Source of the DNA: Nitrospirota bacterium
Lineage (GTDB): Bacteria; Nitrospirota; Thermodesulfovibrionia; Thermodesulfovibrionales; JdFR-86
Assembly: GCA_037386965.1 (NCBI GenBank)
Contig: JARRLN010000002.1
Location: forward strand, 75,443-114,270
Reading direction: 5' to 3'
DNA length: 38,828 bases
In this document: piece by piece, positions 1-38,828 of the stretch
Numbering within the stretch: the stretch's first letter is position 1
Layout of the letters: every line of letters begins with the position of its first letter
The notes under the pieces: generated by a model
What the model saw: the letters and a program-made list of their open reading frames with translations, nothing else
The model's database searches: none
Told to the model about the DNA's origin: nothing
Translations under genes and position numbers: made by a program

Positions 1-71
1 GGTCTTCGTCCCGGTCGACCTTCCCCCTCTTCCTGAGGAGGGAAACTCCGGCTGCAGCGCCTTCCCGCCGG

Positions 72-80
72 TGCTATAAT
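72..80 (+). promoter_or_regulatory. Extended -10 promoter of the efflux operon
   Basis: TGC-TATAAT, an extended -10 with a perfect hexamer at 75-80. No recognisable -35 lies 17 bases upstream, as is usual for extended -10 promoters. Transcription would start near 87, leaving about a dozen bases, including a purine-rich GAGAGAAG, before the ATG at 99. Confidence 0.6.
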
Positions 81-98
81 CTACTTGCTTGAGAGAAG

Positions 99-1517
99 AT
101 GACGGGAAAGCGCAAACAAAAAGCCCTTCTGCTGATTGCCTTTTCACTTTTGTGCGGGTGCGCGACTTTTAAGAGCAAGCCCCTGCAACCCGCCAAAACG
201 GCCTCGAGCTTCGAGGCCCGCACGCTGCGGAGCGCGGGGCTCGAGGGGTTCATCGTGAAGAACCTGAAAGGGAAAAAGGAGGCCCTGCCGGAGCTCACGT
301 GGCCGCCCGGGACATGGGACCTCAAGCTGCTTTCGCTTGCCGCCCTTTATTACCATCCGGACATGGACGTCGCCCGCGCCCGCTGGGGGGTCAGGGAGGC
401 GGCGGTCATAACGGCGGGGGCACGCCCGAACCCCGGTGCCGCACTGACGCCGCAGTATCACGCCAACGCCGGCGGGCTTGCGCCCTGGACCCTCATGCTT
501 TCCCTGGACATCCCCGTGGAGACGGCGGGCAGGCGGGGATACCGCATAGCCCGGGCCAGGCACCTGTCCGCCTCGGCCCGCATGGAAATCGCCGAGACGG
601 CATGGAAGGTGAGAAGCAGGCTGCGGAAGAGCCTGCTCCGGCTTTTCGGGTTTACTCGAAAGGAGCTGCTTCTGAAAGAGCAGTATTCCGCGCAGGACGG
701 CATTGTGCAGATATACGAGCAGCGGCTGGCCGCGGGGCAGGTTTCGGGCTTTGCCCTCGCAAGCGAGAGAATCGCCCGCGACAAGACCGCACTGGCGCTC
801 TCCCGCGCCGCGGGGGGCACGGCACAGGCACGGGCGGGCCTCGCGGAATCGTTGGGGATACCGTCAAGCGCCCTGAAAGGTATCGATATATCGTTTGAAG
901 GTTTGGAGCGGGTCAGCGCAAGCCTGTATTCGGCGGACGTGCGCCGTGAAGCCCTCACGGGCAGGGCGGACGTCTTGGCAAAGCTGGAGGAATACGAGGC
1001 TGCGCAGTCCGCCCTCCAACTGCAAATCGCGCGGCAGTATCCGGATGTCCGCCTTGGCCCCGGCTACTCCTGGGACCAGGGGGACAACGAATGGTCGCTC
1101 GGACTGGTGCTCGAACTGCCCGTCCTGAACCGCAACGAGGGACCCATCGCCGAAGCCAGGGCCGGAAGGAAACAGGCCGCGGCGGAATTCACGGCTCTTC
1201 AGGCCCGGGTGATAGGGGAAATAGACCGGGCATTCGTGGGCTACAACGCTTCGCTCCAAAACCTCAAGGCCGCGGACTCTCTGGTGTCGGCCCAGAGGGA
1301 AAACCTCGAAGTGACGGCCCTGCGGGTCAAGGCCGGGCAGGAAGACAGGCTCGCGCTTCTTCTGGCGACACAGGGGCTTATCTCGGCCGAGCTTTCCCGC
1401 CTCGATGCGCTTCTCTCTGCCCAGGAGTCCGTGGGCCGGCTGGAGGACGCCGTCCGGAGGCCTCTTAACGACCCCGCTGCGTTTCCCCGCGGAGCAACGC
1501 CCGACGGAGCGAACTGA
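99..1517 (+). CDS. TolC/CusC-type outer-membrane efflux lipoprotein
   Basis: Outer-membrane channel component of a tripartite RND efflux system, 472 residues. The N-terminus is a lipoprotein signal with a lipobox ending LLCGC (Cys near residue 21), so it should be acylated and anchored as in CusC/OprM-like channels. The body is alpha-helical and Ala/Leu/Arg-rich, with the two-fold repeat expected of outer membrane efflux proteins; the segment DVRLGPGYSWDQGDNEWSLG followed by a conserved LPVLNRNEGPIAEA motif is typical of the CzcC/CusC branch. The stop TGA shares one base with the ATG of the adaptor gene, so the three genes form a translationally coupled operon. Metal export is inferred from the pump type; the exact substrate cannot be read from the sequence. 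Confidence 0.88.
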   Translation: MTGKRKQKALLLIAFSLLCGCATFKSKPLQPAKTASSFEARTLRSAGLEGFIVKNLKGKKEALPELTWPPGTWDLKLLSLAALYYHPDMDVARARWGVREAAVITAGARPNPGAALTPQYHANAGGLAPWTLMLSLDIPVETAGRRGYRIARARHLSASARMEIAETAWKVRSRLRKSLLRLFGFTRKELLLKEQYSAQDGIVQIYEQRLAAGQVSGFALASERIARDKTALALSRAAGGTAQARAGLAESLGIPSSALKGIDISFEGLERVSASLYSADVRREALTGRADVLAKLEEYEAAQSALQLQIARQYPDVRLGPGYSWDQGDNEWSLGLVLELPVLNRNEGPIAEARAGRKQAAAEFTALQARVIGEIDRAFVGYNASLQNLKAADSLVSAQRENLEVTALRVKAGQEDRLALLLATQGLISAELSRLDALLSAQESVGRLEDAVRRPLNDPAAFPRGATPDGAN

Positions 1518-2590
1518 TGAACACGGGACGGAAAGACAGAAAGACTGTCGCGGCCCTTGCCGTCCTTGCAGCACTTGTCCTTGTGGGGCTTTTCCTGCTT
1601 CTTTTCTCCTCCCCCGAAGAGGGGGAAAAGGAGGGGAAAGAGCAGGCGCCGCCGGCCGGCGAAGCGGCGGCACAGGCTGGCGGCGCAGCGGTGAGCATCG
1701 GCGAAGAGGCCCGGAAGGCTGCGGGCATCGTCACCGAGGCGCTGCGGCCTATCAGGCACGAAGAGCAGATAGAGGCGTACGGGATGGTTTTACAGCCGGA
1801 CGGCCTGATAGAGGCCCGCCGCGCATACATATCCGCAAAGGCGGCGCTGGTCGAGGCGGAGGCCGCACTTGCGGCCTCAAAAAAGGAATACGCGCGCCTC
1901 AAGGAGCTGAACCAGAAAAACAAGAACGTCTCCGACCGGGCGCTCCAGAGGGCCGAGGCCCTGCTCAAGACGGACGGCGCGGCCTCCCTGCAGGCGCAGG
2001 AGGACATGCAGTCGGCCAGGGACGCCAGAGAGCTCCGATGGGGCGGCACGCTCTCCGGTTGGATAACCGGCTATTCCTCCGGATACCGGAGGCTCGTCAG
2101 CGTAAAGGACGTCCTGGTACGGGTGACGCTTCCCCCGGGAATTTCGGTACGCTCGGCCCCGGAGAAAACAGGCATCGAGGCCCCCGGGGGTCCGCCGGTG
2201 CCCGCACGGCTCATCATGCGCGCGCCGGGCACCGACCCGCGCATCCAGGGGATGAGCTTCTTGTACCTCGCTCCCTCTTCCGAAACCCGGCTTATCCCGG
2301 GGATGAACGTAACGGCGTATCTGCCTTCGGGCAGGATGGAAAAAGGGTTCGTCATCCCGCTTTCGGCCGTGGTGTGGCTTCGGGGCCGGGCGTGGGCATA
2401 CGTCCAGAGGACGGAAGAGGGCCTTTTTGACAGGGTGGAAGTGCCGACCTCCCAGCCGGTGCGCGAAGGCTACTTCGTCACCGACGGCGTGTTCCGCCCC
2501 GGCATGCGGGTGGTCGTCCGCGGGGCGCAGGCCCTTTTGTCCAAGGAGAGCCTCCCGCCGCCGGGCGGCGGAGGCGAAGAAGAGGACTAG
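1517..2590 (+). CDS. RND efflux periplasmic adaptor (membrane fusion protein, CusB/CzcB-like)
   Basis: Periplasmic adaptor linking the inner-membrane pump to the outer-membrane channel, 357 residues. An N-terminal signal anchor (about residues 8-32) is followed by a Glu/Ala-rich linker. The motif VSIGEEARKAAGIVTE opens a CusB-type beta domain. An alpha-hairpin of Ala/Glu/Lys-rich heptads (about 105-170) replaces the split lipoyl insertion, and beta-barrel and membrane-proximal segments follow, including VIPLSAVVWLRGRAWAYV. The start overlaps the preceding stop by one base, and the pump gene starts three bases after its stop. Genes with this order (channel, adaptor, pump) are typical of CusCBA/CzcCBA-like systems. 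No His- or Met-rich metal-binding extension is visible, so the substrate stays open. Confidence 0.85.
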   Translation: MNTGRKDRKTVAALAVLAALVLVGLFLLLFSSPEEGEKEGKEQAPPAGEAAAQAGGAAVSIGEEARKAAGIVTEALRPIRHEEQIEAYGMVLQPDGLIEARRAYISAKAALVEAEAALAASKKEYARLKELNQKNKNVSDRALQRAEALLKTDGAASLQAQEDMQSARDARELRWGGTLSGWITGYSSGYRRLVSVKDVLVRVTLPPGISVRSAPEKTGIEAPGGPPVPARLIMRAPGTDPRIQGMSFLYLAPSSETRLIPGMNVTAYLPSGRMEKGFVIPLSAVVWLRGRAWAYVQRTEEGLFDRVEVPTSQPVREGYFVTDGVFRPGMRVVVRGAQALLSKESLPPPGGGGEEED

Positions 2591-2592
2591 GA

Positions 2593-5500
2593 GTGCAGAC
2601 CGGGCGTTACGGCATCCTGGGCTCCGTCGTCCGGTTTTCCCTCCGCCAGAGGGGCGTTGTCATAGCGCTTGCGGCAGTCTTTCTCGGATATGCAGTCTAC
2701 TCGCTCGGCAGCGCACGGTACGACGTGTTTCCCGAGTTCGCGCCCCCTCACGTCACCGTCCATTCGGAGGCACCGGGGTTTTCGCCCGAGCAGGTGGAAG
2801 CTCTGGTAACCCGCCCCGTGGAAAACGCCTTGAGCGGCGTTGGCGGCATATCCTCCCTGGCGTCAAAGTCGATACAGGGGTTGTCGGTCGTACGGGTCGT
2901 CTTCAAGACAGGCGGGGACATTTACCTCGCGAGGCAGAAGGTGGCCGAGCGGCTTTCCACGCTTGCCGGGCAGCTCCCCGGAGGTGTAACGCCCGTCATG
3001 ACGCCCCTTACCTCCTCCACCGGCACCGTGCTGATAATCGGGCTTGCCTCCGAGACGCTCTCCCGGATGGAACTGCGCACAGCCGCGGACTGGACGGTGA
3101 GGCCGCGCCTCCTTGCCGTGCCGGGCGTATCGAAGGTCGCCGTCTTCGGCGGCGGGGTCAAGCAGCGCCAGGTGCAGGCGGTGCCGGAGCGCCTGATTAA
3201 GTACAACGTCTCCCTGGGGGACGTAACAGCCGCGGCGGCCAGGGCCACCGGCATGAGGGGCGGCGGCTTCATCGAGGGGACGAACCAGCGCATTACACTC
3301 CGGAGCGAGGGACAGTCGCTCACCCCGGAGGAGCTTGCACATGCCGTCCTTGCGTACAGGGACGGCGCCAGCGTGACCATCGGGGACGTGGCCGACGTGG
3401 TGGATGCCCCGGCCCCTGCCATAGGGGGAGGCCGGATAAACGGCAGGCCGGGCGTCCTGATGATAGTCTCGGCGCAGTACGGCGCGAACACGCTGGAGGT
3501 AACGGGGCGTCTCCATAAGGCGGTGGCGGAGCTGCGCCCGGCCCTTCTGAAACAGGGCATAACCCTGTATCCGGACCTGTTCCGGCCGGCCGATTTCATA
3601 GGGACGGCGCTCCACAACGTACGGTGGTCCCTGCTCGTGGGGGCTTTGCTTGTCGTCGTCGTGCTCTTCCTTTACCTGTTCAACCTGCGTACGGCAGCCA
3701 TCTCCTGCACGGCCATACCCCTTTCGCTGCTTGCGGCGGTCACGGTCATGGAGCGCCTGGGCCTGAGCCTCAATACGATGACCATAGGCGGGCTGGCCAT
3801 CGCCATAGGCGAGGTGGTGGACGACGCCGTGATAGACGTGGAGAACATTTTCAGGCGGCTCAGGGAAAACCGCGCCCTCCAAGAGCCTCGCCCCGTGCTC
3901 GATGTCGTCTTCGACGCCTCCATGGAAGTCAGGAGCGCCGTGGTCTACGCCACCTTTGCCGTCGTCCTGGTCTTCGTCCCCGTGCTGACGATGACCGGCG
4001 TGGCGGGCAGGCTGTTTGCGCCGCTCGGGCTTGCCTATGTCCTTGCCATCTTGGCCTCCCTGCTCGTGGCCCTCACGGTAACCCCGGCCCTGTCCCTCGT
4101 GATGCTGGGCGCAAGGAAGCCGCCGGAAGGGGAGCCTCCCCTGATGCGCTGGACAAAGGCCCGGTACGAAAGAATCCTCCACGGGGTCGAAAGGCGTCCC
4201 CGCGCGGTTATTGCCGCGGCGGCCGCCCTCGTTATCGCGACACTCGTCGTCATGCCGTTTCTGCGCGGAAGTTTTCTGCCGGAGCTTGTGGAGGGGAACT
4301 TCATCGTCCACGTGGCGGCGGCGCCGGGGACTTCCCTCGAGGAGACCTTGCGCATGGGCGGACGCATATCGGACGAACTTCTCCGTTTGCCGCGCGCCGG
4401 GAGGGCCGAGGAGGGCGAAGAGGCCAGGGGGTCGAACGCCAGCGAGTTCGGCGTCGTGCTGAAGCCGCTTGACAGAAGACACTTCCTGCGCGCAAAGAGA
4501 GAAATCAGGGACACGCTCGGGAAGTTCCCCGGCGTAGGCGTCTCGATAGAGACCTTTCTTACCGAGAGGATAAACGAGACCATATCGGGCTACACCGCGC
4601 CCGTGGCCGTCAACATCTTCGGCAGCGACCTGAACGTCCTGGACGAAAAAGCCAGGGAGGTCGCGGCGGTTTTGAGAGGGATGCGCGGGGCCGCGGACGT
4701 CCGCCTGCAAGCGCCCCCCAGCGCCCCGCAGCTCATGGCCTCCCTGAAGAAACCGGCCCTCGCCGCCCGGGGGTTTCAGCCCCTTTCCGTGCTGGAGGCC
4801 ATCCACACGGCGTTCCACGGGAAAACGGCGGGACAGATTTATGACGGCAACCGGGTCTTCGACGTCTCGGTGGTGCTCGCCCCGGAGCGCAGGAAGAGCA
4901 TCACGGACGTCGGCATGCTGCCGCTTCGCAACCCCGGGGGCACGTACGTGCGGCTGAACCGGCTGGCCGACTTGCACGAGATGCCCGCGCGCTCCATCGT
5001 CCTGCACCGGGGGGCAAGGCGCGTGCAGACGGTAACCTGCGGCGTCACGGGCCGGAGCGTCAGCTCTTTCGTGGCCCGGGCGGAAAAGGCGCTGTCGGAG
5101 AAAATATCCCTGCCCCCCGGCACGTACGTGGAGTTCGCCGGGGCGGCCCGGGAGCAGGCCCGCACGAGAAGGGACTTGCTCGTGCACGCCGCGCTGGCCG
5201 GCATCGGCATACTGATACTCGTTTTCATCGTTGCCGGAAATTACAGAAACGCAGCCCTTATTCTTCTGAACCTGCCGTTCGCCCTTGCCGGGGGCGTTTT
5301 CGTCGCCCTCCTTGAAGGCGGGTATTTGTCCATAGGCTCCATGGTGGGCTTCGTTACGCTCTTCGGCATTACCCTGAGAAATTCGGTCATGCTGATTTCT
5401 CATTTCGAGCACCTCGTATGGGCCGAGGGGGCGGAGTGGGGACTCCGGAGCGCCGTGCGGGGCGCCTCGGAGCGGCTCGCGCCCATATTGATGACCGCCT

Positions 5501-5679
5501 CCGTGACGGCCCTGGGCCTGCTGCCGCTTGCCCTGGGCAGCGGCGCGCCGGGCCGGGAGATAGAGGGTCCCATGGCCCGCATAATTCTGGGCGGCCTGGT
5601 TACCTCCACGGTGCTGAACCTGCTCGTCATGCCCACGCTCGCCCTGAGGTTCGGGCGCTTCCAGAGGAAAGGCGGCTGA
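2593..5679 (+). CDS. RND efflux pump, heavy-metal (CusA/CzcA) type
   Basis: Inner-membrane proton-driven RND pump, 1028 residues, the normal length for the family. The start is GTG at 2593, two bases after the adaptor stop. TM1 is near residues 16-33; the periplasmic porter domain holds the typical PEFAPPHVTVHSEAPG and EQVEALVTRPVENAL motifs. The TM4 motif GGLAIAIGEVVDDAVIDVEN carries the cluster of acidic residues that distinguishes metal-transporting RND pumps from drug pumps; a second set of helices follows from about 860 (LVHAALAGIGILILVFIVAG) to the end. It forms the energy-coupled part of the complex with the two preceding genes. Metal specificity (Cu/Ag versus Zn/Co/Ni) is not determined here; the divalent-cation CzcA-like group is my preference. 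Confidence 0.9.
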   Translation: MQTGRYGILGSVVRFSLRQRGVVIALAAVFLGYAVYSLGSARYDVFPEFAPPHVTVHSEAPGFSPEQVEALVTRPVENALSGVGGISSLASKSIQGLSVVRVVFKTGGDIYLARQKVAERLSTLAGQLPGGVTPVMTPLTSSTGTVLIIGLASETLSRMELRTAADWTVRPRLLAVPGVSKVAVFGGGVKQRQVQAVPERLIKYNVSLGDVTAAAARATGMRGGGFIEGTNQRITLRSEGQSLTPEELAHAVLAYRDGASVTIGDVADVVDAPAPAIGGGRINGRPGVLMIVSAQYGANTLEVTGRLHKAVAELRPALLKQGITLYPDLFRPADFIGTALHNVRWSLLVGALLVVVVLFLYLFNLRTAAISCTAIPLSLLAAVTVMERLGLSLNTMTIGGLAIAIGEVVDDAVIDVENIFRRLRENRALQEPRPVLDVVFDASMEVRSAVVYATFAVVLVFVPVLTMTGVAGRLFAPLGLAYVLAILASLLVALTVTPALSLVMLGARKPPEGEPPLMRWTKARYERILHGVERRPRAVIAAAAALVIATLVVMPFLRGSFLPELVEGNFIVHVAAAPGTSLEETLRMGGRISDELLRLPRAGRAEEGEEARGSNASEFGVVLKPLDRRHFLRAKREIRDTLGKFPGVGVSIETFLTERINETISGYTAPVAVNIFGSDLNVLDEKAREVAAVLRGMRGAADVRLQAPPSAPQLMASLKKPALAARGFQPLSVLEAIHTAFHGKTAGQIYDGNRVFDVSVVLAPERRKSITDVGMLPLRNPGGTYVRLNRLADLHEMPARSIVLHRGARRVQTVTCGVTGRSVSSFVARAEKALSEKISLPPGTYVEFAGAAREQARTRRDLLVHAALAGIGILILVFIVAGNYRNAALILLNLPFALAGGVFVALLEGGYLSIGSMVGFVTLFGITLRNSVMLISHFEHLVWAEGAEWGLRSAVRGASERLAPILMTASVTALGLLPLALGSGAPGREIEGPMARIILGGLVTSTVLNLLVMPTLALRFGRFQRKGG

Positions 5680-5708
5680 ACCATCCTCCCCGGCGGGGCG
5701 CTTTTGTC

Positions 5709-5738
5709 TTGATAAAGTCGCGCCGCACATGATAAATT
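5709..5738 (+). promoter_or_regulatory. Promoter of the symporter-kinase operon, probably leaderless
   Basis: TTGATA at 5709-5714, TG at 5730-5731 and TAAATT at 5733-5738, with an 18-base spacer to the hexamer. The -10 ends five bases before the ATG at 5744, so the transcript would begin at or next to that start codon. Confidence 0.5.
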
Positions 5739-5743
5739 TTGAA

Positions 5744-5932
5744 ATGGGGAGCCAAATGGGGAGCAAGGACCTGTGGACCTTTCTGTTCTTGCTCGGGGTG
5801 GTGCTTTTCAACTGGCCCCTTCTGAGCATCTTTGAGCATTCCGCGCCGTACTACCTCTTCGGCCTCTGGGCCGTCTTCATCCTGGTTACCGTCGTCCTGC
5901 TGAACCTGACGAGGAAGAACAAGGCGCTCTGA
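5744..5932 (+). CDS. Small two-helix membrane protein upstream of symporter-kinase
   Basis: A 62-residue protein (67 if the upstream in-frame ATG at 5729 is used) with two hydrophobic segments: LWTFLFLLGVVLFNWPLLSIF and YYLFGLWAVFILVTVVLLNL, ending in a basic tail RKNKAL. I prefer ATG 5744 because the upstream ATG lies inside the predicted -10 region. Its TGA overlaps the ATG of the symporter-kinase gene by one base, so the two are coupled. Small two-helix proteins accompany many sodium/solute symporters (for example DUF4212, DUF485 and DUF3311 partners), so an accessory subunit role for the sensor is likely by analogy. I could not assign it to one of those families. Confidence 0.75.
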   Translation: MGSQMGSKDLWTFLFLLGVVLFNWPLLSIFEHSAPYYLFGLWAVFILVTVVLLNLTRKNKAL

Positions 5933-8859
5933 TGTTCCAGACATGGGCCGTACTGCTCATCACGGGAGGCTACCTGAGCCTCCTGTTCCTCATCGCCTAC
6001 TACGCGGAGCGCAGGGAGCGCAGGGGCAGGAGCCTGGTCGCCAACCCCTATGTCTATGCCCTCTCCATGGCCGTGTACTGCACGTCGTGGACCTTCTACG
6101 GAAGCGTGGGGAAGGCGGCCACCTCGGGGCTTTCCTTCCTCACCATATACATCGGCCCCACGCTCATGGCGGCCCTCTGGTGGGTGGTGCTCCGCCGCAT
6201 CATCAAGATAGCCAAGGAAAATCGCATCACCACCATCGCCGATTTCATCGGCTCCCGCTACGGAAACTCGCTGCTCCTCTCCGCCCTGGTAACCGTGGTG
6301 GCCGCCGTGGGGATAATCCCCTATCTGGGCCTTCAGATAAAGGCCATCATCAGCACCTTCACCATCATCGCCGGGCAGACGAAGGGCTCCGCCGCCGCGG
6401 GCTGGATCATCACGGCCATCATCGGGCTTTTTGCCAGCGTCTTCGGCGTGCGGCGGTTCGAGTACTCCGAGAAGCACGAGGGGCTGGTCTTCGCCATCGC
6501 CTTCGAGAGCATGGTGAAGCTGGCCGCCTTCCTGCTGGTGGGCTTCTACGTCACCTTCGTCCTGTTCGGCGGGCACGTGGACATCTTCGAGCGCATCCGC
6601 ACCTCGGACTTCAGCTATCTGCTCACTGTGGGCGGGGGCTCCCCGGTGGGCTACAGCGAGTGGGCCTCCCTGCTTTTCCTCTCCATGATGGCCATCATGT
6701 TCCTGCCCCGGCAGTTCCACATGGCGGTGGTGGAAAACCACGACGTCAACCACGTCTCCCGGGCCATGTGGCTCTTCCCCCTGTACCTCTTCCTCATCAA
6801 CATTTTCGTCCTCCCGGTGGCCTTCGGGGGGCTCCTCCTGGGGGGGAGCCAGCAGGGGGCGGACAACTTCGTCCTCACCATCCCCCTGGGGCAGGGGAAG
6901 GCCTATCTCGCCCTCTTCGTCTTCATCGGAGGGTTCTCGGCCGCAAGCAGCATGCTCATCGTGGAGTCCCTGGCCATCAGCAACATGGTCATGAACAACC
7001 TGGTCAGCCCCCTCATCTTCCGCTTCAAGCGGGTCAAGGGGTTCACCTTCATCCTGGCCAACATCAAGAGGCTGGTCATCCTGGGGCTGGTCTTCATCGG
7101 CTACGTCTTCGCCGTCTCCATCGGGGAGTTCTACACCCTGGTGGACATGGGGCTGAAGTCCTTCGAGGCGGTCAGCATCTTCGCCCCGGCCATCTTCTTC
7201 GGCATCTACTGGAAAAGGGGAAACCGCAACGGCGCGGCCGCGGGGGTGCTGGCGGGCTTCGTCATATGGTTCTACACGCTCCTCATGCCCGCCCTGGTGA
7301 AGTCGGGCCTCCTTGAGGAGGCCGGCTTTCTGTCCTACCTGCTGAACTCTCCCGTCCTGGACCCCCACGCCCTGTTCGGCCTCAAGGGGCTGGACAGGTG
7401 GAGCCACTCCCTTTTCTGGGGCCTTCTTTTCAACGTGGGCCTTTATGTCTCGCTCTCCCTCTTCACGCGCCAGTCCGAGGAGGAAGAGAGGCAGGCCCTG
7501 ATGTTCGTGGAGAGCTACTCGCCCAGGATCCTGCCGGCCAAGCTCACCATCGCGGAGATAGAGGACATCCTGGTGGAGTTCATCGGCAGGCGGGAGGCGG
7601 CCGAGGTGGTCAGCGGGTTCCTCAGGCGGCAGGGCGCCCAGCGGGACTCCCTCTCCCAGAGCGACCTCTTCGCCCTCAAGGGAGAGGCCCAGAGGATCCT
7701 CTCCGGCGCCCTGGGCTCTCCGATGGCCGGCATCATCTTTACCGACAGGCTCACCTACACCGAGCCCGAGAAGGGCGAGCTGCTCACCTCCATCCGGCAG
7801 ATGGGCAAGACCCTGAGGCTCTCCCGCCAGGAGCTGGCGGAGGCAAACCGGCAGCTGGGCCTCCTGAAGGAATTCAGCGAGAACATCGTCGAGAGCATCC
7901 CCCTGGGGGTGGTAACACTGGACGGCAACCTCCGCGTCACCTACTGGAACTCCACCATGACCAGGATGACCGGCGTCCGGGAGGCCGACGCCGTGGGCGA
8001 GGAGGCCCACCTCGTGCTGGGGTGCCTGAGCCCCCGGATATTCGGCCCCGAGCCCCGGGAGGGCGATATCTCCTGCAGCATCGGGGACATGGAGCTGAAG
8101 GGCTACATCAACCGCCTCACGGGAGCCCAGAGGGGCTACGTCATCGTCCTGGAGGACGTCACCGAGAAAAAGAAGATCCAGGAGGACCTCTTCCGGGCCA
8201 CCAAGCACGCCAGCATCGGGCGGCTGGCCGCCGGGGTGGCCCACGAGATAGGCAATCCCCTGGCCTCCATCTCCTCCCTGGTGCAGGAGATGCTGCTGGA
8301 GGACGGCTCCCCCTTCGTGAAGGACTCCCTCAACACCATAAACCGGCACCTGGAGCGCATCGCCCGCATCGTGCGCAACCTGGGGGACTTCGCCCGTCTC
8401 TATCCCCGGCAGAGGACGCCCACCGGCCTGGACAGCGCCCTGGCGGCCACCCTCGACCTGGTGCGCTACGACAAGAATTTCCGCAAGATACAGATCCACA
8501 CGGACGTCGAGCCCACCCCGGCGCTGACCATAGACCCGGACCAGATCCAGCAGGTCTTCCTCAACCTGATGCTCAACGCCCGGGACGCCATGCCCGAGGG
8601 CGGCGATCTCTACATCTCCATCGCCCAGGTGGACGGCTCCGTGCGGATGGTCTTTACCGATACCGGCCCGGGCATAGCCAGGGAGCACCGGGACAAGGTC
8701 TTCGACCCCTTCTTCAGCACCAAGGGGCCGGCCCAGGGGACGGGGCTCGGCCTGAGCATCTGCTACAGCATCATAAAGGACCACGGGGGGACCATGGAAA
8801 TCGCGCCGGGAAAAGGGAAAGGCACAAGTTTTATAATAAAACTTCCGGTCAATGGATAG
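5932..8859 (+). CDS. Sodium/solute symporter-histidine kinase fusion (CbrA/CrbS-like sensor)
   Basis: A 975-residue sensor joining a transporter to a kinase. Residues about 1-510 are a Na+/solute symporter domain with roughly 13 hydrophobic helices (motifs such as YCTSWTFYGSVGKAA and FLPRQFHMAVVENHD). A soluble linker at about 515-630 sits where CbrA-type kinases carry the STAC domain. A PAS domain follows at about 645-755, then HisKA with the phospho-acceptor His771 in VAHEIGNPL, and a HATPase with N box (LMLNARDAMPEGG), G1 (DTGPGI) and G2 (GTGLGLSI). No receiver domain is fused. The response regulator starts ten bases after its stop. In Pseudomonas CbrA and in CrbS, such fusions sense or transport nutrients and drive carbon-use genes, acetate in the CrbS case. 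The substrate here is inferred to be a small carboxylate from the acs context. Confidence 0.92.
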   Translation: MFQTWAVLLITGGYLSLLFLIAYYAERRERRGRSLVANPYVYALSMAVYCTSWTFYGSVGKAATSGLSFLTIYIGPTLMAALWWVVLRRIIKIAKENRITTIADFIGSRYGNSLLLSALVTVVAAVGIIPYLGLQIKAIISTFTIIAGQTKGSAAAGWIITAIIGLFASVFGVRRFEYSEKHEGLVFAIAFESMVKLAAFLLVGFYVTFVLFGGHVDIFERIRTSDFSYLLTVGGGSPVGYSEWASLLFLSMMAIMFLPRQFHMAVVENHDVNHVSRAMWLFPLYLFLINIFVLPVAFGGLLLGGSQQGADNFVLTIPLGQGKAYLALFVFIGGFSAASSMLIVESLAISNMVMNNLVSPLIFRFKRVKGFTFILANIKRLVILGLVFIGYVFAVSIGEFYTLVDMGLKSFEAVSIFAPAIFFGIYWKRGNRNGAAAGVLAGFVIWFYTLLMPALVKSGLLEEAGFLSYLLNSPVLDPHALFGLKGLDRWSHSLFWGLLFNVGLYVSLSLFTRQSEEEERQALMFVESYSPRILPAKLTIAEIEDILVEFIGRREAAEVVSGFLRRQGAQRDSLSQSDLFALKGEAQRILSGALGSPMAGIIFTDRLTYTEPEKGELLTSIRQMGKTLRLSRQELAEANRQLGLLKEFSENIVESIPLGVVTLDGNLRVTYWNSTMTRMTGVREADAVGEEAHLVLGCLSPRIFGPEPREGDISCSIGDMELKGYINRLTGAQRGYVIVLEDVTEKKKIQEDLFRATKHASIGRLAAGVAHEIGNPLASISSLVQEMLLEDGSPFVKDSLNTINRHLERIARIVRNLGDFARLYPRQRTPTGLDSALAATLDLVRYDKNFRKIQIHTDVEPTPALTIDPDQIQQVFLNLMLNARDAMPEGGDLYISIAQVDGSVRMVFTDTGPGIAREHRDKVFDPFFSTKGPAQGTGLGLSICYSIIKDHGGTMEIAPGKGKGTSFIIKLPVNG

Positions 8860-8868
8860 GCCGAAGCA

Positions 8869-10269
8869 ATGGGAAAGACACTGCTCATAGTAGAGGACGA
8901 AGAGACCCTGAGGGAGTCCCTCCAGAGGCTTTTCACCCGCGAGGGCCTCGCCGTGGATACCGCGGCCTCGGGGGAGGAGGCCATGGAGGCCTATGCCGAA
9001 AAGTCCTTCGACGTCGTCCTCTCCGACATCATCCTCCCGGGGATGGACGGCATAGAGATGATGGAGGCGATGCGTCGGCAGAGCTCCGGGCAGATATTCA
9101 TCGTCATGACCGCCTATGCCTCCCTGGAGACGGCCGTGCGGGCCCTCCGCCTGGGCGCCTACGACTATATCACCAAGCCGGTCATGCACGAGGAGATAAA
9201 GCAGGTCGTCCGGCACGCCCTGACCCAGCAGAGGCTCTACCGGGAAAACACCCTTCTCAGGCGGCAGATAAAGGACTACGATTTCTCCGACGTCATCGGA
9301 GAAAACCCGGCCCTTCTGGCGATTGTCCGGGAGGTCCGCAAGGTGGCCGACACCCGAAGCACGGTGCTGCTTCTGGGGGAGACGGGCACCGGAAAGGAGC
9401 TTTTCGCCCGGGTCATCCACCGCAACAGCTCCCGCCGGGAGAGGCCCTTCGTCCCCATCAACTGCTCCACCATCCCGGAGGCCCTGCTGGAGAGCGAGCT
9501 TTTCGGGCACGCGCGGGGGGCCTTTACCGGGGCGGTGGCCTCCAAGTCGGGGCTCCTGGAGGAGGCCGAAGGAGGGACGATTTTCCTCGACGAGATAGGC
9601 GACATGCCCCCGGCGCTTCAGGCGAAGCTCCTCAGGGTCCTGGAGGACCAGGAGATCCGCCCGGTGGGCAGCACCAAGACCAAGAAGATAGACATCCGGC
9701 TCATCACCGCCACGAACAAGGACCTCTGGGAGGAGGTGCAGCACGGCGAGTTCCGCGAAGACCTTTTCTACCGGGTCAACGTCATCTCCCTTCACCTGCC
9801 GCCCCTGAGGGAGCGGAAGGAGGACATTGCGGCGCTTGCGGCCCACTACCTCTCGCGCTACGTCCGGGAGCTGGGCCGCGAGCCCAAGGAGCTCTCGCCC
9901 GAGGCCCTCTCGGCCCTGGCCGCCTATGACTGGCCCGGCAACGTCCGGGAGCTTCAGAACGTCCTGGAGAGGGCCGTCCTCATCGCCGAGGGCCCGGCCA
10001 TCAGCAAGGAGCACCTGCCGGAGAACGTGACCGGCAGGGGCTCCTTCTTCGACGACTCCGTCACCCGGGAGCTCTCCATCGAGGGCTACACCAGGGCCTT
10101 CATCCAGAACTACCAGCACCTGTACAGCGAGCAGGAGCTGGCCGAGAAGCTGGGCATCACCCGGAAGACCCTCTGGGAGAAAAGGAAGAAATGGGCCCTC
10201 AAGCGGCCCTCTCCCCCCGAGGGCGGAGGCCGGCCTCCGGGAGGGGACGGCCCCGGAGACGGTTACTAA
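8869..10269 (+). CDS. NtrC-family sigma-54-dependent response regulator (CbrB-like)
   Basis: A 466-residue activator. The receiver domain (about 1-120) has Asp53 in SDIILPGMDG as the phospho-acceptor, with the acidic pair ED at 9-10 and Lys in ITKPV. The AAA+ domain (about 140-370) has Walker A GETGTGKE, the sigma-54-contacting loop GAFTGA (about 217-222), Walker B IFLDEIGDMPP and an arginine-finger region. A Fis-type HTH is at about 405-445 (EQELAEKLGITRKTLWEKRKKW), followed by a short Pro/Gly tail. GAFTGA is intact, so it should activate sigma-54 RNA polymerase. It is co-transcribed with the symporter-kinase, its evident partner. The GTTAC/GTAAC sites at 10262-10301 and 20366-20413, each before a -24/-12 promoter, are its most likely targets. 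Confidence 0.94.
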   Translation: MGKTLLIVEDEETLRESLQRLFTREGLAVDTAASGEEAMEAYAEKSFDVVLSDIILPGMDGIEMMEAMRRQSSGQIFIVMTAYASLETAVRALRLGAYDYITKPVMHEEIKQVVRHALTQQRLYRENTLLRRQIKDYDFSDVIGENPALLAIVREVRKVADTRSTVLLLGETGTGKELFARVIHRNSSRRERPFVPINCSTIPEALLESELFGHARGAFTGAVASKSGLLEEAEGGTIFLDEIGDMPPALQAKLLRVLEDQEIRPVGSTKTKKIDIRLITATNKDLWEEVQHGEFREDLFYRVNVISLHLPPLRERKEDIAALAAHYLSRYVRELGREPKELSPEALSALAAYDWPGNVRELQNVLERAVLIAEGPAISKEHLPENVTGRGSFFDDSVTRELSIEGYTRAFIQNYQHLYSEQELAEKLGITRKTLWEKRKKWALKRPSPPEGGGRPPGGDGPGDGY

Positions 10270-10301
10270 AAGTAACCGCCCTCCCCGTAACATAACGTAA
10301 C
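10262..10301 (+). promoter_or_regulatory. Upstream activator sites (GTTAC/GTAAC) for the DUF294#1 operon
   Basis: A perfect inverted repeat GTTAC-taaaa-GTAAC at 10262-10276, overlapping the stop codon of the regulator gene, is followed by GTAAC-ataac-GTAAC at 10287-10301. The last block ends about 120 bases before the -24 GG of the sigma-54 promoter, a normal enhancer distance. The same arrangement recurs before acs. The half-site resembles the GTTAC elements I recall for pseudomonad CbrB; that comparison is from memory. Confidence 0.7.
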
Positions 10302-10399
10302 GCGCCCGCCTTTCTCTTATCTCCGGGCGCCGTGCGTCGTCGCCGTGAATCCTCTTACATCGCTGTAATTCTTGAAGATACCGGCGGCTCCCTCCGTGC

Positions 10400-10418
10400 G
10401 GGCCTGCCGGGCAGGCCC
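10400..10418. repeat. Inverted repeat just upstream of the -24 element
   Basis: GGGCCTGC (10400-10407) and GCAGGCCC (10411-10418) form an 8-bp palindrome with a three-base centre, three bases before the -24 box. The same two octamers occur in the opposite order at 20317-20339 near acs. It could be a protein site or a chance GC-rich hairpin. Confidence 0.4.
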
Positions 10419-10420
10419 CT

Positions 10421-10436
10421 TGGCACTTAATTTGCT
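10421..10436 (+). promoter_or_regulatory. Sigma-54 (-24/-12) promoter of DUF294#1 operon
   Basis: TGGCACTTAATTTGCT matches the consensus TGGCAC-N5-TTGCT, with GG (10422-10423) and GC (10434-10435) separated by exactly ten bases. A start about 12 bases downstream, near 10447, lies just before the ATG at 10456. This excludes the upstream in-frame ATG at 10372 as the start when this promoter is used. Confidence 0.85.
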
Positions 10437-10455
10437 CATTTCCGAGTACGCCATC

Positions 10456-12342
10456 ATGCTCAAAGAGGAAACCATAGAGTTCATCAGGAGGATTCCGCCC
10501 TTCGACAGGCTTACCGAGGAGGAGCTGGCCGGCGTGGCCGAGGACGTCTCCATGGAGTACTACCCCAAAGGGGTAAAGATACTGACCCAGGACGGCCCCC
10601 CCAGCGAATACCTCCGGCTCATCAAGAAAGGCGGGGTCAAGGTCTACATAACCTCGAAGGAGGACAAGGACATCGTCATCGACTACCGCACCGAGGGCGA
10701 GCAGTTCGGCCTCCTGTCGCTCATCGGCGGGGACCGCTCCCGGGCCAACGTGCTGGCCGTCGAGGACACCATCTGCTATCTCATCGGCAAGGAGAAGGTG
10801 CTGGCCATCCAGCAGGGAAACCCTGCGGTCAACGAGTTCTTTCTCAAGTCCTTCTTCATCAATTTCGTCGACAGGGCCTATGAGGAGACCCGCCGCAGGT
10901 ACACCGGCCTGGCCGAGACCGAGCGCCTCCTGTTCACCACCACGGTGGGGGAGATAGTCAAGCGCGAGCCGGTCACCGGCGGCGAGGACATGTCCATACG
11001 GGAGGCGGCCCGGCGCATGGCCGAGAACAAGGTAAGCTCCCTGGTCATCGTGGGCCCGGCGGGCATCCCCCTGGGCATCGTCACGGACCGGGACCTCCGG
11101 GAAAAGGTGGTTGCCCGGGGCAGGGACCTCTCCGGCCCGGTCTCCTCCATCATGAGCTCCCCCCTCATACGGGTGGACGCCGACGAGTACTGCTTCGAGG
11201 CCGTCCTGAAGATGATGCGCTACAAGATCCACCATATCCTCGTCGTACAGAGGGGCGCCTTCAGAGGGGTCGTCACCAACCACGACCTCATGGTCCTTCA
11301 GGGCACCGCCCCCACCGTCCTGGTCAAGGAGATGGAGGGCATCCACAGCCTGGACTCCCTGGGGGAAACCACGGTGAAGATACACAAGTCCGTGGCCACG
11401 CTCCTGAGGGAGGGGGCCCGGGCGCAGAACATCACCGGCCTCATCACCGAGCTGGTCGAGAAGCTCCTGAACCGGGTGGTGGACATCCTGGAGAAGAAGA
11501 CCGGCCCCTCCCCCCTGCCCTACGCCCTCTTCATGCTGGGAGAGGGGGCCCGCCGCGAGCTTACTCTGGACCTGCCCATACGGATGGGCGTGGTCTTGGC
11601 CGACACCAACAACCTCAACGTCGTCAAGGCCGCCGAGGAGCACTTCGCCGCCCTCGTGGAGCGGCTCAACGCGGTCCTTCCGGCCTGCGGCTACCGGGGC
11701 GGCCGGGAGTGCATCGATGTTGAGAACGTGCAGAGCCTCGGAGACTGGAAGCACTTCTTCGACCGATGGGCCAGGGAGCCAGAGAGCTTCCCTCCCCAGG
11801 GCCCGTTCTTCGACATGCGGAGCATCAGGGGGGAGGACGCCTTCGTCCAGGAGCTGAGGGACCATCTGCTCAGCATCGCCCGCCAGAGCGAGGAGGTCAT
11901 GGACCTCCTGGCCGCCGAGACCGTGGAGAACCGCCCTCCCCTGGGGTTTTTCAGGCGCTTTGTCGTGGAGAAGTCCGGGGAGCACAGAAACGAGCTGGAC
12001 CTCTGCCAGAAGGGCATCCGGCCCCTGGTGGACGCCGTCAGGGTCTTCGCCCTCCAGAAGGGCATCGAGGACGTCTCCACCTTCCGGCGCCTGCTTGAGT
12101 TGAAGGACCGGCACGGGTTCGAGCTGGCCGGGGACGTCGAACAGGTGCTTGACTACCTGCTGGCGCTGCTCCTCCATGTGCAGCTCGGCCAGGCGGAGCG
12201 GGGGCTGGAGCCCGACGGCTTCGTCAATCCCGACAACCTCTCCCTGCTGGAGAAAAAGACCCTCAAGGAGTCCTTCCAGCTGACGGCCTCGCTCTTCGAG
12301 GTCATCGAGAAGAGCTACAAGACCGAGAGGGTATTGTCGTGA
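10456..12342 (+). CDS. cNMP-binding/CBS/DUF294 protein with degenerate nucleotidyltransferase motif (DUF294#1)
   Basis: A 628-residue cytoplasmic regulator. Residues about 15-135 are a cyclic-nucleotide-binding fold, about 165-285 a CBS pair (SSLVIVGPAGIPLGIVTDRDL and HILVVQRGAFRGVVTNHDL), about 290-450 a DUF294 nucleotidyltransferase-like domain, and about 450-628 the DUF294 C-terminal domain (FFDMRSIRGE, EKSGEHRNELDL). The family's catalytic signature GSxGR...TDQDxxLI is replaced here by GEGARRELTLDLPIRMGVVL (residues 362-381), so the Gly-Ser and the Asp pair are lost and transferase activity is unlikely. The following CPG-type motif has also diverged. The start is ATG 10456, downstream of the sigma-54 promoter; no clear ribosome site precedes it. 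Its stop overlaps the GTG of the exonuclease. DUF294/exonuclease/symporter clusters occur beside acetate-type symporters and CrbSR in other bacteria. Confidence 0.88.
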   Translation: MLKEETIEFIRRIPPFDRLTEEELAGVAEDVSMEYYPKGVKILTQDGPPSEYLRLIKKGGVKVYITSKEDKDIVIDYRTEGEQFGLLSLIGGDRSRANVLAVEDTICYLIGKEKVLAIQQGNPAVNEFFLKSFFINFVDRAYEETRRRYTGLAETERLLFTTTVGEIVKREPVTGGEDMSIREAARRMAENKVSSLVIVGPAGIPLGIVTDRDLREKVVARGRDLSGPVSSIMSSPLIRVDADEYCFEAVLKMMRYKIHHILVVQRGAFRGVVTNHDLMVLQGTAPTVLVKEMEGIHSLDSLGETTVKIHKSVATLLREGARAQNITGLITELVEKLLNRVVDILEKKTGPSPLPYALFMLGEGARRELTLDLPIRMGVVLADTNNLNVVKAAEEHFAALVERLNAVLPACGYRGGRECIDVENVQSLGDWKHFFDRWAREPESFPPQGPFFDMRSIRGEDAFVQELRDHLLSIARQSEEVMDLLAAETVENRPPLGFFRRFVVEKSGEHRNELDLCQKGIRPLVDAVRVFALQKGIEDVSTFRRLLELKDRHGFELAGDVEQVLDYLLALLLHVQLGQAERGLEPDGFVNPDNLSLLEKKTLKESFQLTASLFEVIEKSYKTERVLS

Positions 12343-13043
12343 CGACCCTTCTGGAGCGGATATTCGGACAGAGCACCAGGGAGCTCCCGGAAGCCGTGCA
12401 GTCGCACGCCCGGCTGAAAAAGGAGCTTTCCCTGGACACCCCCCTGGAGGAGGCGCACTTCGTGGCCTTCGACACGGAGCTGACGGGCCTGGACTTTAAG
12501 CGCGACTCCGTCATCGCCCTGGGGGCCGTCGCGCTCGAAGGGACGCGCATACTGCCGGGGAAGACCTTCTTCAGCCTGGTGAGGCCCGCAAGCTCCCTGA
12601 ACTCCGAAAGCGTGGTGGTGCACGGGATAACACATTCGGACCTCCGGGGGGCCCCGCCCCCGGAGGAGGCCCTCGAGGAGTTCGTCACCTTCATCGGCAA
12701 CGCCGTGCTCATCGGCCACTTCGTGCACATAGACCTGCATTTCCTGGACAGGGAGATGAAGAAGCTCTGGGGCCTGCCCCTCAAAAACCCCGCGGTGGAC
12801 ACGAAGGTCATCCATGACTGGCTCTACGAGAACGACTCCCGGTTTGCCCGCCACTGGCGGGGGATGACCCTGAAGGGCGACCTTTTCACCATGGCCCGGA
12901 AGTACGGCATCGACGTCCAGAGGCCCCACGACGCCCTGTACGACGCCTTCCTGGCCGCGCAGCTTTTCCAGCGCTTCGCCGCCTTCCTGCCGGAAAGCGG
13001 CGTTGGCACCCTGAAGGACCTGATAGCCATAGGGAAACCGTAA
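12339..13043 (+). CDS. DEDDh 3'-5' exonuclease (DnaQ-like)
   Basis: A 234-residue exonuclease-fold protein. ExoI is FDTELTGLD (Asp45, Glu47), ExoII is GHFVHIDLHFLDRE (Asp132 within it) and ExoIII is HDALYDAFLAA (His197, Asp202), so all four DEDD acidic residues and the His are present. The protein should be catalytically competent on nucleic acid or a nucleotide substrate. The GTG start overlaps the DUF294#1 stop (GTGA), which implies coupled translation. A PolC/epsilon-like exonuclease next to a CBS-DUF294 protein is a recurrent neighbour pair in symporter loci, but its role there is unknown. It has no polymerase-binding tail that I can see, so it is unlikely to be the replicative epsilon subunit. 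Confidence 0.87.
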   Translation: MTTLLERIFGQSTRELPEAVQSHARLKKELSLDTPLEEAHFVAFDTELTGLDFKRDSVIALGAVALEGTRILPGKTFFSLVRPASSLNSESVVVHGITHSDLRGAPPPEEALEEFVTFIGNAVLIGHFVHIDLHFLDREMKKLWGLPLKNPAVDTKVIHDWLYENDSRFARHWRGMTLKGDLFTMARKYGIDVQRPHDALYDAFLAAQLFQRFAAFLPESGVGTLKDLIAIGKP

Positions 13044-13142
13044 GCCACGGGGAGGGGGTGAGCAGACACAAGAGGGAGGGCCGAAGAGACGCTTCATCGT
13101 AGAAACGTCGAATCACGTGGATATCCGTAAAAGGAGGGAGTT

Positions 13143-15101
13143 TTGACAACCTCAACCATCTGGCTCTTTATTTTCGTTGCCGCGTACTGGGCCTACTGCA
13201 TCTTCTGGGGCATAAAGGGCGCCAGGCGGGCAAAGACCGCGTCGGACTACTTCATCGCGGGCCGGACCATCCCCATCTGGGTGTTCGTGCTCGCGGCCAC
13301 GGCGACGAGCTTCTCGGGCTGGACCTTCATGGGCCATCCGGGGCTGGTCTACCGCGACGGCTTCCAGTACGCCTATGCCTCCTTCTATGCCATTACGATC
13401 CCGTTCACGGGCGTTCTGTTTCTGAAGAGGCAGTGGATGCTGGGGAAGCGCTACGGGTACGTCACCCCGGGCGAGATGTTCCACGACTACTTCCGAAGCG
13501 ACGCCATGCGCATCCTGACCGTGGTGGTGGCCCTGTTCTTCTCCATCCCATACCTGGGCGTGCAGCTCAGGGCCTCGGGCTTCCTGTTCAACGTCCTTAC
13601 CGACGGGCTCCTGGGCGTTGAGGTGGGCATGTGGATGCTCTCGGCGGTGGTCGTCATTTACGTGGCCTCCGGCGGCCTGCGCTCGGTGGCCTACGTCGAC
13701 ACCCTGCAGGCCATTCTGCTGGCTTTTGGCATCCTGGCCATCGGGCTCATCACCTTGCACTTCGCGGGAGGGTTCGGCGCCCTGAACGACGGCATCGCCC
13801 GGATGGCCGAGCTCGACCAGAAGAGGACCCCGAACGGCTACAGCCACTACATCGCCATCCCCGGGGTCATCCAATGGGTGAAGTCCGGCCCCACCGCCGT
13901 CGGCGGAGCCTGGACGGGCATGATGGTGCTTTCGTACATGTTCGCCCTCATGGGCATCCAGTCGGCCCCGGCCTTCTCCATGTGGAGCTTCTCGAACAAG
14001 AACCCCCGGCCCTTCGCCCCGCAGCAGGTCTGGGCCTCCTCGGCCGGCATCGGGTTCATCCTCATCGTGTTCACGGCCATCCAGGGCATGGGCGCCCACC
14101 TCATCGGCGCGGACACCTCCCTGCTTCAGGCCGGCGTAGCCCTGGACAAGCTGCACCTGGGCGAGGACCTGATGCAGATGCCCGGCAAGCAGGGGATGGT
14201 GGTCCCGGCCCTCATCCACCTCATGTCCAACAGCGCTCCCTGGTTCGTGGGCCTTCTGGCCGTCTGCGCCCTGGCCGCCATGCAGTCCACGGGCGCGGCC
14301 TACATGTCCACGGCGGGCGGCATGCTCACCCGGGACCTGTACAAGCGCTACCTGAACCCCGGGGCCTCCCACGCCACCCAGAAGCTCTTCGGGCGCATAG
14401 GCGTTCTCATCATCACGGGCGCCGCCCTGGCCGTGGCCACCACCTCGCATGACGCCCTGGTTCTTCTGGGCGGACTGGCCGTCGCCTACGGCTTCCAGAT
14501 GTGGCCGGCCCTCATCGGCATCTGCTTCTGGCCCTTCCTGACCCGGAGGGGCGTCACCTGGGGGCTCATCGCGGGCATCATCGCCGTCACCCTGACCGAG
14601 TCCATCGGGCAGGCGTGGTTCGGCATCACGGCATGGGGGCGCTGGCCCCTGACCATGCACTCGGCGGCCTGGGGCATCTTCTTCAACCTGGGCATAGCCA
14701 TCATCGTCTCCCTCTTCAGTCAGGACAAGGAGGAACGGGAGCACAAGATGAAGTACCACGGGTTCCTGAAGGAGCACGCCTCCTTGCCGGTGGACAAGAA
14801 GAAGTTCGCCCCGCTGGCCTGGGGCATCACCCTGGTGTGGTTCTTCTTCGGCATCGGACCGGGCGCCGTGGTGGGCAACACCATCTTCGGCGGCCCCAAC
14901 GACTCCTCCACGTGGCTCTTCGGGATGCCCTCCATCTGGGCCTGGCACATCCTGTGGTGGGCCCTGGGCGTCGGCATGATGTGGTTCCTGGCGTACTTCA
15001 TGCGGATGTCCACGATGCCGGAGCGAGACATCACCGCCCTGGTGGAAGACATCGGCGACGTCAAGGTTGCCCGTCTGGACCTGGAGAAACCCGGGGTGTA
15101 G
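13143..15101 (+). CDS. Sodium/solute symporter family transporter
   Basis: A 652-residue inner-membrane symporter of the SSS family (PutP/ActP relatives), with about 13-14 hydrophobic helices. The N-terminal motif ASDYFIAGRTIPIWVFVLAA followed by TSFSGWTFMGHPG is the usual family TM1-TM2 signature, and a segment GGLRSVAYVDTLQAILL corresponds to the family's conserved TM5-6 region. The start is TTG at 13143, preceded by a strong Shine-Dalgarno AAAGGAGGGAG. It lies 99 bases after the exonuclease gene with no promoter or terminator that I can identify between them, so read-through from the sigma-54 promoter is likely. The substrate is inferred to be a small monocarboxylate because the circuit also controls acs. 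A strong hairpin terminator follows the gene. Confidence 0.9.
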   Translation: MTTSTIWLFIFVAAYWAYCIFWGIKGARRAKTASDYFIAGRTIPIWVFVLAATATSFSGWTFMGHPGLVYRDGFQYAYASFYAITIPFTGVLFLKRQWMLGKRYGYVTPGEMFHDYFRSDAMRILTVVVALFFSIPYLGVQLRASGFLFNVLTDGLLGVEVGMWMLSAVVVIYVASGGLRSVAYVDTLQAILLAFGILAIGLITLHFAGGFGALNDGIARMAELDQKRTPNGYSHYIAIPGVIQWVKSGPTAVGGAWTGMMVLSYMFALMGIQSAPAFSMWSFSNKNPRPFAPQQVWASSAGIGFILIVFTAIQGMGAHLIGADTSLLQAGVALDKLHLGEDLMQMPGKQGMVVPALIHLMSNSAPWFVGLLAVCALAAMQSTGAAYMSTAGGMLTRDLYKRYLNPGASHATQKLFGRIGVLIITGAALAVATTSHDALVLLGGLAVAYGFQMWPALIGICFWPFLTRRGVTWGLIAGIIAVTLTESIGQAWFGITAWGRWPLTMHSAAWGIFFNLGIAIIVSLFSQDKEEREHKMKYHGFLKEHASLPVDKKKFAPLAWGITLVWFFFGIGPGAVVGNTIFGGPNDSSTWLFGMPSIWAWHILWWALGVGMMWFLAYFMRMSTMPERDITALVEDIGDVKVARLDLEKPGV

Positions 15102-15119
15102 CCGGCTCCCCCCAGCCGA

Positions 15120-15157
15120 CCGTGCGCCGGGCGCCCCCCGGGGCGCCTGGCGCACGG
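15120..15157 (+). terminator. Strong hairpin terminator after the symporter gene
   Basis: Arms CCGTGCGCC-GGGCGCC and GGCGCC-TGGCGCACGG pair along about 16 positions with one mismatch and a short C/G loop, followed by CTTCCTCGTTT. The T-run is weak, but the stem is very stable and it sits 19 bases after the stop codon. Confidence 0.7.
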
Positions 15158-15171
15158 CTTCCTCGTTTATC

Positions 15172-15177
15172 TATAAT
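15172..15177 (+). promoter_or_regulatory. -10 element of the small membrane protein gene, probably leaderless
   Basis: A perfect TATAAT just after the terminator, ending five bases before ATG 15183. No good -35 is visible. Transcription starting about seven bases downstream would begin at the ATG. Confidence 0.5.
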
Positions 15178-15182
15178 AAAAA

Positions 15183-15431
15183 ATGCTCGTTTACTGGTAC
15201 GGCATCACCTCTTTTCTCCTGGGTGCGCTTCTTTTCTTCCCTACGCGGAAGTTCATCCTGGCCATGAGCATCAACCGCCACCAGCGCAAGACCGGCAGGG
15301 AGGCCACCAAGGAGGAGATAGCGGCCATCAGGCGCAAGGTCACCGTCCTGGCCGCCCTCCTCGCCGTCACCTTCGCCTTCGTGTACAACCGGGTCATCAT
15401 GACCAAATACTTCGGGGGCTTGGCCCAATAG
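15183..15431 (+). CDS. Small membrane protein downstream of symporter
   Basis: An 82-residue protein with two hydrophobic stretches, WYGITSFLLGALLFF near the N-terminus and VTVLAALLAVTFAFVY near residues 52-67. They are separated by a basic, probably cytoplasmic loop (RHQRKTGREATKEEIAAIRRK). I do not recognise a named family. Placement immediately downstream of a symporter suggests an accessory membrane subunit, although it has its own likely promoter behind a terminator. It lies one base before the ATG of the TPR gene, so those two are probably co-transcribed. Confidence 0.75.
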   Translation: MLVYWYGITSFLLGALLFFPTRKFILAMSINRHQRKTGREATKEEIAAIRRKVTVLAALLAVTFAFVYNRVIMTKYFGGLAQ

Positions 15432-15432
15432 G

Positions 15433-16002
15433 ATGACAAGAAACCAGCAGGCCGTCATCGCCCTCATCGTCCTTGCGGCCATAGGCGCGGTGGTTTACTA
15501 CTGGCGGGTGATAGTGCAGCAGACGCCGGGGGACTACGAGGTGCGCAAGGGGAATTACCGCCTGGAGGACGGCCGCTTCGAGCAGGCCGTAGAGGAGTTT
15601 TCGAAGGCCCTGGAGGAAAACCCCGACCACGAGAGGGCCCATCTGGGGCTGGCCATCGCCTATATGCAGATGGGAAAGCTCGACAAGGCCCTGGCCGCCT
15701 TCGACCGCACGATAGAGCTTGCGCCGGAGATGGCCGTCGCCTACGCCGACAGGGGCATCGTCAGGGACCGGATGGGCCGGTACGAGGAGGCCGTGGCGGA
15801 CTACCGCAAGGCCCTCGAGCTCAACCCCGACCTGGGGAAGGGCCCGGGATGGCTCTGGCGCTTCCTGAGGAACGTCTCGGAGAAGCCCCCCACCATCAGG
15901 GACCGCCTGGAGTACCTGGAGGCGGAGCTCAGAAACCCCCCCGGGGAGCGCCTCCTCCGCGTTCCCGAGGTCGACTCGAAGCAGCGCATGTACAAGAAAT
16001 AG
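15433..16002 (+). CDS. Membrane-anchored TPR protein
   Basis: A 189-residue protein with one N-terminal membrane anchor (AVIALIVLAAIGAVVYYW) and three tetratricopeptide repeats at about 35-140 (for example GRFEQAVEEFSKALEENPDH, GKLDKALAAFDRTIELAPEM and GRYEEAVADYRKALELNPDL). TPR arrays mount protein-protein interactions; the domain here should face the periplasm or cytoplasm depending on insertion, which the sequence does not settle. The C-terminal 45 residues are charged and outside the repeats. It starts one base after the preceding stop. No partner can be named. Confidence 0.85.
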   Translation: MTRNQQAVIALIVLAAIGAVVYYWRVIVQQTPGDYEVRKGNYRLEDGRFEQAVEEFSKALEENPDHERAHLGLAIAYMQMGKLDKALAAFDRTIELAPEMAVAYADRGIVRDRMGRYEEAVADYRKALELNPDLGKGPGWLWRFLRNVSEKPPTIRDRLEYLEAELRNPPGERLLRVPEVDSKQRMYKK

Positions 16003-16111
16003 CCGCCCGCCTCCGCCCGCTGGCCCTTGCGTGATTCCCCCTCCCCGGCTCCAAGGTGGCCCCATGCCTCCCGGCGGGCGCTCACCCCTTCATGCCCGGC
16101 CGCAAAAGGGC

Positions 16112-16117
16112 TATAAT
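16112..16117 (+). promoter_or_regulatory. Candidate -10 element for the OmpA-like lipoprotein
   Basis: TATAAT at 16112-16117, with no convincing -35. A second TATAAT lies at 16136-16141. Either would give a leader of roughly 120-150 bases before ATG 16268. The 265-base gap between the TPR and OmpA-like genes otherwise holds only a 43-codon frame, which I do not accept as a gene. Confidence 0.35.
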
Positions 16118-16267
16118 CAGGCTGACGGCATCCGTTATAATGGCTGGAGAGCCTGATTGCCGCCCCGCGGAGGGGCCGGGCGCGCAAGGCCGAACCCTCC
16201 GCAAAGCAGTCCCTGGCCAACGAGGTTTTCGCCAACACATAGAGACCGACATAGCGCGGAGGAAGAG

Positions 16268-16936
16268 ATGAAGAAAACACTGGCTGTAGTGACGATTCTC
16301 GGCTTTCTTGTCACCATGGGGTGCGAGTCCATGACCCGGGAGCAGAAAGGGGCCGTGATAGGCGCCGGAGGGGGGGCTGTGCTGGGGGGCCTCATCGGAC
16401 ATGCCGCCGACGAGACCGCCCTGGGCCTGCTCCTCGGGACGGCCATCGGGGGGCTGGCGGGAGCCTATATCGGCGACTACATGGACGAACAGGCCCAGCA
16501 GATGAAGACCGACCTTCAGAACATGCCGGGGACCCGGGTCAGGCGCGTGGGAGACGGGATTCTGGTCACCTTCGACTCCGACGCCACCTTCGCCTCGGAA
16601 AGTTCCACCCTCACCCCCGAGGCCCAGACGACCTTGAGAGAGATAGCCGGGACCCTCAAGGAGTATAAGGACACGAAGATCCTCATACAGGGGTTCACGG
16701 ATTCCCGCGGCTCGGAGGATTACAACAGGACGCTCTCGCTGAACAGGGCCCAGGCCGTGGCCTCCTACCTGGCCGAGCAGGGCGTCAACCCCCTGCGTTT
16801 CACGACCATCGGAATGGGCGAGTCCCATCCGGTCGCCTCCAACACGACGCCCGAGGGGCGCGCGAGGAACCGCCGGGTGGAAATCGGCATCTTCGCCAAC
16901 CAGAAACTGCAGGAAAGGGCCAGGGAGAGGTCCTGA
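16268..16936 (+). CDS. OmpA-family peptidoglycan-binding lipoprotein (YiaD-like)
   Basis: A 222-residue outer-membrane lipoprotein. The signal ends in lipobox VTMGC (Cys19). A glycine-zipper region (about 28-70, GAVIGAGGGAVLGGLIG and GTAIGGLAGAYIG) is followed by an OmpA C-terminal domain (about 93-213) with the conserved GFTDSRGSEDYNRTLSLNRAQ and NRRVEI motifs that bind diaminopimelate in peptidoglycan. The start is ATG 16268 with GGAGGAAGAG just upstream; an upstream in-frame TTG at 16157 is rejected because the signal peptide begins at 16268. It probably tethers the outer membrane to the cell wall. It is monocistronic, converging on the phosphate-transporter operon. Confidence 0.9.
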   Translation: MKKTLAVVTILGFLVTMGCESMTREQKGAVIGAGGGAVLGGLIGHAADETALGLLLGTAIGGLAGAYIGDYMDEQAQQMKTDLQNMPGTRVRRVGDGILVTFDSDATFASESSTLTPEAQTTLREIAGTLKEYKDTKILIQGFTDSRGSEDYNRTLSLNRAQAVASYLAEQGVNPLRFTTIGMGESHPVASNTTPEGRARNRRVEIGIFANQKLQERARERS

Positions 16937-17050
16937 GCCTCCCCGTCCGCACGCGCACGCCATCCTGGGGTGCGCGCGCGAGGGCTCTCCAGATTTCGGC
17001 TGACGGGGACGTGATGAGCCACGGATCCCCCGCCTCCCTGAGAGGGGCGG

Positions 17051-18034
17051 TTAGAACCAGGCCAGCACGGCCTCGCAGATAATCCAGGCCAGGACGAAGC
17101 AGCACGGGAGCGTAAAGACCCAGGCCATCAGGATCTTGCCCGCTATGCCCCAGCGCACCGCCGTCAGCCTCCGGGTGGCTCCCACCCCCATGATGGAGGT
17201 GGAAATGACATGGGTCGTGCTGACCGGCATGCCCATCGCGCTGGCCCCGAGGATGACGGCGGCCGATGCGGTCTCGGCGGAGAACCCATGGATGGGCTCC
17301 AGTTTGAGCATGTGAAAGCCCAGCGTCTTGATGACCCTCCAGCCCCCCAGCGCGGTGCCCAGGCCCATGGCGACGGCGCACATGAGGATGACCCAGAGCG
17401 GCACGGCCACCACCTTCAGGAAGCCCCCGCTCACCAGGGCCAGCGTGATGATGCCCATGACCTTCTGGGCGTCGTTTGAGCCGTGGCTGAAGGCCATCAA
17501 CGCCGAAGAGGCTATCTGGAGCCTTCCAAACACCCTGTTGACCGTCCCGGGCCCGTACCGCCCGAAAAAGAGCAGGATGAGCTTCATGAAGTAGTATCCG
17601 AAGAACATGCCGAAGATGGGCGAGGTCAGGAGGGCCAGGAATATCTTCTTCAGGCCCCCGAGGTTCAGGATGTCGAACCCGCCGAAGGCCACCGCGGCGC
17701 CCATCACGCTGCCGATGAGGGCGTGAGACGCGCTGACCGGCAGGCCCCTTTTCGTCATGAGGGCGTTCCAGAGGAACCCGGCCACCAGGGCGGCGACCAC
17801 CACCTGCTGGGTCACGGCTTCGGGATGGACGATGCCCTTTCCGATGGTCCTGGCCACTGCCGTGGAGAACAGGGCTCCCAGGATGTTCATCGTCGCCGCC
17901 AGCAGCACGGCCTGAAGCGGGCCCAGCACCCGGGTGGACACGACCGTGGCAATGGCGTTGGCCGAGTCGTTCCAGCCGTTGCTTATCTCGAAAAGGACGG
18001 AGAGGACGACGACGAGGAGGATGATCTCAGGCAT
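17051..18034 (-). CDS. PiT-family inorganic phosphate transporter
   Basis: A 327-residue membrane transporter of the PiT (PHO-4) family, which moves phosphate, often as a metal-phosphate complex, with H+ or Na+. The family signature appears twice: GWNDSANAIATVVSTRV near the N-terminus and FSHGSNDAQKVMGI near residue 185. About ten hydrophobic helices are seen. It overlaps the upstream DUF47 gene by eight bases, so the two are coupled, as is common. Length suits the short bacterial form. Confidence 0.93.
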   Translation of the reverse strand: MPEIILLVVVLSVLFEISNGWNDSANAIATVVSTRVLGPLQAVLLAATMNILGALFSTAVARTIGKGIVHPEAVTQQVVVAALVAGFLWNALMTKRGLPVSASHALIGSVMGAAVAFGGFDILNLGGLKKIFLALLTSPIFGMFFGYYFMKLILLFFGRYGPGTVNRVFGRLQIASSALMAFSHGSNDAQKVMGIITLALVSGGFLKVVAVPLWVILMCAVAMGLGTALGGWRVIKTLGFHMLKLEPIHGFSAETASAAVILGASAMGMPVSTTHVISTSIMGVGATRRLTAVRWGIAGKILMAWVFTLPCCFVLAWIICEAVLAWF

Positions 18035-18650
18035 GTTTCAAAACGATTCCCTCAAGGATGTTGGCCACGTCCTCGCACTTGTCCGAGGCCTCCTCCAGGT
18101 GTTCGTAGATGGTCTTCCACTTGATGATCATCGCCGCGTCGTTCCGGTACTCCTCGAACAGGTCCCCCAGGGCCGTCCGGAAGATGCGGTCGATGCGGTT
18201 CTCCATCCGGTTGATCTCGATGCAGTACTCCTTGACGTGCTCGTAGTCCTTGGCCTCCAGCTCCTGGAAGGCCCGGTGGATGAACTTGGTGGTCTCGTGC
18301 AGCTCCCGGGCCAGTTGGACGGCGTCCCTGGTGGGGCGGGTTATCCTGAACACCAGCATCTTGTCCACGCACGCCCAGGCCAGGTCGATGATGTCGTCGA
18401 TGCGGGTGGCCAGCTCGTGGATGTCCTCGCGGTCTATGGGGGTGATGAAGGTCTGGTTGAGCTTGCGCATGACGTCGTGGGTGACCAGGTCGGCCTGGTG
18501 CTCTATCTCGTGAATCTGCTTGGCCTTGCCCTCGGCGTTCTCGAAATTCTCCATCAGGGAGAGCAGGGCCTCCGTGGCGGCCATGGCGTGGGCGATGCTC
18601 TGGTCGAAGAGGACGAAAAAGTCTATCCGGCGGGGAAATATTTTTTTCAT
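18027..18650 (-). CDS. DUF47 (PhoU-like) phosphate-transport regulator
   Basis: A 207-residue all-alpha protein of the DUF47/TIGR00153 family, structurally related to PhoU, encoded directly before a PiT transporter. Visible family features include FVLFDQSIAHAMAATEALLSLMENF at the N-terminus, HEIEHQADLVTHDVMRKLNQTFITPIDREDIHELATRIDDIIDLAW (acidic and His metal ligands typical of PhoU folds), and a helical C-terminus. It is thought to modulate the transporter. The ATG at 18650 follows a strong promoter with almost no leader. Confidence 0.93.
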   Translation of the reverse strand: MKKIFPRRIDFFVLFDQSIAHAMAATEALLSLMENFENAEGKAKQIHEIEHQADLVTHDVMRKLNQTFITPIDREDIHELATRIDDIIDLAWACVDKMLVFRITRPTRDAVQLARELHETTKFIHRAFQELEAKDYEHVKEYCIEINRMENRIDRIFRTALGDLFEEYRNDAAMIIKWKTIYEHLEEASDKCEDVANILEGIVLKHA

Positions 18651-18657
18651 GCCTCAC

Positions 18658-18686
18658 ATGATACTGCCCGGTGCCGGTGAAGTCAA
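18658..18686 (-). promoter_or_regulatory. Sigma-70 promoter of the DUF47-PiT operon
   Basis: On the minus strand, TTGACT (18686-18681), a 17-base spacer, then TATCAT (18663-18658). The hexamer ends seven bases before ATG 18650, so the transcript should start at or one base before the start codon. Confidence 0.7.
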
Positions 18687-18723
18687 TTCAGAGGGGCGCG
18701 CCGGAAACGGCGGTCTCCGGGCC

Positions 18724-20235
18724 TCAGAGCACCAGCTCGCCGAACTCGGCGGCCACCAGATCCTGAAGGGAGGCCACCGCCTTGAAGGCGTGGCGGAGCA
18801 CCTCCCGGTCCCGGGGAGAAAGGGTGCCGGGGTTGATGAAGGTGTCTATTTTCCTGCCGCCCAGGTACTTGTCCACCTGGGCCGAGAGGGCGAAATGAAG
18901 CAGGAACCTGTACGCGGCCTCGAAGTACTCCCCGTCGTCCGGGTGCAGAAAGCCCTGGTCCACCAGGGCGGCGATGCGCTTCAGGGTGGAGGTCTCCCGC
19001 ACGCCGTGCAGGAGGGCCAGGAGGCGGACCCCCTCCACCACGAAGATGAGCCCGCTCCGCTTGATGTCCATCTCGCCCCGGTGCTCCCCGCTTTTTTCGG
19101 TGATGAACCGGCCCATGAACCCCGTGGGCGCCTTGTGGGCGCTTTCCTCCTCCCTGAGGACCCTCAGGGCCTCATGGTGGCGCTCAAGCAGGTCGAAGGC
19201 GAACTCGCTCAATCCCTCAAAGAGGGAGAAATCCCCGTAGGCCGGTGCGGCGTCGTAAAAAACGGTCAGGTACCGCACCAGGGCGGGGACCTGCCGCTCG
19301 AACCAGTACTGAAGCTGGAGCTTCCATTCGAAGGAGCTCTTCCGCCAGGTGGGATTCATCGACATGACGTAGCCCGGGCACCAGGCGAACCCCAGGGCGA
19401 GGAGGCTCTCGGAGAACTGCCGGGTGAGCTCCATGAAGTACTGGTCGTAGGCCCTGTCCCATTGCCTGCTGTCGGCGATGATGAGGCCATGGTCCTGGTC
19501 GGTCCTGAGAAGGTTCTCCATCCTGCCGTGGCTGCCCGTCAGGAAGAGGCAGAAGGGCAGGGGCGGCTCCCCCATCTTCTGCATGACGAGCTCCAGGGCC
19601 CTCCGGTGCACGTCCTGGTTGACCAGCGAGACCATGACCACGACGTCGCAGGCCCGTACGCCCGCGCCCATCTTCGAGGCGGCCGTCTCCGGCAGCTTCC
19701 GGCGGATGGCCCCCAGGTCCTCGAGGCTCTGCGCGCTCGCGATGCCCTCTATGAGAGTCATGGGCTCGGGGTACCGGAGCTTCAGGAGCTGCCGGAGGGT
19801 CACCATGCCCGCGACCTTTCCACGGGCCAGGAGAGGGAGGTGCTTGATGCGCCGGGACGAGAAGACCGAGAGGGCGCGCCAGACGTTGTCGCCGGGGCTC
19901 AGGGCCACCGGGGAAGGCGTCATGACCTTGCTTACGGGGGTCTTCTCCAGGTCCAGCCCGTCGGCGGCCGCCAGCCTCCGTATGACGTCCTTCTCGGTGA
20001 GGATGCCCTCCGGCCGGCCGTCCCTGTCCACCACGACCACGCTGGAGACCCCGCGGCGGGCCATCTCCTTGACGGCCGCCTTCACGCTCTCGCCCGGCAG
20101 GCAGGTGTACACCGAGGCCTCCATGACCGAGGCGAGGTCCTCGCTGTAAGGGAACGCGTGCATCCCCCTCAGGCTCTCGCGCCGGGCCTGGAGCTTCCTG
20201 AGCGAGGCAGGGTCGATGACGGGACGTTTCGCCAT
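18724..20235 (-). CDS. CBS/DUF294 putative nucleotidyltransferase (DUF294#2)
   Basis: A 503-residue cytoplasmic protein, paralogue of the gene at 10456 but without the cyclic-nucleotide domain. A CBS pair lies at about 35-160 (SSVVVVDRDGRPEGILTEKDVI and KHLPLLARGKVAGMVTLRQLL). The DUF294 transferase domain follows, with an intact signature GSHGR (234-238) and TDQD (245-248), and then CPGYVMSMNPTWRKS. The C-terminal DUF294_C domain has EKSGEHRGEMDIKRSG. The motif is that of GlnD-type nucleotidyltransferases, so it may modify a protein or small molecule. I choose ATG 20235 over ATG 20244 because the -10 hexamer ends four positions from the latter. It is divergent from acs, sharing a 400-base regulatory region. 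Confidence 0.87.
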   Translation of the reverse strand: MAKRPVIDPASLRKLQARRESLRGMHAFPYSEDLASVMEASVYTCLPGESVKAAVKEMARRGVSSVVVVDRDGRPEGILTEKDVIRRLAAADGLDLEKTPVSKVMTPSPVALSPGDNVWRALSVFSSRRIKHLPLLARGKVAGMVTLRQLLKLRYPEPMTLIEGIASAQSLEDLGAIRRKLPETAASKMGAGVRACDVVVMVSLVNQDVHRRALELVMQKMGEPPLPFCLFLTGSHGRMENLLRTDQDHGLIIADSRQWDRAYDQYFMELTRQFSESLLALGFAWCPGYVMSMNPTWRKSSFEWKLQLQYWFERQVPALVRYLTVFYDAAPAYGDFSLFEGLSEFAFDLLERHHEALRVLREEESAHKAPTGFMGRFITEKSGEHRGEMDIKRSGLIFVVEGVRLLALLHGVRETSTLKRIAALVDQGFLHPDDGEYFEAAYRFLLHFALSAQVDKYLGGRKIDTFINPGTLSPRDREVLRHAFKAVASLQDLVAAEFGELVL

Positions 20236-20247
20236 GGCAACCATATT

Positions 20248-20256
20248 ATTCTAACA
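20248..20256 (-). promoter_or_regulatory. Extended -10 promoter of DUF294#2
   Basis: On the minus strand, TGT-TAGAAT with the hexamer at 20253-20248. No -35 is visible. A start about seven bases downstream falls near 20241, a few bases ahead of ATG 20235. Confidence 0.5.
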
Positions 20257-20316
20257 GAATTCCAAGCGGCCCCCGGCTCCGCCGGCCGCGTGGATGGTCC
20301 GTCCCTCCCAGGGGTG

Positions 20317-20343
20317 GCAGGCCCCTGCACAGGGCCTGCTTTT
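20317..20343 (+). repeat. Perfect hairpin with short T-run between DUF294#2 and acs
   Basis: GCAGGCCC (20317-20324), a seven-base loop and GGGCCTGC (20332-20339), followed by TTTT. It looks like an intrinsic terminator, but no plus-strand gene ends upstream of it. The same octamers occur near the other sigma-54 promoter, at 10400-10418. Confidence 0.5.
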
Positions 20344-20348
20344 CCGCC

Positions 20349-20354
20349 TATAAT
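20349..20354 (+). promoter_or_regulatory. TATAAT element upstream of the acs activator sites
   Basis: A perfect TATAAT ending five bases before an ATG at 20360, in the same geometry as the leaderless genes elsewhere in the window. It may be a secondary housekeeping promoter for acs or drive a 40-codon frame that ends at 20482. No -35 match is convincing. Confidence 0.35.
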
Positions 20355-20365
20355 AAGGGATGGCC

Positions 20366-20413
20366 GTTACTTTTTGTATTTCTGCGAAGGAGGCTGCCGT
20401 AACGATTCGTAAC
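20366..20413 (+). promoter_or_regulatory. Upstream activator sites (GTTAC/GTAAC) for acs
   Basis: GTTAC-ttttt-GTATT at 20366-20380 (one clean half, one degraded) is followed by GTAAC-gattc-GTAAC at 20399-20413. The block ends about 123 bases before the -24 GG of the acs sigma-54 promoter, matching the layout at 10262-10301. Confidence 0.65.
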
Positions 20414-20484
20414 AGACGGGAAGGGCGAGGGGCGGGCTTCGGGCCGGACCTGCCCGGAGGGGAGGCGTGGCGGATGCCGTAATC

Positions 20485-20501
20485 CCGCCGTCTTTCGGCG
20501 G
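20485..20501 (+). repeat. Small perfect hairpin between activator sites and acs promoter
   Basis: CCGCCG-TCTTT-CGGCGG, a six-base stem with a five-base loop and no T-run. It is located in the presumed DNA-bending region between enhancer and promoter. No function can be assigned. Confidence 0.4.
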
Positions 20502-20535
20502 CACCCGCCTCCCCGGGGCCGAAGAAACCTTAAAC

Positions 20536-20551
20536 CGGCATTCAATTTGCT
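20536..20551 (+). promoter_or_regulatory. Sigma-54 (-24/-12) promoter of acs
   Basis: CGGCATTCAATTTGCT: GG (20537-20538) and GC (20549-20550) are separated by ten bases. The -12 side is identical to the DUF294#1 promoter, and the shared run AATTTGCTYATTTCC continues downstream. The predicted start near 20562 leaves a leader of about 80 bases with a good ribosome site. Confidence 0.75.
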
Positions 20552-20640
20552 TATTTCCAGCATACAAGTATGCCCACCCGGGGGAGGGTGGCTCGAATTT
20601 AGAAAAAAAGCGTAACCCATTCTCAAAAAAGGAGGCAGGC

Positions 20641-22611
20641 ATGGCTGAAAAGGGCATTGAAGTCTTCATGGCGGAGCAGAGGCTGTTTGCGCCGCCGGAC
20701 TGGTTTTCCCAAAAGGCCCACGTCTCGAGCATGCAGCAGTACGAGGACCTCTACAGGCGCTCCGTCGAGGACCCCGAAGGGTTCTGGGCCGAGATGGCCG
20801 ACAGATACATCACCTGGTACAGGAAGTGGGACAAGGTTCTTGAATACGACTTCGAGAAGCCCGAGATGAAGTGGTTTCGGGGCGGCACGCTCAACGCCTG
20901 CTACAACTGCATCGACCGCCACCTGGATAGCGACCGCAGAAACAAGGCGGCCCTCATCTGGGAGGCCGACGACGGCACGTACAAGACCTATACCTACCAG
21001 CAGCTCTGGTACGAGGTCAACAGGTTCGCGGGCGTACTCAAAAAGCACGGGGTCAGGAAGGGCGACCGCGTGACCATCTACCTGCCCATGATTCCGGAGC
21101 TTGCCATCGCCATGCTGGCCTGCGCCCGGATAGGGGCCATTCACAGCATCGTCTTCGGCGGCTTCTCCTCCACCTCCCTGAGGGACCGCATCAACGACTG
21201 CCAGGCCTCCATGGTCATCACGGCGGACTGGGGCATCCGCGGCGGCCGCAGGGTTCCTCTGAAGACCAACGCCGACGCCGCCCTGGAGGAAAGCCCCACG
21301 GTGCAGAAGGTCATCGTGGTCAGGCGAAGCAGCGGGGACGTGCCCATGGAAAATGGCAGGGACCTGTGGTGGCACGAGGAGATGGCGGCCAAGGACCTGC
21401 CCCTGCGCGTGGAGCCGGAGCAGATGGAGGCGGAGGACCCCCTGTTCATCCTCTATACGTCGGGCTCCACGGGCAAGCCCAAGGGCGTGCTGCACACCAC
21501 CGGTGGATACACTCTCTTTACCAACCTCACCTTCCGGTGGATATTCGACTACCACGACGAGGACATATTCTTCTGCACCGCCGACATCGGGTGGATTACG
21601 GGCCACAGCTACATCGTCTACGGCCCCCTGTCGGCGGGGGCCACGAGCCTCATGTTCGAGGGCGTGCCCACCTACCCGGACCCCGGAAGGTTCTGGGACA
21701 TCTGCGACAAGCACCAGGTCAACACCATCTACACGGCCCCCACGGTCATCCGGGCCCTGATGCGCGAAGGCCCGCAGTGGGCGGAGAAGTACGACCTGTC
21801 CTCCCTCAGGCTCCTGGGGACGGTGGGCGAGCCCATCAACCCCGAGGCCTGGATGTGGTACCACACCCACGTGGGCAAGGGGAAACTGCCCATCGTGGAC
21901 ACGTGGTGGCAGACGGAGACCGGGGGCATCCTGATAACCCCCCTGCCGGGGGCCATGACGCTGAAGCCCGGCTCGGCCAACCGGCCTTTCCCCGGCGTGG
22001 TGCCCAAGGTTCTCAAGGAGGACGGCTCGGAGGCTTCCGCCAACGAGGGCGGCTACCTGGTCATAGAGAAGCCCTGGCCGGGAATGATCCGGGGGACCTA
22101 CGGCGACCCCGAGAACAAGCGGGTCAAGGAGGTCTACTTCAGCCGCTTCCCGGGCACGTACTTCACCGGCGACGGCGCCCGCGTCGACGATGACGGCGAT
22201 TACTGGCTCATGGGCCGCATCGACGACGTCATCAACGTCTCGGGCCACCGCATCGGCACCGCCGAGGTGGAAAGCGCCCTGGTGAGCCACGAGGCCGTGG
22301 CCGAGGCCGCCGTGGTGGGCTACCCCCACGAGATAAAGGGCGAGGGCATCTACGTCTACGTCACCCTGAAGGAGGGCGTGGAGCCCACCGACGAGCTGGT
22401 CAAGACCCTCAGGGGCCACGTCCGCTCGGTCATCGGCCCCATCGCCACCCCCGACAAGATGCAGTTCGCCCCGGGACTGCCCAAGACCCGGAGCGGCAAG
22501 ATCATGCGCCGCATCCTCCGCAAGATTGCCCGCGGGGATGAGGACCTGGGGGACACCTCCACCCTGGCCGACCCCTCCGTGGTGAAGAGCCTGCTTCACG
22601 GGCGGCTCTAG
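20641..22611 (+). CDS. acs: Acetyl-CoA synthetase
   Basis: AMP-forming acetate-CoA ligase, 656 residues, full family length; it activates acetate to acetyl-AMP and then acetyl-CoA in the cytoplasm. Motifs seen are SGSTGKPKG (274-282, phosphate loop), the WWQTETGG motif beginning about residue 422 (carboxylate pocket Trp of acetyl-CoA synthetases), [20 protein letters not shown] with the hinge Asp region, and [11 protein letters not shown] with the catalytic Lys620, the site of inhibitory acetylation in Salmonella Acs. The start is ATG 20641, preceded by AAGGAGG at 20629-20635; an upstream in-frame GTG at 20467 lies before the sigma-54 start and is rejected. It is the clearest metabolic output of the symporter-kinase circuit in this window. 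Confidence 0.96.
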
Positions 22612-22617
22612 GGGCGC

Positions 22618-23175
22618 GTGGGGCTCCAGCGGTTCTTCATCCACCGGGACGAGGCCGTCCTCGTCCTGGTGGACGTCCAGGAGAAGCTGGCCTCGGCCAT
22701 GCCGGTGCGCGCGGAGGTCACGCGCAACTGCCTCCGCCTGCTTCAGGCGGCCGGGGTACTGGGCATCCCGGTGCTGGTGACCGAGCAGTACCCCGGGGGC
22801 CTGGGCCCCACCGTGCCGGAGCTCAGGGAGGCCGTCCCCGGATACTCCCCCATAGAGAAGCTCTGCTTCGGCTGCGCCGAGGAGCCGGCCTTCAGGGAGG
22901 CCCTCACCCGGACGGGCAGGGAGAAGGTCGTCCTCACCGGCATGGAGACCCACGTCTGCGTGTGGCAGACCGGCCTCGGCCTTCTCAGGGACGGCTACGG
23001 CGTGCACCTCGTAAGCGATGCCGTCTGCTCCCGCACCAAGGAGAACTGGCGGTTGGGCCTGGCCCTGGCCCGGGACGCCGGGGCCGTGGTCTCCTCCACC
23101 GAAACGGTGCTCTTTCAGCTCATGGAGCGCGCCGGGACCGAGGAGTTCAAAGCCATCTCAAAGCTCATCAAGTAG
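22618..23175 (+). CDS. Isochorismatase-family cysteine hydrolase
   Basis: A 185-residue hydrolase of the isochorismatase/nicotinamidase-like fold. The catalytic triad is visible: Asp19 in LVDVQEK, Lys81 in IEKLCFGC and Cys114 in METHVCVWQT. The length and short loops match the YcaC-like group, whose substrates are mostly unknown. GTG 22618 lies six bases after the acs stop, so it is probably in the acs transcript. No metal-binding His cluster like that of nicotinamidases is obvious, so nicotinamide is not a safe assignment. Confidence 0.88.
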   Translation: MGLQRFFIHRDEAVLVLVDVQEKLASAMPVRAEVTRNCLRLLQAAGVLGIPVLVTEQYPGGLGPTVPELREAVPGYSPIEKLCFGCAEEPAFREALTRTGREKVVLTGMETHVCVWQTGLGLLRDGYGVHLVSDAVCSRTKENWRLGLALARDAGAVVSSTETVLFQLMERAGTEEFKAISKLIK

Positions 23176-23323
23176 ACTCCCGGACACACGCGGCGCACGC
23201 TGACTCGAAAACGCGGGGGAGTCCCTCAAGAAATCCTTCCTGAGGAGGCTGCAAGGAGCGGGCTCGCCGCCCCGGGAAAGCGCCGGGGAGGTGAGCGAAA
23301 ACACAGCGCTCCTTCTCCCCCCG

Positions 23324-23332
23324 TGATAGAAT
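23324..23332 (+). promoter_or_regulatory. Extended -10 promoter, probably leaderless
   Basis: TGA-TAGAAT with the hexamer at 23327-23332, ending five bases before ATG 23338. Transcription would start at the start codon. Confidence 0.55.
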
Positions 23333-23337
23333 CCCGC

Positions 23338-23631
23338 ATGAGGGCAATCGTCTTTCTTCTTCTGGCCGCGCTCTGGGCCCTGCCTTTCGTGGGTTGCGAG
23401 GCCAACCCGGTTCACGAGTACGGCACGGGCCTCCTCAAGTCCCGGGAAAAGGCCGCCACGACAGCCGATGCCGCAAGCCTCCGGGCACTCCGCCAATCCA
23501 TCCAGGCCTTCAGGGCGGCGGAGGGACGGTATCCGGAGAGCGTGGATGAACTGGCCGCCTTCTCCGGGCTGGAGCTGTCTCCCCAGACCTACGCCTACGA
23601 CCCCGAGACGGGCGCCATCACTCCGAGGTAG
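23338..23631 (+). CDS. Small lipoprotein with pseudopilin-like C-terminal motif
   Basis: A 97-residue predicted lipoprotein: signal AIVFLLLAALWALPF and lipobox FVGC (Cys20). After a linker it has ASLRALRQSIQAFRAAEGRY-PESVDEL, which resembles the helix-turn (DNGRYPT-like) stretch of major pseudopilins and related type II secretion proteins, but the N-terminal pilin helix and cleavage site are absent. Function unknown. I chose ATG 23338 over the upstream GTG 23323 because of the -10 element and because the signal peptide begins there. Its 3' end overlaps the convergent membrane-protein gene by 14 bases. Confidence 0.72.
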   Translation: MRAIVFLLLAALWALPFVGCEANPVHEYGTGLLKSREKAATTADAASLRALRQSIQAFRAAEGRYPESVDELAAFSGLELSPQTYAYDPETGAITPR

Positions 23632-24055
23632 CCAGCCCCCCGCCCGCGGGGCGGGGCTTCCGCACTACCCAGAGGACGTCCATGTCCCTCAGGTAGTACA
23701 GCGCGAAGCACGCGGCCAGCATGGGCCAGGCCGCGAAAAAAAGCAGGTTTGGAAGCTCCCAGGGGTTGAGGTACTGCTTCCAGGCCGCCAGGGTGGAGGC
23801 AAGGTGCATCAGAAGGACGAGCCCGTAGCTCAGCCTCTTCCAAAGGCCCAGGGCGAAGGCCACGATGAGAAGCATTTCCAGCGCCCCCACCGCGTAGAAG
23901 AAGCCCTCCCCCAGCTCGACGCCGTAGAAGCTCCGGAAGACCCCCGCCGAATGGGAGGCATTGACGAACTTATCCAGCGTCCACATGAACATGACGACAA
24001 AGACCCCCGCCCTGAGCGTCACCAGGGCCAGGGCGACCCGCTTTCCGTTCTGCAT
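23618..24055 (-). CDS. DoxX-like four-helix membrane protein
   Basis: A 145-residue integral membrane protein with four hydrophobic segments (VALALVTLRAGVFVVMFMWT, GEGFFYAVGALEMLLIVAFALG, LSYGLVLLMHLASTLAA and PNLLFFAAWPMLAACFALYYL). The layout and length resemble DoxX/DUF-type small membrane proteins, whose functions are mostly undefined. I chose ATG 24055, which has AGGAGG upstream, over ATG 24094. It is flanked by a convergent gene and a divergent promoter for rpmE. The family call is tentative. Confidence 0.72.
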   Translation of the reverse strand: MQNGKRVALALVTLRAGVFVVMFMWTLDKFVNASHSAGVFRSFYGVELGEGFFYAVGALEMLLIVAFALGLWKRLSYGLVLLMHLASTLAAWKQYLNPWELPNLLFFAAWPMLAACFALYYLRDMDVLWVVRKPRPAGGGLATSE

Positions 24056-24183
24056 GGCTTCCGTCCTCCTCGCTGCGCATGGTTTCCCCCACATAGGTAT
24101 ACCAGACGGGGCCCGCTGTCAAGTTTCCGAAAAATCCTCCTTTTTCTCCGGGCCTTGCTCCCCGAGCCCTTTCCCTTCAAAGC

Positions 24184-24212
24184 TTGATGATTTCCGGCGG
24201 GAAAGGTATAAT
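24184..24212 (+). promoter_or_regulatory. Sigma-70 promoter of rpmE
   Basis: TTGATG at 24184-24189, a 17-base spacer and TATAAT at 24207-24212. Start is expected near 24219, giving a leader of about 26 bases with CGGAGGA before GTG 24245. Confidence 0.8.
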
Positions 24213-24244
24213 ATATAGTTGAAATCATCTCGGAGGACGACACA

Positions 24245-24463
24245 GTGAAGGAAGGCATTCATCCGAATTACAAGGAAGCACAGGTGGTCTGCGCGTGCGG
24301 GGAGACCTTCGCCACGCGGTCCACGAAGGAGAAAATCCACGTCGATATATGCTCCAACTGCCACCCCTTCTTCACGGGGAGGCAGAAGATAGTGGACACC
24401 GAAGGCCGGGTCGAGAAGTTCAAGAAGAAGTACGCCCGGAAGAAGAAGCAGCAGGAAAGTTAG
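24245..24463 (+). CDS. rpmE: 50S ribosomal protein L31 (zinc-binding type)
   Basis: Ribosomal protein L31, 72 residues. The start (M)[18 protein letters not shown] is a standard L31 N-terminus. Cys16, Cys18, Cys36 and Cys39 (CAC...CSNC) are the zinc ligands of the C+ form. The C-terminal tail is Lys-rich. The GTG start has CGGAGGA upstream. In many delta-proteobacteria and related lineages L31 lies before DUF1385 and prfA, as here. Confidence 0.95.
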
Positions 24464-24481
24464 CAAGCCAGAAGAGGACGG

Positions 24482-24518
24482 CCGTCGGCATTGCCTCCGG
24501 GGTGCTGACGGCTTTTTT
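24482..24518 (+). terminator. Intrinsic terminator or attenuator between rpmE and DUF1385
   Basis: CCGTCGGCA (24482-24490) and TGCTGACGG (24503-24511) form a nine-base stem with one G-U pair, followed by C and six T (24513-24518). It ends four bases before ATG 24523, so it separates rpmE from the translation genes. Confidence 0.8.
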
Positions 24519-24522
24519 GCGG

Positions 24523-25389
24523 ATGAAACACATCGGCGGCCAGGCGGTCATAGAAGGGGTCATGATGAAGGCCCGGCGGGGCTGGACGGTGGCCGTCAGA
24601 GACCCTTCGGGCGGAATCCAACTGAAACGGGAGCCCCTGAAGGAGCTCCCCCGCCACTTGCGGCTCCCCCTCGTAAGGGGGGTGGTCACCCTGTATCACA
24701 CCCTTTCCATAGGCATACGGGCGCTGGAGTACTCGGCCAGCGCGGCCTTCCCCGAAGAGGAGCAGGCGGGGCGGGGCTCCATCGCCTTCTCCATCGTCCT
24801 GGCCGTGGCCCTGGCCGTGGTGCTTTTCATCCTGGTGCCGCTTTACGCGGCCAAGCTCCTGGGGATGGCCCTGCCCTCGGTGGCCGAAAGCTCGCTCCTG
24901 TTCAACCTCGCCGACGGCGTCGTCCGCGTGGCGGTCTTCCTCGTGTACGTCGTGGGCATCGGGTTCTGGAGTGAGATGCGGCGCATCTTCGAGTACCACG
25001 GGGCGGAGCACAAGGTCATCCATGCCTTCGAGGCGGGGCTCGGCCCGAGCCCCGGGGAGGCCAAGTCGCAGAGCCCGCTTCATCCGCGCTGCGGGACGAG
25101 CTTCCTGATGATCGTCATGGTGGTGAGCATCCTGGTTTTTTCCTTCATCCCCAAGGCCTGGCCCTTCCTCGGGAAGTTCCTGGCCCGGGTGGTGCTCATT
25201 CCCCTTATCGCGGGGGTGTCCTACGAGGTCCTGAAGCTCTCGGACCGGAGGAAGGACAACCCCCTGGTCCGGCTCCTCGTGCTGCCGGGGCTCATGCTTC
25301 AGCGCCTGACCACCCGGGAGCCGGACGAGGCCCAGCTCGAGGTGGCCGCCAGGGCCCTCACCGAGGTGCTGGCCATGGAAGAGGAATGA
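24523..25389 (+). CDS. DUF1385 (YqhQ-like) membrane protein
   Basis: A 288-residue membrane protein of the DUF1385 family. The conserved opening [16 protein letters not shown], the motif YHGAEHK (158-164) and HPRCGTSF (187-194) are family hallmarks. There are about four hydrophobic segments (for example 88-110, 131-150, 193-210 and 215-236). Function is not established. The ATG lies four bases after the T-run of the terminator and has no Shine-Dalgarno sequence; upstream alternatives GTG 24502 or TTG 24491 would fall inside the hairpin, so ATG 24523 is preferred. prfA starts seven bases after its stop. Confidence 0.88.
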
Positions 25390-25396
25390 AAGAGAC

Positions 25397-26458
25397 ATGC
25401 TTGAGAAACTTGACGCCATAGAGAAAAGATACGAGGAGCTGAACCTCCTGCTTACCGATCCGGAGGTCATCCGCAACCAGCGCCTTCTGCAGACGTACTC
25501 CAAGGAGCAGTCCGACCTGGCCCCCGTGGTGCGGATGATCGAGGAGTACAAGAAGGCCCTTCTGGAGAGGCAGGAGACCCGCGAGCTCTTGAAAAGCCCG
25601 GACAAGGAGATGCGGGAGCTGGCCCGGGAGGAGCTGCATTCCCTGGAGGAGCGCGCCGCCGCCCTGGAGGAGAAGCTCAAGCTGGCCCTCATCCCCAAGG
25701 ACCCCCGGGACGAGAAGAACGTCATCCTGGAAATCCGCGCCGGCACGGGCGGCGAGGAGGCGGGGCTCTTCGCCGCCGACCTTTTCAGGATGTACTCCAA
25801 ATACGCCGAATCCAGGGGGTGGAAGGTGGAGGTCATGGAATCCAGCCCCACCGGAGTCGGGGGCATAAAGGAGATCATCGCCACCATCACGGGAGCGCGG
25901 GCGTACAGCCGCCTCAAGTACGAAAGCGGCGTGCACCGGGTGCAGCGCGTCCCGCAGACCGAGGCCCAGGGGCGCATCCACACCTCCGCGGCCACCGTGG
26001 CGGTCCTGCCGGAGGCCGAGGACGTGGACGTCAAGCTGGAGGAGAAGGACCTCCGGACGGACACCTTCTGCGCCTCCGGTCCCGGCGGACAGGGGGTCAA
26101 CACCACCTACTCCGCCGTCCGCATCGTGCATATCCCCACGGGGCTCACCGTGCAGTGCCAGGACGGGCGCTCCCAGATAAAGAACAAGGAGAAGGCCCTC
26201 AAGGTGCTCCGCGCACGCCTGTACGAGATGGAGCAGGAGGCCAAGGAGCGGGAACGCGCGGAACACCGGAAGGCCCAGGTGGGCACCGGGGACCGGAGCG
26301 AGCGCATCCGGACCTACAACTTCCCCCAGAACCGCGTGACCGATCACCGGGTGGGCCTCACCCTGCACAGGCTGGAGGAGGTCCTGGGCGGCAACCTGGA
26401 CGAGCTTATCGACCAGCTGGACCTGCACTTCCAGGCGGAAAAGCTCAAGACCGTCTGA
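25397..26458 (+). CDS. prfA: Peptide chain release factor 1
   Basis: Class I release factor RF1, 353 residues, recognising UAA and UAG. The codon-reading tripeptide PxT is PQT (186-188) within [19 protein letters not shown], and the catalytic GGQ (230-232) is in [18 protein letters not shown], where the Gln is methylated by PrmC. N-terminal coiled-coil helices (about 1-100) are as usual. It is followed by prmC, the enzyme that modifies it. Confidence 0.96.
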
Positions 26459-26470
26459 GGGAGGGCCCGC

Positions 26471-27340
26471 GTGAGTCCCCGCCCGGAGCCGCCCACCGCC
26501 CTCTTCCTTCTCAGGGAGGCCGCCCGGACCCTGGCCGGGGCCGGCATCCCGGAGGCCGGCAAGGAGGCCGAGATACTCCTCACCCACGTCCTCTCCATCG
26601 ACCGCGTCACCCTCTACCGCGACGACCCGCGCGTCGCGCCGGAGAGCCAAAAGAGGCTCCACGTCCTCCTTGAGAGGCGCGGCAGGCGGGAGCCCCTTCA
26701 GTACGTCATGGGGTATGTGGACTTCCTCGGGCTCGCCATAGCGGTGGGCCCCGGCGTACTCATCCCCCGTCCGGAGACGGAGCTTCTGGTGCACGAGTTC
26801 CTCACGCACGCCGGGAAGGGCCGCGTCCTCAGGGTCCTGGACCTCTGCACCGGAAGCGGGGCGGTGGCCCTGGCCCTGGGCCGGGAGCTTCCCGGCGCCC
26901 GGCTCTACGGCACCGACATTTCCGCCGAGGCCCTGCGCTACGCGCGGCGGAGTGCCAAGGCAAACGGCATCGGAAACGTCCAGTTCCGCCGGGGTCATCT
27001 CTTCGAGCCCGTCGGCGGCCTTCTCTTCGACGGCATCGTGGGCAACCCCCCTTACGTGGAAAGCGGCGTCATCGCCGCCCTGGAGCCCGAGGTGCGGGAC
27101 TGGGAGCCCCGGGAGGCCCTGGACGGGGGCCCCGACGGCCTCCGCTTCTACAGGGAAATCCTGGGCGCCGCCCCCCTTCACATGAGCCCCGGGGGGATTC
27201 TGGCCCTGGAGGTGGGCCTGCACCAGGCCCCCCGCGTGCAGAACATGGCCGAGGGGGCGGGACTCAGGCTTGTCCACACCGTGGTCGACTGCACCGGGGT
27301 CAAGCGCGTCGTGCTCTTCCGCCTGCCGAAGCATCCTTGA
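26471..27340 (+). CDS. prmC: Release factor glutamine methyltransferase
   Basis: SAM-dependent N5-glutamine methyltransferase, 289 residues, which methylates the GGQ Gln of release factors. The N-terminal helical domain (about 1-85) is followed by the Rossmann fold with DLCTGSGAVAL (124-134) and the catalytic NPPY (192-195). The start is GTG 26471, twelve bases after prfA, with GAGGGAGG upstream. The gene pair is the standard prfA-prmC unit. Confidence 0.95.
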   Translation: MSPRPEPPTALFLLREAARTLAGAGIPEAGKEAEILLTHVLSIDRVTLYRDDPRVAPESQKRLHVLLERRGRREPLQYVMGYVDFLGLAIAVGPGVLIPRPETELLVHEFLTHAGKGRVLRVLDLCTGSGAVALALGRELPGARLYGTDISAEALRYARRSAKANGIGNVQFRRGHLFEPVGGLLFDGIVGNPPYVESGVIAALEPEVRDWEPREALDGGPDGLRFYREILGAAPLHMSPGGILALEVGLHQAPRVQNMAEGAGLRLVHTVVDCTGVKRVVLFRLPKHP

Positions 27341-27365
27341 CATCCGGCCCGAATCAAGAGAATAT
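27337..27365 (+). promoter_or_regulatory. Candidate promoter of the mechanosensitive channel gene
   Basis: A perfect TTGACA at 27337-27342 overlapping the prmC stop, a 17-base spacer and a weak GAATAT at 27360-27365. The start would be near 27372, about 50 bases before ATG 27424. Confidence 0.45.
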
Positions 27366-27423
27366 GTAGCACACACGGGAAAGCGGCGAGCGCTTTCCGG
27401 AGACCGCGCGTGAGGGGGTACGC

Positions 27424-28338
27424 ATGAACATCGAGCAGTATGTGCAAGAGGTCGGTCATTGGTTCCTTACCAGCGGCCTTCGGATAGTCCTCATCCTCAT
27501 CCTGGCCCTGGTGGTCCTGAAGGCCGTGAAGCTCCTGTCGCGGCGCCTGGCCGCCCTGCTGAGCAGGCAGAAGGAAGAGGACGTGGAGTTTCAGAAGCGG
27601 GCCGAAACCCTGAGCCACGTCGTCCAGTACGCCCTCACCGTGGTCGTCCTGGTCGTGGCGGCCATGATGCTTCTGAAGCAGTTCGGGGTGGACATCGGCC
27701 CCTTGCTGGCGGCCGCCGGCGTGGTAGGCCTGGCCGTGGGCTTCGGCGCCCAGACCCTGGTGCACGACGTCATCAGCGGGTTTTTCATCCTCATCGAGGA
27801 CCAGATACGGGTGGGCGACGTCGTGCAGATAGCGGACAAGGGCGGCCTGGTGGAGCAGGTCAACCTCCGCATGACCATCCTCCGGGACCTGGCGGGCAAC
27901 GTGCATTACGTGAGGAACGGGCAGATCGCCGTGGTGACCAACATGACCAAGGAGTACTCCCGCTACGTCTTCGACGTGGGGGTGGCGTACCGGGAGGACG
28001 TGGACGAGGTCGTCGAGGTCATCAAGGAGGTGGATGCCGGGCTTCGCCGGGACCCCGGGTTCAAGGACGACATCCTGGAGCCCATCGAGATACTGGGCCT
28101 GGACCAGTTCGGAGACAGCGCCATAGTCATCAAGGCCCGCACCAAGACCATGCCCATCCAGCAGTGGCGGGTGGGGCGCGAGTTCAACCGCCGCCTCAAG
28201 AAGGCCTTCGACGAGCGCGGCATAGAGATACCCTTCCCCCACATCACCCTGTACATGGGCGAGGACAAGCAGGGCCAGGCCCCGCCCTTGAGGGTGGCCC
28301 TCCGGGAGAAGGGGGGCGGCGCGCCCCCGAAGCCCTGA
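27424..28338 (+). CDS. MscS-family mechanosensitive ion channel
   Basis: A 304-residue inner-membrane channel. Three hydrophobic segments appear (about 16-36, 75-95 and 99-125); the third is the pore helix with the Gly/Ala pattern AAGVVGLAVGFGAQTLVHD, typical of MscS TM3, followed by FILIEDQIRVGD, the start of the cytoplasmic beta domain. The C-terminal alpha-beta domain ends IEIPFPHITLYM, the canonical MscS ending. It probably acts as a safety valve in osmotic downshock. GAGGGGGTACGC lies before the ATG. Confidence 0.92.
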   Translation: MNIEQYVQEVGHWFLTSGLRIVLILILALVVLKAVKLLSRRLAALLSRQKEEDVEFQKRAETLSHVVQYALTVVVLVVAAMMLLKQFGVDIGPLLAAAGVVGLAVGFGAQTLVHDVISGFFILIEDQIRVGDVVQIADKGGLVEQVNLRMTILRDLAGNVHYVRNGQIAVVTNMTKEYSRYVFDVGVAYREDVDEVVEVIKEVDAGLRRDPGFKDDILEPIEILGLDQFGDSAIVIKARTKTMPIQQWRVGREFNRRLKKAFDERGIEIPFPHITLYMGEDKQGQAPPLRVALREKGGGAPPKP

Positions 28339-28445
28339 AAGGGGTCCCGGGAGCGTACGGGTCTGCGAGAGCCCCAGGCACTCCTTTTTCGACCCCCGGG
28401 CGTCTACCCAAATACACGGATAAGATATTATTATGGCCTCATTTC

Positions 28446-28475
28446 TTGACCTTTGCCCGGGCGGTTCTGTAGTAT
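28446..28475 (+). promoter_or_regulatory. Promoter of atpB-atpE
   Basis: TTGACC at 28446-28451, an 18-base spacer and TAGTAT at 28470-28475. A start near 28482 leaves a short leader with CTGGAGGAAAC before ATG 28510. Confidence 0.6.
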
Positions 28476-28509
28476 AGGTGCACTCTAATCCCCCGCTGGA
28501 GGAAACACC

Positions 28510-29196
28510 ATGCACGAAGAGTTCATGTTTATGGACTGGATTGTGGACTCCCATGTGGTGCCCCACTTTGTCTCCTACGGCTTTCTTGCCTCCATCGTCG
28601 TCATCATCATAGCCTTGATAGTGCGGGGGGCGATGGCCCTGGTGCCGCGGGGAACCCAGAACGTGGTGGAAGTGGTGGCCGGAGCCATGCTGCAGCTCGC
28701 CGAGGACTCCATCGGGGAGCACTGGGGAAGGCCCTTCTTCCCTCTGATAGCCACCATCTTCATCTACATCATGGTCTGCAACTTCTTCGGCCTCATCCCG
28801 GGTTTCGTCTCGCCCACGGCCAACCTCAACATGACGGCCAGCATGGCGGTGCCCGTGTTCCTGGCCACGCACTACTACGGCTTCAGGGTGCACAAGTTCA
28901 GCTACATGAGACATTTCTTCGGGCCCATCCAGACCCTTTTGGCCCTGCCCCTGATGCTTCTGATGTTCGTCATCGAGGTCATCTCTCATCTGGCCCGTCC
29001 GCTCACCCTTTCGGTGCGGCTCTTCGGCAACATGACGGCCAAGCACCAGCTCCTTCTGGTCCTGGCCGTGCTGGTTCCCCTGTTCGCGCCCGTGCCCATC
29101 CTGGTCCTGGGCGTGCTGGTCAGCGTTGTACAGGCTTTCGTGTTTGCTCTTCTGACGACGCTCTATCTTGCGGGCGCCGTGGAGGAAGCACATTAA
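28510..29196 (+). CDS. atpB: ATP synthase F0 subunit a
   Basis: Membrane subunit a of F-type ATP synthase, 228 residues, which forms the ion half-channels beside the c ring. The essential Arg is Arg170 in LARPLTLSVRLFGNM, with the conserved NFFGLIPG loop (91-98) and a GHW-like GEHWGRPFFPLI segment. About five to six helices. No atpI precedes and no F1 genes follow, so this and atpE form a separate two-gene unit; I recall the same split in Geobacter-like bacteria. Confidence 0.95.
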   Translation: MHEEFMFMDWIVDSHVVPHFVSYGFLASIVVIIIALIVRGAMALVPRGTQNVVEVVAGAMLQLAEDSIGEHWGRPFFPLIATIFIYIMVCNFFGLIPGFVSPTANLNMTASMAVPVFLATHYYGFRVHKFSYMRHFFGPIQTLLALPLMLLMFVIEVISHLARPLTLSVRLFGNMTAKHQLLLVLAVLVPLFAPVPILVLGVLVSVVQAFVFALLTTLYLAGAVEEAH

Positions 29197-29227
29197 TATC
29201 TCTACACGTTTCTATGGAGGAGGAAGA

Positions 29228-29572
29228 ATGAAAAAGACCGTCGCCGTACTGCTGCTTACGTTCATCGCGGTGCTGGGCTTCTCCGCCCTGGCCTTCGCGG
29301 CCGAAGAGGGGGGGATGCCCATCGCCAAGCTGAGCTATTACGCCACCGCCGTGCTGGGCTGCGGACTGGCCATCGGGCTGGCCGCCCTGGGGACCGGCAT
29401 CGGCATGGGCACTGGCCTGAGCCGGGCCTGCGAGGGCACGGCCAGGAACCCGGGCGTCTCGGGCAAAATCATGACCACCCTCATCGTGGGTCTGGCCATG
29501 ATCGAGTCCCTGTGTATTTATGCCCTGGTCGTGGTCCTCATCGTCCTTTACGCCAACCCCTTCGGGGTCTGA
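29228..29572 (+). CDS. atpE: ATP synthase F0 subunit c with N-terminal signal-like extension
   Basis: Ring-forming c subunit, 114 residues. The core is two helices joined by the polar ARNP loop (72-75). The ion-binding Glu93 lies in MIESLCIYALVV. A cleavable-looking signal MKKTVAVLLLTFIAVLGFSALAFA precedes the core. The Na+-binding signature needs a Gln in helix 1 where Met60 stands, while Ser94 and Tyr98 are kept, so proton coupling is the likelier choice; this is inference. The start is ATG 29228, with GGAGGAGGAAGA upstream. A strong terminator follows. Confidence 0.94.
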   Translation: MKKTVAVLLLTFIAVLGFSALAFAAEEGGMPIAKLSYYATAVLGCGLAIGLAALGTGIGMGTGLSRACEGTARNPGVSGKIMTTLIVGLAMIESLCIYALVVVLIVLYANPFGV

Positions 29573-29586
29573 GGCCGTTTTCTCCC

Positions 29587-29620
29587 GGGAGGCCCCGCCG
29601 GGGCCTCCCGCCTCGTTTTT
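29587..29620 (+). terminator. Intrinsic terminator of atpB-atpE
   Basis: A perfect ten-base stem GGGAGGCCCC/GGGGCCTCCC with loop GCC, followed by GCCTCG and five T. Confidence 0.9.
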
Positions 29621-29637
29621 CATTCCCGCACCATAGG

Positions 29638-29646
29638 TGGTAGAAT
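29638..29646 (+). promoter_or_regulatory. Extended -10 promoter, probably leaderless
   Basis: TGG-TAGAAT with the hexamer at 29641-29646. The ATG at 29647 directly abuts it, while the ATG at 29653 coincides with the expected transcription start. Confidence 0.55.
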
Positions 29647-29652
29647 ATGCCC

Positions 29653-30006
29653 ATGGAAGAAAAGCCCTGGTACGACGACCTCGTCCCGGAAGAAGAAAAG
29701 AAGTACAAGGAGTCGGTCGACAGGATAAAGAACGCCGTGCTCGAGAAGAGCATGTCCTTCGAGCAGGCGGCCAAGCTCATCGAGGTCAGGGACGAGAACC
29801 TGCGGGCGGCCCTGCTGGACGACGCCCTGAAAGTGCTCCTGGCCGAGCTTCATTTCCAGAAGGGCAAGAGCCTCGCAGAGGTCTCGCGGATGCTCAAGCT
29901 CTCCGAGAAGCGCCTGGAGAGGGCCAGGAAGGAGATGCTCAAGGACGTGGAGCAGGCCGCCATCGAGAAATACATGCTCGAGAGGGGCACGTCCGGAGAG
30001 GCCTGA
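29653..30006 (+). CDS. Unknown small helical protein
   Basis: A 117-residue charged, mostly helical protein; the in-frame ATG at 29647 would add two residues but abuts the -10 hexamer. The N-terminal half carries EEEKKYKESVDRIKNAVL. The C-terminal part (KSLAEVSRMLKLSEKRLERARKEML) looks like a helix-turn-helix, so a DNA-binding or adaptor role is possible. No family recognised. Its TGA shares one base with the ATG of the next gene, so the two are coupled. Confidence 0.75.
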   Translation: MEEKPWYDDLVPEEEKKYKESVDRIKNAVLEKSMSFEQAAKLIEVRDENLRAALLDDALKVLLAELHFQKGKSLAEVSRMLKLSEKRLERARKEMLKDVEQAAIEKYMLERGTSGEA

Positions 30007-30416
30007 TGAAACTTCATCTGGAGAGGCTCGCCAAAAACGGCGTCTTCATGAGGCACCTGAGGCTGGACGTCACGCCCGAGGTGCTCTTTCGCCCCCGGTT
30101 CGTAACCGGCGCGGACAAGCGCCGGCTCGTGGAGGAGACCCAGGGGTTCATGTTCTACATCGACTACGAGGAAGGCAACCCCGAGCAGCCGAGCCTCATG
30201 GTCATGAAGACGTACAACCTGACGAGCCGGACCGTGGGGGAGGTACAGGACGTTCCCCGCGAGATGCTCCTTGCCGCCGTGAAAAGGGAAGGCGTGCGGG
30301 ATTACTGCGGGATGTACCCCATCGACCAGCCGACGGAGGACTGGATTACGGAGCGCCTGGGCCTTTCTTCTCCTCCTGCTTCTCCGCAGAAGAAACTGCA
30401 CCCTCGCGCAGGCTGA
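30006..30416 (+). CDS. Unknown small protein coupled to the preceding gene
   Basis: A 136-residue soluble protein with no signal or membrane segment. It has conserved-looking stretches (GFMFYIDYEEGNPEQPSLMV and PREMLLAAVKREGVRDYCGM) and an acidic/aromatic core, ending in a Pro/Lys tail. I cannot assign a family. ATG 30006 overlaps the upstream stop. The last 71 bases lie over the tail of the convergent cysteine-cluster gene, an unusually long 3' overlap. Confidence 0.7.
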   Translation: MKLHLERLAKNGVFMRHLRLDVTPEVLFRPRFVTGADKRRLVEETQGFMFYIDYEEGNPEQPSLMVMKTYNLTSRTVGEVQDVPREMLLAAVKREGVRDYCGMYPIDQPTEDWITERLGLSSPPASPQKKLHPRAG

Positions 30417-31167
30417 GGGTCTTTTCCATCATCAGCAGGTATTTCAGGTACCTGAAGGCGAATTTCATCAAGGCCACGTCGTCCGTCCGCATCTTTTCGG
30501 CCTCTTCCGGGGAGACCTCGAAGACCTTGAGGAACCTGCTCTCGAAGACGTAGCGCCTGAACCTGTCCAGGTCGTAGCTGGCCATGAAGAACTGGGTCTG
30601 CTTCCGGGGGTCCAGGCCCTTCCCTCCGGGGAGGTTCCTCCGCATGAGGAGGTCCTTCCACTCCCTGTTCATGGCGTCGTAGTGCTCGGCCTCCTGGTCC
30701 TCCCTCCAGCTCTGGACGGTCCACTCCGTCGGCTCACGGAAGCCCTGGCAGTGCTTCTCCTTCACGAAGAAATAAAACTCCTCGTGCACCAGGCCGCCGG
30801 CGTCGTCGCGCTTCTTCATGGTGGCCTGTCCCACCGGATAGTAGCGGCAGCTCGCCGGGCGGTCGGTGTAGATGGTGCAGCCCTCGGGCGTGACGAAGGG
30901 GCAGAGCCTGTCGTCGTCGTCCTTGAGCTTCAGGTACGCGTAGGGGTGGGAGGATTTCTCGTCTATGCGCATGGTGGTATAGGTGTCCAGGAACTCCTCG
31001 CTCGAGATGCCCAGCCGCCGGGTCATCCGCAGGACGTCGTAAGGGGTCAGCATGATGTCTATGTTGCTGCAGCACCTGGTAAAACAGCCGATGCCGGGAT
31101 AGCACCGGAACTTGAACCTGGTCTCCGGGTCCAGGCGGGTGGGCTGAACGGCGCGCATGTTAAACAT
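30346..31167 (-). CDS. YkgJ-family cysteine-cluster protein
   Basis: A 273-residue protein with the CxxCxxCC-like cluster characteristic of the YkgJ/zinc- or iron-chelating family: CYPGIGCFTRCC near the N-terminus, then CPF, GCTIYTDRPASCRYYP and a further Cys. These ligands probably bind Zn2+ or an Fe-S centre; the biochemical role is unknown. I chose ATG 31167, with AAGGGGGAG nine bases upstream, over the TTG at 31191. The C-terminal quarter is helical and Lys/Glu-rich. Confidence 0.87.
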   Translation of the reverse strand: MFNMRAVQPTRLDPETRFKFRCYPGIGCFTRCCSNIDIMLTPYDVLRMTRRLGISSEEFLDTYTTMRIDEKSSHPYAYLKLKDDDDRLCPFVTPEGCTIYTDRPASCRYYPVGQATMKKRDDAGGLVHEEFYFFVKEKHCQGFREPTEWTVQSWREDQEAEHYDAMNREWKDLLMRRNLPGGKGLDPRKQTQFFMASYDLDRFRRYVFESRFLKVFEVSPEEAEKMRTDDVALMKFAFRYLKYLLMMEKTLSLREGAVSSAEKQEEKKGPGAP

Positions 31168-31205
31168 CGAAAGGCTCCCCCTTCTATCCAAATAAGAGAT
31201 TTTCT

Positions 31206-31234
31206 ATTTTACCACACGGCTTCCGGGAGAACAA
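31206..31234 (-). promoter_or_regulatory. Promoter of the YkgJ-family gene
   Basis: On the minus strand, TTGTTC (31234-31229), a 17-base spacer and TAAAAT (31211-31206). It separates this gene from the upstream lysR-type gene. Confidence 0.65.
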
Positions 31235-31259
31235 AGGGCAAGCAGGGACCCCCCACCCG

Positions 31260-32171
31260 TCACGGCCGGCCCCGGGGCGGCCGCGGCTTGCCGTGGGAAA
31301 GCAAATAAGCCAGGAAGGCCCGGTACTGGGCCGGGAGGGAGCGGCTCCTGTGGGTGATGACGAAGAAGCTCCGGGGCATCCTGAGCCCCTTTATCCGGAT
31401 GCGCTCTACCTTCCCCTCCCTGAGGTCGTCCTCTATGGCCAAGCGGGAGAGCACCGAGGCACCGAGGCCCGCCCGCACCGCCTGGGTGACGGCGTTGGTC
31501 GAGCCCAGCACCGCCGAGACCGTGAGGTCCTTGAGGGCGAGGCCCTTGGCCGCCAGATGCTCCTCCGTGCTCTTGCGGGTCCCGGAGCCCTCCTCCCTCA
31601 GAAGAAGGGGGACGCCGGGAAGCTCCGCCGGGGTAATTTCCTTCTTCGGGAGAAGCCCGGGGGCGGCCGCCAGGACAAGCTCGTCCTCCAGGAAGGCCCT
31701 GTACTCGATGCTCGTCCTGCTCATCCTGGCCCCCACCACGCCGATGAGAAGCTCGCCCCGGAGGACCATCTCCGTTATCTTCCGGGAGTCCTCGATGAGC
31801 ACCCGGAAAAAGACCCCCGGATGCTTCCTCCCGAAGCCGGCCATCAGGGCGGGGAGGATGTAGCCCCCCGGGATGGTGCTGGCCCCCACCGAGAGGGTCC
31901 CGGCTACCTCGCCCCGGAAACGGCCCAGTTCGGCTCTTATGTCACGGACCTTCTCGATTATCTCCAGGGCCCTCTCATAAAGGAGCTCCGCTTCCGCCGT
32001 GGGGACGACCTGTCTTCCCATCCGGTCGAAGAGCCGGGTCTCGAGCTCCTCTTCCAGGCGCCTGACGTGCTCGCTCACGGTGGGCTGGGTGAGGTTGAGC
32101 TCCAGGGACGCCCTGGTGAAGCTCCGGTTCTTGAAGACCGAGACGAACACCCTGAGACAGTGTACATCCAC
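31260..32171 (-). CDS. LysR-family transcriptional regulator
   Basis: A 303-residue LysR-type regulator. The winged HTH is in residues 1-60 (FTRASLELNLTQPTVSEHVRRLEEELETRLFDRMGRQVVPT), and the substrate-binding domain begins GTLSVGASTIPGGYILP, a motif shared with CysB/Cbl-like regulators and with the group I remember as associated with selenium metabolism. That link is only from motif memory. It lies three bases after larC and is probably in the gsp-larC transcript. Targets are unknown. Confidence 0.9.
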   Translation of the reverse strand: MDVHCLRVFVSVFKNRSFTRASLELNLTQPTVSEHVRRLEEELETRLFDRMGRQVVPTAEAELLYERALEIIEKVRDIRAELGRFRGEVAGTLSVGASTIPGGYILPALMAGFGRKHPGVFFRVLIEDSRKITEMVLRGELLIGVVGARMSRTSIEYRAFLEDELVLAAAPGLLPKKEITPAELPGVPLLLREEGSGTRKSTEEHLAAKGLALKDLTVSAVLGSTNAVTQAVRAGLGASVLSRLAIEDDLREGKVERIRIKGLRMPRSFFVITHRSRSLPAQYRAFLAYLLSHGKPRPPRGRP

Positions 32172-32174
32172 GGC

Positions 32175-33170
32175 CTATCCCTTCCCGTTTGCTTTCTCGA
32201 CGGCCTCCCGCACCTCGGCCAGGGAGACGTTGTGCCGCCGGGCGGCCCGCCTCATGTCCTCGTGCTCGGGCACGCCCCTGAGGAGCCGCCCGCCCCACCT
32301 AGCCTCCTTGACCCGGACCGTCCCCAGGGGTGTTTTCACCTTCCGCACCGACCGCGCGAGAACCGCCCGCTCCGCCCTGTAGCGCCTGACGCCCAGGGTC
32401 GTGGTCTCCCGGAAAAGGACCTCCGTGAGCACCGGCACGCTCTGGGGCCTGGAGAGGACCGTGAAGAGGATTCCGGGCCTCCCCTTTTTCATGATGGCCT
32501 GGGTGATGGTCACGTCGAGCGCCCCCTCCTCGAAGGGCGGAAGCGGCCCGAAGCCCGAGGCCAGCTCCCGGGCCAGGACCGCGCCGGTGGGGGTTGTAAG
32601 CTCGGGGCCCTCCGTGCCGTAGACGGGAAGCCCCCGGGTCAGCTCCGCCGTCACGGGGGCGGGCACCGGCATGGTGCCGTGGGCCGTTGGGGTTTCGCCG
32701 CCGCCCACGTTGAGGGGCGAGAACCGGACGTCACGCGCCCCCAGCGCCTCAAGGCCGATGAGGGTGCCCATGACGTCCACGATGCAGTCCACCGCCCCCA
32801 GCTCATGCAGGTGCACGGCGTCCCACGGCATCCCGTGGACCCTGCCCTCCGCCTCGAAAAGTGCGGCGAAGATGTCGAGGCCTTTCTTTTTCAGGGCGGA
32901 CGGAAGCCGTGCGCCGGCGATGATACCCTCCACGTCCTTCCACCGCCTCCGGCCCTTGTCGGTGACGACCACGTCCACCTTGGTGGCCACGAGGCCGCCG
33001 CGGCGGACCTTCCGCTGCCCCAGGGCATACCCCTTGAGGGGGAGCTTCCCGAGCCCTTCGCGGACCCTGGCAAGGGGAACTCCGGCGCTCACCAGCGCGC
33101 CCAGGCACATGTCGCCGCTGATGCCGGAGAAGCAGTCAAACCAGGCCGTCCTGGGGGGTGGCTTTCTCAT
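32175..33170 (-). CDS. larC: LarC-like nickel-pincer cofactor protein with internal deletion
   Basis: LarC inserts nickel into the pyridinium-3,5-bisthiocarboxylate cofactor of lactate racemase. The N-terminal domain is intact (WFDCFSGISGDMCLGAL, HLHELGAVDCIVDVMG, SPLNVGGGETPTAHGTMPVPAP, LTTPTGAVLARELASGFGPLP), as is the C-terminal one (ALDVTITQAIMKKGRPGILFTVL and LFRETTTLGVRRYR). Between about residues 212 and 216 the usual stretch of roughly 70-75 residues (including the YGAG..DF and ETNIDDM motifs) is missing without a frame change, giving 331 residues instead of about 400. No larA, larB or larE is in the window. Start ATG 33170 follows GGAGGGGG. It lies 51 bases after gspD. Confidence 0.85.
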   Translation of the reverse strand: MRKPPPRTAWFDCFSGISGDMCLGALVSAGVPLARVREGLGKLPLKGYALGQRKVRRGGLVATKVDVVVTDKGRRRWKDVEGIIAGARLPSALKKKGLDIFAALFEAEGRVHGMPWDAVHLHELGAVDCIVDVMGTLIGLEALGARDVRFSPLNVGGGETPTAHGTMPVPAPVTAELTRGLPVYGTEGPELTTPTGAVLARELASGFGPLPPFEEGALDVTITQAIMKKGRPGILFTVLSRPQSVPVLTEVLFRETTTLGVRRYRAERAVLARSVRKVKTPLGTVRVKEARWGGRLLRGVPEHEDMRRAARRHNVSLAEVREAVEKANGKG

Positions 33171-33221
33171 GGCGCGCCCCCTCCGGCCGGAGACAGGCCC
33201 CCCAGAGGAGGGACGGGCATC

Positions 33222-35396
33222 TCAGCGATTGCCCTTTTCCACGGGCTTCAGGCCCTCCAGGGAGAGCTCGAAGTTGGGCTCCGCGTCCCTGACCTCGGGT
33301 AAGCGGCCGAACTCCTCGAGGGCGTCCTTGACGCTCTGGCCTTTCCGGAGCTTGATGCGGTAGATGCCCAGGTCTTCCATGGCCTTCAGGACCTCGGCCT
33401 CGTGCTTGTGGATAACGGCGAGGGCCTCCTCGGGGCTCGTGCCCTGCACGAACTTCACGATAAGCTCGCCCGGCGCGTACATGCCCTCCCGCTCCACGAA
33501 GGCCCTTCGCTTGTTGTGGGTTATTTCCCGGAGGTCTTCGGCGTCCTTGACCACGTGCGGGGTGAGGAAGACCAGGAGGTTGGTCTTGGCATGGCTGGTG
33601 GTCTTGAACTTGAAGAGCCATCCCAGCAGGGGAATCCTGTGCAGCAGGGGCACCCGGGTCTCGGTCACCTCTTCCCTTTGCTGCATGAGCCCGCCGATGA
33701 CCACGGTCTGCTTGTCCTTGACGCTGACGACGGTGTTCGTGGAGCGTTTCCGGGTGGTGGGCCCCACGGTGGTGAAGACCTGCTCCGAGGTCTGCAGGAC
33801 GTTGGATATCTCCTGGTAGACTTCCAGCTTCACGAAGTCCCCCTCGGTTATCTGGGGGGTAATCCTGAGAATGATGCCCACGTCCTGCCGTTCGATGGAG
33901 GCAAAGGGGACCTCGTCGCCGGTGGTCAGACCCCGCTGTATCTTGGAGATGAACGGCACGTTCTCGGCAACGACGATCTCGGCCTCGGCGTTATCGGAGG
34001 TCAGGATCTGCGGGGTGGAAAGCACATTCACCGCGTCCCTGAACTCGTCGAGCTGGAAAAGCGCCGCGTACTGCGGAACGCTCAGGTCCACCGTCTCGCC
34101 GCTGGGGTCGGTCACCTGAAGGTTGAAAAACTGGGCGAGCCCGCCGGCCGTCAGGCCCGAAAGGCCCTGGACGATGGAGGCCATCGTGGAGCTGTCGATG
34201 GTGCCCACCCCCGTGATGAAGACGGGTTCCCCGTTGTGGCGGGTAATGGCGCGCCACTGGGAGCCAAGGTCCCGCAGCTTGTCCAGGGAGGCCTCCACTA
34301 TCATGGCCTCCACATAGACCTGCCGGCGCTTTATGTCCAGCTTCTTTATGACGGCCTCCAGGCTCTTGTAGTCCGCGGGGGAGGCCACGATGACCAGGGA
34401 GTTCGTAGCCTTGTCCGGCGTGATGCTTATGTCCAGGGAACGGAAAACCCCGCCGCGGGCGGCGGCGGGAGGCGCCCCCGGCTGGCCGGGCTTGGCCGTT
34501 CCGGCCTCCACCAGCTTCGTCAGGACGTCGGCCATCTCCTCGGCGTCCGCGTTTTCCAGGAAGTAGACGTTTATGGTGCCCTGGGTCTCCTTCGGAGGCA
34601 GGTCCAGGTGCTTGATGAGCCTCTTCATGGCCTCCCGTTCGCTCTTGCTCCCGAAGATGACCACGGCGTTGAGCCTCCGCTCGGCGATGGCCTTGCTCGC
34701 GGCGGGCTGCCGCGCCGCCCGGGCCTGCTTCTGGATGCCCTCGTTCAGAATCTTGGCCACGTCCTCGGCACTGGAATGCTCAAGGAAGACCACCTCCGGC
34801 TCCTCGCCGATAGTGGGGCGGTCGATGACGCTCAGGATGCCCAGTATCTTCTGCACGTTCAGGCCGGTGTCCAGGACCAGGAGAAAGTTCCCCGGACCGA
34901 AAGACGCGATATAGCCCGTGCGGGAGACCACCGGCTGCAAGAACCGGAGGGCATCGTCGGAGGAGATGTTCTTCAGCTCGATGAGGCGCGCGATGTAGTT
35001 ATCGTTGACCGGCGGGCGCTGCCTCGTCACTTGCACGCCGGACTGCCGGGCCTCGGAAGCGGGGGCTATCTTGTAGGCGTCCACCCCGGATGGCAGCAGG
35101 GCGAAACCCTTCAGGTCCAGCACCGAGCTGAACAGGTTGAAGGCGTCCTCGGGGCTGAGCTTGGTCGGGGCGATGATGGTAATCTTGCCCCTTACCCGCT
35201 CGTCGAATATGAAATTCTTGCCCGTGACCTCGCTGACGAACTTGGCCACCGCGGGAATGTCCACGTCGACGAAATTGAAGGTGACCCCGCCCGCGGGCGG
35301 GTCCGTGCGCTCGGCACGGGCGTGCCCGGCAAGAAAAAGGGCAAACGCAACGAGAAGAAAACACAAGACCGCTCTGGAAGGCCGTCTTTTCGTCAT
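33222..35396 (-). CDS. gspD: Type II secretion secretin with C-terminal subtilase-prodomain-like domain
   Basis: The outer-membrane secretin pore, 724 residues. Signal peptide 1-28 (ending GHARA) is followed by N0 (about 38-110, FNFVDVDIPAVAKFVSEVTGKNFIFD), N1-N3 repeats (to about 390) and the secretin core (about 440-625) ending with the family motif VPLLHRIPLLGWLF and VFLTPHVVKD. The last 82 residues (from 643) are not the usual S domain: GELIVKFVQGTSPEEALAVI, a helix, LGIYRIKLRKGQSVKDAL and PEVRDAEPNFEL match the subtilase/fervidolysin N-terminal prodomain pattern. It follows gspC with a short gap; the ribosome site is TTAGAGGTC. Other gsp genes are not in the window. Confidence 0.93.
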   Translation of the reverse strand: MTKRRPSRAVLCFLLVAFALFLAGHARAERTDPPAGGVTFNFVDVDIPAVAKFVSEVTGKNFIFDERVRGKITIIAPTKLSPEDAFNLFSSVLDLKGFALLPSGVDAYKIAPASEARQSGVQVTRQRPPVNDNYIARLIELKNISSDDALRFLQPVVSRTGYIASFGPGNFLLVLDTGLNVQKILGILSVIDRPTIGEEPEVVFLEHSSAEDVAKILNEGIQKQARAARQPAASKAIAERRLNAVVIFGSKSEREAMKRLIKHLDLPPKETQGTINVYFLENADAEEMADVLTKLVEAGTAKPGQPGAPPAAARGGVFRSLDISITPDKATNSLVIVASPADYKSLEAVIKKLDIKRRQVYVEAMIVEASLDKLRDLGSQWRAITRHNGEPVFITGVGTIDSSTMASIVQGLSGLTAGGLAQFFNLQVTDPSGETVDLSVPQYAALFQLDEFRDAVNVLSTPQILTSDNAEAEIVVAENVPFISKIQRGLTTGDEVPFASIERQDVGIILRITPQITEGDFVKLEVYQEISNVLQTSEQVFTTVGPTTRKRSTNTVVSVKDKQTVVIGGLMQQREEVTETRVPLLHRIPLLGWLFKFKTTSHAKTNLLVFLTPHVVKDAEDLREITHNKRRAFVEREGMYAPGELIVKFVQGTSPEEALAVIHKHEAEVLKAMEDLGIYRIKLRKGQSVKDALEEFGRLPEVRDAEPNFELSLEGLKPVEKGNR

Positions 35397-35412
35397 GACC
35401 TCTAATTTTGAT

Positions 35413-36315
35413 TTACCGAATCGTGTATGTCAAGGTCATTTTTTCTCCGCCGCGCACGACGTCCAGTTCCACCTTGTCCAGTCCCCGCAGGGCCGTGAAG
35501 GCCTGAAGGGCCACTTCGGGGTCCGAGAGCTTCAGGTTGTTGACCGCGCTCAGGACGTCTCCGTTGCGGAGCCCGAGGTTATCGTAGATGCCCCCGGAGC
35601 GCACCTCGCTGATGATGAACCCGTCCTGAACGCCGTCCACCACATGCGGAAGAAGGCGCGCGTCCGTCAGGACGTGCTTGGGATTGGCCAAGGAGGCATC
35701 TATGGCCTCTTTGTCCACGACGTAGGTGTTCTCCCCGGTCTGCCGGGCGAAGTCCTGGCGGGGTGGAGCCGCCGTGTGCCGCGACGGAGGGGGCTGCGCG
35801 GGCATCTTACCGGGCATCTTAAGTGTCTTTGCCGCCGCCATGGGTGAGACCTCGGCCAGGGGGACCCGCGTTTCGGCTCCGCCGCCCTCGTCGATGACGA
35901 TCTCGTTGGTGCCCACCCTGAGCAAGCGGCCCGCCCCGGGGACATGCTGTCCCGTCCTGAAAACCTCCTGCGTGCCGGACTGCCCGCTCACGATGGCGTA
36001 CCCGAAGCCCCCGGGCCAGGCCACCGTTCCCAGGAGCTTCAGGTTGGAGGCGGCTTTGGGGCGGGCCTTCTCGGCGGCGACCTTCGCCCGGCTGGCCGAA
36101 AGTGGGCTGAGCTTCCCCGCGGGGAAGCCGAAGACATTGTTTGAGAGGATGGGGGCGTAGCTCATCAGCGGCTCCGCCCCGGGACGCCCCTGCACGCGGG
36201 CCTCGCCTTTCGGCGCGGCGTCCTCCGCACCGGGGGCCGAAAGGAAAAACTTCACCGCATCCCGCGCCAGGAGAAGAAGCGCCAGGACCAGGGCGGAGAC
36301 CAGAAGGACATGCAA
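35413..36315 (-). CDS. gspC: Type II secretion protein GspC
   Basis: Inner-membrane clamp protein linking the secretin to the inner-membrane platform, 300 residues from the TTG at 36315. A single TM (about residues 4-18, LLVSALVLALLLLA) is followed by a linker, the HR domain (about 55-165, ILSNNVFGFPAG and NLKLLGTVAWPGGFGYAIVSG) that binds the secretin N0, a Pro-rich linker, and a PDZ domain at about 200-300 (GFIISEVRSGGIYDNLGLRNGDVLSAVNN). The frame stays open upstream with the plausible cytoplasmic leader RRGVIRIPAIPPRRAVTA, so a CTG or other non-standard start nearer the promoter is possible. TTG 36315 has GGAGGG eleven bases away. Confidence 0.88.
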   Translation of the reverse strand: MHVLLVSALVLALLLLARDAVKFFLSAPGAEDAAPKGEARVQGRPGAEPLMSYAPILSNNVFGFPAGKLSPLSASRAKVAAEKARPKAASNLKLLGTVAWPGGFGYAIVSGQSGTQEVFRTGQHVPGAGRLLRVGTNEIVIDEGGGAETRVPLAEVSPMAAAKTLKMPGKMPAQPPPSRHTAAPPRQDFARQTGENTYVVDKEAIDASLANPKHVLTDARLLPHVVDGVQDGFIISEVRSGGIYDNLGLRNGDVLSAVNNLKLSDPEVALQAFTALRGLDKVELDVVRGGEKMTLTYTIR

Positions 36316-36381
36316 AGCCGTGACCGCCCTCCGGGGCGGAATGGCAGGTATTCTTATAACGCCCCTTCTCAGATCATAGCA

Positions 36382-36410
36382 ACGATAGCAAAAGGGAAAA
36401 GACGTGTCAA
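36382..36410 (-). promoter_or_regulatory. Promoter of the gspC-gspD-larC-lysR unit
   Basis: On the minus strand, a perfect TTGACA (36410-36405), a 17-base spacer and TATCGT (36387-36382), preceded by TGC giving an extended -10. The start is near 36375. Confidence 0.7.
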
Positions 36411-36502
36411 AAAAGCAGCCTTCCCCTCTTCTATATTACCATTTGCCGGGCCTTGGGAGGCACAGTGCAGACCGACCTCCCCGGCCTGCCGGGAGGAGAG
36501 GT

Positions 36503-36532
36503 TTGACTTTGTTTTTCCCCGCGGGGTAATTT
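36503..36532 (+). promoter_or_regulatory. Promoter of the small membrane protein gene, probably leaderless
   Basis: TTGACT at 36503-36508, an 18-base spacer and TAATTT at 36527-36532, ending five bases before ATG 36538. Confidence 0.55.
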
Positions 36533-36537
36533 TAAGA

Positions 36538-36786
36538 ATGGACACGAATACGAAGATGGCCCTGGTGGCGGGCGTTTTTGCCCTTTCCCTGCTTCTGAAC
36601 CTCCCCATGGGATACCTGAGGAAAAAGACGAGGAAATTCTCCCTGGCATGGTTTCTCTGCATCCACGCGCCCATCCCCTTCATCTACGCCGGACGGGTCC
36701 TTTCGGGGCTGGACATGATTTTCATCCCCCTGTTCGTCGTGGCCGCCGTCCTGGGTCAGGTCCTGGGCGGGAGGCTTAATCTCTAG
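36538..36786 (+). CDS. Small membrane protein of unknown function
   Basis: An 82-residue protein with two or three hydrophobic segments (MALVAGVFALSLLLNLPMGYL, FSLAWFLCIHAPIPFIYAG and MIFIPLFVVAAVLGQVLGG). No family recognised. It is preceded by a promoter whose -10 ends five bases before the ATG and by no Shine-Dalgarno sequence. The zinc-dehydrogenase gene begins 13 bases after its stop, so all three downstream genes may share this promoter. Confidence 0.72.
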   Translation: MDTNTKMALVAGVFALSLLLNLPMGYLRKKTRKFSLAWFLCIHAPIPFIYAGRVLSGLDMIFIPLFVVAAVLGQVLGGRLNL

Positions 36787-36799
36787 CTGTAGGGCTTCG

Positions 36800-37861
36800 A
36801 TGCTCCAGAGCCGCCTCCTCGCCCCCGGGGACGTCAGGTTGGCCGAGGTCCCCGTCCCCGAGCCTTCCGCCGGCGAGCTTCTCATCGCGGTAAAGGCCGC
36901 CCTCACCTGCGGCACCGACCTCAAGGCCTTCCGGAGGGGGCACTCCCTCATCCCCATGCCCGGCCCCTTCGGCCACGAGTTCTCCGGGGTGGTGGCGCGC
37001 AGGGGCAAGGGCGTGCGGGGCTTCAGGGAGGGCCAGGCCGTCATGGCCGTGCACAGTGCCCCCTGCCTGACGTGCCGGTATTGCAAGAGAAAGCTCTTCA
37101 ACCTCTGCGAGAGCATCATGGAGACGAAGGTCCTCGGCGCCTTCGCAGAGTACGTCCTCCTGCCCGCCCACGTCGTCCGCCAGAACGTCTTTCCCAAGCC
37201 CCGCCGGCTTGACTTCGCCGAGGCGGCCCTCCTGGAGCCCCTCTCCTGCGTGGTCCATGCCGTGGAGCCCCTGGGCGTAAAGGCGGGCCAAACGGCTTTC
37301 GTCATCGGCGCGGGACCCATCGGGCTTCTGCACCTCCTTCTGCTCAAGAGCCGGAGGGCCCGCGTGGCGGTGGCCGAGCCCGTTCCCCCCCGCCTGAGAC
37401 AGGCCAAGAAGATGGGCGCCGACGCCGCCCTGGACACTCCGGAGAAGGCAAGGAAGCTTCTCTCCCGCCTTACGCCGGGCGGGATGGGGTTTGACTACGT
37501 TTTCGAATGCACGGGGAGGCCCGAGGTCTGGGAGAAGGCCGTGGGCTACCTCAGGCGAGGCGGGACGCTGGTTCTTTTCGGCGGCTGCCCCCCGGGAAGA
37601 AGGGTTGCCTATGACGCCCACCGCCTCCATTATGACGAAATAACCCTCAAGGGCGACTTCCATTACACCCCCGCGGACGTCCGGACGGCCTACGGGATGC
37701 TGGCAGGGGGGAAGCTTCGCGGTGCGGGGGAGCTTATCTCGGACTCCTTCCCCCTTGCCAAGCTCCCCCGGGCCTTTGACCTCCTCTCCCGGGGCAAGGG
37801 GATAAAGTACGCCATCCTCCCCGAGACCCCGGGGGCCTCCGGGGCCGGAGAGGCGCGGTGA
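36800..37861 (+). CDS. Zinc-dependent medium-chain dehydrogenase 1
   Basis: A 353-residue NAD(P)-dependent alcohol/polyol-type dehydrogenase of the MDR superfamily. Catalytic zinc ligands are Cys37 (TCGTD) and His59 (GHE). The structural zinc site is the four-Cys loop CLTCRYCKRKLFNLC. The Rossmann motif is FVIGAGPIGLLHL. The threonine/sorbitol dehydrogenase branch is the nearest I can name; the substrate is not determined. Its stop overlaps the GTG of a second, homologous dehydrogenase, so the two may work as a pair or heteromer. Confidence 0.9.
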   Translation: MLQSRLLAPGDVRLAEVPVPEPSAGELLIAVKAALTCGTDLKAFRRGHSLIPMPGPFGHEFSGVVARRGKGVRGFREGQAVMAVHSAPCLTCRYCKRKLFNLCESIMETKVLGAFAEYVLLPAHVVRQNVFPKPRRLDFAEAALLEPLSCVVHAVEPLGVKAGQTAFVIGAGPIGLLHLLLLKSRRARVAVAEPVPPRLRQAKKMGADAALDTPEKARKLLSRLTPGGMGFDYVFECTGRPEVWEKAVGYLRRGGTLVLFGGCPPGRRVAYDAHRLHYDEITLKGDFHYTPADVRTAYGMLAGGKLRGAGELISDSFPLAKLPRAFDLLSRGKGIKYAILPETPGASGAGEAR

Positions 37862-38828
37862 AGGCAGCGCGGCTTTACGGCTTCTGCGACATACGGGTGG
37901 AGGAGGTCCCCGTCCCCCGTGTGGGCCCCGGGGAAGCCCTCATGGCCACCCGGGCCTCGGGCATCTGCTCTGGCGACGTCATGCCCTGGTACATAGAGCG
38001 CAAGGCCCCCCTGGTCCTCGGGCACGAGGCCGCGGGAGAGATAGTGCAGGTGGGCGACGGGGTGCGCTCCTTCGGGGCCGGCCAGAGGGTGTTCGTCCAT
38101 CACCATGCCCCCTGCTTCTCATGCCCCCGGTGCCGCCGGGGGGATTACGTGCAGTGCGAGACATGGCGCCGAAGCCGCATCGAACCGGGCGGCCTGGCCG
38201 AGTACGTCCTCATTCCGGAGGTGAACCTCGAAAACGACACCCTCCTTCTGCCCGATTCCGTGAGCTATGAGGACGGCACACTGGTGGAGCCCCTGGCTTG
38301 CGTCGTCAAGGGCCTCAGAAGGGCCGCCATGAGGCGCGGCGACACCGCGTTGGTCATCGGACTGGGCACCATGGGGGTTCTGCACACCCTGGTGCTCAGG
38401 AAATTCGGCGCGGGCACGGTCCTCGGGGCCGACAGGGTCCCCTTCAGGCTCGCAAGAGCCCTCGAGCTTGGGGCCGACAGGACCCTCGATGCAGGCCAGG
38501 AGGAGCTTCACCTGTCCGTGCACAAGGTCACCGGCGGGGAGATGGCCCACCTGGTCGTTGTGGGCCCGGGCACGCCCGAAGCCCTGCACGAAGGGCTCCG
38601 GTGCGTGGCCCCCGGGGGGACCGTGCTCATGTTCACACCGCTACAGCCCGGAGAGCACCTGACGATTGAGCCCAACGAGCTTTATTTCAGGGACGTCAGC
38701 ATCGTGACCAGTTACTCCGCAGGCCCCGCCGAGACGGCGGAGGCCCTGGAGCTCATCGCGGAGGGCGTGGTGAGGGCGGAGATGGTCGTCACCCACCGGT
38801 TTCCCCTCGAGGAGGCCGCCCGTGCCTA
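37858..38828 (+). CDS. Zinc-dependent medium-chain dehydrogenase 2 (cut by window end)
   Basis: A partial gene starting at GTG 37858, overlapping the previous stop by four bases (GTGA), and open to the window end; about 323 residues are visible, nearly complete for the family. Catalytic zinc ligands are Cys37 (ICSGD) and His56 (GHE), structural zinc CFSCPRCRRGDYVQC, and the NAD-binding motif ALVIGLGTMGVLHT. The last visible residues (THRFPLEEAARA) belong to the C-terminal catalytic-fold segment. It is a diverged paralogue of the preceding enzyme. Confidence 0.87.
   Translation, partial: MKAARLYGFCDIRVEEVPVPRVGPGEALMATRASGICSGDVMPWYIERKAPLVLGHEAAGEIVQVGDGVRSFGAGQRVFVHHHAPCFSCPRCRRGDYVQCETWRRSRIEPGGLAEYVLIPEVNLENDTLLLPDSVSYEDGTLVEPLACVVKGLRRAAMRRGDTALVIGLGTMGVLHTLVLRKFGAGTVLGADRVPFRLARALELGADRTLDAGQEELHLSVHKVTGGEMAHLVVVGPGTPEALHEGLRCVAPGGTVLMFTPLQPGEHLTIEPNELYFRDVSIVTSYSAGPAETAEALELIAEGVVRAEMVVTHRFPLEEAARA

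Follow-up and report, generated by a model that had tools for sequence, protein, structure and literature searches.

The type II secretion system (T2SS) secretins (GspD) of solved structure (5wln, 5wq7, 5wq8, 6hcg) share with the secretin described here an N0 domain, short secretin-N domains, the secretin domain and a helix following the barrel. In other GspDs the first helix of the S domain (alpha-11) contacts the neighboring subunit and is followed by alpha-12, which binds pilotins (PMC6532946). The prodomain of the subtilase fervidolysin (PF22148; 1R6V) is N-terminal on its protease, and in the prodomain complexes of BPN' and PfSUB1 residues of the Glu69/Asp71 (BPN') type cap two helices of the protease (PMC6993865). 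The propeptide fold also occurs apart from the protease in stand-alone inhibitors (MEROPS I9), among them SUB1-ProM, where a Glu and an Asn make up the corresponding pair (PMC6993865); such inhibitors are free small proteins for which inhibition has been shown, whereas the domain reported here is tethered to a channel and is at most a putative inhibitor.

The window, a stretch of 38,828 nucleotides from a Nitrospirota bacterium, encodes on its reverse strand a GspD of 724 residues (33222..35396) in which a subtilase prodomain appears to stand in for the S-domain end that binds pilotins in other GspDs. The open reading frame matches TIGR02517 (type_II_gspD) with 539 bits against a cut-off of 351, and also PF00263, PF03958 and PF21305. 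Its T2SS context is given by the adjoining upstream gspC (35413..36315, same strand; NF041515 GspC_delta, 178 bits; PF11356) and by gspE (679 bits) on contig C20 of the same genome. In this genome the T2SS genes are divided between the window, which holds gspC and gspD, and contig C20, where a run resembling gspE to gspL (L181) stops at the contig edge.

The earlier note had proposed that this GspD ends in a subtilase-prodomain-like domain, and profile and fold evidence agree. PF22148 (Fervidolysin_NPro-like; cut-off 21) matches residues 632-708 (33273..33503, reverse strand) with 60.5 bits (E 2.1e-16), and with 62.1 bits when the GspD tail alone is the query; the match begins about 10 residues earlier than had been noted, placing the domain start at 33503 rather than 33470. 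An AlphaFold2 model made with 78 homologues has the order E-H-E-E-H-E (beta-alpha-beta-beta-alpha-beta), with pLDDT values of 93-98 in the core block. Its best Foldseek match in the PDB is fervidolysin, 1R6V (E 4.8e-4), with the subtilisin prosegment 3cnq_P next and 1scj_B and 1spb_P close behind. 1R6V also ranks first in a profile search against PDB sequences; phmmer with the tail alone against the same sequences gave no significant match. The identification of residues 632-708 as a subtilase prodomain (NPro) of the fervidolysin type, with the propeptide fold, is well supported and is settled within the reach of sequence and prediction. Profile family and predicted fold are shared with fervidolysin, as are the Glu and Asn of the AEPNY motif, but the GspD domain lies at the C-terminus of a secretin rather than N-terminal to any S8 catalytic domain, with no catalytic domain in cis. 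It also has residues of its own in the joint alignment: a Tyr stands at a position that is mostly Glu in subtilases, and a Glu preceding the last strand is conserved, which indicates that its surface has changed.

The motif reads AEPNF in the window's GspD (residues 705-709; 33270..33284, reverse strand), and alignments to 1r6v and 1spb_P and the joint alignment make E706 and N708 the counterparts of Glu69 and Asp71 of the BPN' propeptide. It is followed by a C-terminal tail of 15 residues (33225..33269, reverse strand) with pLDDT mostly below 50. The most frequent ending among GspDs lies 5 residues after the Tyr of the motif, which equals the count in BPN' between H72 and Y77. Many GspDs, however, extend for a further 25 to >300 residues, and a product-like free C-terminus was therefore rejected as an essential feature. 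In L068 (4321-7227) the GspD continues past the prodomain through a long linker to a C-terminal SPOR match (PF05036, 22.2 bits), and the extensions of L045, L051, L052, L058, L067, L074, L082, L084, L089, L096, L098 and L114 look alike by eye. Such an apparent extension into a SPOR domain suggests envelope anchoring at the C-terminal end.

Similarity to the solved GspDs runs from about residue 38 to residues 629-642, and a post-barrel helix is predicted to span residues ~619-637, or 591-609 as the folded fragment is numbered (33486..33542, reverse strand). From the reach of this similarity and from the helix, which is in the position of alpha-11, the first S-domain helix appears to be kept, and the prodomain is predicted to take the place of the pilotin-binding alpha-12 that follows it in other GspDs. 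The suggestion that this is not the usual S domain thus holds for the pilotin-binding tail and fails for the first helix. The position at the secretin end is the same as that of the pilotin-binding S domain (PMC6532946), but it is occupied by a folded domain of ~80 residues, and no known pilotin family was found: PulS/OutS pilotins (PF09691) exceeded the cut-off in none of 61 genomes and AspS-type pilotins (PF16549) gave no match at all in the same 61, with the E. coli control matching. Pilotins diverge widely, so negative family searches of this kind weigh little. The fusion also shows how, throughout a class, the secretin end that serves elsewhere as the pilotin site has been remodeled with another domain.

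When the last 184 residues of the GspD were used as the query, matches ran through the prodomain in 38 of the 61 relatives, in many families of the order; the earlier note had suggested looking for the same fusion in relatives, where it recurs. In a wider sample of 396 genomes of the phylum, same-class matches run through the domain, with exceptions, and the listed matches outside the class end before it; one longer match outside the class (G071) has no PF22148 domain. The class is Thermodesulfovibrionia by its named relatives, the other named relatives being other Nitrospirota; the labels also include two 'Deferribacteres' and one 'Desulfobacteraceae', and a 'Deferribacteres' GspD (L067) is 93% identical to that of a Thermodesulfovibrio sp. 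Together the two samples yield 98 genomes with the fusion. The collection was scanned with one secretin motif as the seed, so fusions elsewhere are still possible. GspDs without the prodomain occur in genus g18 and others, and in G017, G229, G390 and G268 despite the presence of subtilases in the genome. A search of chiefly freely available papers found none that describes a secretin-prodomain fusion.

Recurrence in 98 genomes of many families, in nearly all cases in open frames and in separate assemblies, refutes the reading of the fusion as a frameshift, a misassembly or a chance similarity, which we give virtually no credence. The domain is also clearly under purifying selection, with dN/dS of 0.06-0.17 in all close pairs but one (0.48), values higher than in the secretin part. 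In a tree of 87 prodomains those of GspDs stand apart from those of subtilases (SH-aLRT 94, slightly short of the mark of 95 that the tool sets), the pattern to be expected from a single ancient fusion. It is well supported that a secretin acquired, long ago, the N-terminal prodomain of a subtilase of the fervidolysin type and has retained it as a C-terminal domain after the first S-domain helix. Stand-alone prodomains were considered as products of GspD fission and rejected, since the copy in G017 groups with subtilase prodomains, the fragment in G309 reflects a contig edge, and the copy in G268 lies just ahead of an S8 gene split over frames. In G017 a lone prodomain with an apparent signal peptide (L134 574-960) is encoded just upstream of a prodomain-S8 gene.

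An S8 gene was detected in 79 of the 98 fusion genomes and in none of the remaining 19, several of which are 98-100% complete and most of which retain the contact Glu; along the tree S8 switches between present and absent ~12 times, and the GspD prodomain persists. The client suggested by the earlier note, a subtilase lacking its own prodomain, was not found beside gspD. The T2SS-linked subtilases examined have their own prodomain, and so does the product of the only S8 gene of the window's genome, on contig C42 rather than beside gspD, which combines an NPro with an fn3 domain and ends in a CFI box. The gene adjoining this sole subtilase gene, divergently oriented (L182 7940-9979), has a trypsin-like GNSGGPL motif.

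Subtilase genes do lie within T2SS operons in several families. In family f10 the order gspC-D-E-F-G-H-I-J-K-L-M-N is closed by an NPro-S8 gene that carries a lipobox, and some members have a second NPro-S8 gene before gspC; the names gspE, F, H, I, M and N were assigned from gene position and size and from the prepilin motif. Acinetobacter GspN exports T2SS lipoproteins (PMC12802150), a role with which a lipoprotein subtilase following gspN is in keeping. In family f4 the subtilase gene follows gspF and precedes the pseudopilin genes, in G279 a subtilase gene is ahead of gspC, and in G031 an S8 domain is fused in frame to a complete GspG inside the T2SS operon. By a hand count, gspD and an S8 gene share a contig and lie no more than 20 kb apart in about 15 fusion genomes, compared with ~2-3 expected from genome sizes with kinship ignored.

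The residues that would contact a protease are largely retained and are among the most conserved positions of the GspD prodomain. The Glu equivalent to E69 is present in 43 of 47 subtilase prodomains, and in 50 of 52 GspDs from S8-bearing genomes versus 14 of 19 from S8-less ones (Fisher p 0.013, kinship ignored), a difference that stems from one family, f4, whose five S8-less genomes all have Lys or Arg there. Asn or Asp at the position of D71 is found in 43 of 52 and 15 of 19 respectively. Decay of the GspD domain upon loss of S8 was considered and set aside: the difference in score (p 0.065), like that in the capping Glu, comes without control for kinship, and a kinship-controlled pair test gave no support, but had no power because only 3 pairs were supported.

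The most likely mechanism, which we put forward tentatively, is that the prodomain is tethered at the secretin to dock or restrain folded subtilases. Some 15 NPro copies would surround the secretin on its periplasmic side, a ring geometry and placement carried over from other GspDs, and would engage the catalytic domain of a folded subtilase as a free propeptide or an I9-type inhibitor does, the client being probably a protease that this T2SS itself exports. The subtilase would so be held or restrained at the exit gate and the envelope shielded until export; binding, inhibition and timing alike are inferred. Retained contact residues and operon-encoded subtilases favor such a docking prodomain, with which the propeptide fold, the purifying selection and the BPN'-like spacing of the most frequent GspD ending also agree. 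The idea of the earlier note that the GspD domain could dock a subtilase gains indirect support in this way, although without the prodomain-less client. Several results count against docking: the 19 fusion genomes without S8, the prodomain already carried by T2SS-linked subtilases, a dispensable free tail, absence of the domain from some subtilase-bearing genomes, and the changed surface. The survival of the domain where subtilases are lacking, and its location at the pilotin site, favor instead a structural or assembly role, which is the main rival and almost as likely. The domain would then stabilize the secretin ring, or target it to the outer membrane in place of a pilotin, and bind no protease. 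The lack of pilotin family matches in the 61 genomes, the residues specific to GspD and the extension of some GspDs into a SPOR domain fit such a module as well, but the strong conservation of protease-contact residues and the replacement of the contact Glu in S8-less members of f4 do not, and the negative pilotin search lends it little given how far pilotins diverge. GspDs without the domain, in genus g18 and others, further indicate that the prodomain is not essential to assembly.

Clients might also be tethered more loosely, for example if the GspD NPro paired with the prodomain of the subtilase instead of its catalytic domain, which we consider improbable. T2SS-linked subtilases (f2, f4, f10) either have an NPro belonging to the same family or are located in operons of such genomes, and pairing is known for other ferredoxin-like domains; however, no NPro-NPro dimer was found, and the 19 genomes without S8 would offer no S8 client. 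Should docking or restraint by the tethered prodomain hold generally, most of one class would carry in its secretion gate a ring of prodomain-like inhibitors dedicated to keeping T2SS-coupled subtilases safe until export, a gate-tethered inhibitor of a kind not described before; this broader proposition we think rather unlikely as it stands. How the T2SS recognizes its clients, and how damage by proteases folded in the periplasm is avoided, could both be tested directly on a secretin that has a propeptide domain built in and subtilases encoded in its operons.

The fused gene of G031 (L122 10178-12823) is a frame of 882 residues comprising a subtilase prodomain, the S8 domain, fn3, a CFI-box C-terminus and the complete GspG pseudopilin (TIGR01710, 167 bits), and prepilin peptidase might separate the subtilase and GspG parts. 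The same layout of CFI box and prepilin site is seen in G008 (L223 6139-8862) and G049 (L224 1212-3935). In G261 the gene directly after gspF in the T2SS operon (L227 11397-13262) encodes a CFI-box protein in which no S8 motif is obvious, which suggests that the CFI box might serve as a sorting signal linked to the T2SS.
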